A program made the position numbers and the translations under genes. Below, one piece after another: positions 1 through 64,000 of a DNA stretch of 64,000 bases. Position 1 is the stretch's first letter. Each line of letters begins with the position of its first letter. The DNA is taken from assembly GCF_000421465.1 (NCBI RefSeq), contig NZ_ATXB01000001.1:1736001-1800000 (forward strand), given 5' to 3'. The notes beneath the pieces are model-generated. The model was given only the letters and a program-made list of their open reading frames with translations. It was not told where the DNA came from and searched no databases. Source of the DNA: Methylohalobius crimeensis 10Ki (lineage in GTDB: Bacteria; Pseudomonadota; Gammaproteobacteria; Methylococcales; Methylothermaceae).

Positions 1-580
1 CGTCGTTGTCGCGAAAACAACGGTAAATGCGCTTCATGATCCGAACCGCCTGCGACATGCAGCTTTTTTCCCGGAGACCGATCGCGGCGGCGACTTTGCG
101 GCATTGAAAGTCCAGCAGACCGATCGCCGGGTCGATGGTTTCCTTGACGATTTTGTCCGGCGATTGGCGGGCGACTTCCTCGATTTCGACGCCGCCTTCG
201 GAAGAGGCGACGATGGTGATGCGTTGGCTGGCTCGATCGATCACAAAGCCGAAATAAAATTCCTTGCGAATGTCACTGGCTTCCTCCACCAACACCCGCC
301 GTACCACTCGCCCCTGGGGACCGGTCTGGTGGGTGACCAGCGTCGTACCGATCATCTCGTCGGTGATGCGGCGGACGTCCTCGACGGAATCGGCCACCTT
401 GACACCGCCGGCCTTGCCCCGGCCGCCGGCGTGAATCTGGGCTTTCACCACCCATTTATCGCCGCCGATTTGTTCCGCCACCGCTTGGGCTTGGCTGTCC
501 GAATAAGCGACGTTTCCGTTGGGCACCGGAACGCCGTAGGATCTCAATAATTCCTTGGCTTGATATTCATGAATATTCAC
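1..580 (-). CDS. mtkA: Malate-CoA ligase or succinyl-CoA ligase beta subunit, 5' part
   Basis: The reading frame starts at a GTG (580-578) behind the Shine-Dalgarno sequence GAGGAGAG and runs off the left edge, so only about 193 residues are visible. The N-terminus reads VNIHEYQAKELLRSYGVPVP, followed by an ATP-grasp segment with VVKAQIHAGGRGKAGGVKVA, typical of the SucC/MtkA family. These enzymes couple ATP hydrolysis to CoA thioester formation on succinate or malate. It follows the malyl-CoA lyase gene by 33 bp on the same strand. In serine-cycle organisms malate-CoA ligase makes malyl-CoA for that lyase, so mtkA is preferred over sucC. The sequence alone cannot separate the two, because the substrate-determining regions lie outside the window. 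Confidence 0.85.
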   Translation of the reverse strand, partial: MNIHEYQAKELLRSYGVPVPNGNVAYSDSQAQAVAEQIGGDKWVVKAQIHAGGRGKAGGVKVADSVEDVRRITDEMIGTTLVTHQTGPQGRVVRRVLVEEASDIRKEFYFGFVIDRASQRITIVASSEGGVEIEEVARQSPDKIVKETIDPAIGLLDFQCRKVAAAIGLREKSCMSQAVRIMKRIYRCFRDND

Positions 581-613
581 CGTGTCACTCTCCTCGTAGG
601 GTGAAACACCCGT

Positions 614-1579
614 TCAGCGGGAACGGGCGTTGATCTGTTCGATTTTAGCCGTCAGGTTTTGCGCCATCCGGATGGAGGCGGCATCGATCAGGCGACCGTC
701 CAGGGACACGGCGCCTTTGCCTTCGCGCGCGGCCTCTTCCATGGCGGCGAGTATTCTGCGGGCGCGCTCGACCTCCTCGTCGGAGGGAGTGAAAACCTGA
801 TTGGCCAGGGAAATCTGGGAGGGATGAATCGCCCATTTGCCTTCGCATCCGAGCGCGGCGGCGCGACGGGCGGCGGCCAGATAACCGTCGGGATCGCTGA
901 AGTCTCCGAACGGGCCGTCGATCGGGCGCAGCCCGTTCGCTCTGCAGGCGACCACCATTCGAGCAATGGCGAAATGCCACTGATCCCCCCAATGGCTCTC
1001 GCGTCGATCGCTGGAGGAAGCATCGGTGAGCATCGCGTAATCGGGGTTGGCACCTCCGATATTGGTGGTCCGGGCCTGGATGGAGGCGGCGTAATCCGCC
1101 ACTCCGAATACCAATGCTTCAAGCCTCTCCGGACAGGCCCGGGAAATTTCCTTGACGTTGTCCATGCCGGCGGCGGTTTCAATCAAGGCGTGCAAATTGA
1201 TCGGCTGCCAACCTTTCGCCTGCTCGATTTGATCCAGCAGGGTGGCCACGAAATAAATATCTTCCGGCCCGTTGACCTTGGGAATCAGAATCGTATCGAG
1301 TTTATCGCCTACCTGTTCCACCACCTCAACCAAGTCGCGGTAGCAGTAGTGCGTATCCAGCCCGTTGATGCGGACCGATACCGAGCATTTGGACCAGTCC
1401 AGGGAACGGAGCGCCTCGATTACGTTGTGGCGAGCCTCTTCCTTGTCGTCGGGAGCCACCGCATCCTCCAGATCGAGAAATACGACATCGGCACCCGCGT
1501 CGGGGGCCTTGGCCAACATTCTGGGATTGCTGCCGGGAACGGCAAGCTCACTGCGATGAAGGCGATTTTTTATGGCCAT
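614..1579 (-). CDS. mcl: Malyl-CoA lyase (HpcH/HpaI aldolase, CitE-like)
   Basis: This 321-residue protein of the HpcH/HpaI/CitE family probably cleaves L-malyl-CoA to glyoxylate and acetyl-CoA in the cytoplasm. The N-terminus has RSELAVPGSNPRMLAKA and the Mg-binding stretch VVFLDLEDAVAP (residues 32-43). Further active-site acidic residues appear in ALIETAAGMDNV and FGVADYAAS. A C-terminal segment GKWAIHPSQI is typical of malyl-CoA and citramalyl-CoA lyases. The length fits the family. It lies directly upstream of the malate/succinate-CoA ligase beta subunit on the same strand, which supports the serine-cycle role. A beta-methylmalyl-CoA or citramalyl-CoA lyase remains possible. Confidence 0.85.
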   Translation of the reverse strand: MAIKNRLHRSELAVPGSNPRMLAKAPDAGADVVFLDLEDAVAPDDKEEARHNVIEALRSLDWSKCSVSVRINGLDTHYCYRDLVEVVEQVGDKLDTILIPKVNGPEDIYFVATLLDQIEQAKGWQPINLHALIETAAGMDNVKEISRACPERLEALVFGVADYAASIQARTTNIGGANPDYAMLTDASSSDRRESHWGDQWHFAIARMVVACRANGLRPIDGPFGDFSDPDGYLAAARRAAALGCEGKWAIHPSQISLANQVFTPSDEEVERARRILAAMEEAAREGKGAVSLDGRLIDAASIRMAQNLTAKIEQINARSR

Positions 1580-1733
1580 ATTTTTTTATCTGCTTGTTAA
1601 AAAACCAATCATTATACGACGTCTGATAGGGTAAATGGATTGAAACCCGCGTTCGAAGAAACGATCAAAGCAATAATTTTCCCGCTTTTCGGTTAAAATA
1701 TTCTATTTATCCAACCAACTTAATGAGGAATGT
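1580..1733. promoter_or_regulatory. Divergent promoter region between mcl and ndk
   Basis: This 154 bp AT-rich gap lies between divergent genes. A possible -10 element for ndk is TAAAAT near 1695, and GAGGAATGT precedes the ndk ATG. No operator repeat is evident. Promoter positions are inferred from base composition only. Confidence 0.35.
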
Positions 1734-2165
1734 ATGGCGATAGAGCGCACTTTGTCCATTATCAAACCAGATGCGGTGGCCAAGAATGCAATCGGTGAAA
1801 TCCTGGCCCGCTTCGAAAAGGCCGGCCTGGCGATCGCCGGGGCGAAAATGCTTCACATGACCCGCGAACAAGCCGAAGGATTTTATGAAGTCCACAAGGA
1901 CAAACCTTTCTTCGGCGAATTGGTCGAATATATGATTTCCGGCCCCGTCCTGGTTCAGGTTCTGGAAGGCGAAAACGCTGTCGCCATGAATCGCGAAATC
2001 ATGGGGGCCACCGACCCCAAACAAGCCGCCTCCGGCACCATTCGGGCCGATTTCGGCAGCGGCATCGAAGCCAATGCGGTGCACGGTTCCGACAGCCCGG
2101 AAAACGCTGCCAGGGAAATTGCTTATTTCTTCAATGAAAATGAAATCTTCCCCCGTTTCGCTTGA
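1734..2165 (+). CDS. ndk: Nucleoside diphosphate kinase
   Basis: This 143-residue enzyme transfers the gamma phosphate of ATP to nucleoside diphosphates through a phosphohistidine. The sequence begins [20 protein letters not shown], the family signature. The catalytic histidine lies in [12 protein letters not shown] near residue 117, as in other bacterial Ndk proteins, and the length is standard. The start ATG at 1734 has the purine-rich GAGGAA upstream. The 3' end overlaps the start of rlmN, so the two genes are probably co-transcribed. Confidence 0.97.
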
Positions 2166-3282
2166 TTTGAATTCAAGCCCGAAAGATACGGCGCCTATCG
2201 ACCTGCTTGGCCTGAATCGTCAGGCCTTGGAGGCTTTTTTTGTCCAACTGGGGGAAAAGCCGTTTCGTGCCCGCCAGGTCCTGAAATGGATTCACGGGCA
2301 CGGAACCACCGAGTTCGATGCGATGACCGATCTGAGCAAGACCTTGCGCGCCCAGCTGCGGGAACGGTGCAAGCTGGTCCTGCCGGAAGTGGCCCGTTCC
2401 CAGGCATCCCGGGACGGGACGGTCAAATGGCTCATGGCGCTCGAAGACGGCAACCGCATCGAAACGGTGTTCATCCCCGAGGAGAAGCGCGGCACCCTTT
2501 GCGTTTCCTCCCAGGTGGGCTGTGCCCTCAATTGCGCTTTTTGCGCCACCGCCCGCCAGGGCTTTAGCCGGAATCTCAAGGCTTCCGAGATTATCGGCCA
2601 GCTTTGGCATGCCTACCGCGCATTGGGTGAAGGGCGCATCACCAATGTGGTTTTGATGGGGATGGGCGAACCGCTGCTCAATTTCGATGCGGTGGTCGAC
2701 GCCATGGATCTGATGATGGATGATCTGGCCTATGGCTTGGCCAAGCGCCGGGTGACGGTGAGCACGGCCGGCTTGGCGCCGGCCATCGATCGCCTGGCCG
2801 AAGCCTCCGCCGCCAGCCTGGCCATTTCCCTCCATGCCACCACCGACGAACTGCGCGACGAACTCGTGCCGATCAATCGCAAATACCCCCTCGCGGAGCT
2901 ACTCGCCGCCTGTCAGCGTTTTATCCAGTCGGATAAACAACGCGGCCGCAAAATCACCTGGGAATACGTCATGCTGGATGGCGTCAACGACTCGGCGGCC
3001 GACGCCAGGCGCTTGGTGAAACGGTTGAGCCGGATTCCCTCCAAGATCAATTTGATTCCGTTCAACCGTTTTGCCGGCACCCCGTATCGGCGCTCCACCC
3101 CGCAAGCGATCGAACGTTTTCAAGCGATTTTGGTCGAGGCCGGATTCCTCACCACGGTACGCCGCACCCGGGGCGAGGATATCGACGCCGCTTGCGGGCA
3201 ATTGGTCGGCAAGGTACAAGCCAAATCCAGACCCCGCCCCCGGCATTCCGTGCAGGCGCTGCCGGTGGAGGCGGTGAAATGA
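2134..3282 (+). CDS. rlmN: Dual-specificity 23S rRNA A2503 / tRNA A37 C2-methyltransferase
   Basis: This radical-SAM methyltransferase of about 382 residues methylates C2 of A2503 in 23S rRNA and A37 in some tRNAs. The 4Fe-4S cysteines are in CALNCAFC (CxxxCxxC), followed by MGMGEPLLN, and the methyl-carrying cysteine is in [10 protein letters not shown] near the C-terminus. The frame is open further upstream inside ndk, but ATG 2134 or 2140 gives a normal family length. Either start overlaps the ndk end by about 30 bp. The stop overlaps the pilW start (ATGA), and the rlmN-pilW order is common in gammaproteobacteria. Confidence 0.95.
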
Positions 3283-4055
3283 TCCGACTTTTCCTGGCGG
3301 CAGGAAGCGCATTGCTTGTGGCAGCCTGCGCCGGCAGTCCGTCGTCCCGGGACGAGCATTCCCAGCGGCAAAAGCTGTCGCAAATCTACGCGGAAAAGGG
3401 GGCTGCCTATTTGTCCGAGGGCGAGGTGAAAGTCGCGGTGATGGATCTTCGCAAAAGCCTGAAGTTCGATCCCGAAAACGCCTCCGCCCACGGCACCTTG
3501 GCCATCGTATACGAACGACTGGATATGCTGGACGAAGCCGAAAAACATTACCGCCATGCAGCGGAGTTGATGCCCGAGGATTCGGCGATCGTCAATAATT
3601 ACGGGCGGTTCCTCTGTCGCCAGGGACGCTACGAGCAAGGCCTCGAGCTGCTCGCCAAGGCGGGCTCGGACAAACTTTACAGCGAACGCTGGAAACCCTT
3701 GACCAACGCCGGCGAGTGCGCGCTGGCCGCAGGGCGCCCGAAAGAGGCGGAAAGGTATTTGCGCGAGGCGCTCGACCTCAACCCGAATGCCGCGCCCACC
3801 CTCAAGTCGATGACCAAGCTTCAAACCCTCCAGGGGCAGTATTTATCGGCGCGGGGTTTTCTGCAACGCTACGAGGCGGTCGCCCCGCCCACCCAGGAGA
3901 CGCTGCGCCTGGGCTATCGAATCGAATCCGCCCTGGGGGACCGCCAGGCGGCCCAAGCCTATCGCGAGCGTCTGGATACCTTCTCTCTCCAGAAAAAAGA
4001 CATGGATCATTCCACCAGTCAAAACGCGAAACCCGACCCAACGGAAAAGGAATGA
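3279..4055 (+). CDS. pilW: Type IV pilus biogenesis TPR lipoprotein
   Basis: This 258-residue outer-membrane lipoprotein probably acts as the pilotin that helps the PilQ secretin assemble. A signal peptide with lipobox LLVAAC places the lipidated Cys at about residue 16. Tetratricopeptide repeats follow, for example around residues 40-140 with [18 protein letters not shown] and [18 protein letters not shown]. The ATG overlaps the rlmN stop. The end overlaps the hisS start by 4 bp. Members are called PilW or PilF. In E. coli rodZ and ispG sit between this gene and hisS, but both are absent here. Confidence 0.88.
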
Positions 4056-5386
4056 GTACTACTTCCAAAGCTGCGAAACAGAACCGAAAATCGCCCCGGG
4101 GAAAACTGCAAGCCGTGCGGGGCATGCACGACATTTTATTTGACGAGACCCATTTATGGCGCGCGGCGGAAGCGATCTTAGTCCAAGGACTCCAAAGCTA
4201 CGGCTATCAGGAAATTCGTCTGCCCAGTGTGGAGAAAACCGAACTTTTCAAGCGCTCCATCGGCGAGGTAACCGATATCGTCGAGAAGGAGATGTATACC
4301 TTCGAGGACAAAAGCGGCGAATCGCTCACCCTGCGCCCGGAAGGAACGGCCGGCTGCGTCCGCGCATTGATCGAGCACGGACTGCTGCGAGGGCAAAATT
4401 TACGGCTGTGGTATCTGGGCCCCATGTTCCGCCACGAACGTCCCCAGAAAGGCCGCTACCGCCAGTTTCATCAACTCGGCGTGGAGGCCCTGGGACATTC
4501 GGGGCCCGACGTGGACGCCGAATTGATCTTGCTCAACTGGCGCTGGTTCAAGCGGCTGGGACTGGAAAACAAGGTGGAATTGCAGCTCAATTGCCTCGGC
4601 ACCCTGGCCGAGCGCCGGATTTACCGGGAAGCGTTGGTGGCTTACTTCCGTGCCCACGAGCATGCGTTGGACGAAGACAGCCGGCGGCGATTGACCGCCA
4701 ATCCGTTACGGATTCTGGACAGCAAGCACCCCGACATGCAGGCGCTGATCGAAGGGGCGCCCCGGCTGCTCGATTATTTGGGCGAACAATCGCGCGCCCA
4801 TTTTCGCGGACTGACCGCGCTGTTGGAGGCGGCGAGCGTCCCTTACGTCCTCAATCCTCGCTTGGTGAGAGGCTTGGATTATTATTGCCTGACCGTCTTC
4901 GAATGGGTCACCACCGAACTGGGCGCCCAAGGAACCGTCTGCGCCGGCGGCCGCTACGACACGCTGGTGGAGCAATTGGGCGGCCCGGCCACGCCCGCGG
5001 TGGGCTTTGCCTTGGGGATGGAACGACTGCTCGCCTTGCTGGCCGATTCTCCCTTGGCCGACGCCGTGGAGACGCCCCAGATTTATCTGATCCGGGTCGG
5101 CGCCGAAGCCGAGCGTGCGGGGTTGATTTTGTCCGAACGCTTGCGCGATCGATTCCCGGATCTTCGCCTAACCGTGCATTGCGGCGGCGGCAGTTTCAAA
5201 AGCCAATTCAAGAAGGCGGATAAAAGCGGCGCCTTGTATGCGCTGATTTTGGGGGAAGAAGAGGTAGGGGCGACCGGCGGGTCGCCCCTACGCGTCGGCA
5301 TCAAACCTCTGAGGACTTTGGCGGAGCAAAGCACGGTCTCCCAGGAGCAATTGTTCGATTTTATCCAACAACGATTTTTCTCATAA
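4052..5386 (+). CDS. hisS: Histidyl-tRNA synthetase
   Basis: This class II aminoacyl-tRNA synthetase of 444 residues charges tRNA-His. The conserved N-terminal motif [12 protein letters not shown] is present. Motif 2 is in [17 protein letters not shown], and the histidine-binding HisA motif is [17 protein letters not shown]-terminal anticodon-binding domain includes [13 protein letters not shown] and [16 protein letters not shown]. The frame is open far upstream, but ATG 4052 is chosen because it overlaps the pilW stop (ATGA) and gives a normal N-terminus. The order hisS, yfgM, bamB, der follows. Confidence 0.97.
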
Positions 5387-5397
5387 CGAGGAGAGGT

Positions 5398-6051
5398 ATG
5401 GCTACCCATCTGGAAGAAGAAGAACAGGTCGAGGCGCTCAAACGCTGGTGGAAAGAAAACGGTGCCTCCGTCATCGGGGGGATTGTCTTGGGATTGGCCG
5501 GTATCTTCGGCTGGAATGCCTGGCAAAACCATCAGCAAGCTCAAGCCGAACAGGCTTCGGAGCTTTATGCGCAACTGGTCGACGCGGTCCAAAACGGAAA
5601 ATTCGATTTGGCCGAGGGACTGAGTAAACGCCTGACCGGAGATTTCGAACGAACCGCCTACGCGGATTACGCGCGCTTGCTACAAGCTAAAGCCTGGGTC
5701 GATCAAGGCTGGCCCGAAGAGGCCAAGCCCTGGTTGGAGTCGGTTTTGAAGGGTTCCAAGGACGTCGATTTACAGCACCTTGCCAGGCTTCGATTGGGTC
5801 GGATTTTGCTGGCCATGGAAAAACCCGAGGCGGGTTTAAGCCTGCTGGATTCCGCGAAAGTCGGAGATCCCGGGAACTTTGCCGGTCACTACGAAGAAAC
5901 CAAAGGTGATTTGTATTACGCCTGGGGGAAACGCCAGGAGGCTCGCGAAGCCTATCAGAAGGCCATTGCCCTGGGGCGAGATCATCCCTATTTGCGGATG
6001 AAGCTGAACGACCTGGGACCGGAAGCATCGGGGGAACTGACGCAACCATGA
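5398..6051 (+). CDS. yfgM: YfgM-like inner-membrane TPR protein
   Basis: This 217-residue protein has a cytoplasmic N-terminus (MATHLEEEEQVEALKRWW), one membrane anchor at about residues 22-45 (VIGGIVLGLAGIFGWNAW) and a periplasmic TPR-like domain. E. coli YfgM (AncB) associates with the SecYEG translocon and the chaperone PpiD to help secreted proteins. GAGGAGAGGT precedes the start. The gene lies in the conserved hisS-yfgM-bamB-der order. Its ATGA stop overlaps the bamB start. Confidence 0.9.
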   Translation: MATHLEEEEQVEALKRWWKENGASVIGGIVLGLAGIFGWNAWQNHQQAQAEQASELYAQLVDAVQNGKFDLAEGLSKRLTGDFERTAYADYARLLQAKAWVDQGWPEEAKPWLESVLKGSKDVDLQHLARLRLGRILLAMEKPEAGLSLLDSAKVGDPGNFAGHYEETKGDLYYAWGKRQEAREAYQKAIALGRDHPYLRMKLNDLGPEASGELTQP

Positions 6052-7319
6052 TCCGACCCATCCGCCAGTCTCCCCCCCTCCCTTGCCCTCCCCCCGTTGG
6101 GGGGAGGGTTGGGTGGGGGGTCGGCCCATCCCTTGTGCTCCTGGGCGTTTTGGCTTTGTCCCTGAGCGGTTGTCAGTCCATGGGAGCCGCCTTCAGCAAT
6201 ACCGTTTCCGGAACCATCGACATGGTCATGGGGGGAGGGGATACTACCGAACCCCCCAAGCCATTGGAGAAGATCGAGCCGGAAATCGAAATCGAAACCG
6301 TATGGGACGAGGACGCCGGCGCGGGAGACGGCGGACAATGGCTGTCTTTGGGCGTGGCCGGGAAGGGCGATCGGCTTTATGTCGCCGACCACGAAGGGCG
6401 CGTGACGGCGTTTAACCTCCAAACCGGAGACGAAATCTGGCAAGTGGATACCGGCTTGGCGCTGTCGGCGGGGCCTGCGCTGGGGATGGGGAAGGTCCTC
6501 CTCGGAACCATTGAAGCTCAAGTGGTTGCCTTGGACCAGGACTCCGGAGAACGCCTATGGACCGGCCAAGTGTCCAGCGAGGTTCTGGCGCCACCGCGAG
6601 CGGGTCGAAAGGAAGTGGCGGTGCATACGGTGGACGGTGCGGTATTTGCCTTGGATATCGATTCGGGCGAGCGGCTATGGAGCACGGACCAGCAGGTATC
6701 GCCCCTTTCCCTGCGCGGTCTGGGCGCCCCGGAAATCCTGGAAGACAAGGTTTTGGTCGGATTTGCCAACGGCCGCATGGCCATGATGCGCCTGTCCGAC
6801 GGCAAGGTCGACTGGGAGAAACAAGTGGCCGTCCCCAGCGGAATGTCGGAGCTGGAGCGGGTGGTGGACATCGACGCCACGCCCGTGATTCGCGACGGCA
6901 TGGTCTACGTGACCGCCTATCATGGCGGCGTGATCGCCGCCACCCTGCTGGACGGGGAAGTGATCTGGCGCAACGAGGAGATTATCGCCTCCGCCTCGCC
7001 GACCATCACCTGGCGTTACCTATTCGTCACCGATACCGACAGCGATGTCTGGGGACTCGACGAAACCACCGGCCGGACCTACTGGAAACAGGCCGCTTTT
7101 CACCACCGCCGGTTGACCGCGCCAGTCCCTTACGGCGAGTGGCTGGCGGTGGGGGATTACAAAGGCTACGTCCACTTTCTGGCCCAGGAGGACGGTCGTC
7201 AGGTGGGACGGGAACGGGTTTTCCGCAGCCCCATTCGTACGCCGCCGGTGGTGATCGGAGACGTGTTGATTGTTTATAGTTCAGGCGGCGATGTGGCCGT
7301 ATTGAAAGTTGAACACTGA
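6048..7319 (+). CDS. bamB: Outer-membrane assembly lipoprotein BamB
   Basis: This 423-residue beta-propeller lipoprotein of the BAM complex helps insert outer-membrane proteins. PQQ-like blades recur, for example [20 protein letters not shown] and [14 protein letters not shown]. The lipobox LSGC places the lipidated cysteine at about residue 42, which is late. The extra N-terminal residues ([18 protein letters not shown]) are encoded by a GC-rich palindromic repeat at 6086-6120. Translation from ATG 6048 passes through that repeat. No other good start lies between the repeat and the hydrophobic core. The gene overlaps the yfgM stop. Confidence 0.95.
6086..6120 (+). repeat. GC-rich palindromic repeat inside bamB signal sequence
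   Basis: The element has the hairpin arms CCCTCCCCCC and GGGGGGAGGG around GTT and continues with TTGGGTGGGGGG. It matches the layout of the two copies at 48115-48233 (hairpin, then GTTGGG, then a G-rich tail ending GTGG). Here it lies in frame inside the bamB signal peptide coding sequence. Confidence 0.8.
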
Positions 7320-7326
7320 TTTGCAA

Positions 7327-8736
7327 ATGCCCCCCATTCCCGTCGTCGCCCTGGTGGGCCGTCCCAACGTTGGGAAATCCACCTTGTTCAATCAGTTGAC
7401 CCGCAGTCGGGATGCATTGGTGGCCGATTACCCGGGACTCACCCGGGATCGACGCTATGGACGCTGTCAACGCGGCGAACGGGATTTTCTGGTGGTCGAT
7501 ACCGGCGGCATCATGACGAATGCCGAGTCGGTGGACCAAGCGATACTGCGCCAGGTTACCCAAGCCTTGGAAGAGGCGGACCTGGTGTTATTCGTGGTCG
7601 ACGCCCGGGAGGGATTGACCGCGGCCGACGAAGAGGTGGCCGACCAATTGCGTCGCTTGGGCAAACCGGTATTGCTGACGATCAACAAAATCGACGGGGA
7701 AGATCCCGCCATCGCGGCGGCCGAATTTTCGGGTTTGGGATTCCGCGATCCGATTTTGACCTCCGCCGCACACAACCGCGGTTTGGCCAAATTACTGGCG
7801 CGACTCGAGGAACAGCTCCCCGCCCCTTCGGTAATTCCGGAAGCCTTGGAAGCGGCCGATGAAAGCATCCGAATCGTGGTGGTCGGGCGTCCCAATGTGG
7901 GCAAGTCGACCCTGATTAACCGCCTCCTGGGGGAGGAACGGGTGGTGGTGGCCGATTTACCCGGCACCACGAGGGACACCGTCGCGGTGCCGTTTGAGCG
8001 CGACGGACGCCGCTATACTTTGTTCGACACCGCCGGCATCCGGCGCCGTTCCCGGGTGGACGAGGCGGTGGAAAAATTCAGCATCATCAAGGCGATGCAA
8101 ACCATCGAGCAGGGGCACTTGGTGATCTTCCTGATCGACGCGCGGGAGGGCGTGACCGATCAAGACGCCCGCCTGTTGGGTTACGTGCTGGAAGCCGGCA
8201 AAGCTTTGGTGATCGGACTCAACAAATGGGACGGATTGGACACCGATTACAAGCGCCGGCTTAGAACTCAGCTGGATACCAAACTGCAATTTTTGGATTT
8301 CGCCGAAAAGATGCCCCTCTCCGCTTTGCACGGCACCGGCGTGGGAGAACTATTCGATCGGATGCCGATCCTTTTCGAACAGGTCCGGGCGGAATTATCC
8401 ACGGCGCTTCTGACCCGCATTCTGCAGGAGGCCACCGAACGCCATCCGCCGCCCCTGGTAAAAGGTCGCCGAATCAAACTCAAGTTCGCCCATCAGGGCG
8501 GGAAAAATCCTCCCGTGATCGTGATCCACGGCAATCAGACCGACAACCTCCCTGCCGAATACAAGCGCTATCTCAACCATATTTTCCGGAAGCGGTTGAA
8601 AATTAAAGGCACGCCCATTCGCCTGGAGTTCCGATCCGGGGACAATCCTTTCGCCGGACGCTTCAACAAATTGACCGAACGCCAGATCCGAAAACGGCAC
8701 CGGATGATGCGGCATGTCAAAAAGAATAAACGTTAG
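7327..8736 (+). CDS. der: Ribosome biogenesis GTPase Der (EngA)
   Basis: This tandem-domain GTPase of 469 residues acts in 50S subunit maturation. Two G domains are visible, with [12 protein letters not shown] near residue 10 and [12 protein letters not shown] near residue 185. The matching G3 and G4 motifs include DTGGI, NKIDG, DTAGI and NKWDG. A KH-like C-terminal domain ends in a basic tail ([13 protein letters not shown]). The frame is open from TTG 7309. ATG 7327 gives the usual short leader before [13 protein letters not shown]. It follows bamB directly and meets the next gene convergently with a 4 bp overlap. Confidence 0.96.
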
Positions 8737-10424
8737 CCGGCCACCAGCATTCGGCTAAATAAGGCTTTCACTTCCTCCGACCGAGGCGGCGATTCCATCT
8801 CGTAATCCCTTTCTTTTTTTTCCTCAAGCGCCTGGATCAATCGCGTGCCCTCGCCGGCCAGGTCGCGTTGCTTTTCTTTCAAGGACTGTAAATCTTGTTC
8901 CACCCGTTTGGAAGCCCTTTCGAAACCTTGGGCGATGCCTTGCCGAATGCCTCGGAGAGCGGTTTTTTCCAGGGAAGGGGTGAGCAAGCGGTGGAGCAAA
9001 TAGGGAATCAGCCAAGCCAAACCGATCAACAAGAGACTATGCACGGCGAAATTCACACCCAAATACGAACTTTCCCCCATCCATCCTTCATAGTAGCGAA
9101 GAACCAGTTGATACCCCACCAAGCCGCTGGCGGCCAGGGGCAATAAATAACGAAGCACTCCGAACAGACGGAGTCCGCTCCGCTGGAGCCAGTGGCCCGG
9201 GGTGGACAAGGATCGGCGCAGGGAGGTTTGCACGCTATCGATCAGAATCTCCTGGAGCTCGTCGCGGCAGGAGGAGAGGGCTTGGCGCAGCGGTGGGCCC
9301 GGCAATCCCAAATCTTCCGCTTCCAGGATCAAGCGCTCCAAGGCATCGAGGAGACGGGTCTGGATCCAGGCATCCCAAAGCAGCGTCTCCGATACGTCGC
9401 TTTTCAACTCTCCGGCGGATTGGTCGGTTTTCTTCCTTTTCTTGCCTTTTCGATCGATCCGACCGGGACCGATCACCTCCCTGGCAAGGGCCTGCATGGG
9501 CCATTCCAACCCCGGTCTAAGATCTTCCAGGGTATGTTTCCAGATTTTCCGCCAGCGATCCTGCAAGCGATCCAAAGTCTTGGTTTCTCCGAGCCTCTCC
9601 AACAAGGCGTGCGCGCGATCGCTTACGCGCTGCAGCCGCAGTTGCTCATTCCGGTTCGTCAACTGTTCAACGCCGTGCGCCCGGACCAGGGCAGTAAGGA
9701 TTTCTTCCATTTTCCCGAAGTCGTCGGGTTTGCGCCGGTCGAAATCGGGGCGGCTGTCGCAACGCAGGACAATGGGGTCGTTGAAGCCCGCCGATCGGAG
9801 CTGGCCGCTGAAATCTTCGATCTGCTCTTCCCAGCCTTCGTCCCAATGGTTCATCACGAACAAGAAGGCGTGGCCCTGGCTTTGCTCCAGCAGCAGACGC
9901 CAACCGGCATCGTCCCGGTAGCGCTCCGGGCTGACCACATAGATCAAAACATCGATGTAGGGCAATAGATCGAGCACCAATTCGCGGTTGGCTCGCTCGA
10001 TGCTGTCGATATCCGGCATGTCGATCCAGACCACTTCCCGCCGGTTGGCATTGGAATGGCGGGAAACGCGAACCCGGTCCAGGGGTAATTCCGGGGGCAT
10101 CCGTTCGAGGGGAACGGCCTCATGCAAATAAAAAGTGACTTCGCGGGAAGTGGGGCGTTCGATCCCGGTGGTCGCGATCGCCTCACCGGCGAGCCGGTTG
10201 AGCAGGGTGCTCTTGCCGACTCCCGTGCCGCCGAAAAAAGCGGTCACCAAGGGGCGTGCCGAATCCGCTCTGGCGATCTCTGAATCATCGAACAAATCGG
10301 CGGCGGTGGGGTTCGACAAATGGGTCAGGGAATCGGCCGCCGCGGGGGAAATCCAGCCTTGCTCGATCAGCCGGCCGGCCCATTCCTGGATGCGTTGTTC
10401 CACTGCTTCGGGGCTATTCTGCAT
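8733..10424 (-). CDS. Dynamin-like membrane GTPase, 563 aa
   Basis: This large GTPase has G1 [19 protein letters not shown] (about residues 65-82), a switch threonine region [15 protein letters not shown]3 [10 protein letters not shown] and a G4-like MNHWDEG. G3 is DMPD instead of the usual DxxG. A long helical middle follows. Near residues 435-495 there are two hydrophobic stretches ([14 protein letters not shown] and [15 protein letters not shown]), then a basic coiled coil. This layout resembles bacterial dynamin-like proteins and YfjP-type GTPases that act on inner membranes. It is the last gene of a minus-strand cluster (13056 to 8733). The function is unassigned. Membrane remodelling is inferred. 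Confidence 0.75.
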
Positions 10425-10459
10425 GGGTTCGAATCTTTAATGACTTTTGACACTGGTAA

Positions 10460-10576
10460 CGAGCCAAGATCGAGCGGGAATGTTCCGCGACACGCTGTGA
10501 ATACCTCCTTGTACGCTCGTATCGCAGCCTCCCTGCTGCGAACGGCCGCGGAACATTCCCGCTCGATCTTGGCTCG
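10460..10576. repeat. 117 bp interspersed element with perfect 30 bp inverted ends
   Basis: The arms 10460-10489 (start CGAGCCAAGATCGAGC) and 10547-10576 (end GCTCGATCTTGGCTCG) are exact reverse complements over 30 bp. The 57 bp between them hold a smaller hairpin, CGCAG...CTGCG, near 10523-10540. The element occupies most of the 179 bp gap between two GTPase genes. It looks like a non-autonomous palindromic repeat (MITE or REP type) and could also form a strong RNA hairpin in the cluster transcript. Confidence 0.85.
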
Positions 10577-10603
10577 CGCTGCATCGATCGAATATCGGGC
10601 CGA

Positions 10604-12364
10604 TCAAAACAGCTTAAGTCCATAGGATTTTTCCTTGAGTTGCGCTTCCACCTGCGCCAAGGTCTCCTCAGGGATTCGGAAACGAATGGCCGGATCCACT
10701 TGTTCCGCTACCGAAGCGATTTCCCGGCGCAATCGATTTTGGAGCAAACGTTTGACCGCCTCCAGTTGGGTGCGCTTGAGATCCGCCGAGACGCGATCCA
10801 TATATTTACCCAGCGCACTTTCGGCCATCAAGGAGGTCATGGAAAGCACCGCCGGGGCGAGCACGAAATCGTGGGGACCGATCCCGCCGGTCTGAAACAG
10901 CAGCGCCAATCCCGCGGCATCGGCGGTGGCCCGGGCGGCGCGCAGGCTGTTGAGGGTGGCGGGCATTTCCTTGAGACGCTGGTAGAGACTTTGGGCGGCA
11001 GCTTCCACCTGGGGCTGGAAAGCTCGGTAATACGCCGAGGCTTCTTCTTCGAAAAGGGTGTTCAAGGCGGGTTGAGCCGCTTGATAATGACGCGATACTT
11101 CCTGCCACCAATGTTCCATCAAGCCGTCGCTATGGGTTTGTTCTCTCAAGGCCGCCTGGAGTTGCAGCAAGGCGTGTTCCACACTGCGGCGGAGGATAAG
11201 CAGTTCCTGAATATTCTCGCCGCTACGTCCCGGACGGCGTGAGAACAATGCCTTCACCGGCCAGGTAACCGCCTTGCGGAAGAGCATCATGGGCCGCGCC
11301 AATCCCGGAATCTCCAGCAGGGTCAGCAGTTCCGCCAGGGCTCGCTGAAAGGTTTCGTAGGCCAGGGGATGATCCAGGTAATCGTGGCGATAGATCTCCA
11401 AGGCCTGTCCCAAGGCCCCGTTGATCATCTCCTGCCAGGATTGTTCCGCCGCCAGTTCCGCCCGAACCGGCCGGGTCCACGCTGGCCAATGGCGGCGCAT
11501 CAATGCGCGCGTCCGTTGCCCCTGACGGCGACGCGCCTTCAATGCTCGGCGCAGAGGGGAGGCGAGGGTTTCATGAAGCTTATCCGAGGCCCCTTGCAGA
11601 TCTTCGAGATGTTCGTAATAGGCCAGGGTGACCACGGGGGGCGAGCCATCCTGGCGGACTTGATCCCATTTTTCCTGCCACGATTTGAGCAGCGTTTCGC
11701 GATTGGATGGGCGCAGTTTGTTGAGACAGACCAAGGTGGGTTGCGCCAGCGGCTCGATCAGGGTCAAGAGATCCCATACCGACTGGTCGGCGTATTTATC
11801 CTTGCTCACCACCAAGATCGACACGTCGGCCAGCGCCGCGGTCCGCAACACGCCCTCCAGATATTGCCGGGCACGGAGGGAGTCGAAGTCGGGGGTATCC
11901 CAGACGATACAGGAAGGCAAGGCGGAAGATGTTTCCACCCGTCGGGTACCGAAACAATCGTAGCGGTCCTTCGGCAAATCCGTTATGTCGAGTCTTCTAT
12001 AACCTTTGAAGTATTCGTCCACCCAGGGCGCGGCGGGATCTTGGAGATCGTGCAGAAAGGCTTGGGGATGAATCGTATAGCCCGCCAAAGGGCTGACGCC
12101 TGCCGCCTCCTGCTTCAATATCCAATTGACCACGCTGCTCTTGCCGGCCTGGGTGGGCCCCACAACCGCGATTTGCAGAGGCAAATCGGCTTGGCGTTCG
12201 ATCAATGCCTGCTTTTCCAAAGCCGCCCGGGCTAGGGAAAGGGAAGAGCCGATTCGTTGCAATTCCAGCGCAACGGGACTGGTCTCGGGCAGGCGGGCCA
12301 ACAGATCTTGCTGGCGTTGATGGAGCAAATGGACGAAATCCAACAGCGACAGGGGAGAGGGCAT
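10604..12364 (-). CDS. Dynamin-like GTPase, 586 aa
   Basis: This large GTPase has G1 VVGPTQAGKSSVVNWIL near residues 70-86, G3 VWDTPDFDSL and a G4 variant CLNKLRPSN that lacks the usual aspartate of NKxD. Like its neighbour it carries DTPD in place of DxxG. The C-terminal half is mainly helical with weakly hydrophobic segments around residues 490-530 (LALLFQTGGIGPHDF, VLSMTSLMAESALGKYM). The ATG at 12364 abuts the stop of the upstream coiled-coil gene, which implies co-translation. The family was not recognised beyond the dynamin-like GTPase superfamily. Confidence 0.72.
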   Translation of the reverse strand: MPSPLSLLDFVHLLHQRQQDLLARLPETSPVALELQRIGSSLSLARAALEKQALIERQADLPLQIAVVGPTQAGKSSVVNWILKQEAAGVSPLAGYTIHPQAFLHDLQDPAAPWVDEYFKGYRRLDITDLPKDRYDCFGTRRVETSSALPSCIVWDTPDFDSLRARQYLEGVLRTAALADVSILVVSKDKYADQSVWDLLTLIEPLAQPTLVCLNKLRPSNRETLLKSWQEKWDQVRQDGSPPVVTLAYYEHLEDLQGASDKLHETLASPLRRALKARRRQGQRTRALMRRHWPAWTRPVRAELAAEQSWQEMINGALGQALEIYRHDYLDHPLAYETFQRALAELLTLLEIPGLARPMMLFRKAVTWPVKALFSRRPGRSGENIQELLILRRSVEHALLQLQAALREQTHSDGLMEHWWQEVSRHYQAAQPALNTLFEEEASAYYRAFQPQVEAAAQSLYQRLKEMPATLNSLRAARATADAAGLALLFQTGGIGPHDFVLAPAVLSMTSLMAESALGKYMDRVSADLKRTQLEAVKRLLQNRLRREIASVAEQVDPAIRFRIPEETLAQVEAQLKEKSYGLKLF

Positions 12365-13056
12365 CAGCGCTCCGCGGTCAAGGCGGGCCGGTGGTCCAAA
12401 GTATGCATGAACTGGTCGGCCTGCTGAATGGAACGTTCCATCACCTGGATCATCGAGGCGATGTCGACGCTGACGCTGATCAATTCGTGCTGCAAGGCGG
12501 CGATGGCTTGGGCGTTGAGGTTATGCTTCAAGTACAACACCTGATCCCGGAAGGCGTTCAAGACCGGATCGATCCTGCTTTCGGCCTTCCGCATCGCGCG
12601 GATCAATTGCTTGTAATGGCGCTGGGTCAGTTTGAGCTTCTGGCGGCTTTTGCCCCGCAAGGTCCGGTTGGTGTATTGCTCTAATTCCAGCTCCCACTCG
12701 TCGAACAAGGCCAGGGCCAGATTTTCGATCGTGTCGATGTGGTTATGGACCGACTGGGCCTTTTGCTCGCAGTGATCGAACTCCCGCTTCAATTCCTTGT
12801 AGAACACCGCGATATTGCCTTCCTCGATCTGAACCAGATCGGTGAATTTATCCAAAGCGGTCTGAAATTGATCCTTGGTCGCTTCCAAGCCGTCGCGGGC
12901 GTCCTCCACCCGGGTCACCAGAAAATCGCGCTTGTGGGAACCGGCAACCGACTCGGCCAGCTGATAATAAACCCGGTGAAACCGGCCGACGATCAGCTTG
13001 CCCAGACGTTGGACCAGACCGTCCCGTGGATGGCGGCGTTTGATGGGGAGGTTCAT
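12364..13056 (-). CDS. Helical coiled-coil protein, DUF2959-like
   Basis: This 230-residue protein is almost entirely predicted helix with no signal peptide or membrane segment. Visible segments include ARDGLEATKDQFQTALDKF and PVLNAFRDQVLYLKHNLNAQ. The latter resembles the DUF2959 family, from memory of that family. It is the first gene of the minus-strand cluster, and its stop touches the start of the 586-residue GTPase. A partner or adaptor role for the two GTPases is likely from this coupling, but nothing is known directly. Confidence 0.65.
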   Translation of the reverse strand: MNLPIKRRHPRDGLVQRLGKLIVGRFHRVYYQLAESVAGSHKRDFLVTRVEDARDGLEATKDQFQTALDKFTDLVQIEEGNIAVFYKELKREFDHCEQKAQSVHNHIDTIENLALALFDEWELELEQYTNRTLRGKSRQKLKLTQRHYKQLIRAMRKAESRIDPVLNAFRDQVLYLKHNLNAQAIAALQHELISVSVDIASMIQVMERSIQQADQFMHTLDHRPALTAER

Positions 13057-13322
13057 GAGTGTGTCGTTGATGAATCTAACCGGTCTGCTATTTTAGCAAA
13101 CCCGGTTGCTCTTGAGCTTGCGACTCACACCTCTTAGCACCAAACTCTTCAGAAAGTGTAAAGTGTTTTTTACACAAACATAAATGCGGCCATGCAAACA
13201 TTCTTCACAATATTTCAAGTTGTTGAATTTTATAATTTAAAATCAATTGGCCGGATTATTGCTTTAATGTTAGTAGGCTTAAAAAGCACCCTTAAATCTA
13301 TTGCAGTTACAGGAGAAAAAGC
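13057..13322 (+). promoter_or_regulatory. AT-rich upstream region of the PEP-CTERM gene
   Basis: This 266 bp gap separates divergent genes. It is visibly AT-rich compared with the coding DNA around it, for example AATTTTATAATTTAAAATC near 13227-13245. CAGGAGAAAAAGC directly precedes the GTG start of the plus-strand gene. No clear inverted repeat or terminator was seen, and no gene could be supported. Confidence 0.4.
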
Positions 13323-14087
13323 GTGAAGAATCAACAAGCATACACTGCCATCAGGCCTACATTGATTGGAACTCTGCTGCTTGGAGCCTTTGTATTCGGA
13401 AATGCTCACGCCACCTCAATTACCCGAGCATATACAGCGACTACTGGTTGTGGCGTATCTAATTGCGGAACAAACGGTGGGATCCTGACCTTTGTCGACA
13501 GCAACTCGGATGGATCATTGAGTTCTGATCAGCTTTCAATTACGTTCGATAACACAACCGTCTCCGACGTTGTTGGTTCAGGTAGCTATGAAAATAGTTC
13601 GGTGATCACGGGCGTAGTGTTCGATATTACTGCCGATATCAACAGCTTCACTTCGTTTACGCTTGTTGACGGTGACAATAATGATATAAGCACTGACTGG
13701 CAGGTGGATCTCAATGTGGATAATAATATAACGCCAGGCAACACAGTAGTTGACTTGTCTTTTACCACGACCACCGGAATTACTGGAGGCATCTATAATT
13801 CGGCCGACCCCGGAACCGATTTGAACAACGTCTTTCCAGATGTTGCCAAATTAATTCTCACTATTGATGATCCAACTCCGTTTGAGCTATCTAGCATATC
13901 AAACGATATTCTGCGTATGCAGCGGGTAGGGACTGATGGCAACGGCAGTCTAAAAATCGAAGGACAACCTGGTAATGGCGGTAACGGCGGCGGCCCCCCC
14001 GGCGGCATCCCGGAACCCGCCCCCTTGGCGCTTCTGGCCGCCGGCCTGATCGGCATGGGATGGATGCGGCGCGGGAAACGTCAGTAA
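13323..14087 (+). CDS. PEP-CTERM sorting domain protein
   Basis: This 254-residue exported protein has a signal peptide (LIGTLLLGAFVFGNAHA), a polar beta-rich body and a Gly/Pro linker. It ends with the PEP-CTERM tripartite signal: IPEPAP, a hydrophobic helix LALLAAGLIGMGW and basic MRRGKRQ. Such proteins are processed by exosortase and usually belong to the exopolysaccharide or biofilm system. The start is GTG 13323 behind CAGGAG. No exosortase gene is in the window. The body has the calcium-friendly pattern DSNSDGSLSSDQLS. Its precise role is unknown. Confidence 0.85.
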   Translation: MKNQQAYTAIRPTLIGTLLLGAFVFGNAHATSITRAYTATTGCGVSNCGTNGGILTFVDSNSDGSLSSDQLSITFDNTTVSDVVGSGSYENSSVITGVVFDITADINSFTSFTLVDGDNNDISTDWQVDLNVDNNITPGNTVVDLSFTTTTGITGGIYNSADPGTDLNNVFPDVAKLILTIDDPTPFELSSISNDILRMQRVGTDGNGSLKIEGQPGNGGNGGGPPGGIPEPAPLALLAAGLIGMGWMRRGKRQ

Positions 14088-14103
14088 ATTTTACACTTCT
14101 TTG

Positions 14104-14141
14104 CATAAAAAAACGCCGACATGATGTCGGCGTTTTTTTAT
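14104..14141. terminator. Bidirectional terminator
   Basis: The hairpin ACGCCGACAT/ATGTCGGCGT is flanked by an A-run on the left and a T-run on the right. It can therefore end both the PEP-CTERM gene (plus) and the subtilase gene (minus). Confidence 0.92.
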
Positions 14142-14171
14142 TTGGACAGAGATACTTCAGATCATTTCTAG

Positions 14172-16244
14172 CTATTTCCAACGTCCATTGCTGTTCTTCA
14201 CCGTCACCTGAATGGTTTGTCGAGATACATTACCGGAGGCATCTTCGGCCACCGCTTCGATGGTATGGCCACCGTCGGATTCCGGGCGGGTGTTCCATTC
14301 GTAAACCAGGTTTCTCGACGCACTCGAGGAAACCTGTTGTCCATCGATAGACAGCTGGATGCTTGCCAGACTGACATCGTCTTGAGCGCTAACCCAAATC
14401 TGCACCTTATGCCGTACCGTACTCCCATCGGAGGGGCTCAGGATTTTCACCGTGGGTGCGATGGTATCGGCATCGTCGGTAGCCGGGCTATTCTCCACCG
14501 TGACCTGAACGTCGGCGGAGATGCCTTCGTTGCCCGCGGCGTCGTAGGCATAGGCGGTCAGCGTCGCGCCGCCGTCCTGTTCCTGCGTGCTGTCCCAGCT
14601 GAATTGATAGGGCGCCGTGGTGTCGGTCCCCACCAATTGACCGTTGGCATAGAGGGTTACTTCGGTCACGCCGTGGTCGTCGCTGGCGCCGGCTTCGACG
14701 CTCACCAACCCGCTCACCACCGATCCGGCCGAAGGCGTGGTGATGGAAACGCTCGGAGCGATGGTATCGGCAACCGTGTTTTCCACCGTGACCTGAACGT
14801 CGGCGGAAATGCCTTCGTTGCCCGCGGCGTCGTAGGCATAGGCGGTCAACGTCGCGCCGCCGTCCTGTTCCTGCGTGCTGTCCCAGCTGAATTGATAGGG
14901 CGCCGTGGTGTCGGTGCCCACCAATTGACCGTTGGCGTAGAGAGTTACTTCGGTCACGCCGTGGTCGTCGCTGGCGCTGACTTCCACCGCCACCAAATCA
15001 CTGACGGTGGCCCCGGCATCGGGAGAGAAAATCGAGACCGCAGGCGCTTGGGTATCGCCGGGTGCCGGCTCCTCATAAGCCGCAGATACCGCGGCAAACG
15101 CATCCACCCGGCCGAAGCCGTAGTAAGCATGCCAGTCCTGACCGGTGACCGGATCGAAAGCCGTCTGTTCGAGGATCGCTTCCACTTCGTCTGGCGTCAA
15201 GTTGGGATTGGCCGCCATGATCAGCGCCGACACGCCTGCGGTGACCGGGCTGGCAAAGGAAGTGCCGCTCCATTTACCGTAGCCTCCGCCTCGATTGGTG
15301 GTCAAAATCGACACCCCGGGCGCACTGATGTCGATGAAATCCCCATAGTTGGACCAACTGGCTTTGTTGTCGCCGCCATCGGTAGCCGACACGGAAATCA
15401 GATAGGGGTTGTCGCTGTATCCGGGATCGGAGCCGTCGTTACCGGCGGCTACGACGACGACTCCCCCTTGGCTGATCATATGCTGGGCCGCGCTGGAAAC
15501 GGTCGAACTGTTGCTGACCCCATAGCTGATATTGGCCACCTTGGCGCCGTGATCGGCCGCCCAAATCAAGCCGTTGGCGATATCGCTCCAATAGGCCCAG
15601 CCGTCGCTTCGATTGGTGATCCGAACCGGCATAATGTTGGCGTTCCAAGCGACCGAGGAGACCCCATTGGCGTTGTCCGTAGCCGCTGCTACCGTGCCGG
15701 CCACCGCCGTTCCATGTCCGTGAACATCGGCGATGTCCGTGTTTTGGCTGACCGCATTCCACCCGGAGACGACTTCTCCCGCCAGATCGGAATGACTGAT
15801 ATCCACGCCGGTGTCGAGAACGGCCACCGTCACACCATCCCCATGACTCCAGTCCCAAGCACTTGGCGCGCTGATCTTGGGAAGGTGCCAAGCGTTATCG
15901 TACTGGGGATCATTGGGAATGGTCCCGATCGGTTCTACGAGGAAATCTTTTTCGGCGAATTTGATTTGAGGATTTTTCGCCAGCACCTTGGCAAGAGCCT
16001 CCTCGGCTTGCGGGGGAACATCGATGATGCGAACGCCGATACCTTGAATGCGTCCCCGGATTTTGCCGCCGTGTTTTTCCAGCAATTGGGCTAAACGGGA
16101 CTCCGGCAATCCCGCACGGGGCTTGATCAAAAGCCGACCTTCGCGCCCGGGTGAATCAGGAGCGGCGAAAAGGGAACTGGAGAAAAGTATCGAAAAGCTT
16201 ATCAGAGATGCTTTTATTCTTGTTTTATTCATGAATTGAGACAT
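14172..16244 (-). CDS. Secreted subtilisin-like serine protease with Ig-like repeats
   Basis: This 690-residue protein has a signal peptide (SLISFSILFSSSLFAA), an inhibitor-like prodomain (about 25-105), and an S8 catalytic domain with Asp in AVLDTGVDISHSD, His in VHGHGTAVAGT and Ser in SGTSFASPVTAG. Three Ig-like repeats then span about 400-685. The first two are almost identical and contain DDHGVTEVTLYANGQLVGTD. Nothing resembling a membrane anchor follows, so it is probably secreted. ATG 16244 is preferred to the TTG one codon upstream because GAGAGGGC is well spaced from it. It shares a terminator with the PEP-CTERM gene. Confidence 0.92.
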   Translation of the reverse strand: MSQFMNKTRIKASLISFSILFSSSLFAAPDSPGREGRLLIKPRAGLPESRLAQLLEKHGGKIRGRIQGIGVRIIDVPPQAEEALAKVLAKNPQIKFAEKDFLVEPIGTIPNDPQYDNAWHLPKISAPSAWDWSHGDGVTVAVLDTGVDISHSDLAGEVVSGWNAVSQNTDIADVHGHGTAVAGTVAAATDNANGVSSVAWNANIMPVRITNRSDGWAYWSDIANGLIWAADHGAKVANISYGVSNSSTVSSAAQHMISQGGVVVVAAGNDGSDPGYSDNPYLISVSATDGGDNKASWSNYGDFIDISAPGVSILTTNRGGGYGKWSGTSFASPVTAGVSALIMAANPNLTPDEVEAILEQTAFDPVTGQDWHAYYGFGRVDAFAAVSAAYEEPAPGDTQAPAVSIFSPDAGATVSDLVAVEVSASDDHGVTEVTLYANGQLVGTDTTAPYQFSWDSTQEQDGGATLTAYAYDAAGNEGISADVQVTVENTVADTIAPSVSITTPSAGSVVSGLVSVEAGASDDHGVTEVTLYANGQLVGTDTTAPYQFSWDSTQEQDGGATLTAYAYDAAGNEGISADVQVTVENSPATDDADTIAPTVKILSPSDGSTVRHKVQIWVSAQDDVSLASIQLSIDGQQVSSSASRNLVYEWNTRPESDGGHTIEAVAEDASGNVSRQTIQVTVKNSNGRWK
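14491..15066 (-). repeat. Tandem 288 bp duplication in the subtilase gene
   Basis: Two units beginning at 14491 and 14779 are nearly identical over their first 200 bp, with only a handful of base differences, most of them silent. Each encodes one Ig-like domain. The similarity is far above that to the third, diverged repeat, so the duplication or conversion is recent. Confidence 0.85.
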
Positions 16245-16361
16245 CAAGCGGCCCTCTCTAAATTAAAAATCAAAAGACACTAGAAAACTAGTCCAACCCC
16301 AATTTGGGAAAGCAGAACAAGTTCACAGAAAAAGAAAATCAGGCAGCGTTTGAAGCGCGCC

Positions 16362-16389
16362 GAAAAAGCCCGCAACGAACGCTGCGGGC
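16362..16389 (-). terminator. Terminator downstream of the Do-like protease gene
   Basis: On the minus strand the hairpin GCCCGCA...TGCGGGC is followed by CTTTTTC. It lies 28 bp past the protease stop codon. Confidence 0.85.
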
Positions 16390-16416
16390 GATACTGACAG
16401 AGAAATTACGACTCGG

Positions 16417-17835
16417 CTAACTTTCCAACACGAGGAAGAGCGACATATTGCCGCGCTGCACTCTCAACAGCAGTCGATCAGGGGATTGGCTTGCGATTTG
16501 AAGAAACTGCTCCGCCGACTGGATGCGTTTGCGGTTGACCGAGAGGATTACGTCCCCTTCGCGCAAGCCCGCATTCCAGGCCGGGCTGCCCGGGTCCACC
16601 GCGGCCACCATGGCGCCTTGTAGCCGACCATAGAGGGGGTGCTGTCGAGGAATCTCGGCAAACTGCGCGCCTTCCAAAAGCGGGATTTCTCCGTTCTCCA
16701 CACCGGCTTGATAATCGGGTTTGCCGATGGTGGCGGTGACAGTCTTCCGCTCTCCGTCCCGGATCAAACCGATCTTGGCTTTTTCGCCGACCCGCTTCAA
16801 CCCCACCATATTGCGCAGGGAAGCGGAATCCTTGACCTTGCGGCCGTCCAGACTGACGATGACGTCCCCGGCCTGGATCCCGGCCTGATCCGCCGCACTG
16901 CCTCGAACCACGCCGGCAATCAGAGCGCCTTCGGTACTATCGATCGCCATGGCTTTGACCAATTCCCGGGTCAAGTCCTGCACCTGAACGCCGAGAATGC
17001 CGCGTTTGACCTCGCCGTGTTCGACGATTTGCTCCATCACTTCCCGCGCCATGTTGATGGGAATGGCGAAGCCGATCCCCACGTTGCCCCCGGTAGGGGC
17101 GACGATGGCGGTGTTGATGCCCACCAAATCGCCGTGCAGATCGATCAAGGCCCCGCCGGAATTGCCCGGATTGATGGAAGCATCGGTTTGAATGAAGTTT
17201 TCATACCCTTCGATTCCCAGGCCGGTGCGCCCGAGGGCGCTGACGATGCCGGAGGTCACGGTTTGACCGAGACCGAAAGGGTTGCCGATCGCCACTACGA
17301 AATCGCCCACCGCCAATTGGTCCGAGTTTCCCATGGGCACGGAAAACAAATGGTCGGGCTTCACCTTGAGAACGGCGATGTCGGTGTCCGGGTCCGAGCC
17401 CACCAACTCGGCTTTCAAGCGCCGTTTATCCTTGAGGAGAACGTAAATGGTATCGGCATTCTTGATCACGTGATGATTGGTCAGAATATAGCCCTTGTCG
17501 CCGTCCACGATCACGCCGGAACCGACGCTCTGGGTCCGACGCTCGCGGGGGACCGAAGGCATGTCCCGAAAGAAATAACGGAAGAAGGGATCGTTCAATA
17601 AGGGGTTGTCCTGAATGACGACTCTGCCGGAAGCGGAGATATTCACCACCGCCGGCAGAATGCCCTGGAGCATGGGCGCCAGGGTGGGCACGCCGTTTTT
17701 TTGGGGAAGTGTCGACTGTGCTTGGCGCTCCGAATCGCCCTTGAGCCAGGGAAAAATATCGGCCCGAATCGGATTCGCCGCCAGCGAAACGGCCAAAAGG
17801 CCGCCTATCCAAATAGAGCGTAAGTTCACTTTCAT
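16417..17835 (-). CDS. degQ: Periplasmic Do/DegQ-family serine protease
   Basis: This 472-residue HtrA-type protease degrades or refolds misfolded periplasmic proteins. After a signal peptide (IWIGGLLAVSLAANPIRA) come the trypsin-like domain with TNHHVI (His), DTDIAVLKV (Asp) and GNSGGALI (Ser), then two PDZ domains from about 265 on (GILGVQVQDL and AWNAGLREGDVILSVN). The frame is open to 17985. ATG 17835 is chosen because AAAGGA is correctly spaced from it and the product then starts with a normal signal peptide. DegP, DegQ and MucD share this layout, so the symbol is approximate. Confidence 0.92.
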   Translation of the reverse strand: MKVNLRSIWIGGLLAVSLAANPIRADIFPWLKGDSERQAQSTLPQKNGVPTLAPMLQGILPAVVNISASGRVVIQDNPLLNDPFFRYFFRDMPSVPRERRTQSVGSGVIVDGDKGYILTNHHVIKNADTIYVLLKDKRRLKAELVGSDPDTDIAVLKVKPDHLFSVPMGNSDQLAVGDFVVAIGNPFGLGQTVTSGIVSALGRTGLGIEGYENFIQTDASINPGNSGGALIDLHGDLVGINTAIVAPTGGNVGIGFAIPINMAREVMEQIVEHGEVKRGILGVQVQDLTRELVKAMAIDSTEGALIAGVVRGSAADQAGIQAGDVIVSLDGRKVKDSASLRNMVGLKRVGEKAKIGLIRDGERKTVTATIGKPDYQAGVENGEIPLLEGAQFAEIPRQHPLYGRLQGAMVAAVDPGSPAWNAGLREGDVILSVNRKRIQSAEQFLQIASQSPDRLLLRVQRGNMSLFLVLES

Positions 17836-18067
17836 CATGTCCTTTACATCCGTGAAGTTGAAGATTCGATTGTCAAAGGTGCAAGACGCTCGCGTTGGTC
17901 GGGAGATAAGTTCCAAATATTCTCCCGGCTTACCCTGGTGCCTGCGAAATGAAATATCGTTCTGTTGAGGCATCCTGAGTTTCAAGGCCTCCCCTGGAAA
18001 GGGGATGGCGCTATTCTGCTACAATATACGGATTTCTTCCACCCGGCACGAGACGCCCAGCATTTCC

Positions 18068-19000
18068 ATGACGGCACTGAGACTCCAAAACGTACGGAAG
18101 GTTTACGACAATGGGCTGGAAGCCTTGCGCGGCATCGACCTGACAGTGGAGGAGGGCGATTTTTTCGCGCTTCTGGGACCCAATGGCGCCGGCAAATCCA
18201 CCACCATCGGCATCATTACCTCCTTGATCAACAAATCTTCCGGCAAGGTCAGCATTTGCGGGCATGACTTGGACCGGGATTGGCGGGCCGCCCGACGCTG
18301 CATCGGCCTGGTGCCCCAGGAAATCAATTTCAATCAGTTCGAAAAGGTCGGGCAGATCGTCTTGAATCAGGCCGGTTACTACGGCGTGCCGAGACGCCGA
18401 GCCAAAGAACGCTTGAAGACGGTGCTCGAACAACTGGACCTGTGGGATCGGCGCAACCAGGTGTCCCGGCGTCTCTCCGGAGGGATGAAGCGACGCCTGA
18501 TGATCGCCCGGGCGTTGATCCATTCGCCTCGATTACTGATTCTGGACGAACCCACCGCCGGGGTGGACATCGAGATCCGCCGCTCCATGTGGACTTTCCT
18601 GAGACGGCTCAACCGGGAAGGCACCACGATTATCCTGACCACCCATTATCTGGAAGAGGCCGAACAGTTGTGTCGCAACGTGGCGATTATCGATCACGGC
18701 CGGATCATCGAGTCCACCTCCATGGAAGCGCTCCTGGACAAGCTGGACTTCAATACCTTTTATTTGGATTTGCGCTATCCGGTGGCCCATCTCCCCGAAA
18801 TCAGCGGCTTCCGTCTCCAGCGGGTGGATAACCGGACCTGGTCGGTGGAAGTGCCTCGGGCGATGGGATTGAATCCCTTGTTCGAGGGATTGACCGCCTC
18901 CGGGATCGATGTCATCGGTCTCCGCCCCCAGGAAGGGCGGCTGGAAAAGCTGTTCTTCGAGCGGGTTCAGGCGGGCCGAATTCCGAGGGAGGCGGCCTGA
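18068..19000 (+). CDS. yadG: ABC-2 type exporter ATPase (YadG-like)
   Basis: This 310-residue ABC ATPase has Walker A GPNGAGKSTT, signature LSGGMKRRL, and Walker B LLILDEPTAGVD. The sequence resembles the YadG/CcmA-type ATPases that pair with ABC-2 permeases. The frame is open to 18005, but ATG 18068 gives the usual short MTALRLQNVRK leader. The stop overlaps the start of the permease (TGATG). The substrate is unknown. Confidence 0.9.
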   Translation: MTALRLQNVRKVYDNGLEALRGIDLTVEEGDFFALLGPNGAGKSTTIGIITSLINKSSGKVSICGHDLDRDWRAARRCIGLVPQEINFNQFEKVGQIVLNQAGYYGVPRRRAKERLKTVLEQLDLWDRRNQVSRRLSGGMKRRLMIARALIHSPRLLILDEPTAGVDIEIRRSMWTFLRRLNREGTTIILTTHYLEEAEQLCRNVAIIDHGRIIESTSMEALLDKLDFNTFYLDLRYPVAHLPEISGFRLQRVDNRTWSVEVPRAMGLNPLFEGLTASGIDVIGLRPQEGRLEKLFFERVQAGRIPREAA

Positions 19001-19767
19001 TGGGGCGGAACTGGATCGCCTATCGCACCCTGGCGGGAAAGGAAATCCACCGTTTTATGCGGATCTGGCCGCAGACCCTATTGCCGCCCCTGGTGACCAC
19101 GGCGCTGTATTTCCTGATTTTCGGGGCCCTGATGGGGCCTCGGATCGGTCCCATGAACGGCGTGAGCTACATCGATTACATCGTTCCCGGCATCGTCCTG
19201 ATGGCGGTGATCAATCACTCCTACGCCAACGTGGTCTCTTCCTTTTTCTCGGCCAAGTTTCAGCGCCACATCGAGGAAATGCTCATCTCCCCGATGCCGA
19301 CGGGCGTCATCATGGCCGGCTATGTGACCGGCGGGATGGCTCGGGGAATGGCGATCGGCGCCATGGTGCTCGGCGTCGCGGTTCTGTTCACCGACCTCCA
19401 CCTGGCCCATCCCGGCTTGGCAATCGCCGTGGCGTTTCTGACTTCCTTGCTATTTTCCCTGGCGGGATTGATCAACGCCACCTTCGCCAACAGCTTCGAC
19501 GACATCTCCATCATTCCCAATTTCATCCTGACTCCGCTGGTCTATCTGGGCGGCGTCTTCTATTCCATCCATCTGTTGCCGGAACCTTGGAGCACGCTGT
19601 CCCTGGGCAATCCGATTCTCTACATGGTGAACGCCTTTCGCTACGGATTTCTGGGCGCCGCCGACGTGGATGTCCGGATGGCGTTTCTGATCGTGGGCGG
19701 CTTCATCGTCCTATTGGGAAGCGTGGCGTGGTTCCTTCTCCGCCGCGGCATCGGGATCAAGCACTGA
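19000..19767 (+). CDS. yadH: ABC-2 type exporter permease (YadH-like)
   Basis: This 255-residue inner-membrane protein has about six hydrophobic segments, such as TLLPPLVTTALYFLIFG and YIDYIVPGIVLMAVI. It contains the ABC-2 family signature around PNFILTPLVYLGGVFYS. It is translationally coupled to the ATPase gene and should form the exporter with it. It ends 2 bp before the convergent fnr gene. Confidence 0.9.
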   Translation: MGRNWIAYRTLAGKEIHRFMRIWPQTLLPPLVTTALYFLIFGALMGPRIGPMNGVSYIDYIVPGIVLMAVINHSYANVVSSFFSAKFQRHIEEMLISPMPTGVIMAGYVTGGMARGMAIGAMVLGVAVLFTDLHLAHPGLAIAVAFLTSLLFSLAGLINATFANSFDDISIIPNFILTPLVYLGGVFYSIHLLPEPWSTLSLGNPILYMVNAFRYGFLGAADVDVRMAFLIVGGFIVLLGSVAWFLLRRGIGIKH

Positions 19768-19769
19768 TA

Positions 19770-20483
19770 TCACCCCTCCGCCAGCAGACACTCCAATGCG
19801 GGCCGATCGAAGATGCGCACCCATTTGCCTTGCAGCTCGATCCAGCCGGTCTTTTCGAACCGCTTGAGGGTGCGGCTGACGGTGGCCAAGGCGAGATCCA
19901 GGTAATTGCCGATTTCCTTGCGGGTCAATCCCATGGAAAAGGTCTCCCCGGAAAACCCCCGGGCTTCGTAACGCCGGGAAAGATCCAGGAGAAAACCCGC
20001 AAGCCGTTGATCGGCGGGTTTTTTGATGAACACCATCTGCTTGCGCTGAATTCCGATCACATCGCTGGCGTGTCGCAGCATTTCGTGGAACAGGGTGGGA
20101 ATCTTGGTGCAGATGGGGCTGATTTGCCTGGCCGGCAAGGCGCAATAGCTGAGGGTGTCCAGGGCCTGAGCGGAACAATGATAGGCGTTATGGGAAAGGG
20201 CGTCGAAGCCCAGAATCTCACCGGGTAAAAGGAGGGCGAGAATGTGTTCCTGACTTTGATCGTCCTGATAGGTCAGCTTGGCCATTCCCGATTTGATGGC
20301 GATCAGACCGCGGAAGGGGTCCCCGCTTCGAAACAGGACATCGCCTTTATGCAGCACCTTGCGCCGCTGCACGATGTGTTCCAATTGCTCGATCTCACCT
20401 TGGGTCAAACCCCGGGGAAGGCAGGCGGAACCGAAGCCGCAATTGGTGCAGGTAACTTCCATTCCTTGTGGTGTCGTAAACAT
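19770..20483 (-). CDS. fnr: Fnr/Anr-type oxygen-sensing transcription regulator
   Basis: This 237-residue Crp/Fnr regulator has the N-terminal cysteine cluster CTNCGFGSACLP (C-x2-C-x5-C) plus a fourth cysteine in LSYCALP. These are the four ligands of the oxygen-labile 4Fe-4S cluster in Fnr. The helix-turn-helix LTRKEIGNYLDLALATVSRT matches the DNA-reading helix of Fnr. It should switch genes under low oxygen. A second ATG lies at residue 8, but the longer start is kept. It is divergent from the Tus-like gene, with one Ter-like site in between. Confidence 0.93.
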   Translation of the reverse strand: MFTTPQGMEVTCTNCGFGSACLPRGLTQGEIEQLEHIVQRRKVLHKGDVLFRSGDPFRGLIAIKSGMAKLTYQDDQSQEHILALLLPGEILGFDALSHNAYHCSAQALDTLSYCALPARQISPICTKIPTLFHEMLRHASDVIGIQRKQMVFIKKPADQRLAGFLLDLSRRYEARGFSGETFSMGLTRKEIGNYLDLALATVSRTLKRFEKTGWIELQGKWVRIFDRPALECLLAEG

Positions 20484-20549
20484 ATCGTCCCACTTATCGA
20501 GTAATCCACTGTTTACAAATCATACACAAAGAATATGGTTGTGAGAAGC

Positions 20550-20560
20550 TTATACCGTTA
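20550..20560 (-). other. Ter-like site A (left of dif)
   Basis: The minus strand reads TAACGGTATAA here (TTATACCGTTA on plus). It lies 32 bp before the ATG of the Tus-like gene, in an AT-rich stretch that probably holds its promoter. It is inverted relative to the three copies right of dif. Confidence 0.7.
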
Positions 20561-20591
20561 AAATAAAAATAAAATTAATAAACTCGAACCC

Positions 20592-21431
20592 ATGCTTGAT
20601 TCCAACGAAATCACCCTGTGCCGACAATTCGACCGGCTCAAGTCGTCTCTCAACCGCTTCCTGATCCAGTTGGATCGGGAAGCGGCGGCGGCCTGGATAT
20701 TTGATCTGGAAAAAAACGAATATTCCGACGGAGAAGCCCGGCAGCGGCTCGCGGCGGTTCTGGAGCAACTGGAATATCCGGACGATCGGGATGGTCGAGA
20801 AACGGAGATTTGTCCGGGGATCGTGGGCGCATCGCCCAAGTTACTGCATTTGGCCGCGGACCTCAACGAGACTAGAGAAAGTTTCAAGCGCGCCGTCCTC
20901 GAAGTCAATCGTAAGGACCGGGAAACCGCTCACCGCATCATGAAGCAGCAGGGCTACGCCAGGATACATTTCAAGCAGATCTATCGCCATCTGCCGATCC
21001 TGCTGAAGAAACCGGATTCGGTGCGCTTCACCTGGGGGATGACCCGATCGATCAAAAAGATTTCCCGCCAAGAAGCCTACCGCAAACTGATCGCTTTGAC
21101 CGGGGATAATCCGACGCTCGGATTTCAGCGACAACTGGAGGCATTGGCGGCACACCCCAAGGATGAGCCGATCGCCATCGTCCAGGATCTGAAACCGCAC
21201 ATCAAAGCGAACGTGTGCTGGGTGAAAGGCACCGGGAGAGACAAAGAGGTGACTCGAAAAATGATCAGCGCGGCTTTGGCGGTATTGATTCCCTTGGATC
21301 CGGGGGAGAGGCTGCCCACGTATTCGGCCGCTTATCCCGGCAGCCGCAAACCCCGGAAATCCCGGGCGGACGTGAAGATCGAAGCCGAAGCGTTTTTGCC
21401 GTCGATCCGGGGGCATCGATATCTCGAATAA
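20592..21431 (+). CDS. tus: Tus-like replication terminus site-binding protein
   Basis: This 279-residue protein has no signal peptide or membrane segment. Two regions align by eye with E. coli Tus. YRHLPILLKKPDSVRFTWG followed by RSIKKISRQEAYRKL matches the Tus stretch with YRTL, DPATLRFGW and HIIKNLHRDE. KANVCWVKGTGRDKEV matches the region around IARVWYKGDQKQV. E. coli Tus is 309 residues. Tus binds Ter sites and stops replication forks from one side. Support comes from context: a dif site 8 bp after the stop, and a repeated polar 11-mer in its own upstream region and elsewhere. No strong Shine-Dalgarno sequence was seen. Confidence 0.75.
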   Translation: MLDSNEITLCRQFDRLKSSLNRFLIQLDREAAAAWIFDLEKNEYSDGEARQRLAAVLEQLEYPDDRDGRETEICPGIVGASPKLLHLAADLNETRESFKRAVLEVNRKDRETAHRIMKQQGYARIHFKQIYRHLPILLKKPDSVRFTWGMTRSIKKISRQEAYRKLIALTGDNPTLGFQRQLEALAAHPKDEPIAIVQDLKPHIKANVCWVKGTGRDKEVTRKMISAALAVLIPLDPGERLPTYSAAYPGSRKPRKSRADVKIEAEAFLPSIRGHRYLE

Positions 21432-21438
21432 ATTGCTA

Positions 21439-21466
21439 ATTTAACATAATATACATTATGCGAAGT
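21439..21466 (-). other. dif: Chromosome dimer resolution site dif
   Basis: Read on the minus strand, the 28 bp site has XerC arm ACTTCGCATAA, centre TGTATA and XerD arm TTATGTTAAAT. It matches E. coli dif (recalled from memory) at 25 of 28 positions. All three differences lie in the outer four bases of the XerC arm, the part that varies most between species. XerCD recombine dimeric chromosomes here under FtsK control. It lies in the 61 bp gap between the Tus-like gene and thiO. Confidence 0.95.
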
Positions 21467-21492
21467 TTGACATCCGGGCTTTGCGGTCTTTG

Positions 21493-22584
21493 CTACGGAC
21501 GGTTTTCGGGTAGAAAAGCCGCCGGATCCAGAATCGGCGTTCTATCCAGCACCAAATCCGCCAATAATCGGGACGCCGCAGGTCCCATGACCACGCCGTT
21601 GCGGAAATGGCCGCAGTTGTAATACAAGTTGGCCAACTGGGGGTGTCGCCCGATATACGGAATTCCATCCGGCGCGGCCGGACGAAGTCCGGCCCATTGA
21701 AGCACCACCGGACAAGCTTCCAGCGCCGGAAGCGTCTCCACAGCGAACCGGTACAAAGACTGATAAGCGGTCTCGGTCGGACGTTTATCGAAACCTGCTT
21801 CCTCCACCGTGCTCCCTGAAAGTATGCGCCCGTCAATGCGCGGAATCAGATAATGTTGGCCCTGCTGCACCATCGTGGAAAGAAGTTTGGGTGGGGCCTT
21901 GATCAGCAGCATTTGGCCCTTGACCGGTCGGACTTCCGGCTGCCAGAGATCGCCCATCAGCCACTGGGAAGACCAAGCACCGGCTGTCACCACAAAGACA
22001 TCGGATCGGATTTCCTCTCCGGGCGTCTGGACCGCCACGACCCGGCCGCCGCTGAGGCGAAGCCCGGTCACGGGGGTCTTGTCTTTCAATGCGACGCCAC
22101 GCTGACGCAAATCCAGCGTCAGCGCTTTCAGCATCCGGGGGTTGCGTATTTGCGCGATCCCGGGAACCCAGAGCGGTTGGCCGCCGGCCACCCGCCGAAG
22201 CCCCGGTTGTATCTGCTCAATCCCGCTCGAATCCGGGCTGTCCCAGTCGATCCCGAGCCTGCGGCACCATTGCGCGGCCGCATCGAAGTTTTCCAAATTC
22301 AGCCAGAGCATCCCGCATCGCTGCCACTGTGGATCGATGCCGCTAGCCCGAGCTAAGGACTCGGAAAGCGCCGGATAATACTGTTGACTCCATCGAGACA
22401 AGCGCTCAATGGGTTCCGGTTGGCGCCAGGGATATAAGGGAGAGAGAATTCCGCCCCCCGCCCACGAGGCCTCTCGGCCGATCTCAGCGCGTTCGAGCAC
22501 GCTCACTCGCCAGCCGGAAATCGCCAGCTCGCGCGCGCACAACAAGCCGCTGATACCGCCGCCAAGAATGACGCACTCAGTCAT
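21493..22584 (-). CDS. thiO: Glycine oxidase ThiO
   Basis: This 363-residue FAD-dependent amine oxidase makes iminoglycine for the thiazole half of thiamine. The FAD-binding motif is VILGGGISGLLCARELA. A DAO-family C-terminus includes WAGLRPAAPDGIPYIG and GHFRNGVVMGPAASRLLAD. The start at ATG 22584 (MTECVILGGG) removes an unsupported 10-residue extension. No thiG or thiS is adjacent in the window. Confidence 0.88.
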   Translation of the reverse strand: MTECVILGGGISGLLCARELAISGWRVSVLERAEIGREASWAGGGILSPLYPWRQPEPIERLSRWSQQYYPALSESLARASGIDPQWQRCGMLWLNLENFDAAAQWCRRLGIDWDSPDSSGIEQIQPGLRRVAGGQPLWVPGIAQIRNPRMLKALTLDLRQRGVALKDKTPVTGLRLSGGRVVAVQTPGEEIRSDVFVVTAGAWSSQWLMGDLWQPEVRPVKGQMLLIKAPPKLLSTMVQQGQHYLIPRIDGRILSGSTVEEAGFDKRPTETAYQSLYRFAVETLPALEACPVVLQWAGLRPAAPDGIPYIGRHPQLANLYYNCGHFRNGVVMGPAASRLLADLVLDRTPILDPAAFLPENRP

Positions 22585-22655
22585 CATATCGTCCGAATAT
22601 CGAAAATTACCCAATCCAATGTAGACAATACCTGAAAAACGTGATTACAATTGAC

Positions 22656-22716
22656 ACCGTCGAATTTTTCGACGGACACAGATTGTAACCGATCCGTGTC
22701 ACCCCAATACTTGGGG
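22656..22716 (+). promoter_or_regulatory. Three consecutive hairpins before a small membrane-protein gene
   Basis: Perfect inverted repeats CCGTCGAA/TTCGACGG (22657-22675) and CCCCAA/TTGGGG (22702-22716) flank an imperfect one (ACACAGAT...ATCCGTGT). They lie 37-97 bp before the ATG of the 56-residue gene and could form a structured leader RNA or operators. Confidence 0.45.
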
Positions 22717-22752
22717 ATTTACTATAACAATTGACTTAGAGAGGTAGGAGAA

Positions 22753-22923
22753 ATGGCAAACGAAGAAAAGCAGGAAAAAGATAATTTCTGGCTGATCATC
22801 GGCGTCCTGATCGCTGCTGTGGTGGTTGGTGTGATTCTGTTCAAGAAGCGGGAAACCTCCACGGTCCAATATGAAGCTTGGGAAGAGATCAGACAGGAAG
22901 AAGCAGCTGCAAGAAATCGATAA
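22753..22923 (+). CDS. Small single-pass membrane protein, 56 aa
   Basis: The product has a charged N-terminus (MANEEKQEKD), one hydrophobic segment (FWLIIGVLIAAVVVGVILF, about residues 12-30), and a charged C-terminus rich in Glu and Arg. A strong Shine-Dalgarno sequence (GAGGTAGGAG) sits 3 bp before the ATG, and a good terminator lies 32 bp past the stop. These make it a convincing gene despite its size. The family was not recognised. Confidence 0.75.
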   Translation: MANEEKQEKDNFWLIIGVLIAAVVVGVILFKKRETSTVQYEAWEEIRQEEAAARNR

Positions 22924-22954
22924 TAATTTCTTTCCCGAGATTTTCGAAGTTGGA

Positions 22955-22981
22955 AAGCCCTGCCTCGGCAGGGCTTTTCTT
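22955..22981 (+). terminator. Terminator of the small membrane-protein gene
   Basis: The hairpin AAGCCCTGC/GCAGGGCTT with loop CTCG is followed by TTCT. It stands between convergent genes and is stronger on the plus strand. Confidence 0.8.
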
Positions 22982-22984
22982 ATC

Positions 22985-24076
22985 CTAGACGTTAAAACGG
23001 AAGTGAATGACATCCCCGTCCTGGACGACATAGTCCTTCCCTTCCAAGCGCCATTTACCCGCCTCCTTGGCTCCCTGTTCTCCTTTATAGCGAATGAAGT
23101 CCTCGTAGGAGACCACTTCAGCGCGGATGAAGCCCTTCTCGAAATCGCTGTGAATAACGCCGGCCGCCTGGGGTGCGGTAGCCCCGATGCGCACGGTCCA
23201 AGCCCGGACCTCCTTGACGCCGGCGGTAAAAAAAGTCTGCAGGTTCAATAAACGATAAGCGGCCCGCACCACCCGATCGAGCCCCGGCTCATCGAGCCCC
23301 AGTTCTTCCAGAAATGCCGACCGGTCTTCGTCCTCCAATTGAGCGATTTCCGCCTCCAGAGCGGCGCAAACCGCCACTACTTGCGCGCCTTCCGCTTCCG
23401 CGTATTCCCGGACTTTATCCAACAAAGGATTATTTTCAAAGCCGCCTTCCTGGACATTGGCGACATAAAGCGTGGGCTTGGCGGTCAGCAGATGCAGTTG
23501 CCGCAACCGGGTCCTCTCATCCTCGTCCAATTCGAGAACCCGCACCGGTCGGCCTTCGTCCAGACAGACCGCGATTTTCCCCAGCAAGGCCTTTTGCGCC
23601 AAGGCCTCCTTGTCGCCCGATTTGGACGCGCGCTGCGCCCGAACCCTGGCTTTCTCCACGGTATCCATATCGGCGAGCATCAGTTCGGTGTTGATGACCT
23701 CGATGTCGCGAATCGGGTCCACCGAACCGGCTACGTGGGTGACGTCTCCATCCTCGAAGCAGCGCACCACATGGGCGATGGCGTCGGTTTCCCGGATATG
23801 GCCCAAGAACTGATTGCCGAGCCCTTCTCCTTTCGACGCCCCCGCTACCAGACCGGCGATGTCCACGAACTCGATGGTGGTGGGAAGCGTCCGTTGGGGA
23901 TTGACGATCTCGGCCAATTTGACAAGTCGGGGATCCGGAACCGGAACGATCCCCACATTGGGGTCGATGGTACAGAAGGGATAGTTTTCCGCCGCGATTT
24001 CAGCGCGGGTCAAGGCATTGAACAAGGTCGACTTGCCTACGTTGGGCAGGCCGACGATACCGCAGTATAAAGCCAT
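22985..24076 (-). CDS. ychF: Redox-regulated ATPase YchF
   Basis: This 363-residue Obg-family protein is highly conserved and binds ribosomes. It contains [12 protein letters not shown] near residue 8, a DIAGL G3 motif, and the G4 variant NVQE (NxxE in place of NKxD), which gives YchF its preference for ATP. A C-terminal TGS domain ends in [17 protein letters not shown] 24076 is used because it gives the standard 363 residues. Confidence 0.97.
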
Positions 24077-24179
24077 GGTTATTCTGTCGGGTAAAAATTC
24101 ATCAATTATACGGGACCGGGAGATAACGGCCAAATGCAAATGATCCCGGCGGTTTTACCGGCTCTCGATGAAAACCGAT

Positions 24180-24216
24180 CGCAGCATCCATGCTGCGAAT
24201 GGATATTTCTATCCAT
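24180..24216 (-). repeat. Paired hairpins at the 3' end of manC
   Basis: A perfect palindrome CGCAGCATCCATGCTGCG (24180-24197) adjoins ATGGATA/TATCCAT (24199-24216), which overlaps the manC stop. On the minus strand they are followed by GATCGGTTTTC. They could act as a weak terminator or be a short repeat. Confidence 0.5.
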
Positions 24217-25663
24217 CCTGGTTTTTTGATTCCGGGAACCTTTGAATATCGTCCTCGCCCAAATAGGCGCCGGATTGCACTTCGATCAGCTCCAAGGGGA
24301 TCCTGCCGGGATTCTCCAGGCGGTGCTTGACCCCGACCGGAATGTAAGTGGATTGGTTCTCGGTCAGCAGAAAAGTTTCCTCGTCCCGAGTAATCCGCGC
24401 GGTCCCCTTCACCACCACCCAATGTTCCGCCCGGTGATGATGCAGCTGCGTCGTCACGAAAGCCCCGGGGCGAACAGTCAGGCGATTGACTTGATAGCGC
24501 TCCCCGGTGCCGATGGATTCGATCGCACCCCACGGGCGATGAATCTTGAGATGCTGCAAGTATTCGGGACGCCCCTGATCCTTCAAATATTGGGCCACAA
24601 CCTTGACCTGTTGCCCCATGCCCTTGTGCGCTACCAGAAGCGCGTCCGCGGTCTCGGCGATGATAAGATCCTCCACCCCCAAGGCGGCCACGAAGCGGTC
24701 TTCGGCGTGGATCAGACAATTTTTCGCTGCTTTGAGAAAAACGTCACCGTGGGTAATATTGTTGTTTTCATCCCCCGGGGTCACTTCCCACAACGCCGGC
24801 CATGCCCCCAGATCCGACCAGTCGGCGTCCAACGGCAGAACCACCGTTCGATTAGGCGTCTGACCGACAATTTTCTCCATGACGGCGTAATCGATGGAAT
24901 CGGCGGGACAATCCTCGAAGGACGTTGGATCGAGACGGAAAAAATCCGCATCCCGGCTACCCCGATCGACGGTTGCTTTACAGGCGGTAAAAATATCGGG
25001 GCGGAATTGCTCGATGGCATCCAACCACACCGACGCGCGCAGAATGAAAATCCCGCTGTTCCAGCTATAGTCGCCCGAGGCGAGATAGGCTTGGGCGGTA
25101 TTCAAATCCGGCTTTTCCACGAAAGCTTCCAAAGCTCGGGTTCGGCCTTGGACGTTTCGACCGGCGCGCAAGTAACCGAAACCGGTCTCGGGGCGGGTGG
25201 GTACGATCCCGAAAGTGGCGATGGCCCCCTCCGCCGCCAGGGCAACCGCTTCGGCTAAAGTGGCGCAAAATTCCTCGCGGTTTTTGATCACATGATCGGA
25301 CGGCATCACCGCCAAAACCGGATCCCCTACTTCCCGCACCGCCAGCAAAGCGGCCGCGGTCAACGCCGGCGCCGTATTGCGACCGCTCGGTTCGAGCACA
25401 ATCGTCGATTGCTCCCGTTGCAACTGGCGCAATTGCTCGGCCACCAAAAAGCGATGGACTTCATTGCAAACCACCAAAGGCGAAGAAGGCGAAATACCGG
25501 GGGCGACTTCGGCCAATGCCTGTACCCGTAAAACGGTTTCCTGCAACAGACTGCGATCGCTGGTGAGCGCCAAGAACTGCTTGGGATAAGCCTCTCTGGA
25601 GAGAGGCCACAGGCGCGTGCCTGATCCGCCTGATAAAACGACCGGGGTCAGGGGTATCGTCAT
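24209..25663 (-). CDS. manC: Mannose-1-phosphate guanylyltransferase / mannose-6-phosphate isomerase
   Basis: This bifunctional enzyme of 484 residues makes GDP-mannose for polysaccharides. The N-terminal nucleotidyltransferase has SGGSGTRLWPLSREAYPKQ. The C-terminal cupin-type isomerase has VVKGTARITRDEETFLL and YIPVGVKHRLENPG. It lies 8 bp after a DUF455 gene on the same strand. The ugd gene nearby also feeds sugar nucleotides to polysaccharide synthesis. AlgA and CpsB are other names for the family. Confidence 0.95.
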   Translation of the reverse strand: MTIPLTPVVLSGGSGTRLWPLSREAYPKQFLALTSDRSLLQETVLRVQALAEVAPGISPSSPLVVCNEVHRFLVAEQLRQLQREQSTIVLEPSGRNTAPALTAAALLAVREVGDPVLAVMPSDHVIKNREEFCATLAEAVALAAEGAIATFGIVPTRPETGFGYLRAGRNVQGRTRALEAFVEKPDLNTAQAYLASGDYSWNSGIFILRASVWLDAIEQFRPDIFTACKATVDRGSRDADFFRLDPTSFEDCPADSIDYAVMEKIVGQTPNRTVVLPLDADWSDLGAWPALWEVTPGDENNNITHGDVFLKAAKNCLIHAEDRFVAALGVEDLIIAETADALLVAHKGMGQQVKVVAQYLKDQGRPEYLQHLKIHRPWGAIESIGTGERYQVNRLTVRPGAFVTTQLHHHRAEHWVVVKGTARITRDEETFLLTENQSTYIPVGVKHRLENPGRIPLELIEVQSGAYLGEDDIQRFPESKNQDG

Positions 25664-25671
25664 CTTTTCTC

Positions 25672-26475
25672 CTATTGCTTATTTTGTGCCTGGAGGCGGT
25701 CCATTTCTTCCTGGCTGAATCCAGCCTGCAAACGAAGTTTACGGTTGAACGGCCCCCTCAATCCACCCTGGAAATACTGCTCCAACAAATCGAAATAGAT
25801 CGGCTCGGGAGAGAGTTTCCGATCCCTGCATATCCGGTGAAACCACTTGGACCCCAACGCCACGTGCCCCACTTCATCGGCGAGGATTTTCCGCAAGATC
25901 TTTACGCTGTCCCCATCACCCGCCTGTTTCAATCTTTCGATCATTCCCGGGGTGACATCCAAGCCGCGCGCTTCCATGCAACGCGGCACCAAGGCCAAGC
26001 GCGCGAGCACATCGTGGGCGGTGTCGTCTGCGACCCGCCACAAGCCGTCATGCACCGGCAGTTCTCCGTAATCACTGCCCAATTCGGAAAGCCGTCGGCG
26101 CAGCATTTCGAAATGCCCCAATTCCTCCAGCGTCACCCGGAGCCAATCGTGGTAGTACTCCGTGGGCAATCCGCGAAACCGGTACAAGCCGTCCCAGTGC
26201 AGCAGAATGGCACTGAATTCGATATGGGCGACCGCATGCAGAAGCGCGATCCGGCCGGTTTTCGCATTCAGGCTGCGGCGCGGTAAATCTTTGGGCGGGA
26301 CGAATTGCAGGCATGGCGGCCATCTTACCTGCTCGATCGGAAGCGGCGGTTTTGAGTCGCTGAATGTCAATCCATCCGCCTGACGGAGATCTCGAGCCTT
26401 ACGGGTGATCTCGAGCTTGCTTTCCAAATCCGACGTGATCAGGCATTGTTCGGCCAAATCGAAAATGTTATTCAT
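25672..26475 (-). CDS. DUF455 ferritin-like protein
   Basis: This 267-residue protein carries ferritin-like helices with repeated Glu/His motifs: HAVAHIEFSAILLHWD, TLEELGHFEML, PRCMEARGLD and ILADEVGHVALGSKWF. These suggest a di-iron or di-manganese centre. The family has no firmly established function that I can name. It has no signal peptide and is transcribed just upstream of manC. Confidence 0.85.
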   Translation of the reverse strand: MNNIFDLAEQCLITSDLESKLEITRKARDLRQADGLTFSDSKPPLPIEQVRWPPCLQFVPPKDLPRRSLNAKTGRIALLHAVAHIEFSAILLHWDGLYRFRGLPTEYYHDWLRVTLEELGHFEMLRRRLSELGSDYGELPVHDGLWRVADDTAHDVLARLALVPRCMEARGLDVTPGMIERLKQAGDGDSVKILRKILADEVGHVALGSKWFHRICRDRKLSPEPIYFDLLEQYFQGGLRGPFNRKLRLQAGFSQEEMDRLQAQNKQ

Positions 26476-26504
26476 GGCGTGAATTGATCCGTTTGGGGGT
26501 CGTC

Positions 26505-27443
26505 ATGACCACGCAAATTTATACCCACCCTGCCTGTCTCGAACACGATACCGGACCCGGTCACCCCGAATGCCGAGCCCGCCTCGAAATTATCCATGAA
26601 ACGCTCCATGAACCGCGATTTCAGGATTTGTCCTGGCCGACCATGCCGGCAGCCGATCGGCACCAACTTACCCGAGTCCACCAGGAAACCTACATCGAGC
26701 GAATCAGAGCCGCCATTCCTCAGCGGGGGCTTGCCTACCTGGATCCGGATACGCCGGTCTCGCCCGGTTCCTGGGAGGCCGCCTTACGCGCCGCCGGCGC
26801 CGTCTGTGCCGGGGTGGACGCGGTGCTGGGCGGACAAGCGGATCACGCCTTCTGCGCGGTCCGCCCTCCCGGACACCATGCCGAAGCCGATCGCGCCATG
26901 GGATTCTGTCTGTTCAATAACGTTGCCATCGGCGCGCGTCATGCCCTGGAAACCTTTCAGCTGAATCGCATCGCGATTGTCGACTTCGATGTCCACCACG
27001 GCAACGGCACCCAGGCCGCCTTCCAAAGAGAACCCAAGGTGCTGTATGCTTCCACCCATCAATTTCCTCTCTATCCGGGCACCGGTCGCGCCGATGAAAC
27101 CGGCGTCGGGAATTTGATCAACGTCCCTCTGCCGCCGGGGACCGACGGCAAAGGTTTTCGAACGGCGGCGGAAAAAAACATCCTGCCGGCGCTGGAAACT
27201 TTCCGACCTCAGCTTATCCTGGTCTCTGCCGGCTTCGACGCCCACCGTCTGGACCCCCTCGCCTCCCTGGAACTGGAAGCGGACGATTTCGGTTGGATCA
27301 CATCCCGACTCACGGAATACGATGCTCCCCTCGTCTCCAGCCTGGAAGGCGGCTATCATTTGGAAGCCCTGGCCGCCAGCGTGGCGGCTCACGTGGAAGC
27401 GCTGCTTCAGGGCCGGCCGATGGCGAAATATTCGAAGCCCTGA
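26505..27443 (+). CDS. Histone deacetylase family protein
   Basis: This 312-residue zinc hydrolase is of the AcuC/acetylpolyamine deacetylase type. Key motifs are [19 protein letters not shown], with the catalytic His pair, [12 protein letters not shown] with the zinc ligands, and [15 protein letters not shown] 26505 behind GGGGGT is preferred to the TTG at 26484. Bacterial members remove acetyl groups from small amines or proteins. The substrate here is unknown. Confidence 0.9.
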
Positions 27444-28747
27444 CGACGCAGAAGCCCCGGGTCATAGATGTTGCGGCCGTCGAAAATCACCGCCTGGCGC
27501 AACGCTTGTTTCATGCCGATGAAATCGGGGCTGCGGAATTCGTTCCATTCGGTCACCAGCGCCAAACCGTCGGCGTCTTGCAGCGCCGCCATGGGATCTT
27601 CCACCAGTCGCAGGAGCGCCTCCGGATGCGTCCCCACCTGGGGCCCATAAATCCGGCGGGTTTCTTCCATGGCTACCGGGTCGTAGGCCTGAACCTTCGC
27701 CCCCGCTTCCCATAACGACTCCATCAATGCCCGGCTGGGCGCCTCGCGCATGTCGTCGGTTTTGGGTTTGAACGCCAGTCCCCAAAGAGCGATGGTTTTG
27801 CCTTTCAGGTCGCCGTGATAAAACCCATGGATTTTCTCGAACAAGCGCTGCTTCTGGCGCTCGTTCACCCGATCCACGGCCTGCAGCAACTCGGCCGGAT
27901 AGTCGATATCCCGCGCGGTGCGCTCCAAGGCCTTGACGTCCTTGGGAAAACACGATCCCCCGTAGCCGCACCCCGGATAAATGAAATGGTAGCCGATTCT
28001 GGGGTCGGAACCGATCCCGAGTCGAATATGCTCGATGTCGGCTCCCAAGCGTTCCGCCAGATTGGCCAGTTCGTTCATGAAACTGATTTTGGTGGCCAGC
28101 ATGGCGTTGGCGGCGTATTTGGTCAATTCCGCCGAACGGATATCCATGGCGATGAGGCGGTCGTGATTGCGATTGAAGGGAGCGTAGAGGGCTTTCAAGA
28201 GTTCGGCGGTGCGAGGATTGTCGGTTCCGACGATGATTCGATCCGGTTTCATGAAATCGGTGACGGCCGCCCCTTCCTTGAGAAACTCGGGGTTGGAAAC
28301 CACGTCGAACTCCACTTCCCGTCCTCCGGAAGCGAGAATGGCGGTCATTGCTTCCCGGACCCGATCGGCGGTACCCACCGGAACGGTGGATTTGTTTACC
28401 ACAATGCGGTATTCGTCCATATGTTCGGCAATGGTCCTCGCCACTGCCAGCACATATTGGAGATCGGCGGAACCATCCTCGTCGGGCGGCGTTCCCACGG
28501 CGATAAATTGAAACAATCCGTGCGCCACCGCCTCCCTCGGATCGGTGGTAAAGGTCAAACGACCCGCTTCGCGGTTACGAGCGATGATCTGATCCAGTCC
28601 CGGCTCGTAAATGGGGACCTCGCCCCGGTTGAGGCGCGTCACTTTTTCCTCGTCGATGTCCATGCAAAGGACGTCGTTACCCACTTCCGCGAGACAGGCG
28701 CCGGTCACCAATCCCACATATCCGGATCCGTAAATGGTTACGTTCAT
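27407..28747 (-). CDS. ugd: UDP-glucose 6-dehydrogenase
   Basis: This 446-residue enzyme oxidises UDP-glucose to UDP-glucuronate with NAD. The NAD motif is [18 protein letters not shown]. The catalytic cysteine lies in [16 protein letters not shown]. The gene overlaps the preceding metZ stop by 4 bp and its 3' end overlaps the convergent deacetylase gene by 37 bp. It supplies precursors for exopolysaccharide or capsule. Confidence 0.95.
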
Positions 28748-29934
28748 AAACCGCGCTCCAGGTCGGCAATGATGTCTTGGATGTCTTCCAGCCCCACCGA
28801 TACCCTGACCAGCCCCTCGGAAATCCCGGCCCGTTGCCGATCCTCGGGGGACAGACGGCCATGAGTGGTGGTTGCCGGATGGGTAATGGTGGTCTTCACA
28901 TCTCCCAGATTAGCGGTAATGGAAAGCAATCGGGTATGGTCGATTAGCTTCCAGGCCGCCTCCCGCCCTCCGCGGACGTCGAAGCTCACGATCCCGCCGG
29001 CTCCGGATTGCTGGCGTTGAGCCAGCTCATATTGAGGATGGGAAGCCAAGCCCGGATAATAGACCCGCTCGATCCGGGGGTGATCCTCCAGCCAGCGGGC
29101 CAACTTCAGAGCGTTGTCGCAATGGGCCCGCATACGAATGGCCAAGGTTTCCAACCCGGCCAAAAACACCCAGGCGTTGAACGGACTCATCGCCGCCCCG
29201 CCGGTGCGGAGAAAGGGAAAAATTTCCTGCTGCAACAGATTTTCCGGTCCTACCAGGGCCCCGCCGACGCAGCGCCCCTGCCCGTCCAGATATTTGGTGG
29301 CCGAATGCACCACCACGTCGGCCCCCAGATCGATGGGCTTTTGCAGAGCGGGGGTGCAGAAGCAGTTGTCCACCACCAAAAGGCAATCCTTGCCGTGGGC
29401 CAAGTCCGCAAGCGCCTCAATATCGACGAGTTCGGTCAGGGGATTGGAAGGCGTTTCCAGGAACAGGAAGCGAGTTTGGGGGCGAATCGCCGCTTCCCAA
29501 GCGTTCAAATCGGTGAGCGCCACAAACGAGGTTTCCACGCCGAATTTGGCCATAAAATTCTTGAACAGCCCCATGGTGTTGCCGAACACCGACCGGGAGC
29601 ACACCACATGATCGCCCGCTTTCAGTACGCCCATGCAGAAACTCATGATGGCGGCCATGCCGGAGGCGATCCCCAAACAGCGCTCGCCTCCCTCCATGGC
29701 CGCAAGGCGCTCCTCGAAGGTGCGAACGGTGGGGTTGGTGAAGCGGGAATAGATATTCCCGGGTTGTTCGCCGGCAAAGCGGGCCTGGGCTTGATGGGCG
29801 CTGTCGAAGACATAGCTGGAAGTGACGAAAATGGGGTCGGAGTGCTCGTTCTCCGGCGTCCGATGCTGGCCGGCGCGGATGCTTTGGGTCTGGATCCCGT
29901 ATTGATTCCAATCTGTAATTTTAGACTCGCTCAT
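28744..29934 (-). CDS. metZ: O-succinylhomoserine sulfhydrylase
   Basis: This 396-residue PLP enzyme of the Cys/Met metabolism family makes homocysteine from O-succinylhomoserine and sulfide. The PLP lysine lies in [13 protein letters not shown], and the family signature follows. The N-terminus [20 protein letters not shown] is typical of MetZ. It follows purF on the minus strand, the same order as in many Pseudomonas-like genomes. MetB/MetC-type activities are less likely. Confidence 0.92.
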
Positions 29935-29946
29935 GACCGCTCTTTC

Positions 29947-31458
29947 CTAGACTGAGTTGGGTAAATCGATCACGTTGGTGTAGATCCGGGAGTTTTCGGT
30001 TCGATTGGCATCGGACCGGTGACGGCTCAACTTTTCCAAGTATTCCTGGGTTATGTCGCCAGTCACATATTCGCCGCTGAAGCAACTGGTCTCGAAGCGC
30101 TCGATCTTGGGGTTACCGCGTCGCACGGCCTTGGCGAGATCCCCCAGATCCTGATAGATCAACCAATCCGCGCCCAGGAGGGACTCCACCTCCGCTTCGC
30201 TGCGCCCGTGAGCGATCAATTCGTGGGCGGCGGGCATGTCGATGCCATACACGTAGGGATGGCGCACCGGAGGCGAGGCGGAAGCGAAATAAACTTGTTT
30301 GGCGCCGGCATCCCGGGCCATCTGAATGATCTGCTGGGAGGTGGTGCCGCGGACGATGGAATCGTCCACCAGGAGCACGTTTTTGCCCTTGAACTCCAAA
30401 TCGATCGGATTGAGTTTACGCCGCACCGATTTCTGCCGCAGCTGTTGCCCGGGCATGATGAAGGTACGGCCCACGTAGCGATTCTTGATGAATCCTTCCC
30501 GATACTTGACCCCCAGACGACTGGCCAATTCCATCGCGGAAGTGCGGCTGGTATCGGGGATGGGAATGACCACATCGATATCGTGGTCGGGACGCTGCCG
30601 CAGAATTTTGTCCGCCAGCTTCTCCCCCATCCGGAGCCTGGCTTTGTGGATGGAAATCTTATCGATCATCGAATCGGGCCGGGCGAAATAGACGAACTCG
30701 AACATGCACGGGACATGAGAGGTCGTCTTGGCGCACTGACGACTGTGCAAACGGCCGTTTTTTTCGATGAATACCGCCTCGCCGGGCTCGATATCGCGCA
30801 CCACCTCGAAGCCCAACACATCCAAGGCGACGCTTTCGGAGGCGATCATGTATTCAAGGCCCTGGGCGGATTCACGCCGACCGATCACCGCCGGCCGGAT
30901 GCCGTAAGGGTCGCGAAATCCCAGAATCCCGAAACCGGTGATCATCGCCGCCACCGCATAGGCACCCCGGCAGCGTCGGTGGACTTCGGAAACCGCATCG
31001 AACACGTCGTTCACGTCCAGACGCAGTTTGCCTTGGCGCTGCAGTTCATGGGCGAACACGTTGAGCAGAATCTCCGAGTCGGAGTCGGTATTGATATGGC
31101 GCTGATCCTGGAGAAAAATCTCTTGCTTGAGTTGGTCGGCGTTGGTGAGATTCCCGTTATGCCCCAAGACGATCCCGTAGGGGGAATTGACGTAGAACGG
31201 TTGCGCCTCGGCGGGGCTGGTGCAGCCGGCAGTGGGATAACGCACGTGGCCGATCCCCATGGTTCCCGGAAGATTCAGCATGTGCTCGCTCTGAAACACA
31301 TCCCGGACCAAGCCCCGATCCTTTCGTAGATAAAATCGCCCCCCCTCGTAAGTGACGATCCCGGCGGCATCCTGGCCGCGATGTTGAAGAACGGTCAGGG
31401 CTTCATACAATTCCTGGTTGACGGGAGAATGGGAGACGATACCGACAATTCCGCACAT
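29947..31458 (-). CDS. purF: Amidophosphoribosyltransferase
   Basis: This 503-residue enzyme carries out the first step of purine synthesis. After the initiator Met the catalytic Cys2 begins [16 protein letters not shown], and the PRPP-binding loop is [13 protein letters not shown]. The frame is open to 31548, but only ATG 31458 exposes the nucleophilic N-terminal cysteine. It follows cvpA by 19 bp, forming the conserved cvpA-purF unit. Confidence 0.97.
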
Positions 31459-31477
31459 ATTTTCTAACCCAATAAAA

Positions 31478-31969
31478 TCAGCGAGTGTGCACCAAATGCA
31501 AATAATCCTGAGGCTGGAAATGGCCAAAGACGGCGGCCCAGCGCTCAAGGGGAGGTAAAAGACGGGAATCCCGCCACCATGGTTCTCGATCCAGTTGGTA
31601 GGTACTCGCCCATAAAACCAGGATCAAAACCACCAGCAAGCCCCGTGCGCCGCCGAATAAAACACCGCCCATTCGGTTGAGGCCGCTGAGGAAGGAACGA
31701 TCGATCAGCGTGCCGAGGAGATAACCCAACACCTTGCCTAAGATCAAGGTAGCAATGAATAATGCCGCGAAGGCCACGATCGCCCGTGCGGACGCTGGAA
31801 TAGACAGCTCCTCCAAGCGCCCGGCCAGCGCTGCATAATAATGCAGCCCCACCCACAGGGCCGCCACCCAACCGATCAGAGAGAAACACTCCTGAACGAA
31901 TCCGCGCATCAACCCTATAAGCGCCGAAACGCAAATCACCGTTAGGATGGCGTAATCAATCCAGATCAA
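31478..31969 (-). CDS. cvpA: CvpA family membrane protein
   Basis: This 163-residue inner-membrane protein has about four hydrophobic helices ([67 protein letters not shown]). CvpA is needed for colicin V production in E. coli, and its general role is envelope related. It lies directly upstream of purF, as in E. coli. Confidence 0.92.
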
Positions 31970-32058
31970 GAGACGGTTATCCCGTTCGACGATGATGAAA
32001 TGAATCTATTGTAGCAAACCCTTATACCCATGCGCGGTTTCTCGCTCATGTCAACGGA

Positions 32059-33375
32059 CTAGGATTTTCCCGTTTTTTGGGCATCGTCCAGGGCTTTCAA
32101 GCGCTTGAGCTTTTCGGCGATTTTAATCTCCAGCCCCCGGCCGACCGGATGATAGTAGGGTTTCGGATTTAGACCATCCGGAAAGTAATTTTCACCTGCG
32201 GCATAGCCTTCCGGTTCGTCGTGCGCATAGCGATAGCACTTGCCGTAACCCAGTTCGCGCATCAGTTTGGTGGGCGCGTTACGGAGATGGATCGGAACCT
32301 CTACGCTGCCGGTGGCGGCGGCATCGCGCTGCGCCGCCTGAAAAGCCCGATAAACGGCATTGCTCTTGGGAGCGCATGCCATATATGCTGCCGCTTGCGC
32401 CAAAGCCAACTCGCCTTCCGGACTTCCCAGGCGCTCCTGGGATTCCCAGGCGTCCAGGGATAATTGAAGGGCGCGGGGATCGGCGTTGCCGATGTCCTCG
32501 GAAGCGATCCGCACCAAACGGCGGGCGATGTAAAGCGGATCGCAACCGCCGTCGAGCATTCGGCACAGCCAATACAAGGAGGCATCCGGGGCGCTGCCTC
32601 GAATCGACTTGTGCAAGGCCGAAATCTGGTCGTAGAAGGCATCTCCTTGCTTGTCGAAGCGGCGCACGCTACCTCCGGCCAGCATATCTTTGGCCAACTC
32701 TTCCGAGATCACCGCCCGATTCTTATCGTCACGGGCCAAGTCCACGGCGATCTCCAAAAAATTCAGCAAGCGCCGGGCGTCTCCGTCAGCCGCATCGATA
32801 AACCAGCGGCGAATATTTTCCGGTATTTCAACCGTAAGCTCGCCAAATCCTTCCGGCGTCTCCAAAGCGCGCTCGATCAGTTGCTGCAAATCTTCCGTTT
32901 GGAGCGTTTTGAGGACGTAAACCCGAGCCCGGGACAACAAGGCGTTATTGAGCGCGAAGGAAGGATTTTCGGTGGTCGCGCCGATGAAATAAATCGTCCC
33001 CTCCTCGATGTGAGGGAGAAACGCGTCCTGTTGAGATTTATTGAAACGGTGGACTTCGTCCACGAACAAAATGGTTCGTCGCTCTTGAGCGAGCAAATCT
33101 TTCGCCGCTTCAATGGCGGATCGTATTTCTTTGATGTTGGATAGAACCGCAGATAACGGTATAAATTCAGCATTCGCCACTTCCGCGATCATGCGCGCCA
33201 AGGTCGTCTTCCCGGTGCCCGGCGGCCCCCATAAAATCATGGAATGGAGGCGGCCGTTGTCCACCGCTTCGAACAGCGGCCGTCCGGGGGCCAGCAAATG
33301 ACGTTGGCCGACGAAGTCCGCCAAACGACGAGGCCGCAAACGGTCGGCCAGGGGTCGGAACATATCAGTCGCCAT
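32059..33375 (-). CDS. rarA: Replication-associated recombination protein RarA (MgsA)
   Basis: This 438-residue AAA+ ATPase of the clamp-loader type acts at stalled forks. Walker A is [11 protein letters not shown] and Walker [15 protein letters not shown]. The C-terminal tetramerisation domain carries [13 protein letters not shown]. It forms the conserved ftsK-lolA-rarA unit with its upstream neighbours. The coding sequence contains Ter-like site B. Confidence 0.96.
33151..33166 (+). other. Ter-like site B
   Basis: The 16-mer AGATAACGGTATAAAT is identical to site C. It lies within the rarA coding sequence, so it is not a promoter element of an adjacent start. Confidence 0.65.
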
Positions 33376-34019
33376 CAGCCTTCGAACACATCCACGCCGG
33401 GGGGCGGAGAAAATCGGAACAGCTTGTCTTGCAGAGGCGGGTTGAGACGCACATCTTCAAACTGAATCCGGGTGAGTTGGCCGAAATTATCCGCCAGTTC
33501 CATCGAACTCAGCACCCCTTGACGCAGCTCCACTCGAAGTCGCCGAAAGACATCGGCCTCGTCCTTGGGGCGCAGCTCGACCCACGCGGTTTCACCACGT
33601 CGCCCCTGCTCGGAGACGATAAAGCGCTGTTCCAAATCCAGTTCTCCGCTCAGCAACAAAGCCGGTGCCGACCCCAAGGCGGCGCCAATGGTTTTGACCG
33701 TCACCTGCTCCAGATCCGGATCGTAAAACCAGACTTTCACCCCATCGGCCACCACCTCCTGCCGGTAGGGGGTTTCGTAAGTCCAGCGAAACTTGCCGGG
33801 GCGTTTCAGATAAAAACGTCCCCGGTTGGATTGGGTCACCTGACCGCGCTCGTCGATCACCTGTTGCTCGAAATCCGCGGACAACGTGGTCACCGAGGCC
33901 AAAAAGCGCTCCAATTCCCCCGCCGCCGAAGGCGCGCCTACCGCGGCCAGGGACCAGCAAGCCCACAGCGCGAACCAAAACCGCCCATCGATGGGCAAAA
34001 CCGTTCGAAAAAAAGCCAT
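33375..34019 (-). CDS. lolA: Outer-membrane lipoprotein carrier protein LolA
   Basis: This 214-residue periplasmic chaperone carries lipoproteins from LolCDE to LolB. A signal peptide ([21 protein letters not shown]) precedes the mature domain with the typical [19 protein letters not shown] and [19 protein letters not shown]. It directly follows ftsK and precedes rarA, sharing the stop/start junctions. Confidence 0.95.
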
Positions 34020-36464
34020 TCAATCCTCCACCGGCGGGGGGGCCAAAACCGTTCGTGAACCATTTCCCTCGGCTTCGCTGACCACGCCCGCGCTTTCCAT
34101 ATCCTCGACGATGCGTGCGGCGCGGTTGTAGCCGATCTTGAATTTGCGTTGCACGCTGGAGATGGATACCCGTCGGGTCTCGGTCACGAAGCGGACCGCG
34201 TCGTCGTATAGAGCGTCGGTTTCGCCGTCCGGTTCCCCTCCCCCGCCGGATTCGCTTTCGTCCTGGAAACGGGTGATTTCTTCGATGTATTGGGGCCGGC
34301 CGGTTTGCTTCAGATAGTCCACCACCTCCAATACCTCGTGGTCGTCCACGAAAGCGCCATGGGCCCGCTGCGGAAATCCGGTGCCCGGCGGCAGGTATAG
34401 CATGTCGCCGCTGCCGAGCAGGCTTTCCGCGCCGCCCTGATCGAGAATGGTGCGCGAATCCACCTTGGAGGATACCTGAAACGCGATCCGGGTCGGCACA
34501 TTGGCTTTGATCAGGCCGGTCAACACGTCCACCGACGGACGCTGGGTGGCAAGGATCAAATGCACCCCCGCGGCCCGAGCTTTCTGGGCCAGGCGGGCGA
34601 TCAGCTCCTCCACCTTCTTGCCCACGATCATCATCATGTCCGCCAGCTCGTCGATCACTACCACGATCACCGGCAAGGGCTCCAGAATCGGCCAACTGCC
34701 CCCCTCCTCCATGTCGCTGGCGCGGAAGAAGGGATCCTTGATCGGTTCGCCCTGTTCGATGGCCTCCTGCACCTTGCGGTTGTAGCCGGCCAAGTTGCGA
34801 ACTTTCAAGGCGGACATCAAGCGGTAGCGGCGGTCCATCTCCGCCACGCACCAACGCAGCGCCGATGCCGCCTCTTTCATATCGGTAACCACCGGGCTCA
34901 AAAGGTGGGGAATGCCCTCGTAGACCGACAGCTCCAACATTTTGGGATCGATCATGATCATCCGGACCTGTTCCGGCCCGGCTTTGTACACCATGCTCAA
35001 GATCATGGCATTGATCGCCACCGACTTGCCCGATCCGGTGGTCCCGGCCACCAGCAGATGAGGCATCTTGGCCAGGTCCGCCACCACCGGACGGCCGGAG
35101 ATATCCTTGCCCAAGACCAGGGTCACGGAAGACTTGGCCTGTTGATACTCGCGACTGGTGAGGATTTCGCGCAGATAAACCGTCTCGCGCTGCAAGTTGG
35201 GGATCTCCAGCCCCACATTGGATTTGCCCGGAATCACCTCCACCACCCGTACACTGGGGACCGACAGGGAGCGCGCCAAATCGGTGGCCAGATTGCTGAT
35301 CCGGCTACCCTTGATGCCGGGGCCGGGCTTGATTTCGAACCGCGTGATCACCGGCCCCGGATGCACCTCTTTCACCTCCACCGGAACGCCGAAATCCGCC
35401 AACACCGACTCCACGTGACGGGACATGGAGGCCAACTCCTCCTCGGAATAGCCTTGGCCGTGCGGATCGCCTTCATCCAGAAGCTCCAGCGGCGGCAGCA
35501 CCGTTACGACATTCTCCGGTCGAGTCGAGGACCGTTCCGGTGTCTTCTTCGTATCCGCCCGCTTGCGGATCACGGGTTTGACGGCCGGTTCTTCCGAAGC
35601 CGGTTTGGGTTCGGGCTCCGGCTCGGGAATATTCGGTTTTGGAATCTTCGCTTCGGCAGGCTCGGGGACCGCCGTTTTAGGCTTCGGTTCGGGTTCAGGC
35701 GCTACCTCCGGCAAAGGTTCCTCCGGCTCCTCCGGCAAGGCCACTTTGGGGGCACGCCTAACTTTTCGTTCCACTCGCGGTTGCGGCGCCTCTTTTTCCC
35801 CGGCCGGTGCCCTCTTTTCGGGTGCTGAGGTCCTTCGCTCCCGGACCCATTGCCAGCCCTTCGAGACGACGAAACCCCACCCCTCCAGCACATACTTGCC
35901 GATGGTTTCCATCAGGCTGAGCCAGGACATGCCCGTGAACAATGTCACGCCGGCCAAAAACACCACCAATAGCGCCAAGGTCGCACCCAGCACGCCGAAA
36001 CGCCCCAACAGCCATTCCCCGATCTCGGCGCCCACGATCCCGCCGGGGGTCTCGGGGAGATCCAACGGCGCTCGAATAAAATGGATATAGGCCAAGCCGG
36101 ACCCGGCCATCGCGGTGACGAAAAAGCCGGCCCAGCGCAAGGCCAGGACGCCCCAATTGATTGTCACTCGATTCCAATACACCAAAACGGCATGCCAGAC
36201 GATCATCACGGGGATCAAGAACGCCATCATCCCCAGCAGCGAGAGCCCGAAATCCGCCAGCCAAGCCCCCACCAAACCGCCGGCATTGGCCAGAGGACGA
36301 CCGGTACCGCTATGCCGCCAACCGGGATCCTCCAAATCGAAAGTCGACAGGGACAAGAACAGATACAGGCTCAGGGCCAAATAGCAAAATAATCCTATCT
36401 CGCGGAGGCCGTGAACGACCCGCTCCATGGTCTGGTCTAAGAAAGCTTTTTTAGTCTGGGACAA
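34020..36464 (-). CDS. ftsK: DNA translocase FtsK
   Basis: This 814-residue protein has four N-terminal membrane helices (within about 25-185), a Pro/Glu-rich linker (about 210-320), and a RecA-type motor with Walker [13 protein letters not shown] and Walker [13 protein letters not shown]. The gamma winged-helix domain ([20 protein letters not shown]) reads KOPS and activates XerD. It pumps DNA toward dif at the septum. The dif site at 21439 is about 12.5 kb away. The linker is short compared with the 1329-residue E. coli protein. Confidence 0.97.
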
Positions 36465-36490
36465 AGCGAATTACTTATGCAGGCTAATGA

Positions 36491-37567
<1,077 letters not shown>

Positions 37568-37583
37568 CGAGATCCATTAGGGC

Positions 37584-38270
37584 ATGTTGACCCTGCTCGA
37601 CCCCGCCGATCCGGCCTCGTTCCCGCCGGTGGATCAAGCGCTCACCGAACCCGACGGTCTCCTGGCCGTCGGTGGGGATCTTTCGTCGAATCGGCTTCTC
37701 AACGCTTACCGGCATGGCATATTCCCCTGGTACAACCACGGCGAACCCATCCTCTGGTGGTCGCCCGACCCCCGCCTGGTATTGTTTCCCGAGCGACTGA
37801 AAGTCAGCCGAAGTCTGCGCAAGACTTTGAAGAAAAAAGACTATACAGTCACCCTCGATCGAGCGTTTTCCCATGTGGTCGATGCTTGCGCCGCCCCGCG
37901 AAAACGGGAAAAGGGAACCTGGATCATACCGGAGATGAAATACGCGTATATACGCCTTTACCAACAAGGCTACGCGCACTCCGTCGAGAGCTGGTACCAG
38001 GAACAACTGGTCGGCGGTCTATACGGCGTCGCCATCGGGAAGGTATTCTATGGAGAATCCATGTTCCACCGCCGAACGGATGCTTCCAAAGTGGCTTTCG
38101 TTACTCTGGTGAAATTATTGCAGAGCTGGGGTTACGGTTTGATCGACTGCCAGGTACGAACCAACCATTTGGTCAGCCTGGGCGCCGAGGAGATTCCCCG
38201 GCGCAGGTTCGTCCGCCTACTTGACGATTTATGCCCGACGCCGTGCGCAGAAACAGCTTGGCGGAATTAA
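37584..38270 (+). CDS. aat: Leucyl/phenylalanyl-tRNA-protein transferase
   Basis: This 228-residue enzyme adds Leu or Phe to proteins with N-terminal Arg or Lys, marking them for ClpAP. The signature GIFPWYNHGEPILWWSPDPR is present near residue 50, followed by GVAIGKVFYGESMFHR. It overlaps the next gene by 40 bp. No clpS or clpA lies in this window. Confidence 0.95.
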   Translation: MLTLLDPADPASFPPVDQALTEPDGLLAVGGDLSSNRLLNAYRHGIFPWYNHGEPILWWSPDPRLVLFPERLKVSRSLRKTLKKKDYTVTLDRAFSHVVDACAAPRKREKGTWIIPEMKYAYIRLYQQGYAHSVESWYQEQLVGGLYGVAIGKVFYGESMFHRRTDASKVAFVTLVKLLQSWGYGLIDCQVRTNHLVSLGAEEIPRRRFVRLLDDLCPTPCAETAWRN

Positions 38271-38968
38271 ACGCGCTGGAACTGTATCTGAGCGCCCCTC
38301 ACCCGTGTGCGTACCTGCCCGGGAAAACCGCCCAGATGATTTTCCTGCCGCCGGATATTCCCTTGTCCATGCCCACCTACAACCGGTTGGTGGGGGAAGG
38401 CTTCCGGCGCAGCGGGGACTTGGTCTACCGCCCCCGCTGCCCCGGCTGCAGCGCGTGCGTTCCGGTTCGAATCCCGGCTCGTCAATTCCGCCCCAACCGT
38501 AGCCAAAGACGTTGTTTCAAGCGTAATCAGGATCTGGAAGTGATCGCCAGAGCCCCCGAATTTCACCCGGATCACTATCATCTCTATCAACGTTACCTGA
38601 AAGCCCGTCATCCGGACGGCAGCATGGCGGATGCCACCCCGGACGATTACATGGCATTTCTTACCTGTCATTGGTGCGAAACCCTGTTCTACGAATTCCG
38701 ACGGCAAGGCAACCTGGTGATGGTAGCCGTGGTCGATCTTCTGGACGATGGCTTGTCTGCGGTCTACACCTTCTTCGATCCGGAATTGTCCAGACGGGGA
38801 TTGGGAACCTATGCCGTGTTGTGGGAAATCGAGGCCATCAAACGCCTGGCGCTGGAATATTTATATCTGGGTTATTGGATCGAAACCTGTCCCCAGATGG
38901 CCTACAAAAGTAAATTTCAGCCACAGCAACGGTACCAAATGGGGGCCTGGCGTGCCCCCTCCCCCTAG
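38231..38968 (+). CDS. bpt: Aspartate/glutamate leucyltransferase
   Basis: This 245-residue arginyltransferase-like enzyme adds Leu to N-terminal Asp or Glu, the second bacterial N-degron branch. The zinc or cluster-binding cysteines lie in CPGCSACVPVRIP. The C-terminal half has the GNAT-like YTFFDPELSRRGLGTYAV and YLYLGYWIETCPQMAYK. The start overlaps aat by 40 bp in another frame. The infA gene often found next is absent here. Confidence 0.93.
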   Translation: MPDAVRRNSLAELNALELYLSAPHPCAYLPGKTAQMIFLPPDIPLSMPTYNRLVGEGFRRSGDLVYRPRCPGCSACVPVRIPARQFRPNRSQRRCFKRNQDLEVIARAPEFHPDHYHLYQRYLKARHPDGSMADATPDDYMAFLTCHWCETLFYEFRRQGNLVMVAVVDLLDDGLSAVYTFFDPELSRRGLGTYAVLWEIEAIKRLALEYLYLGYWIETCPQMAYKSKFQPQQRYQMGAWRAPSP

Positions 38969-38975
38969 CCTCCTC

Positions 38976-39090
38976 TTGACCCAGTTCGCGGCAAGGTGTT
39001 TAGTCTCTTCTTAGACGTGTCGACATTCGCAGGATGTGCCGGAGAGGACGCTCCGGCGCTCATCATGAACGCTGTATAAAGGAGAAACCG
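38976..39090 (+). promoter_or_regulatory. Promoter and leader hairpin of pfp
   Basis: A sigma70-like pair TTGACC (38976-38981) and TTTAGT (38999-39004) is separated by 17 bp. The leader then carries GCCGGAG/CTCCGGC (39039-39058), and AAAGGAGAAACC precedes the start codon. Confidence 0.45.
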
Positions 39091-40353
39091 ATGGCCGCAA
39101 AAAACGCTTTCTACGCTCAGTCCGGCGGCGTCACCGCCGTGATCAACGCCTCCGCCTGCGGGGTGATCGAAACCGCGCGCCGACACCCCGACCGGATCGG
39201 CAAGGTTTATGCCGGCAGAAACGGCATCGTCGGCGCCCTGACCGAAGATCTGATCGACACCTCGCGGGAATCGGAGGACGCCATCGCCGCTTTACGCCAT
39301 ACGCCGGGCGCGGCGTTCGGGTCGTGCCGCCACAAGCTCAAGGGGATCGAGGAAAACCGGGCCGAATACGAACGCCTGATGGAAGTATTCCGTGCCCACG
39401 ATATCGGTTACTTTTTTTACAACGGCGGCGGCGATTCCGCCGACACCTGCCACAAAATCGCCCAATTGTCTGAAACGCAAGGATTTCCCATCCAGGCGAT
39501 CCATATTCCCAAAACGGTGGACAACGATCTGCCTGTCACCGACAACTGCCCGGGATTCGGCTCGGCTGCGAAATACGTCGCCCTGTCCACTTTGGAAGCC
39601 AGTCTGGACGTAGCTTCCATGTGCGCCACCTCCACCAAGGTATTCGTATTCGAAGTGATGGGTAGGCATGCCGGCTGGATCGCCGCCGCCGGCGGATTGG
39701 CCTCCAGGAAAGATTGCTCTATCCCCGTGGTAATCCTGTTTCCGGAAGTGCCATTCGACCCAACGCGCTTCTTGGGCAAAGTCGAGGCGGCGGTAGCGCG
39801 CCACGGTTATTGCTCGGTGGTGGTCTCGGAAGGCGTCAAAAATCCCGACGGCAAATTCCTGGCCGACGCCGGTTATACCGACGCGTTCGGCCATACCCAA
39901 CTGGGCGGTGTCGCGCCTCTGGTGGCGCGGATGATCTATCAGGAATTGCATTACCGTTGCCACTGGGCGGTGGCGGATTACCTTCAACGTTCGGCCCGCC
40001 ACATTCCCTCCCGAATCGACGTGGAACAAGCTTATGCGTTAGGCCGAATGGCGGTGGAAATGGTCTTGCAAGGTAGCAACTCGCTCATGCCGACGATCGT
40101 TCGGGTTTCCGACGATCCTTATCGTTGGGAAATCGGCAGCGCACCCCTGGATCAAGTCGCCAACGTGGAAAAGAAAATGCCCCAAGCGTTCATCGGCGAT
40201 GACGGTTATGGCATCACCGATACCTGCCGGCGCTATCTCCTGCCGTTAATCGAGGGGGAGGAATATCCCCCTTATAGCGAAGGATTACCCCATTACGTCC
40301 GCCTTCGAAATTCATCGGTACCGAAAAAACTGAATCAATCCTTTCACCTATAA
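39091..40353 (+). CDS. pfp: Pyrophosphate-dependent 6-phosphofructokinase
   Basis: This 420-residue phosphofructokinase has GGGDSADT in the nucleotide site and PKTVDNDLPVTD at the substrate site. PPi-dependent enzymes replace the glycine of GGDGS by aspartate, and this pattern plus the 420-residue length fits the PPi type. Such enzymes are characteristic of gammaproteobacterial methanotrophs, where they work reversibly in the RuMP cycle. The start ATG 39091 is fixed by AAAGGAGAAACC. Confidence 0.9.
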   Translation: MAAKNAFYAQSGGVTAVINASACGVIETARRHPDRIGKVYAGRNGIVGALTEDLIDTSRESEDAIAALRHTPGAAFGSCRHKLKGIEENRAEYERLMEVFRAHDIGYFFYNGGGDSADTCHKIAQLSETQGFPIQAIHIPKTVDNDLPVTDNCPGFGSAAKYVALSTLEASLDVASMCATSTKVFVFEVMGRHAGWIAAAGGLASRKDCSIPVVILFPEVPFDPTRFLGKVEAAVARHGYCSVVVSEGVKNPDGKFLADAGYTDAFGHTQLGGVAPLVARMIYQELHYRCHWAVADYLQRSARHIPSRIDVEQAYALGRMAVEMVLQGSNSLMPTIVRVSDDPYRWEIGSAPLDQVANVEKKMPQAFIGDDGYGITDTCRRYLLPLIEGEEYPPYSEGLPHYVRLRNSSVPKKLNQSFHL

Positions 40354-40384
40354 AAAATGCCGGGGACCTTCCCCGGCATTTTTT
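40352..40384. terminator. Bidirectional terminator after pfp
   Basis: The 11 bp stem AATGCCGGGGA/TCCCCGGCATT has A-runs before it and a T-run after it. It can serve both pfp and the convergent dynamin-like gene. Confidence 0.93.
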
Positions 40385-40408
40385 CACTGGTACTTGCATT
40401 CGAACGGA

Positions 40409-41869
40409 CTAACTCACGGTCTCCGCATCATAGCCTTTGCTCGGATCCACCTCGGTCACCATCTCCCTGACTTTTTCCCTTTCGGTTTCCTTACCGGAGG
40501 GATTGGTCAATTGATCGTTGAGACGCTGGATCATCACATCGGCGTGATTTTCGATTTCGTCCAGCTGCTTACCGATGCTTTCGCTCCATCCTTTGATCTT
40601 ACCGGTGGCGAAGGTACGCCAATTAGCGCACTTATTGAATCCGCGCACCAGGTTGAAGCGCAGCTTCATGCTTTTCTGGCGCTTGGACAGTCGACGCCGA
40701 TAGGCGGATTTGAAGATGCCTGAAAAAATCATGTGGAAGATTGCCAGAATGCCCAAGGCGGCAAAGGCGGCAACCGCATCGATGAGAGGAGAAAGCCAGA
40801 ACCCGGTGATGATCCCGGCGAAGACCGCCCCGCCGATCAACGCCGCCAAAAGCAGCATATCCAGCCGCAAAGTCCAGGCCCGCCAACCCGAAAGAGCTTT
40901 GAGTAGCTCCGGAATCGCCTGATCCTTGAGCTCCTTGGTGGTGGTATCCAGTGTGTTCAAAATGCGGTAGGCACGTTTGACTTCCACCTCTTGCATGCGC
41001 CGATGAATATCGGCCAAATCCCGTTCCCGCCTCGCTTCCAGGCGCTTTTGCACATATTCGTTACCCGCCTTCAGCTCGACTTCCGGCGAGAAAATCGTGT
41101 AGAACTGAGTGACGTTCAATCCCTTCTCGGTCATCGCGCTTTTCCAGGCCGCCACCACTTCCGCCAGACTGTCTTCCCGGGCGGTGACGTCGATCTGGTT
41201 GAGTACGTAGATGAATTTTTCCGAATCATACCGGTCGGCGGTGGTCTTGACCAAGTACTCCAAGGTATCCCGCATCGCGCCCGGTTCCGGCCGGCGGGCA
41301 TCGAAAAAGATCAACACCAGATCGGAAATATCGATGATATGCTTGGTGATGCGCAAGGTCGTGGCGCGGCGGGTATCGGCATCGAAACCCGGAGAGTCGA
41401 TCAGAATCTTGCCCTTGAGATTTTCGCTGTTGCACGTTTTGAGCTGAAGATAGGCATTGATCCGCTTACCTTCCCCCGCCATGGCATCCTCGATGTCATG
41501 GCTGATCTGATAGAAGGGGAATCTGGGATCGACGTCCAATGCCAAGCCGGGTAAGGTTTTCACTTCCGGATCATGACTGTAGGACAAAACGGTAAATTTA
41601 TCGTCCACCGCCTGGACACCGGAGAGTTGAATCTTGCGGCCCAAAAAATCGTTGATGAAGGTGGACTTGCCGGCGGAGAACAAGCCCAGAACGGAAATCA
41701 GCGGCCACCAGGGTATCTGCCGAGCCGTGGATTGATCCGGTTTGATGAACCCCAAATCGTGGGCCACCTTATCGATGGTTTGGAAATTCCTCGCCACATC
41801 CACCAATAGGGGGTTTTCCTCGGAGAGGTGTTTTTCCAGATTTTGTACGTAGATTTCACTTGCCTGCAT
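40409..41869 (-). CDS. Dynamin/EHD-like GTPase, 486 aa
   Basis: This large GTPase has G1 GLFSAGKSTFINDFLG, G3 IDSPGFDADTRRATTL and G4 VLNQIDVTA, all near canonical. A pair of hydrophobic segments lies at about 333-385 (LLLAALIGGAVFAGIITGF and AVAAFAALGILAIFHMIF), followed by a basic and then acidic coiled-coil tail. The layout matches dynamin-superfamily proteins with a membrane hairpin in the stalk. It is transcribed alone, with its own terminator. It is the third such GTPase in the window. The role is unknown. Confidence 0.78.
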   Translation of the reverse strand: MQASEIYVQNLEKHLSEENPLLVDVARNFQTIDKVAHDLGFIKPDQSTARQIPWWPLISVLGLFSAGKSTFINDFLGRKIQLSGVQAVDDKFTVLSYSHDPEVKTLPGLALDVDPRFPFYQISHDIEDAMAGEGKRINAYLQLKTCNSENLKGKILIDSPGFDADTRRATTLRITKHIIDISDLVLIFFDARRPEPGAMRDTLEYLVKTTADRYDSEKFIYVLNQIDVTAREDSLAEVVAAWKSAMTEKGLNVTQFYTIFSPEVELKAGNEYVQKRLEARRERDLADIHRRMQEVEVKRAYRILNTLDTTTKELKDQAIPELLKALSGWRAWTLRLDMLLLAALIGGAVFAGIITGFWLSPLIDAVAAFAALGILAIFHMIFSGIFKSAYRRRLSKRQKSMKLRFNLVRGFNKCANWRTFATGKIKGWSESIGKQLDEIENHADVMIQRLNDQLTNPSGKETEREKVREMVTEVDPSKGYDAETVS

Positions 41870-42055
41870 AATGAGAGAGATCCTACTCGGTCAATTTCCA
41901 TGCACGCGGCGGTGGATCGAAGACCCTTCCACCCCCTTTGAAACATAGGTTCGATTTTAGGTCAATAAACCCGAAAAAAGCAAAAAATTAACTGATTACT
42001 CAAGAATTTTCGTAGCTTTCGAAAAATACAAAAAATTCAAACCAAATGGTCTGAT

Positions 42056-42964
42056 ATGAACGAATCCAATCACAGCCTGCGGGCGATTTTATATGCATTC
42101 CTGGCGAATTTGGGAATATTCCTGGCCAAAAGTTGGGCGGCCTTTTTTACCGGTTCCGGCAGTATGCTCGCCGAAGCCATCCACTCCCTCGCCGACTGCG
42201 GCAACCAGGCGCTGCTTTATCTGGGTCTCCGGCAGTCGCAGCGCCCGCCGGATTCGGAGCATCCCCTCGGTTACGGAAAACTCAGCTATTTCTGGAGCTT
42301 CATCGTGGCGCTCCTCTTATTCAGCATGGGGGGCTTGTTCTCCATCTACGAAGGATGGCACAAATTAGAGACCCATGAAGGGTTGCATCAGCCCTGGATC
42401 GGGCTTTTGGTATTGGCTTTGGGGGTCATCCTGGAATCTCTCAGCCTGCGAGGCTGCCTGCGGGAAATCGATCGATTGCGAGAAGAAAAACCGCTATGGG
42501 AGTGGCTCAAAGACACCCGCAATGCCGAACTGGTGGTGATTCTGGGAGAAGACACCGCCGCCCTATTGGGATTGACCTTGGCATTTCTCGGCTTGGGAGC
42601 GGCCACCGTCACCGGCAATCCGATCTATGACGCCTCCGGCTCCATTGCCATCGGCGCGGTCCTGGTACTGGTTTCCCTGTTCGTGGCCTGGCACATCAAA
42701 AAACTCATCGTGGGCCGTTCGGCGGAACCGGAAATGGTTCAAGTGATCGATCAAGTGATCCGCGATGATCCCAACATCGTGCAATTATTCAACTTGATCA
42801 CCATACAGTTCGGCCCGGATATCATGGTTGCCGCGAAAATTCGCCTTCAACCCGATTTACCCATGCGTTCCGGAGTGCGAAGCATCAATTGCCTGGAGCA
42901 AAAAATCAAGGAAACGGTCCCTACGGTCAAATGGTGTTTTGTGGAACCGGATTGTACGGATTAG
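42056..42964 (+). CDS. Cation diffusion facilitator transporter
   Basis: This 302-residue CDF protein has about five or six membrane helices. Metal-site residues lie in HSLADCGNQALL and GEDTAALLGLTLAFLG. The HPLGYGK loop between helices is typical of the CDF subfamily that resembles SLC30A9. A C-terminal domain includes VGRSAEPEMVQVIDQVI. It probably exports Zn, Co or Mn, but the metal cannot be told from the sequence. Confidence 0.85.
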   Translation: MNESNHSLRAILYAFLANLGIFLAKSWAAFFTGSGSMLAEAIHSLADCGNQALLYLGLRQSQRPPDSEHPLGYGKLSYFWSFIVALLLFSMGGLFSIYEGWHKLETHEGLHQPWIGLLVLALGVILESLSLRGCLREIDRLREEKPLWEWLKDTRNAELVVILGEDTAALLGLTLAFLGLGAATVTGNPIYDASGSIAIGAVLVLVSLFVAWHIKKLIVGRSAEPEMVQVIDQVIRDDPNIVQLFNLITIQFGPDIMVAAKIRLQPDLPMRSGVRSINCLEQKIKETVPTVKWCFVEPDCTD

Positions 42965-43017
42965 GAATGGGTCGATATTTGCCGGGGATATATTGTTTAA
43001 TTTTGATTGTTAAATAA

Positions 43018-43033
43018 AGATAACGGTATAAAT
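43018..43033 (+). other. Ter-like site C
   Basis: The 16-mer AGATAACGGTATAAAT ends within the start codon of the oxoprolinase-like gene (ATG at 43032). It is identical to site B. Confidence 0.65.
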
Positions 43034-46000
43034 GAAAACAACCAATCGCTGGCGGTTCTGGATCGACCGCGGAGGCACCTTCACCGACATCGTCGCCAAA
43101 CGCCCCGACGGGACGCTCATTACCCATAAGCTTTTATCGAGCAATCCGCAGCGCTATTCGGATGCGGTATTGCAAGGCATCCGCGATCTTCTGGAACTCC
43201 CCGCCGATCTTCCGATCCCGGTAGAACCCATCGAAGAAATCCGTATGGGCACAACCGTCGGCACCAATGCGCTTTTGGAGCGCACCGGTGAACGCACCGC
43301 CCTGGTCATCACCGAGGGATTCGGCGATGCGCTTGCCATCGCCTACCAGAATCGCCCCGATATCTTCGATCTCGAGATTCGCAAACCCGAAGCCCTCTAT
43401 GAACGGGTCATCGAGGTCCGGGAACGGATCGATGCCCGAGGCGATGTGCTGACCACGCTGGATCTGGATGCCGCCCGCCGCGCCCTGAAAGCCGCCTTCG
43501 ACGACGGTATTCGCGCCTTGGCCATCGTGCTCATGCACGCCTATCGCAATCCCTCCCACGAAGATGCGCTGGCCGCCCTGGCCAGGGAAATCGGTTTTCC
43601 CCAGATTTCCGTCTCCCACACGGTCAGCCCGTTGATTCGGTTGGTGGCACGCGGCGACACCACGGTGCTGGATGCCTACTTGTCACCCCCGCTGCACCGC
43701 TATACCGAACACATCGCCGCCGGATTCGAGGGGCCGGTGCAACTTTGGCTGATGCAGTCTCAAGGGGGGCTGGTGAAAGCCCATCGCTTTCAAGGCAAGG
43801 ACAGTATCGTATCGGGGCCCGCCGGCGGTTTGATCGCCGCCGCAACCCTCTGCCGCCAGGCCGGTTTCGAGCGCATCATTACTTTCGATATGGGGGGCAC
43901 CTCCACCGATGTGGCCCACTACGGCGGAGAACTGGAACGCACGCACGAGACCGAAATCGCGGGGGTGCGCCTGCAGACCCCTCAACTGCATATTCACACG
44001 GTCGCCGCCGGGGGCGGCTCCGTACTGCATTTCGACGGTCAACGCTACCGGGTGGGGCCGCAATCGGCCGGCGCCGAGCCGGGACCTTCCTGCTATCGGA
44101 GAGGCGGGCCTCTCACCGTCACCGACGCCAACCTGATGGTGGGCAAGATCCAAGCGGATTTTTTCCCCGCCGTGTTCGGCCCGACCGGGGACCAGCCCCT
44201 GGATCGAAATGCCACCGCAGCGGCCTTTGCCGAGCTGGCCCGGGAAATTCACGCCGTCACCGGAGACGATCGCCCACCCGAATCGGTCGCCGAAGGCTTC
44301 CTGGAGGTCGCGGTGGAAAACATGGCCGATGCCATCAAGCGCATCTCGGTTCAGCGCGGTCATGATTTGGCCCGTTACGCCCTGAGCTGCTTCGGCGCCG
44401 CCGGCGGCCAGCACGCCTGCAAAGTGGCGGAAAAACTCGGCATCCGGCGGGTATTCCTGCATCCCTTCGCCGGCGTATTGTCCGCTTACGGCATGGGCCT
44501 GGCCGACTTCCGCCGCATCTATCAACATACTCTAGGCGTGCCCTTGGCCGATGCCGATGCCGCTTCCCTCGAAACACACTTTGCCGAACTGGAGAAAAAG
44601 GGCCGGACCGACTTGACGAGCCAAGGCATTCCTGCCGATCGAATCGAAATCTCGCGCCGCCTCCATCTGCGTTACGCCGGCAACGACACCACCTTGGCGA
44701 TTCCCTTTTCCGACCCCACCGGCATGACCCGGGCTTTCGAGACGAAGCACCGGAAGCGCTTCGGTTTCGTCTATTCGGAAAAACCCTTGATCGCCGAGTT
44801 TTTAACGATAGAAGCGATCGGCCGCAGCGAAAAGACGGTCGACCCGATCGTTCCGCCATCCGCCGAACCGCCCCGCCCCACCACTTTCCGCGATCTTTAC
44901 AGCGGCGGCGATTGGCATCGGGCACCCCTATATCGGCGCCACGACTTGAGACCCGGACAGATCATTCCCGGTCCGTCCTTGATGATCGAACCGACCGCCA
45001 CCACCGTCATCGAACCCGGTTGGGAAGGGGAGATCAACGAGCGCAATCAGCTGATCCTCCACCACCGCGACGAGAATCAAGTTCCGGCGCAAGACAAGTT
45101 GATCGAAGGTATGATTGACGAGGCCCAAGCCGATCCGGTACGCCTGGAAATCTTCAACAAGCAATTCATGGCAGTGGCCGAACAAATGGGCTATACCCTC
45201 CAGAACACCGCCCATTCGGTCAACATCAAGGAACGCCTGGACTTTTCCTGCGCCCTGTTCGATCCCCACGGCCATCTGGTGGCCAACGCCCCCCACATTC
45301 CCGTCCATCTGGGCTCCATGGGAGAATGCGTCCAGTCGCTGTTGAAGCGGGAATCCTTGCGCCCCGGCGAGGTTTGGCTGACCAACTCCCCCTACCATGG
45401 CGGGACCCATCTGCCGGATATCACCGTGGTCACACCGGTATTCGAGCGAACGGGACAGACCCTGCTGTTTTTGGTGGCTTCTCGCGGTCACCACGGCGAT
45501 GTGGGCGGAAAAACCCCCGGTTCCATGCCCTCCGACAGCCGGAAAATCGAAGATGAAGGGCTCTGGAGCGCAGGCTTCAAGATCGTCGATCACGGCCGTT
45601 TTTTGGAGGAGGCAATCCGCCGCTGGCTTGCTTCCGGTCCCTGGCCGGCGCGCAACCCCGATCGGAACCTGGCCGACCTTCAGGCCCAGATCGCCGCCAA
45701 CGAGCGCGGCGTGCAAGGATTGCGGAAGATGATCGATGATTGGGGGCTGACCACTGTCCAGGCCTATATGAACCATATTCAGCTCAGCGCCGGCGAAGCG
45801 GTGCGCAAGGTCTTAACCACCCTTCCCAAGCAAGGGCGCTTCCGCTACCGGCTGGATACGGGGGCGGAAATCGTGGTCAACATCTGCGTGGACCGGTCCC
45901 AACAGCGCGCCCGAATCGATTTCACCGGCACCTCCCCCCAGCAGACGGATAATTTCAACGCCCCGGAAGCGGTGTGCAAAGCGGCGGTGTTGTATGTTTT

Positions 46001-46664
46001 CCGCACGCTGGTCGCCGACGACATCCCCCTCAATGCCGGCTGCCTGGCCCCCTTGGAAATCTTCCTCCCCAAGGGTTGTTTTCTCAACCCGAGCTATCCC
46101 GCCGCGGTGGTCGCCGGCAATGTGGAAACGTCTCAATACATCGTGGATACGCTTTACAGCGCCCTGAAAGTCATGGCCGCCTCCCAAGGCACCATGAACA
46201 ATTTCACCTTCGGCAACGCCCGCCATCAATACTATGAAACTTTGTGCGGCGGAGGCGGGGCGGGACCCGATTTCGACGGCGCCGATGCGGTCCACACCCA
46301 CATGACCAACTCCCGCCTCACCGATCCGGAAATCCTGGAATCCCGCTTTCCGGTGCGGGTGGAAAGCTTCTCCATTCGCCGAGACAGCGGGGGAAAGGGC
46401 CATCACCGGGGAGGAAACGGTATCCGGCGGGCAATCCGCTTCCTGGAACCGATGACCTGCGCCCTGCTTTCCAGTCACCGGCGCTACCCGCCCTTCGGGA
46501 TGGCGGGCGGCGGTCCCGGCGCATTGGGACGCAATCTTATCCTCCGTGCCGACGGAAAAACCGAAAAGCTCGCCGGCTGTGCCCGGATTCAGGTCGATGC
46601 CGACGATGTGCTGGTCATCGAGACCCCCGGCGGCGGCGGCTACGGCAACGGCGACCGGTCATAG
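43032..46664 (+). CDS. oplAH: 5-oxoprolinase / hydantoinase A-B fusion
   Basis: This 1210-residue fusion has a HyuA-type N-terminal half (RFWIDRGGTFTDIVAKRPDG; FDMGGTSTDVAHYGG) and a HyuB-type C-terminal half from about residue 700 (EIFNKQFMAVAEQMG; DPHGHLVANAPHIPVHLG). The order and length match ATP-dependent 5-oxoprolinase. N-methylhydantoinases are usually split, so the oxoprolinase call is favoured. It would open 5-oxoproline to glutamate. No strong Shine-Dalgarno is visible, and Ter-like site C occupies that position. Confidence 0.85.
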   Translation: MKTTNRWRFWIDRGGTFTDIVAKRPDGTLITHKLLSSNPQRYSDAVLQGIRDLLELPADLPIPVEPIEEIRMGTTVGTNALLERTGERTALVITEGFGDALAIAYQNRPDIFDLEIRKPEALYERVIEVRERIDARGDVLTTLDLDAARRALKAAFDDGIRALAIVLMHAYRNPSHEDALAALAREIGFPQISVSHTVSPLIRLVARGDTTVLDAYLSPPLHRYTEHIAAGFEGPVQLWLMQSQGGLVKAHRFQGKDSIVSGPAGGLIAAATLCRQAGFERIITFDMGGTSTDVAHYGGELERTHETEIAGVRLQTPQLHIHTVAAGGGSVLHFDGQRYRVGPQSAGAEPGPSCYRRGGPLTVTDANLMVGKIQADFFPAVFGPTGDQPLDRNATAAAFAELAREIHAVTGDDRPPESVAEGFLEVAVENMADAIKRISVQRGHDLARYALSCFGAAGGQHACKVAEKLGIRRVFLHPFAGVLSAYGMGLADFRRIYQHTLGVPLADADAASLETHFAELEKKGRTDLTSQGIPADRIEISRRLHLRYAGNDTTLAIPFSDPTGMTRAFETKHRKRFGFVYSEKPLIAEFLTIEAIGRSEKTVDPIVPPSAEPPRPTTFRDLYSGGDWHRAPLYRRHDLRPGQIIPGPSLMIEPTATTVIEPGWEGEINERNQLILHHRDENQVPAQDKLIEGMIDEAQADPVRLEIFNKQFMAVAEQMGYTLQNTAHSVNIKERLDFSCALFDPHGHLVANAPHIPVHLGSMGECVQSLLKRESLRPGEVWLTNSPYHGGTHLPDITVVTPVFERTGQTLLFLVASRGHHGDVGGKTPGSMPSDSRKIEDEGLWSAGFKIVDHGRFLEEAIRRWLASGPWPARNPDRNLADLQAQIAANERGVQGLRKMIDDWGLTTVQAYMNHIQLSAGEAVRKVLTTLPKQGRFRYRLDTGAEIVVNICVDRSQQRARIDFTGTSPQQTDNFNAPEAVCKAAVLYVFRTLVADDIPLNAGCLAPLEIFLPKGCFLNPSYPAAVVAGNVETSQYIVDTLYSALKVMAASQGTMNNFTFGNARHQYYETLCGGGGAGPDFDGADAVHTHMTNSRLTDPEILESRFPVRVESFSIRRDSGGKGHHRGGNGIRRAIRFLEPMTCALLSSHRRYPPFGMAGGGPGALGRNLILRADGKTEKLAGCARIQVDADDVLVIETPGGGGYGNGDRS

Positions 46665-47927
46665 ATAACGCGCCACCAAATCGTACTCGCCGGCGTCCGT
46701 CGCCGGCACCCTGACCCGCCACCCTCCGCCGGGCGCCTCGTCCAGGGGGTTGCCGTTCAGGTCTTCCAAATAATCCACGACTTGATCCCGGTTTCCCCGG
46801 GGGGAAACCCATTCGATCCGGTCGCCTCGGCGCAGTTTGTTCTTGATCAGGATTTGGACCATGCCATGCTCCGGATCGCAATGTTCCACTTCGCCCACGA
46901 ACTGCTGGCGGTGGCTGCGCGAGGCGCCTTGCAGATAATTCTGGTATTCGTGGCTGTGATGGCGCTTATAGAAACCGTCCGTGTAGCCGCGGTTGGCCAG
47001 GTTTTCCAACACGCCCACCAAGCGGGGATCGAACGGCCGTCCGGCCAGGGCATCGTCGATCGCCCGCCGATACACTTGGGCGGTCCGGGCCACATAGTAA
47101 TGGGACTTGGTCCGTCCTTCGATCTTGAGACAGTCGATGCCGAGTTCCACCAACCGCTGAACGTGCTCCACCGCCCGGAGATCCTTGGAGTTCATGATGT
47201 AAGTCCCGTGTTCGTCCTCCTGGATCGGCATCGATTCGCCGGGGCGAGCAGGATCCTCCAGCAAATAGTCCTCCTCGCCGGCCGGATGTCGTTCCACCCC
47301 GCCCGCCTGGGCCGGCTGGACTTTGTACTCCCAGCGGCAGGCGTTGGTGCACGTCCCTTGATTGGGATCGCGGTGATTGAAGTACCCGGACAAAAGACAG
47401 CGCCCGGAATAGGCGATGCACAAAGCGCCGTGGACGAACACTTCCAATTCCATGTCGGGACACGCCTGACGGATTTCGGCGATTTCGGTCAGGGACAACT
47501 CCCGCGACAGAATCACCCGTTCGATCCCCAGCTGCTGCCAAAAACGGACCGCGGCGTGGTTCATGGTATTGGCCTGCACCGAGAGATGAATGGGCATTTC
47601 GGGCCACTTTTCCCGAATCAGCAAAATCAATCCGGGATCGGCCATGATCAAGGCATCCGGCCCCATGGGGATAATCGATTCGAAATCCTTGAGGAAGGTT
47701 TTGAGCTTGCTGTTATGGGGCAGCACGTTGGCCGCCAAATAAAACTTCTTGCCCCGGGCGTGGGCCGTCTCGATACCGACCTGCAAATGATTCAGGTCGA
47801 ACTCGTTGTTTCGCACCCGCAGGCTATAGCGGGGAAGGCCTGCATACACGGCATCGGCGCCGTAAGCAAAAGCGTAATGGAGGTGTTTGAGGGTACCGGC
47901 GGGGGAAAGGAGTTCTATGGACGACAT
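46659..47927 (-). CDS. trhP: Peptidase U32 family protein, TrhP/YegQ-like
   Basis: This 422-residue protein of the U32 family resembles YegQ (TrhP), which is required for 5-hydroxyuridine at tRNA position 34. Typical segments are ELLSPAGTLKHLHYAFAYGA, FVHGALCIAYSGRCLLSGY and NQGTCTNACRWEY. Cysteines in the last two are conserved in the family. The start is set at ATG 47927 (MSSIELLSPAG). It overlaps the 3' end of the convergent oxoprolinase gene by 6 bp. Confidence 0.9.
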   Translation of the reverse strand: MSSIELLSPAGTLKHLHYAFAYGADAVYAGLPRYSLRVRNNEFDLNHLQVGIETAHARGKKFYLAANVLPHNSKLKTFLKDFESIIPMGPDALIMADPGLILLIREKWPEMPIHLSVQANTMNHAAVRFWQQLGIERVILSRELSLTEIAEIRQACPDMELEVFVHGALCIAYSGRCLLSGYFNHRDPNQGTCTNACRWEYKVQPAQAGGVERHPAGEEDYLLEDPARPGESMPIQEDEHGTYIMNSKDLRAVEHVQRLVELGIDCLKIEGRTKSHYYVARTAQVYRRAIDDALAGRPFDPRLVGVLENLANRGYTDGFYKRHHSHEYQNYLQGASRSHRQQFVGEVEHCDPEHGMVQILIKNKLRRGDRIEWVSPRGNRDQVVDYLEDLNGNPLDEAPGGGWRVRVPATDAGEYDLVARYL

Positions 47928-48413
47928 GGACTCGGTTCTCAATTGGCGTAAACGAAAACATAGGATTGAAGTTGGGTATTATACGCTTCTTCCAAACCGG
48001 AAACGTTGCTAAGTCATACCGATTTCGAACATGCCCTTGTAAGCCGGTGAGAACGCTCCGGAATCGGAAGTGACGTCCTTTCTCCCGCTGGCGAGGATGT
48101 CGAAACAGCATGAGTCCCTTCTCCCTCCTGGAGGGAGAAGGTTGGGAAGAGGGTGGATCTAATTGAAATAAAAGACATTTTTGATTTAAACCACCCTCAC
48201 CCCAACCCTCTCCCGCCAGCGGGAGAGGGCGCTGTTGCGACACTTTCGCCAACGGGAAAGAAAGATAATGGCATTTGCGATCACCCTGATCCTCACATGA
48301 GTTTTGAAACAGACTCTAAGCCATAAAGGAGGTCACTTCCGGGCATAAGCACGCTAGCAATAGCGCCGATGCTATAATCGACGGCAATCTGAAGATCCAA
48401 TCATGCTTGCATT
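47928..48413. other. 486 bp intergenic region with repeat pair
   Basis: This gap between divergent genes contains no supportable CDS. Its main contents are the palindromic repeat pair at 48115-48233 and, after it, the likely cysM promoter region (48300-48410), which includes TAAAGGAGG near 48324. No riboswitch was recognised. Confidence 0.6.
48115..48233. repeat. Two palindromic repeat elements in inverted order
   Basis: Copy 1 (48115-48156) has the hairpin CTTCTCCCTCCTGGAGGGAG and the tail GTTGGGAAGAGGGTGG. Copy 2 (48191-48233) is its mirror, with CCACCCTCACCCCAAC leading into the hairpin CCCTCTCCCG/CGGGAGAGGG. About 34 bp separate them. The same family occurs in bamB at 6086-6120. Confidence 0.85.
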
Positions 48414-49325
48414 ATGACCCATACAATCGATCCCACCCCTTTCCCCACCATCGAAGCTTGCGTCGGGAACACTCCCCTGGTCCATCTTCAGCGCCTGCCC
48501 GGCGATACCCGCAACGTGATTCTGGCCAAGCTGGAAGGCAACAACCCGGCCGGTTCGGTCAAGGACCGTCCCGCCCTGAGCATGATCCAACACGCCCAGG
48601 AGCGCGGCGAGATCAAGCCCGGCGACCGCTTGATCGAGGCCACCAGCGGTAATACCGGCATCGCGTTGGCCATGGTGGCGACGATCAAGGGCTATCGTAT
48701 GACTCTGATCATGCCCGAAAACATGAGCGTGGAACGACGCGCGGTGATGAAAGCTTTCGGGGCCGAAATCCTCTTGGTCTCCCCCGAAGGGGGCATGGAA
48801 GAGGCCCGGGACCTTGCCGACGCCATGGGTGAGCGTGGCGAAGGCAAGGTGCTCAATCAATTCGCCAATCCGGACAACCCCCAGGCCCATTACGAAGGCA
48901 CCGGCCCGGAAATTTGGCGCGACACCAAAGGCACGATTACCCATTTCGTCAGTTCCATGGGCACTACCGGCACCATCATGGGCGTCTCCAAATTCTTCAA
49001 GGAAAAAAAACCGGCCATTCAAATCGTCGGCGTCCAGCCGGTCGAAGGCGCCAAGATCCCCGGCATTCGCCGCTGGCCCCCGGAATATCTGCCCAAAATC
49101 TACGAGCCTTCCCGAGTGGACCGCCAATTGGATGTGACCCAGCAGGAAGCCGAAGAGACCACCCGCCGACTCGCCGCCGAGGAAGGGATTTTCTGTGGCA
49201 TTTCCTCCGGCGGCGCGGTGGCCGCCGCCTTGAGATTGAGCGCGGAAGTGGAGAATGCGGTGATCGTGACCATCGTCTGCGATCGCGGCGATCGGTATTT
49301 ATCCACCGGTGTGTTTCCGGCTTGA
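48414..49325 (+). CDS. cysM: Cysteine synthase B
   Basis: This 303-residue PLP enzyme makes cysteine from O-acetylserine and sulfide or thiosulfate. The PLP lysine lies in NPAGSVKDRPAL, the phosphate loop is ATSGNTGIALA, and the C-terminus has GIFCGISSGGAVAAAL. The MTHTIDPTPFPTIEACVGNT start and the short length fit CysM better than CysK. It is the first gene of a plus-strand run to 53869. Confidence 0.95.
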   Translation: MTHTIDPTPFPTIEACVGNTPLVHLQRLPGDTRNVILAKLEGNNPAGSVKDRPALSMIQHAQERGEIKPGDRLIEATSGNTGIALAMVATIKGYRMTLIMPENMSVERRAVMKAFGAEILLVSPEGGMEEARDLADAMGERGEGKVLNQFANPDNPQAHYEGTGPEIWRDTKGTITHFVSSMGTTGTIMGVSKFFKEKKPAIQIVGVQPVEGAKIPGIRRWPPEYLPKIYEPSRVDRQLDVTQQEAEETTRRLAAEEGIFCGISSGGAVAAALRLSAEVENAVIVTIVCDRGDRYLSTGVFPA

Positions 49326-49346
49326 TCATCCGCGCTTGCAGCGGAC

Positions 49347-51431
49347 GTGGGCGTTTGGCGGAAACGAATCGGCCTGACGGCATTATTGCTGGCCGGCGTC
49401 TCCTTGGCTTCGCCGGTATTGCATCTGGCGGTCGATCACCTGCGCTACGGCCCGCTCAAGTTGGAAAACGCATCGGCCAATCTCACCCCTACAGAAGGCT
49501 ATCGGCTGGCTTTCGACCGCCTGAGCCTGGCCGCCCCTCCCTGGCAAATCGATCGACTCACCCTGGCTTGCCCGAACGGTCGATTGACTACGCGGGCCCT
49601 GGAATGCCGTCAGGGAAACCTGGCATTGCATCTGCCGCGCCTCGGCCAACCCCTGAAAGCTAATTTCAGCGCCCGCATGGGTTCCGACGTCGGCGGAATG
49701 ACGCTGGCTCCCATTCGCTTCGCTGGTGGCCGCTGGCGCCTGACGGGGGATTATCGCGGCAACGATTGGCAAGCCGAGTTCCAGATCGATCGGCAACCCC
49801 TGGCAACCGACTGGATCAAGCCTTTGTTTTCCGGTGCGCTTGCCTGGCTTTCCCGGCTGGAAGGCCATCTCGCCGGCCATCTCAACGCCGCTGGCTCTCC
49901 CGCCATCGATCAGGTGAATTTGAATCTTAAGGGGACAGGGCTGACCTTCAACGATCCGGACTACACGCGCGTCGCCGAAGGACTTGCAGTCACCTTACAA
50001 TTTCAGGGCGACAAACCCCTTCGCCATCCACCGAGCGGCAATCGATGGCTCGGCGACCTGAACCTCGAAATTCCCGCCGGAGAAGGTTTGTATCTGCCGG
50101 TTTATGTGCCGTTCAAGCAACATCCGGTCCGGTTGCGGACCCGCTATGCCTGGAACGACCGGACCACCGAATTGGAACTGAAAGATTTCGGTCTGGTCCA
50201 GCAAGATGTGCTGACGGTGACCGCCGAGCAGGCTCGAATCGAACACGGGAATTTGTCGACCCTGTCCGCTTCCTTTCGAGGCAAGCTGCCCGCCCTGTTT
50301 CGGCTCTATGCCCAGCCATTCCTTGCCGGCGGCAACTGGGAGGGGCTCGAAATTACCGAAGGCACCGCCCAAGGGGTAGTGATCAGAAGACGACAAGATC
50401 CCGATCAGGCGCACCTCTATCTGGAAGACGTCATCCTGACCGACCGAGACCGTCGTCTGGGCGTCAATCGACTCAACATGAACCTGGCCTGGCAAGGGCA
50501 TCCGAAAAATGCCGACTCGCCTTCGCCAATCTCCCGCTTGAATTGGCACGCGGCCCATCTCTATGCGCTCCCTATCGGCGAGACGGAAGTTTTTTTTCAA
50601 TTCACCGATGACGATTTTCGCCTCCTTTTGCCGGCCGAAGTGCCCGTTCTGGACGGCCATTTCTTCATCGACCTTTTGGAAGTGTTCGATCTTTCCGCCA
50701 CGCCCCGCGTCCGGTTTCGCGGCCACCTGGACCAAATCTCCCTGGAAGTCCTGACCCGCGTCCTGGGGTGGCCGCCCCTGACCGGCACCTTGTCCGGCAC
50801 CATTCCCAATGTCACCTACGATCATCGCAGCCGGACCCTCCAACTGGACGGCCGCCTGACGGTGAAGGTATTCGACGGCACCATTGTCATCGAACACCTG
50901 GTGATCACCGATCTGTTCGGTGTCCTCCCCCGGCTCCGGGCCGATATTCGCTTCCATAATTTGGATCTGGAACAAGTGACCGGCCATTTCGCCTTCGGCC
51001 GCATCACCGGCCGATTGGAAGGTCATATTCGGCAGCTTTACCTGGAAAACTGGCGGCCGATATCTTTCGACGCCTGGTTCGGCACCCCGCCGGACGATCC
51101 GTCCCGCCACCGGATCAGCCAAAAGGCGGTGAAAAATTTGACCGATCTGGGCGGCGGCGGCGCTACGGGGGCTTTGTCCCGAACTTTCTTTCGCTTTTTC
51201 GAGGAATTCGGTTACGATCGCATGGGCTTGGGATGCCGCTTAAAAAACCAGGTCTGCGAGCTTTCCGGCGCGGCCCCGGCACCCGACGGATACTACATCG
51301 TAAAAGGCGGCGGCCTGCCGCGCATCGACGTCATCGGCTATAATCGGCGCATCGACTGGCCGACTCTGATCACCCGGCTGGCCCGTATCACTCAAATCAA
51401 ACAACTGGAATCACCCGTCATTGAGCCATGA
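49347..51431 (+). CDS. ydbH: YdbH-like envelope protein (AsmA/TamB type)
   Basis: This 694-residue protein has an N-terminal anchor (LTALLLAGVSLASPVLHLAV) and a long beta-rich body. E. coli YdbH, with TamB and YhdP, carries phospholipid between inner and outer membrane, and it depends on YnbE and YdbL. The next gene is YdbL-like, which supports the call. The start is GTG 49347, and the stop overlaps the next start by 4 bp. The N-terminal start is uncertain by a few codons. Confidence 0.8.
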   Translation: MGVWRKRIGLTALLLAGVSLASPVLHLAVDHLRYGPLKLENASANLTPTEGYRLAFDRLSLAAPPWQIDRLTLACPNGRLTTRALECRQGNLALHLPRLGQPLKANFSARMGSDVGGMTLAPIRFAGGRWRLTGDYRGNDWQAEFQIDRQPLATDWIKPLFSGALAWLSRLEGHLAGHLNAAGSPAIDQVNLNLKGTGLTFNDPDYTRVAEGLAVTLQFQGDKPLRHPPSGNRWLGDLNLEIPAGEGLYLPVYVPFKQHPVRLRTRYAWNDRTTELELKDFGLVQQDVLTVTAEQARIEHGNLSTLSASFRGKLPALFRLYAQPFLAGGNWEGLEITEGTAQGVVIRRRQDPDQAHLYLEDVILTDRDRRLGVNRLNMNLAWQGHPKNADSPSPISRLNWHAAHLYALPIGETEVFFQFTDDDFRLLLPAEVPVLDGHFFIDLLEVFDLSATPRVRFRGHLDQISLEVLTRVLGWPPLTGTLSGTIPNVTYDHRSRTLQLDGRLTVKVFDGTIVIEHLVITDLFGVLPRLRADIRFHNLDLEQVTGHFAFGRITGRLEGHIRQLYLENWRPISFDAWFGTPPDDPSRHRISQKAVKNLTDLGGGGATGALSRTFFRFFEEFGYDRMGLGCRLKNQVCELSGAAPAPDGYYIVKGGGLPRIDVIGYNRRIDWPTLITRLARITQIKQLESPVIEP

Positions 51432-52015
51432 AAAAACCCATTTCTCTCTTTCCTCTGCTGCTTTTGATGACCATCGCCTCGTGCGTCACCGTCAACATCT
51501 ATTTTCCCGCCGCCGCGGCGGAAAAAGCCGCCGACCAAATCATCCGCGACATTCAAAAAAGCGCGCCGGACGGCACTGAACCCCAGTCCAATCTGGGTTG
51601 GCGATCCTTGCGCACAGCGTTCCGAGACTTGATGTCCCTGGGGATATCCTCGGCACACGCCGCCGCCGACCTGAGCATCGACAGCCCCGAAATCCGCGCC
51701 CTCCGGGCGTCCATGGAACGGCGTTTCTCCAAGCTCAAATCCTACCTGAACCAAGGTTGGGTGGGTTACGCCAACAACGGCCTGGTGGCGGTGGTGAACA
51801 AAAGCCGGATTCCGCTCAGAGAGCGGGCCGGCGTGGAACAAATCGTAGCCGCCGAGAACCGCGACCGACAAGCGCTCTATCAAGCCATCGCCCGCGCCAA
51901 CGGCCATCCGGAATGGGCCAACGATATCCAGGCAACCTTCGCCAAACGCTGGATCGCCAACGCCCAGCCGGGCTGGTGGATTCAAGCCGCCAACGGCAGC
52001 TGGAACAAGAAATAA
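51428..52015 (+). CDS. ydbL: YdbL-like (DUF1318) lipoprotein with YnbE-like N-terminus
   Basis: This 195-residue protein has a lipobox (LLMTIASC) at the N-terminus, followed by VTVNIYFPAAAAEKAADQII, which recalls small YnbE-type lipoproteins. The C-terminal DUF1318 part includes AAENRDRQALYQAIARANG and AKRWIANAQPGWWIQ, as in E. coli YdbL. E. coli keeps ynbE and ydbL as separate genes behind ydbH. Here the two parts appear in one reading frame. Confidence 0.82.
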   Translation: MKKPISLFPLLLLMTIASCVTVNIYFPAAAAEKAADQIIRDIQKSAPDGTEPQSNLGWRSLRTAFRDLMSLGISSAHAAADLSIDSPEIRALRASMERRFSKLKSYLNQGWVGYANNGLVAVVNKSRIPLRERAGVEQIVAAENRDRQALYQAIARANGHPEWANDIQATFAKRWIANAQPGWWIQAANGSWNKK

Positions 52016-52016
52016 G

Positions 52017-53342
52017 ATGGCTCGACGACGCCGCAAAGCTTTACCCCGGGAACCGGTCACGGCCGAAGTGGAAAACCTCACCCACGACGGACGCGGCATC
52101 GCCTACGTGGACGGCAAGGCGGTCTTTATCGACTCAGCCCTCCCCGGAGAAAAAATCGCTTTTCAATATACCGCGCTGCGCCGCGACCATGGCTGCGGCC
52201 GGGTGGTGGAGGTTTTCACCCCGTCTCCCGACCGCGTCTCTCCCCCCTGCGCTTTCTTCGGCACTTGTGGCGGTTGCAGTCTGCAGCACGTGGACTCCGA
52301 CGCGCAGATCCGCATCAAGCAGGATTTATTGCTCGAACAGTTCCGCCGTATCGGCAAAATCGAGCCGGAAGCGCTCTGGCCCCCGCTCACCGGACCGGTC
52401 CGGGGCTATCGGCGCAAGGCCCGCCTCGGGGTCCGCTACGTGCGCAAGAAAGGGCGGGTCCTGGTGGGATTCAGGGAACGGGGCAGCAGCCTGGTGGCCG
52501 ATATCGATCACTGTCTAGTCCTGCACCCCCACGTGGGGGGACGGCTGGCCCCTCTCTCGGATTTGATTTCCAATCTGAGCATCCGGGACCAAATCCCTCA
52601 AATCGAAGTGGCCATGGGCGACGAGCGCTGCGCCCTGGTCCTGCGGGTGCTGCAAGACTTACTGCCGGAAGATTTGGAACGGCTGAGGGCGTTCGGCCGT
52701 CGGTATGAATTCGACCTGTATTCGCAACCGGCAGGTCCCGATTCGATCATCCCCCTGATCCCCGAAGCGCCTCCTCTGCTTCGGTATCGCCTGCCGGAAG
52801 CGGTCGATCTTCGGTTCGGGCCCTTGGATTTCACCCAAGTCAACGCCGACATCAATCGGAGCATGATCGAACGGGTGCTCGAAGTGCTCGCCCCCCGTCC
52901 CGGCGAGACCGTACTCGATCTTTTTTGCGGCCTGGGCAACTTTACCCTTCCCCTGGCCCGCCGCGGAGGAAAGGTGGTCGGCGTGGAAGGCAATCCCCAA
53001 GCGGTGATCCGAGGCCGGGAGAATGCCCGGCATAACGGCATCGCCAACGTCGAATTCCATTGTCACGACCTGACCCGGGATCTCGCCGGCCTCCCTTGGG
53101 CCCAAGCGCGTTACGACAAGCTGTTGTTGGACCCCGCGCGGACCGGCGCCTTGGAAGTCATGGACCATATACCCTGCTGGGCACCTGAACGAATCGTCTA
53201 CGTCTCCTGCAATCCCGCCACTTTGGCCCGGGATCTGGGGCATCTGATTCATCACCACGGCTATCGGCTCAAACGGGCCGGCGTCATGGACATGTTTCCC
53301 CATACCGCTCACGTGGAATCCATGGCCCTATTGGAGAAATGA
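52017..53342 (+). CDS. rlmD: 23S rRNA (uracil-1939-C5)-methyltransferase
   Basis: This 441-residue enzyme has a TRAM domain, the iron-sulfur cysteines CAFFGTCGGCSLQH plus a later HC, the SAM motif LDLFCGLGNFTLPLA, and the catalytic cysteine in YVSCNPATLARDL. The length and cysteines point to RlmD. The start is 1 bp after the previous stop, and the end overlaps the next start. Confidence 0.94.
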   Translation: MARRRRKALPREPVTAEVENLTHDGRGIAYVDGKAVFIDSALPGEKIAFQYTALRRDHGCGRVVEVFTPSPDRVSPPCAFFGTCGGCSLQHVDSDAQIRIKQDLLLEQFRRIGKIEPEALWPPLTGPVRGYRRKARLGVRYVRKKGRVLVGFRERGSSLVADIDHCLVLHPHVGGRLAPLSDLISNLSIRDQIPQIEVAMGDERCALVLRVLQDLLPEDLERLRAFGRRYEFDLYSQPAGPDSIIPLIPEAPPLLRYRLPEAVDLRFGPLDFTQVNADINRSMIERVLEVLAPRPGETVLDLFCGLGNFTLPLARRGGKVVGVEGNPQAVIRGRENARHNGIANVEFHCHDLTRDLAGLPWAQARYDKLLLDPARTGALEVMDHIPCWAPERIVYVSCNPATLARDLGHLIHHHGYRLKRAGVMDMFPHTAHVESMALLEK

Positions 53343-53869
53343 ATACCTATTTGTGGATCAGCCTGCCGGCGCAACGGCTATATCAAATAGATAACGGTAT
53401 AATTATCCGTGAATATCCCATTTCCACCGCCCGCAACGGTCCCGGTGAACTGGAGGGAAGCGGCTGCACCCCGCGCGGATGGCATGCCATCCGCGCCAAA
53501 GTCGGCGCACGATTGCCGCCACGGGCGGTATTGGTGGGACGGCGCCCGAGCGGTGAAATCTACGACGCCGAGCTGGCCCGCCAACATCCAAAGCGGGACT
53601 GGATTTTGAGTCGGATTTTGTGGCTAAGCGGTCTGGAAATCGGTTTTAACCGCTTGGGCAAGCAAGACACCTTCCGCCGCTATATCTATCTTCACGGCAG
53701 CCCCGATCATCTCATCGACGGAAAACCGGGGTCGTGCGGTTGCATCCGCATGCGCAACGCGGACGTGATCGAATTATTCGAGCGGATTGCGGTGGGGACG
53801 CGGGTATACATCGGCGATACCCCTCCTCACTCCGTGAGGTTTCCGACCGACCAGCATCCACTGGCCTAA
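53339..53869 (+). CDS. L,D-transpeptidase family protein (YkuD)
   Basis: This 176-residue YkuD-domain protein has the motif YIYLHGSPDH followed by GSCGCIRMRNADVIELF, with the catalytic cysteine. Such enzymes crosslink peptidoglycan or attach lipoproteins. No signal peptide is visible at the N-terminus (MNTYLWISLPAQRLYQIDNG), so export is unexplained. It overlaps the rlmD stop by 4 bp. Ter-like site D lies within its 5' coding part. Confidence 0.85.
   Translation: MNTYLWISLPAQRLYQIDNGIIIREYPISTARNGPGELEGSGCTPRGWHAIRAKVGARLPPRAVLVGRRPSGEIYDAELARQHPKRDWILSRILWLSGLEIGFNRLGKQDTFRRYIYLHGSPDHLIDGKPGSCGCIRMRNADVIELFERIAVGTRVYIGDTPPHSVRFPTDQHPLA
53389..53404 (+). other. Ter-like site D
   Basis: AGATAACGGTATAATT differs from sites B and C at one of 16 positions. 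It lies in the coding sequence of the L,D-transpeptidase gene. Confidence 0.62.
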
Positions 53870-53879
53870 AGCAGGCGGT

Positions 53880-54518
53880 TCAATCCCCGCCGTGATCCTC
53901 CTTGGAACCCAGGTGATAGATACCGGAATGGGAGAGAAACAGCGCCAATCCCACCAAGGCGATGCCTCCCGCAAACGCCAATAGATCGGCAGGCGTTGCA
54001 AATTCCATTTGAATTCCGCGTTCGAAGAAACGGACGATCAAAATCATCAAAATCACCTTTCCCAGGCGGCTTTTCAGATCGTCCAGATTATTGATAATCA
54101 GAACTTTGGCGAACGCTTCACTCGTGCGCGCCTTATCCAGGGCGCTAATGAACAGTTCGTAGAGTCCCAGGGAAAAAATCAACAACACGGTGGCCAGAAG
54201 ATACCCGTCGATCACCTCCACCACATGAGCGATCGCCACGGCGCGTATCTCCTTGCGCACCGTATCGCCCAAATCCGGGTCCGCATAATGCCCCAAATCG
54301 CGGATCAAGAACCAGGCATCCAGTGTGGCCAGATAAAATACCGCAAATGCGGTCGCCAAACTGGCCAGAACCGCCACCAAAACCACCAATCGGCTGCCCC
54401 AAAGACCGTTCTCGAACCATACTTCCAGACGATTGAACGCATTCGAAGTTGAATGAGCTTTCTCCCCTGCTTCCGGGAGCTTGACAGGTTCTCGAACCGG
54501 CGGCATGTTCCCTCGCAT
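53880..54518 (-). CDS. YqhA-like UPF0114 membrane protein
   Basis: This 212-residue inner-membrane protein has about four helices (LVVLVAVLASLATAFAVFY; LATVLLIFSLGLYELFI; KVILMILIVRFFERG; LAFAGGIALVGLALFL). NNLDDLKSRLGKVILMILIV is the conserved UPF0114 region. The function is unknown. It is divergent from tRNA-Thr. Confidence 0.82.
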   Translation of the reverse strand: MRGNMPPVREPVKLPEAGEKAHSTSNAFNRLEVWFENGLWGSRLVVLVAVLASLATAFAVFYLATLDAWFLIRDLGHYADPDLGDTVRKEIRAVAIAHVVEVIDGYLLATVLLIFSLGLYELFISALDKARTSEAFAKVLIINNLDDLKSRLGKVILMILIVRFFERGIQMEFATPADLLAFAGGIALVGLALFLSHSGIYHLGSKEDHGGD

Positions 54519-54563
54519 TTTTCCGAATCAAACGGCGTGCATCATGCCCCAGGAGAAAAAAAT

Positions 54564-54593
54564 TTGCCAGCTAAAATCAAAGCCGGCTAGAAT
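54564..54593 (+). promoter_or_regulatory. Promoter of tRNA-Thr
   Basis: TTGCCA (54564-54569) and TAGAAT (54588-54593) are separated by 18 bp, and the tRNA starts 12 bp later. Confidence 0.6.
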
Positions 54594-54605
54594 TTACGGC
54601 CAATA

Positions 54606-54681
54606 GCTGGCGTAGCTCAGTCGGTAGAGCAACGGATTTGTAATCCGTCGGTCGGGGGTTCGAATCCCTTCGCCAGCTCCA
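54606..54681 (+). tRNA. tRNA-Thr(UGU)
   Basis: The 76 bp gene has a complete cloverleaf: acceptor arms GCTGGCG/CGCCAGC, anticodon stem ACGGA/TCCGT with loop TTTGTAA (anticodon TGT at 54639-54641), T arm with GGTTCGAATCC, and encoded CCA. It marks the left border of the accessory region. No copy of its 3' end was seen downstream in the window. Confidence 0.97.
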
Positions 54682-54705
54682 GTTAAATCAAGTGGTTATA
54701 GGAAA

Positions 54706-54729
54706 CCGGCAACGTAAGCCGGCTTTTTT
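54706..54729 (+). terminator. Terminator after tRNA-Thr
   Basis: The stem CCGGC/GCCGG with loop AACGTAA is followed by CTTTTTT. Confidence 0.75.
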
Positions 54730-54847
54730 GTTGCCGTTACGTTGCCGTTTGGGATTTGAGAAAGGAGATTTTGGGTATTCCCAAGAAAATTTTCAAAGTG
54801 TGATAGGGTTAACGTTTTGCGCTGAAGCTTTCGCTCCTTGCCTCATT

Positions 54848-54865
54848 TATACCTGTTCAGGTATA
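54848..54865. promoter_or_regulatory. 18 bp palindromic operator of the toxin-antitoxin operon
   Basis: TATACCTGTTCAGGTATA is a perfect inverted repeat ending 8 bp before the toxin ATG. It probably binds the helix-turn-helix antitoxin and overlaps the promoter, giving autoregulation. Confidence 0.65.
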
Positions 54866-54873
54866 GTTTCCGC

Positions 54874-55251
54874 ATGGCCGACCAAGAAAAACCGCTCATC
54901 TGGATCGGGAGCAGCAAGAAAGACCTGATGGCGCTTCCAATCAATGCGCGAAAGTTCTTCGGTCACGCTTTAGACTTCGCTCAGCACAGCGATCAGCACG
55001 ATGCAGCGAAGGTCCTAAAAGGCTTCGGCGGCGCCGGTGTCTTGGAAGTGATCAAGGACGATGCGGGCGGAACGTACCGTGCAGTCTACACTGTCAAGTT
55101 TGAAGAAGCCGTGTTCGTCCTGCATTGCTTCCAAAAGAAGAGCAAGAACCGGATCGCCACGCCGAAAGGGGACATCGAGATTATTCGCGCACGGCTAAAA
55201 GTAGCCGCGGCGATCGCTAAGGAAATAAGAGATGACAAAACGCATCGTTGA
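54874..55251 (+). CDS. higB: HigB-like (Gp49/RelE superfamily) toxin
   Basis: This 125-residue protein resembles the Gp49/HigB toxins, whose usual activity is ribosome-dependent mRNA cleavage. The core is LKGFGGAGVLEVIKDDAGGT and YRAVYTVKFEEAVFVLHCFQKKS, the typical RelE-superfamily strand pattern. ATG 54874 (MADQEKPLIW) is chosen directly behind the palindromic operator. The next gene overlaps by 20 bp and encodes a helix-turn-helix partner. Toxin-first order is typical of higBA. Confidence 0.85.
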   Translation: MADQEKPLIWIGSSKKDLMALPINARKFFGHALDFAQHSDQHDAAKVLKGFGGAGVLEVIKDDAGGTYRAVYTVKFEEAVFVLHCFQKKSKNRIATPKGDIEIIRARLKVAAAIAKEIRDDKTHR

Positions 55252-55582
55252 AGGCATCGAGGTCGAAACGGGTTCCGGCAACGTCTTTGCCGACCTTGGC
55301 CTGCCAAACGCCGAAAAGCTCAAGATCAAGTCCGCCCTGGTGATCGAGATCACCAGGGCCGTGCGCAAGCTTGGTCTTACGCAAGATGAAGCTGGCCACC
55401 GCATGGGCATTCCGCAACCAAAGGTATCGGCCTTGTTGCGCGGCGACTTCACCAACCTGTCCGAACGCAAGCTGATGGATTGTCTTAACCGGCTCGGATA
55501 CGACATCGAGATCAAGGTGAAGCCGGCGGAAGAGCCGGTGGGACGCGTGAGGATTGCCAAGGAAGCTCGACCCGGACCTTGA
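55232..55582 (+). CDS. higA: HigA-like helix-turn-helix antitoxin
   Basis: This 116-residue protein carries an XRE-type helix-turn-helix (LGLTQDEAGHRMGIPQPKVS, about residues 48-67) and a C-terminal strand region. It overlaps the toxin gene by 20 bp, and the two should form a type II pair. It probably represses the operon through the palindrome at 54848-54865. Confidence 0.87.
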   Translation: MTKRIVEGIEVETGSGNVFADLGLPNAEKLKIKSALVIEITRAVRKLGLTQDEAGHRMGIPQPKVSALLRGDFTNLSERKLMDCLNRLGYDIEIKVKPAEEPVGRVRIAKEARPGP

Positions 55583-56095
55583 AGATCGTCACGGACCGGG
55601 ACGGGAGAGCTTGCGAAAGCGGCTCACTTGTTGCTGAAGTTTGTCGTTCCAATCATTGCCTTCGTCGGGCCGCCCGCGCCGTTGGAAGTACTACATTGAA
55701 TGATCGAAACATTTTAGCCCCTGTTAGCCCGGCGTTAGCCCGGCTGAATCTGGCGGCTGGTGCGGGGTTTAGCCCGTTTAGCCTGTTTAGCCCTTATATC
55801 ATTAACAATTGACTATGATTAGATTCCAATGAATATATCTAAAGTGCGTTTACTGCCCCCCCCACCGCTAAAGTCAATAAACCACGCGCCCCCACTCCTG
55901 GGGCGTGGAGAGATGAGAATCAATCCATCCTGGCTAGCTGATTTGATTTGGGGTGGGATTGGGGCTCTAGAGCTTAGGCTTGGCTTGATCAAGGTGTAAC
56001 GGGGCGGTAGGAAAGAAGGGGGCGGCCTGGGCTTGCAGCACACCCATCTCCATCGCCCCAGGGGGGGGCCGTGGTTAAGCATGTCCCGCCGATGT
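55583..56095. other. Noncoding region with repeats
   Basis: No convincing gene is present. A 77-codon frame at 55579-55812 only translates repeats and has no support. The region holds six TTAGCCC-type direct repeats (55714-55793) and two copies of a recurring element described separately (55880-55917 and 56045-56076). It may be a control or origin-related segment of the element. Confidence 0.6.
55714..55793 (+). repeat. Six TTAGCCC direct repeats in two clusters
   Basis: TTAGCCC occurs at 55714, 55724 and 55735, then after a 34 bp step at 55769, 55778 (as TTAGCCT) and 55787. Spacing is 9-11 bp, about one helical turn, so a protein could contact all copies on one face. Confidence 0.75.
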
Positions 56096-57053
56096 TTAAA
56101 GATTTAATTTTGATCTGCCAAGTTTTTTCAATGCAGCACTAATTGTTCGTCGAGCATAGCGTTCCGCATCATGGCCGCGCCGCGGGCGGCAATGCTCGAC
56201 GAGATTTTGAAGCACTTGCTCAGGCGTGACACCATTTTCCAGTTGACCCATCACATAACCCCATTCAGAGGCGGATTCATCCCTGATTGATGAACCACGC
56301 CCCCGCCCCTTGCGGCGATGGAGATGATGGGGGTTGGATTTTCCTTCGGTTGGTTGTCCTGCCCTTGTGTTAGCGGGTTGATAGCGTGGCAAATTTGGAT
56401 TTGGAGAGCTGATCAAATTCACCCAGCACCTCCGCTTGTGGCTTTTAAAACCGGGCATCCGGCCGAAGTGCTCGCCGGACACGCTTCCCGGATCACCCAC
56501 CCCCATTTGTATTATCTTTTTTTGCTCCTTGTACCGCTCATGCTGATCGAGAGGCTTGTCTGTCAGTATCCAGGCATGACAGCTGTTGTGGCTTGTCTCG
56601 ATCACCCACGCCTGGTATTTGAGCGAAACTGCCGCCGCCACTTTACGCGGCAAATCATCCAAAAAAATCACCGAGGCGGGATCATTAGCGTGCGGGCGGA
56701 AATACACATCCGCCCCACGCACCGACCGCGCGCGCAAGTGCGGCAAGAATCTCAGAGCATCGTCAAGAAATAAGTGTCGATACGGCCTTTGCACAAATTT
56801 CCATTGTTCTGGTGGGTCGGCTGGATTTTTTGCGAGGCCAAAATCCAGTTGGTCCACCTTTGCCAAACGGCAAAACTCCGTCAAAAAATTTGATTGAATC
56901 TCAGCAATTGATTTACGCATTTCATCTCACCTCCAAAAAAAGCGCCAAGACTTTAGACTCTCCAAAAGTCCGGGCCTCACGGCCCGGACCTTGGCGCAGG
57001 TCAGGCTTGTGATATGCCCATCTCCATCGCCCCTTAGGCGCGCGCGCGTGGTT
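55880..57053. repeat. Four dispersed copies of a 35 bp element
   Basis: Each copy starts near CATCTCCATCGCCCC and ends with GTGGTT, with a variable GC-rich centre. Plus-strand copies lie at 56045-56076 and 57019-57053, minus-strand copies at 55880-55917 and 56293-56326. The copy at 55880 is the most diverged. The third copy lies inside the primase-like gene. Confidence 0.65.
56096..56920 (-). CDS. RepB-type plasmid primase-like protein
   Basis: This 274-residue protein has the RepB_primase pattern: GADVYFRPHANDPASVIFLD followed by DL, then AWVIETSHNSCHAWIL. The acidic pair and the ETS-x-N-x-x-AW motif match the primase part of RSF1010 RepB' and related plasmid primases. The C-terminal third is basic, with the low-complexity HHLHRRKGRGRGSS. 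GGAGGTGAGATGAA precedes the ATG. It lies next to iterons and hairpins in the replication module. It would prime replication at single-strand initiation sites. Confidence 0.7.
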   Translation of the reverse strand: MRKSIAEIQSNFLTEFCRLAKVDQLDFGLAKNPADPPEQWKFVQRPYRHLFLDDALRFLPHLRARSVRGADVYFRPHANDPASVIFLDDLPRKVAAAVSLKYQAWVIETSHNSCHAWILTDKPLDQHERYKEQKKIIQMGVGDPGSVSGEHFGRMPGFKSHKRRCWVNLISSPNPNLPRYQPANTRAGQPTEGKSNPHHLHRRKGRGRGSSIRDESASEWGYVMGQLENGVTPEQVLQNLVEHCRPRRGHDAERYARRTISAALKKLGRSKLNL

Positions 57054-57117
57054 CACCACCCCACATCAAGGCCAGGGGCTCGCGCCCCTGGCTTTTGGAA
57101 AGTCCAAACCCACCACA

Positions 57118-57169
57118 AGCCCTCGACAAGGGGGGGGCTTTTGAGAAGCCCCCCCCCTTGTCGAGGGCT
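57118..57169. repeat. Large G/C-tract inverted repeat, candidate ssi site
   Basis: The arms AGCCCTCGACAAGG...CTT and AAGC...CCTTGTCGAGGGCT are complementary over about 23 bp. They contain an 8-9 base G or C run, differing by one base between arms, around a 5 nt loop (TTGAG). Confidence 0.75.
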
Positions 57170-57207
57170 CCTGAATATATTCTTACTGAAATATATTCCT
57201 GAAGGAT

Positions 57208-57302
57208 CGGGCTTTAACGGAACGCTTGGACACAGGTGAACGAAAATGGACAACTCGGCCGGGCTTTTACGGAACGCCTGCCGGGCTTTAACGGAACGCC
57301 TG
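57208..57302 (+). repeat. Three 21 bp iterons
   Basis: The core CGGGCTTTAACGGAACGC occurs at 57208-57228 and 57282-57302. A copy with one change lies at 57260-57280 (TTTTACGG). The second and third are 22 bp apart, about two helical turns. All point the same way, and they lie just past the repC-like gene, as iterons of IncQ plasmids do. Confidence 0.88.
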
Positions 57303-57310
57303 ATAATGCT

Positions 57311-58069
57311 CTAAATCCGTTTAATACGATCATCATCAACCTCAATCCCTATTTCACGAAGTTCTTTGGCATCGGATCTAATTTGCCATCTCGCTTTCCT
57401 CATCTCCCTTGCAGACAGATCACCGGATGCTGCTATGATCAGCGTGTCAATTCGCCAGCCGCCTGCAGGCGTTTTGGAATGAGACAAGACATGCCTCGCC
57501 ACCGCCTGCGATATTCCATGTTTCGTCTGGTTGATCGATTCCACATCATAGTAAAGAGGAATGTCATCTCGCAAAAAAGCTCTCCCTACTCTTCCTATTT
57601 TCACAACCCACAGTTTTCTTTCTCCGCCGAACGGGTTAAACTTCAATTTGTTTGATTCACATACTTCATCGATCAGATGCCCCTTGACTCTACTGATTCT
57701 TCTATTTGGTATAGTCACATCAAGCAGTGTGGTCATGATATCATCAAGCAATTTATGAATCGTTTCATAGCTGTAATGATTTTTCTTATCTGTCAATTTC
57801 CTCCGAATGGTATAGAAATCAATTAACAGATAAATACAACCATCCACTTCTTTCTTGTTAATCGCATTATTCATGATCGTCTCAATCAGCGTGGCATGCA
57901 CTTGCCCCAGCCTTCCTTTTACCTTCACTTTTCCCCAGCTAGTTTTAATTTCCTTTATCTGGTTTGTCGGTCGCTTTGACGCTTGAAATATTCTACAACG
58001 GTGCTGATGCACCGTTGTCGTAGGCAATAAAGCCTCCTTCAAAATATTCAAACTATTCCTTTCAACCAT
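57311..58069 (-). CDS. RepC-like plasmid replication initiator
   Basis: This 252-residue protein shows a two-winged-helix pattern. Its C-terminal part ISQAVARHVLSHSKTPAGGW then RIDTL, and later SAREMRKARWQIRSDAKELR, aligns by eye with the C-terminal half of RSF1010 RepC (a SIDTL and a TMRKRRQRVREAL stretch). RepC binds the iterons and opens the origin. The ATG overlaps the repA-like gene by 22 bp, and the iterons follow its stop. This context makes the call more secure than the sequence alone. Confidence 0.72.
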   Translation of the reverse strand: MVERNSLNILKEALLPTTTVHQHRCRIFQASKRPTNQIKEIKTSWGKVKVKGRLGQVHATLIETIMNNAINKKEVDGCIYLLIDFYTIRRKLTDKKNHYSYETIHKLLDDIMTTLLDVTIPNRRISRVKGHLIDEVCESNKLKFNPFGGERKLWVVKIGRVGRAFLRDDIPLYYDVESINQTKHGISQAVARHVLSHSKTPAGGWRIDTLIIAASGDLSAREMRKARWQIRSDAKELREIGIEVDDDRIKRI

Positions 58070-59049
58070 TCCGGCACCTCCTCTTTTTTGCTGTTTCCTT
58101 CAATCATTGAAATATGCGGACTCCCTCCTTTTTTGGTTTTCCTATTTCTCTCCTTTTCCATGTTAGCAGCTTCCTTTAGATCCAGTATTTCGGAATTCGC
58201 AGGACTTAAAACTCCGTGCAGCCCCCGCCGAAACCAACACTCATTTCCTTTTTTACCGTAATTGATTTTGCTTCCTTCCAGTTTCACAAAATCAAGTCTC
58301 TCAGTCTTGTCTATTCCCATCTCTTTTGCTTCATTCACACTCATGTCATTTAAATTTATTTGATATCTAACATTGTCAGTCAACACCGAATGTCCTCGAG
58401 CCGCCGTTTGTGATCCTCCGCCACCATTTTGTAGTGAGCTTTTATTCATGTGGTGGCAAATCAATACTGTGCAACCTGTTTCTTCAGCTAAACCTTCAAT
58501 CACAGACAAAAATAACATCATCATTGAATCATCGGTTTCACTTTCCAGGTGAAACCTTCTCATTGTATCTAGAATTATCAGTCGCTTTCCTTGCACCATT
58601 TTATGCACTTGATTGACCCAATGCTCACTTATTTCTCCGTTTTGAATTAAAAAGTGTTTTTTGATCGAATAAATTGATAAGTTTTCATCTAATTTTTCAA
58701 TAGTTCCGATATCAAGTTTTTTGGCAAATTGCTTGATTCGATGCAAAATTACCACAACAGGATCTTCGGCAGTTATATAAGATGCTTTACCGCTTCCGTA
58801 AATCCAATCTTCCTTTTCTGATATTTCACAAAAATCAATACCTGTTGCAACAGATGCGCAAAGTTGCAAAGCAAGATTTGATTTTCCGACGCCGCCGGGA
58901 GAAACAATTAAACCTAGACTACCCGCAAGCAAACCGGGAATCACAAAATCCAATTCAGGTAAATCTTCATTTATCGCATCAATAATGCTAATTGATCCGT
59001 CTGTTTTAATGAATTCATGCCCTGGTTCAATTCTTGATTCAATATCCAT
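58048..59049 (-). CDS. RSF1010 RepA-like hexameric helicase
   Basis: This 333-residue RecA-fold ATPase strongly resembles IncQ RepA: Walker A VSPGGVGKSNLALQL, Walker B LIILDTMRRFHLESE, and the segment TGCTVLICHHMNKSS followed by ARGHSVLTDNVRYQ. RSF1010 RepA has near-identical motifs (VSPGGAGKSMLALQL, LDTLRRFH, SRGSSVLVDN), recalled from memory. It is the 5'-3' replicative helicase of those plasmids. ATG 59049 is preferred because of AAGGAGGGG just upstream. The ATP and DNA motifs are intact. Confidence 0.88.
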   Translation of the reverse strand: MDIESRIEPGHEFIKTDGSISIIDAINEDLPELDFVIPGLLAGSLGLIVSPGGVGKSNLALQLCASVATGIDFCEISEKEDWIYGSGKASYITAEDPVVVILHRIKQFAKKLDIGTIEKLDENLSIYSIKKHFLIQNGEISEHWVNQVHKMVQGKRLIILDTMRRFHLESETDDSMMMLFLSVIEGLAEETGCTVLICHHMNKSSLQNGGGGSQTAARGHSVLTDNVRYQINLNDMSVNEAKEMGIDKTERLDFVKLEGSKINYGKKGNECWFRRGLHGVLSPANSEILDLKEAANMEKERNRKTKKGGSPHISMIEGNSKKEEVPEWLKGIV

Positions 59050-59050
59050 T

Positions 59051-59269
59051 TCAAACCCCTCCTTCCTTGATAAACCGCTCAATATCTTCACCCCGCCAAA
59101 CACTCACTCTCCCAATTTTTACTGGCCCCGGAAATTTACCCTGCCTGATCCAGTTATAAAAAGTTGAGCGACAAACAGGTATGATTGGTTCAATGCCTTT
59201 CTTTTTGTCACCGATAATATCTCCAATTCTAAAAAGCCTCTTTTCAGTCAAAAAATTATGTTTCCTCAT
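59051..59269 (-). CDS. AlpA-like helix-turn-helix regulator
   Basis: This 72-residue protein has the MerR/AlpA excisionase-like pattern FRIGDIIGDKKKGIEPIIPV, STFYNWIRQGKFPGPVKIGR and VSVWRGEDIERFI. It is the first gene of the replication operon, 1 bp before repA. Proteins of this type act as activators or excisionases. An 8 bp inverted repeat lies just upstream of it and may be its binding site. Confidence 0.85.
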   Translation of the reverse strand: MRKHNFLTEKRLFRIGDIIGDKKKGIEPIIPVCRSTFYNWIRQGKFPGPVKIGRVSVWRGEDIERFIKEGGV

Positions 59270-59280
59270 GATTGCAATCC

Positions 59281-59305
59281 GTTCCAGTTTGTTAGTGACT
59301 GGAAC
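59281..59305. promoter_or_regulatory. Inverted repeat upstream of alpA-like gene
   Basis: GTTCCAGT and ACTGGAAC are exact 8 bp reverse complements separated by 9 bp. They lie 12 bp upstream of the alpA-like start, where an operator would be. Confidence 0.55.
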
Positions 59306-59559
59306 AGGTTATGACAATCCACCAAAATGCAATTTTTAGTAAAAGCCCCAAAATCGCGTTTATCCGTAAACACGTCCCCCAACCCCCGAAATCTAACAAC
59401 AAACACAAGCGGCCAAATCTTATGGGACGCATCCGGACGCCCGAGTTTTTGAATAAACACGATTTCACGCTTTTATTTCCTCACGTCGATCTCGATATTC
59501 GCTGGTAACATGATTGTGTCGCTGATGAAAGCGACTTTCTAGACAACATGGCGAATTGG
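59306..59559 (+). other. Noncoding stretch, possible small RNA
   Basis: No CDS is convincing here. A strong plus-strand terminator (59560-59585) follows with no gene to serve, so a small RNA from this stretch is possible. A 65-codon frame at 59311-59508 lacks support. Confidence 0.35.
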
Positions 59560-59585
59560 AAGGGCGCTCCGGCGCCCTTTTTTTT
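59560..59585 (+). terminator. Strong plus-strand terminator
   Basis: The stem AAGGGCGC/GCGCCCTT with loop TCCG is followed by a run of T. Confidence 0.88.
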
Positions 59586-59683
59586 GAATAAAACGATTTT
59601 GCACCGTTTTTTTTTGCACAGATTTGTGTACATGCATGCAAACTTGCTCTCAAGATTTAATAAATTAAACGGTTGAGAGCCTT
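59586..59683 (+). promoter_or_regulatory. Upstream region of the 736 aa secreted-protein gene
   Basis: AT-rich DNA carries two TTTTGCAC repeats near 59597-59620 and an inverted pair CTCTCAA/TTGAGAG (59650-59679) right before the ATG. A promoter is likely, but its elements cannot be fixed. Confidence 0.4.
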
Positions 59684-61894
59684 ATGTTTAAGCTTAAAAA
59701 AATTGAATACTCAAATAATTTAATTGGCTGGCTTGGTTTTTTGATGCTACTTGTATATTTGTTAACTTTTCTCATACCAATCGCCACCGCCCAGGCCGCC
59801 GACCAAGCCGGCTTCAGCGCCACCGATCCGGGCTCGGAGCCTGGCCAGGATCCGCAAACCAAGTTCATCTACGACCCGGTAAAGCTGACGAACCAAGGCG
59901 GCGACAATCCGCTTTCCAGCGCTCCTGCCGGCCCGGTCGATTCCGAGGGAAATCCAGTAGACCCGAATCGGGTTATCGATCCGGAAGATCTCCCAGAAAC
60001 CCAGACCGACACCGACCGCGATTTCAATTTTGGCGGCCTTGGGTACCAAGACTCCACTTTCGTCCCCGGCCGGTCGACCTTCGCGGATCCAAATGTCCGC
60101 CTGACCGGCACGACCCTGGGCATTGATAACGTCTGCGTCGATTTTCAAAACGAGCAAGTTACCGACGCGAACGGCAACACGCGAACGGTCCAATATTGTG
60201 CCGATTACGATCCCCGGTACCGGACCCGCCTAACTTGGCTCGGGGAGCGGTCGCCAAGGTGCCAGGGCATCCCCGGTGCGACCTTCCATTTCGATGAGAG
60301 CATTCCAGGTTATCAAGGCACCATCACAGTGACGGATCTGCTCGATGACGAGTCGGGGGAAACCAAAACCTATCGGTTGGAGTGCTACGGGGATGACGGC
60401 GAGCTTAATCCTGCCAGCTATACAGTCGGCCAAGGCGCCAGCCAACCGGATTCCGTGACCGTTTCCATCCAGGCGGACCGAACCTCGCTGATCCGCGGCC
60501 AAAGCACACGAATCCACTGGAACTCATCATCCGCGCTTCGATGCCTACTAAACGGGGATCAGGTTCCTTTCAACGGTTCCCGGCGGGTCACCCCGAATGC
60601 CAATACGACCTATGTCCTCCGATGCTCCGGCCTCGGCGGCTCCGCCCGGGATTCGGTGACCATTCGAGTGAATGATCCGCCACCGCCTCCTGAATTCAAT
60701 GTCACGCTGAATGTGCCCAGTGTCATCACCAACATGTCCGGCCAGGTCTCGTGGAGCACAAACCTGCAAGCCGATTCGTGTGACCTGTGGGCTCGCCGGC
60801 CACACAGCGGGCGGCCTAACCGTTTCACCTTGGCATGGAAATCCAATCTTCCGGGATCGGGAAATCGGGCGGTTTCCAGTTTTTTCCCTGTTGGGGTAGA
60901 AGGCCCTTATGTATTCGAAATCGAATGTCATAAAGCCGGGTTCGACAATGCGTTTGCAAGCAAGCAAACCGAGTTCGTTAGAAAGCAATCATCAAGTTCA
61001 GGCAGCTGCCCACCTGGCACCCATGTGGTCATCGCGTTCCCGAGGAACCGGTGTGAGCCCGATAGCAAGCCTTCGGATCCAGTTGATCCGCCTTTGGTCG
61101 ACCTCGAGGGCAATGATTCAGTCAAGCCGGGGGCCTCGTTCACGCTCGGATTGAGCGTCGATCCCGCCGCCAGTTGCTCCTATTCGGCTTCGGGTGCCAT
61201 CAGCGGTTCCGGAAGCCTTGGAACTGTGAACGGCTCCCGGGGCTTTGGTCAGATGGCGCCGAATGTGACCTCTCCAACATCGGTGACCTACAGGGTTGAT
61301 TGCACGGCCAACGGGAAATCTGGATCGGATTCGCATCGGGTCAACATCACCCCGGAGCCGGCGTTGAATGTGTCGGTCTCCGCGTCACCCTCACCGGTCC
61401 GGTCGGGGGATTTTATAACGGCGACCGTGAATGTCTCCCCCGTGGCGGCATCTTGCACCTATCAACTGAGCGGGGCCATGAGCGGAACCGGAAACGTGGG
61501 CACGGTTTCCGGGAGCAAAAGAAAATCCTTCAGGGCGCCGAACGTTAATCGCCGAACTCCCCTGAATATGAGTGCCACCTGCCGCAAATCTGGGTACAAA
61601 TCGGATTCGGGTTCCACTTCGGTCACCGTGGAACCGGTGCCGGAGCCGAAGTTGACAATTAATGTGGCCACTAGCGTGTTCGGGGCCGGGGGTAATCGCT
61701 TCCGGAGGATTCGGTGGACGGCTTCTGTGCCGGGGTCGACCTGCCGAATTTGGGATGATTTTGGGTATGACAAGAACCATAACGATGATAACGGAAATAT
61801 CACAATTCCTCGTCCGAACGAAGGCGATTCCGACGGCTGGATTCAATGCGCAAGCCCCAAAGGTCAAAAAACACCAGTAATGAAGATTTTCTAA
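59684..61894 (+). CDS. Secreted Ig-domain repeat protein, 736 aa
   Basis: The product has a signal peptide (FLMLLVYLLTFLIPIATAQA), an acidic Pro/Asp-rich N-terminal region, then about four to five Ig-like domains from residue 260 on. Many show the pattern Trp...Cys...Cys, for example RIHWNSSSALRCLLNG and NTTYVLRCSGLGG. No catalytic motif or membrane anchor was found. It is followed by another protein with the same type of domain. It could be a surface, conjugation-related or adhesion protein. The family was not recognised. Confidence 0.75.
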   Translation: MFKLKKIEYSNNLIGWLGFLMLLVYLLTFLIPIATAQAADQAGFSATDPGSEPGQDPQTKFIYDPVKLTNQGGDNPLSSAPAGPVDSEGNPVDPNRVIDPEDLPETQTDTDRDFNFGGLGYQDSTFVPGRSTFADPNVRLTGTTLGIDNVCVDFQNEQVTDANGNTRTVQYCADYDPRYRTRLTWLGERSPRCQGIPGATFHFDESIPGYQGTITVTDLLDDESGETKTYRLECYGDDGELNPASYTVGQGASQPDSVTVSIQADRTSLIRGQSTRIHWNSSSALRCLLNGDQVPFNGSRRVTPNANTTYVLRCSGLGGSARDSVTIRVNDPPPPPEFNVTLNVPSVITNMSGQVSWSTNLQADSCDLWARRPHSGRPNRFTLAWKSNLPGSGNRAVSSFFPVGVEGPYVFEIECHKAGFDNAFASKQTEFVRKQSSSSGSCPPGTHVVIAFPRNRCEPDSKPSDPVDPPLVDLEGNDSVKPGASFTLGLSVDPAASCSYSASGAISGSGSLGTVNGSRGFGQMAPNVTSPTSVTYRVDCTANGKSGSDSHRVNITPEPALNVSVSASPSPVRSGDFITATVNVSPVAASCTYQLSGAMSGTGNVGTVSGSKRKSFRAPNVNRRTPLNMSATCRKSGYKSDSGSTSVTVEPVPEPKLTINVATSVFGAGGNRFRRIRWTASVPGSTCRIWDDFGYDKNHNDDNGNITIPRPNEGDSDGWIQCASPKGQKTPVMKIF

Positions 61895-61919
61895 TTCATA
61901 ATTTGTATATGAGGTATTT

Positions 61920-63311
61920 ATGAAAAAGCGTTTATTGCTATTGATGTTTTTTCCTGGGGTTGTTTTTGCAACACCTGGGGTAAATCTTATTTCTCCGGGA
62001 GATGATGAATTTCTAACCGTTGGCGCCACCATTTTTGTTCAGTGGGAAAGCCAGGGAGTGGAATCCTGTCGCGTTGAGTTTCCGGGCGGGGTCGAGGAAA
62101 ACTTACCTTCGTCCGGGGTATTTATTTCTCCAGAACTAAGTGAATCCGGCCCGGGAACGGTAACTGTAAGTTGTGAAAATCCCGCCGGCCAAACCGTCTC
62201 GGATTCGGCATCCTTTACAGTTCAGCCGGCCCCACCGGGGCCTAATCCTCTCGTTGATACTTATCTGTCCCCAGACATCGGAATGCTTGGGGAATACAAT
62301 CCGATGGAGACGGTTCAAGTATCCTGGGAAGTCGATACCACCCGTACTTCCGTTGATTCATGCGTTGGTGTGATTGACAATCCTCCATTTTCCACGATTT
62401 CCCCAATCACGGAAGGTGGAATGGGTCAAGAAGACGAAGAATTCAAAATCGATAGTGTAACTGGGAGTATTGACATAATCACTGACACTAGCAAAGAAAT
62501 TGAAATAATTTGTACTAACAACGCGATTAATTTTCGCGTTCCAACGGGTTTTTTTATTAAAATAAAACAATCCGACTTCTCCGCCAACAAACCTTTCTAC
62601 GTTCCCGGCGAAACGATCCGGATCGAATGGGTATTACCCGAAGATGAGGTCGTTCTAGAATCTTGTCAAGGCAATTTCGGCACCAAGAAATTCGAGGTTG
62701 ATTTCGACCGTTTTATTGAATTCGATTCCTCCGAATCGGTCACCGGTATCGAGCGCTCCGCCTTCGGCCGCCGGGACTTCGTGGCCGAGAAGCCGGTCGT
62801 CGCCAGGATTGAATGTGATCGCTTTGATGGCGGAACGGAAACCAAAATTGTTAAAGTCTTCGTGGACGACCCGACGACGCCAGCCGACAATACCGGCGCC
62901 TTCACGGATGATAAGGGGACCGATTTTGCTGAACTGGAATCGCCGAATGGCTTTCCCTGGCACGCACCGTTCCCGGAGGACATGGAATTCGATGTCCCGG
63001 TCACTCGCCTGGAAACCGGAAACACGATCGCCATCAGTTCAATCAATGTCGGCGGGACATCTTACTGGGCCCGGTTGGTTCCAGTACCGCATCCGGACGG
63101 GCGCATGGCGTGGAAACTGGGGCAAGCTGGGCTCTCGAAAGGCCTTCCGTTGCCGGGGAATGTGTATGATCCCGCAACGGAAAAGGTCACATTTGACCGG
63201 GTCGATGCCGAGGAAATCGATGGGGTCTATCGGGCGGTGTTGGAACCTTGGAACAATCTGGAGGATCCGGCTATGCACTGGGTATTGAAGGAAGTGCATC
63301 GAGTCGAGTGA
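61920..63311 (+). CDS. Secreted Ig-domain protein, 463 aa
   Basis: The product has a signal peptide (LLLLMFFPGVVFA) and at least three Ig-like domains with paired cysteines, such as IFVQWESQGVESCRVEF with VTVSCENPAG, and IRIEWVLPEDEVVLESCQGN. The C-terminal 110 residues (WHAPFPEDMEFDVPVTRLET onwards) are not Ig-like and were not recognised. GAGGT precedes the ATG. It lies 25 bp after the previous gene and probably belongs to the same operon, ending at the terminator at 63330. Confidence 0.75.
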   Translation: MKKRLLLLMFFPGVVFATPGVNLISPGDDEFLTVGATIFVQWESQGVESCRVEFPGGVEENLPSSGVFISPELSESGPGTVTVSCENPAGQTVSDSASFTVQPAPPGPNPLVDTYLSPDIGMLGEYNPMETVQVSWEVDTTRTSVDSCVGVIDNPPFSTISPITEGGMGQEDEEFKIDSVTGSIDIITDTSKEIEIICTNNAINFRVPTGFFIKIKQSDFSANKPFYVPGETIRIEWVLPEDEVVLESCQGNFGTKKFEVDFDRFIEFDSSESVTGIERSAFGRRDFVAEKPVVARIECDRFDGGTETKIVKVFVDDPTTPADNTGAFTDDKGTDFAELESPNGFPWHAPFPEDMEFDVPVTRLETGNTIAISSINVGGTSYWARLVPVPHPDGRMAWKLGQAGLSKGLPLPGNVYDPATEKVTFDRVDAEEIDGVYRAVLEPWNNLEDPAMHWVLKEVHRVE

Positions 63312-63329
63312 TTACCTCGTCCACTTGGA

Positions 63330-63353
63330 GCCGCCTTCGGGCGGCCATTTTTT
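63330..63353 (+). terminator. Terminator after the secreted-protein operon
   Basis: The stem GCCGCC/GGCGGC with a TTCG loop is followed by CATTTTTT. Confidence 0.9.
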
Positions 63354-63381
63354 AAACAAAAAATTGGAGTAATCGCATTCA

Positions 63382-64000
63382 ATGAGCGCTTTTGGAGGCA
63401 TCACAAACATCTACCTGTCAAAGATACCCATCAAGGAGCATCTCTTGAGAAAAATAAATCGGATGAACCTTGAGATCCTGTTTTTGGCCCGCGACCTCGC
63501 GAAAACCAACCCCGACCTCGCATCCAAATTATTTGGATTTCCCGACTTCGTCATGGAAATCGTCACCCAGTTAAATCGAGCCGATATTCGCAAGATGGCG
63601 AAAAGCACCACCCCCATTTTCGCGTTGAAAATTCCTCCCAGGACGTGGAGCCATAATCTCGAGCGACAATCGCTCCGAGGGCTTGCTCAGTCGGAAACGC
63701 CTCCATCATTTCGACAAGACGTCCCGCTTATGGAAGAGACGCCCGAATCTCCCGAACCAAGACTCATGAGGCAATTCAGAAGAATCTGCCTGGAGGTTCT
63801 CCTAATGATACGGGACGAAGTCGACATCGATCCCGAGGGCGTTTCCACCCTGTTCGGTATTTCCAAATCCGAAATGCAGGTCATCGCCAAAATGCGGCGT
63901 GACGACATTCATGAGATGGCGGAGGAAGCCCAACCGGTTTTCGCGCTGATACTTCCTCCCAGGGTTTGGAAGCGAATCATCGAACGTAACACGCTGCTGG
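63382..64000 (+). CDS. Tandem FlhD-like protein, 5' part
   Basis: The frame runs from ATG 63382 off the right edge (206 codons seen). It contains two related domains of about 75 residues: the first begins HLLRKINRMNLEILFLARDL, the second LMRQFRRICLEVLLMIRDEV. Both continue with LFGF/LFGI, a Met/Ile-rich helix, an R(A/D)DI segment and a MA..(T/A)(T/Q)P.FAL.(I/L)PPR.W motif. The pattern recalls FlhD, which has LLLAQRL and a KLA..N.L..FR end. FlhDC-type activators control transfer genes in IncC plasmids and SXT elements. Homology is suggested by eye only. Confidence 0.5.
   Translation, partial: MSAFGGITNIYLSKIPIKEHLLRKINRMNLEILFLARDLAKTNPDLASKLFGFPDFVMEIVTQLNRADIRKMAKSTTPIFALKIPPRTWSHNLERQSLRGLAQSETPPSFRQDVPLMEETPESPEPRLMRQFRRICLEVLLMIRDEVDIDPEGVSTLFGISKSEMQVIAKMRRDDIHEMAEEAQPVFALILPPRVWKRIIERNTLL

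Follow-up and report, generated by a model that had tools for sequence, protein, structure and literature searches.

A divergent Tus–Ter replication fork trap with a Ter sequence of its own probably encloses dif in the Methylothermaceae

The dif site of Methylohalobius crimeensis 10Ki very probably lies inside a replication fork trap of the Tus–Ter type, formed by a divergent Tus and a new Ter sequence in the family Methylothermaceae (Methylococcales). This reading is drawn from the DNA of a 64,000-nucleotide stretch, hereafter the window (contig C1, 1,736,001–1,800,000), and of related genomes. In the proposed mechanism, a Tus-like protein encoded beside dif would bind a site of about 15 bp, WTTATACCGTTATCT, in the promoter region of its own gene, and would bind the same 15-bp site at six to eight further places near dif in each of three closed or near-closed genomes. 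The sites on either side of dif face each other. A fork would enter the region, pass dif, and undergo polar arrest at the first site that it meets beyond dif, and the two forks would be made to meet between the innermost sites, which are 10–26 kb apart with dif inside. In addition, the site that precedes tus (Ter1) may let Tus repress its own expression.

The dif site is located at positions 21439–21466 on the minus strand, where the 28-mer reads ACTTCGCATAATGTATATTATGTTAAAT. The original prediction, that 25 of the 28 bases match E. coli dif with the full centre and XerD arm, is borne out by comparison with MG1655, in which the reference sequence is present exactly. The 6-bp centre and the XerD arm are identical, and the three mismatches are all among the four outermost bases of the XerC arm, the arm to which the differences had been assigned. 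The claim that a chance match in 64 kb is negligible holds as well, with one match at up to 3 mismatches in the window and none in 100 shuffled windows. The gap between the flanking open reading frames is 61 bp, as predicted (21432–21492). On its far side is a thiO-like gene (21493–22614, minus strand; TIGR02352, 270.4 bits against a cut-off of 250.8), the convergent neighbor of the tus-like gene across dif, which serves here as context only. A search of the whole genome (3.51 Mb, 5 contigs) with the inner 24 bases of dif and up to 3 mismatches gives one match, the single copy that had been foreseen. The genome encodes XerD (382 bits, above cut-off) and a second Xer-type recombinase, which reaches 283 bits when scored with the XerD model alone. 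Comparison of sequences thus confirms 21439–21466 as the chromosomal dif, the predicted XerC/XerD site for the resolution of chromosome dimers. Taken alone, this dif is ordinary.

In the order, a dif-like match is present in 57 of 61 genomes, M. crimeensis included (55 single, 2 double), and four genomes have none at the stringency used. Some arrangements of dif are unusual. G049 has two dif or dif-like sites of like orientation 6.4 kb apart (contig C7, 35466 and 41866), and G093 has two that are 9 kb apart and also of like orientation (contig C1, 3759951 and 3769006). G056 has two dif or dif-like sites as well (contigs C22 and C76), and 3 bases separate dif from a contig end in both G056 and G029 (contig C44, 3–28). 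Elements integrated at dif by Xer are a possible explanation for these four genomes.

Elsewhere in the window, a tRNA-Thr gene (54606–54681) is followed by DNA of low G+C content (down to 0.46 within 54606–64000). Three open reading frames in this segment (56096–56920, 57311–58069, and 58048–59103) appear to resemble plasmid replication proteins, and two long proteins have signal-like starts. The segment 54606–64000 is possibly an integrated element.

GC skew in 10-kb bins is positive to the left of dif (+0.02 to +0.12), drops to about zero in the bin that adjoins dif on that side, and is negative throughout the right side (−0.01 to −0.09). The change of sign that was expected near the site is therefore located at dif, and the maximum of the cumulative skew is 13 kb to the left. 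The KOPS motif GGGNAGGG converges on dif, with 34 forward and 14 reverse copies in the 200 kb on the left and 8 and 42, respectively, on the right. The original prediction read dif as the marker of the replication terminus. That reading is supported, but it is incomplete, in that the adjoining tus homologue and the polar putative Ter sites were missed.

The tus-like gene (20592–21431, plus strand) encodes a protein of 279 residues. The gene runs toward dif, and its stop codon is 7 bp before the site. The protein scores 29.3 bits with the Pfam family PF05472 (Ter), passing the cut-off of 22, and stays far below the cut-offs of the NCBIfam equivalog models for Tus (NF002810, 22.9 of 323 bits; TIGR02648, 15.0 of 178.3 bits). 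When a profile of ten sequences from the genus is searched against 177,635 PDB sequences, three E. coli Tus sequences are the best matches (E 0.0013–0.0017). The profile is needed for this result, as a phmmer search of the PDB with the single protein found no Tus. The AlphaFold model of the protein is weak (pLDDT 51.5, built with 7 sequences). In a Foldseek search with this weak model, E. coli Tus is the sole match at E ≤ 0.001 (E 4e-4), and the superposition is poor (TM 0.33, rmsd 16.8, 14% identity). With the same weak model, the VIA list is headed by Tus (Z 8.8, rmsd 4.4, 172 aligned), and unrelated helical proteins reach Z 8.4. Family and profile matches, together with a fold comparison made with a weak model, suggest that the gene beside dif encodes a divergent Tus, the replication-terminator protein.

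The gene is conserved in the genus. It is found in 10 of 10 sampled genomes, with the copy of G001 cut by a contig end, and the proteins outside the own genome are 60–71% identical to the protein studied here. The distance between tus and dif is at most 60 bp in eight of these ten genomes, 290 bp in G002, and 3.7 kb in G001. In the order, a search with the single protein finds tus in 15 of 121 genomes, and one with the genus profile finds it in 17 of 311 genomes, which belong to 5 of 50 genera. G093 and G099 are matched by the single protein (E about 1e-4) and are absent from the matches of the profile search. The gene is also present in six MAG records of Methylothermaceae, one of which is Methylohalobius sp. 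SKW56.

Upstream of tus is a promoter-like pair, TTTACA-16-TATGGT (20512–20539, plus strand), proposed from its match to the consensus only. The pair is followed by 10 bases, by the putative Ter1 (20550–20564, plus strand; TTATACCGTTAAAAT), and then by the start codon of tus. DNA alignment shows the 11-mer TTATACCGTTA before tus in all nine genus genomes that have this stretch; in G001 it is lost at a contig end. Exact copies of the 11-mer number 71 across the ten genomes of the genus, versus 10 for a reversed control pattern. A longer 13-mer, TTATACCGTTATC, occurs 61 times in the same ten genomes and 13 times, once each, in 111 other genomes of the order, where it is about as frequent as its reversed control. 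The consensus of the 61 of 71 sites whose flanks were covered is AWTTATACCGTTATCT, and the second base after the 11-mer is C in 55 of the 61.

Seven copies of the 11-mer are present in the genome studied here, four to the left of dif and three to the right. The left copies are on the plus strand at −185.4, −27.3, −25.8, and −0.9 kb from dif, and the right copies are on the minus strand at +11.7, +21.6, and +32.0 kb. The window holds four putative Ter copies, versus none in 100 shuffles, and gives 10 matches versus 4.2 expected when 2 mismatches are allowed. Ter1 is the innermost site on the left. The innermost site on the right, Ter2 (33150–33164, minus strand), is inside a gene for a rarA-like AAA ATPase (32059–33375, minus strand). 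Ter3 (43017–43031, minus strand) is intergenic, and Ter4 (53388–53402, minus strand) is inside a gene resembling L,D-carboxypeptidase/transpeptidase. The distance between the innermost sites is 12.6 kb here and 10.4–26.3 kb in the six contigs that have sites on both sides; dif is always between these sites, and the Ter next to tus is the innermost on its side in 6 of 6.

The sites are confined to the region of dif and have uniform polarity. In G000, G003, and G009, which are closed or near-closed, all 24 sites face dif from a distance of at most 190 kb. Across the dif-bearing contigs of the genus, 45 of 45 sites point toward dif; these 45 are drawn from related genomes and cannot be counted as independent, and the other 26 of the 71 sites are on contigs without dif. 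Polarity in one genome is not rare by itself, as 8 of 189 11-mers with at least 7 copies in 400 kb of the own genome, mostly G-rich ones, are perfectly polar about dif. Therefore, the case rests on the confinement of the sites, the copy in the tus promoter region, and the repetition across the genus, rather than on polarity in a single genome.

The site at the position of Ter2 allows a comparison at the level of codons. Among the sites covered, six genomes have it at the same codons (E/Q/K-F-I-P-L-S-A). In all six, Ile is encoded by ATA and Leu by TTA, codons that make up 5.4% of Ile codons and 4.5% of Leu codons, respectively, in 15 genes of the window. The keeping of these rare codons in 6 of 6 genomes in which the site was found argues that Ter2 is under constraint at the DNA level. 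Given a tus homologue and a polar set of putative Ter sites, the terminus is therefore probably a fork trap of the Tus type.

The lengths of the replication arms bear on whether such a trap works. In G003 and G009, the sampled skew turns from negative to positive near mnmG. This gene, standing in for oriC by analogy with E. coli, is therefore taken as the origin. An origin at dnaA was rejected, as dnaA is at base 113 of both genomes and the sampled skew has no switch there. The dnaA gene is about 0.75–0.8 Mb from mnmG and from the skew minimum (contig C1 of G003 and of G009), and the origin in this genus seems not to be at dnaA. The replichores of G009 are balanced (47:53), and so are those of G000 (about 51:49, with the contig order inferred from skew and small contigs left out). 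In G003, a single contig of 2.69 Mb, the arms from mnmG to dif are 0.73 and 1.96 Mb (27:73), and forks of equal speed would be expected to meet near 2.10 Mb. The skew of G003, sampled every 135 kb (20 samples, origin placed by mnmG), is positive in the five samples at 0.87–1.43 Mb and negative in the nine at 1.545–2.645 Mb. Therefore, the switch is at dif (1.485 Mb) within the sampling. A switch at dif despite arms of 27:73 is what a working trap would give, and is indirect evidence for one. A recent rearrangement or a wrong assembly could also produce arms of 27:73, and the switch would then be uninformative about the trap. We consider this a serious possibility and lean only slightly against it: G003 is the only genome with unequal arms, its skew is coarsely sampled, its origin is placed through mnmG, and skew can follow dif while the trap sits elsewhere, as in Cedecea neteri according to the accessible text of PMC8707476, but all 20 samples fit two clean arms.

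The direction of the sites can be compared with that in other tus-bearing genomes. In a sister family (G033, G066, and G057; 34% identity), ATGATACTGTTATCA stands before tus. Aligned in the same sense relative to tus, it shares 12 of 15 bases with the genus site; reversed, it shares 9 of 14. G033 has five such sites in two mutually inverted groups, one 20–23 kb to the left of dif and the other 23–26 kb to its right, all pointing away from dif. G066 has the same layout with four sites, dif not being located in that genome; both genomes also have 3 matches with 2 mismatches far from the array. G057, which bears tus, has one site within 2 mismatches genome-wide, at tus, and a further inverted 2-mismatch copy of a shorter motif 83 bp from it. 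G093 has two copies of a related motif, both on one side of dif and pointing away from it. The tus gene of E. coli points away from dif and is preceded by TerB; the blocking face of this tus-side Ter is upstream, as the accessible text of PMC8707476 describes the face. With the motif aligned in its best-scoring direction, the sites would face the opposite way, relative to dif, from those of two sister families. If all of these are traps, the genus studied here would have its blocking face at the opposite end of the motif. The direction of motif homology is uncertain, because the sister-family motif is close to palindromic.

The bases and residues of the putative lock were compared as well. Read from the tus-side face, 55 of 61 sites have a G at the place of E. 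coli G(6), and the flank at this face is richer in A+T (0.67 versus 0.53). Read in the tus direction, the base is T because the search pattern requires it, and 400 kb of this genome, scanned with one mismatch allowed, gave no site with G at that base. Residues F140, H144, and G149 form, we assume, the cytosine (C6) pocket of E. coli Tus. In the Tus-like protein, they align with other residues, G149 with an Arg that is invariant in the genus. Our tentative proposal, which we consider possible but rather doubtful, is that the polarity of Tus–Ter is reversed in the Methylothermaceae. Forks would be blocked at the motif end that is permissive in the sister families and in E. coli, through a GC pair at the opposite end and without a cytosine pocket of the E. 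coli type, and tus, Ter, and all the sites would have been turned together relative to dif.

The same observations can be read without a trap, with dif as the only functional part, the Tus-like gene as a relic or a mere self-repressor, and the polar repeats as DNA signs of another kind that leave forks unhindered, read, for example, by a DNA translocase or a nucleoid protein. The missing lock residues, the orientation opposite to that of similar sites in the sister family, and the polarity of other 11-mers about dif (8/189) are all in its favor. We nevertheless consider it unlikely, as the tus promoter region carries a site identical to the others in 9 of 9 genomes, the gene is intact in 10 of 10 genomes of the genus (the contig end in G001 aside), and the sites number just 7–9 or so per genome, unlike KOPS-type motifs. 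It is very improbable that the gene belongs to a mobile element recently arrived at the terminus, with the repeats as its traces rather than a resident trap: 52 plasmid records do carry relatives at E ≤ 1, and the accessible text of PMC6549158 gives tus genes a plasmid origin, but the gene keeps its place beside dif in 9 of 10 genomes at 60–71% protein identity, and the site inside rarA is at the same codons in six genomes.

The purpose of Tus fork traps is called unclear in the accessible text of recent papers (2019–2026; PMC6549158, PMC8347550, PMC10331603, PMC12809603). If our reading of a fork trap is true, the methanotrophs of the Methylothermaceae would add a further resident Tus lineage, one that has a Ter sequence of its own and keeps tus, Ter, and dif within 1 kb. 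Two features would bear on the purpose of the trap: dif is inside a trap of 10–26 kb in all six contigs with sites on both sides, and one closed genome (G003) keeps its skew switch at the trap with one arm 2.7 times the other. In addition, the system would offer a new Tus–Ter pair whose lock seems to be of a different kind, and perhaps also a polar barrier to forks that has changed direction.

The dif part resembles XerCD/dif of E. coli in having a 28-bp site with an exact centre and XerD arm, in single copy and at the GC-skew switch, with Xer recombinases encoded; three outer bases of the XerC arm are changed here. On the MG1655 chromosome, the position of dif is about 1,590.8 kb and that of tus 1,684.3 kb, whereas here tus ends 7 bp from dif.

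Among the plasmid homologues of Tus, the best, from Halomonas sp. KO116, belongs to the same family and is 29.5% identical over 97% of the query. The three plasmid loci examined differ in having no good copy of the motif beside tus, and an ancestral Ter-like site was not found there. The 52 plasmid records at E ≤ 1 include Vibrio, Pseudomonas, Marinobacter, Halomonas, and Methylophaga, and also L257, L258, and L259; among the best 15 of the 52, most are annotated as hypothetical protein. Other Tus proteins were found in 10 of 369 genomes of Gammaproteobacteria (6 of 272 genera), nine of them above the cut-off. Divergent Tus-like genes are present in other gammaproteobacterial families (G150, G294, G400, G223, G339, G438, G225, and G237), several of these genomes being 1.4–1.6 Mb, and an inverted pair of GGTTATGGGATAA-like sequences precedes tus in G150 and G400. 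In the surroundings of tus in G294, G438, G225, and G237 (40–160 kb each), three have no dif at up to 6 mismatches and G237 has one poor match with 6, and no upstream motif stands out from AT-rich repeats in any of the four.

According to the accessible text of Galli et al. (2019; PMC6549158), resident tus genes occur only in Enterobacterales, Pseudoalteromonas, and Aeromonadales, and other tus genes are called mobile; later papers repeat these lineages in the text available from them (PMC8347550, PMC10331603, PMC12809603). Like those resident Tus proteins, the protein described here matches PF05472 and keeps its genomic position within the group. It differs in belonging to another order, Methylococcales, and tus is present in all 10 sampled genomes of one genus. 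Among the papers listed by a literature search that covered mostly open-access journal articles, none was seen to report Tus, Ter, or a fork trap in Methylococcales. As far as the accessible text of these sources extends, the trap is unreported and outside the lineages in print for resident Tus.

The closest parallel is the type I trap of Dickeya paradisiaca and Edwardsiella tarda, as described in the accessible text of PMC8707476, where type I means that the tus-vicinal Ter is innermost and where 18 kb is the extreme narrow case. Here too, the Ter before tus is the innermost on its side and the putative trap around dif is narrow, with 12.6 kb between the innermost sites (10.4–26.3 kb in the genus) versus the 18 kb of D. 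paradisiaca. The differences are that four sites are on the left and three on the right, that tus runs toward dif, and that the Ter core is another one. Judged by the positions of its predicted sites, the putative trap of M. crimeensis fits the definition of type I.
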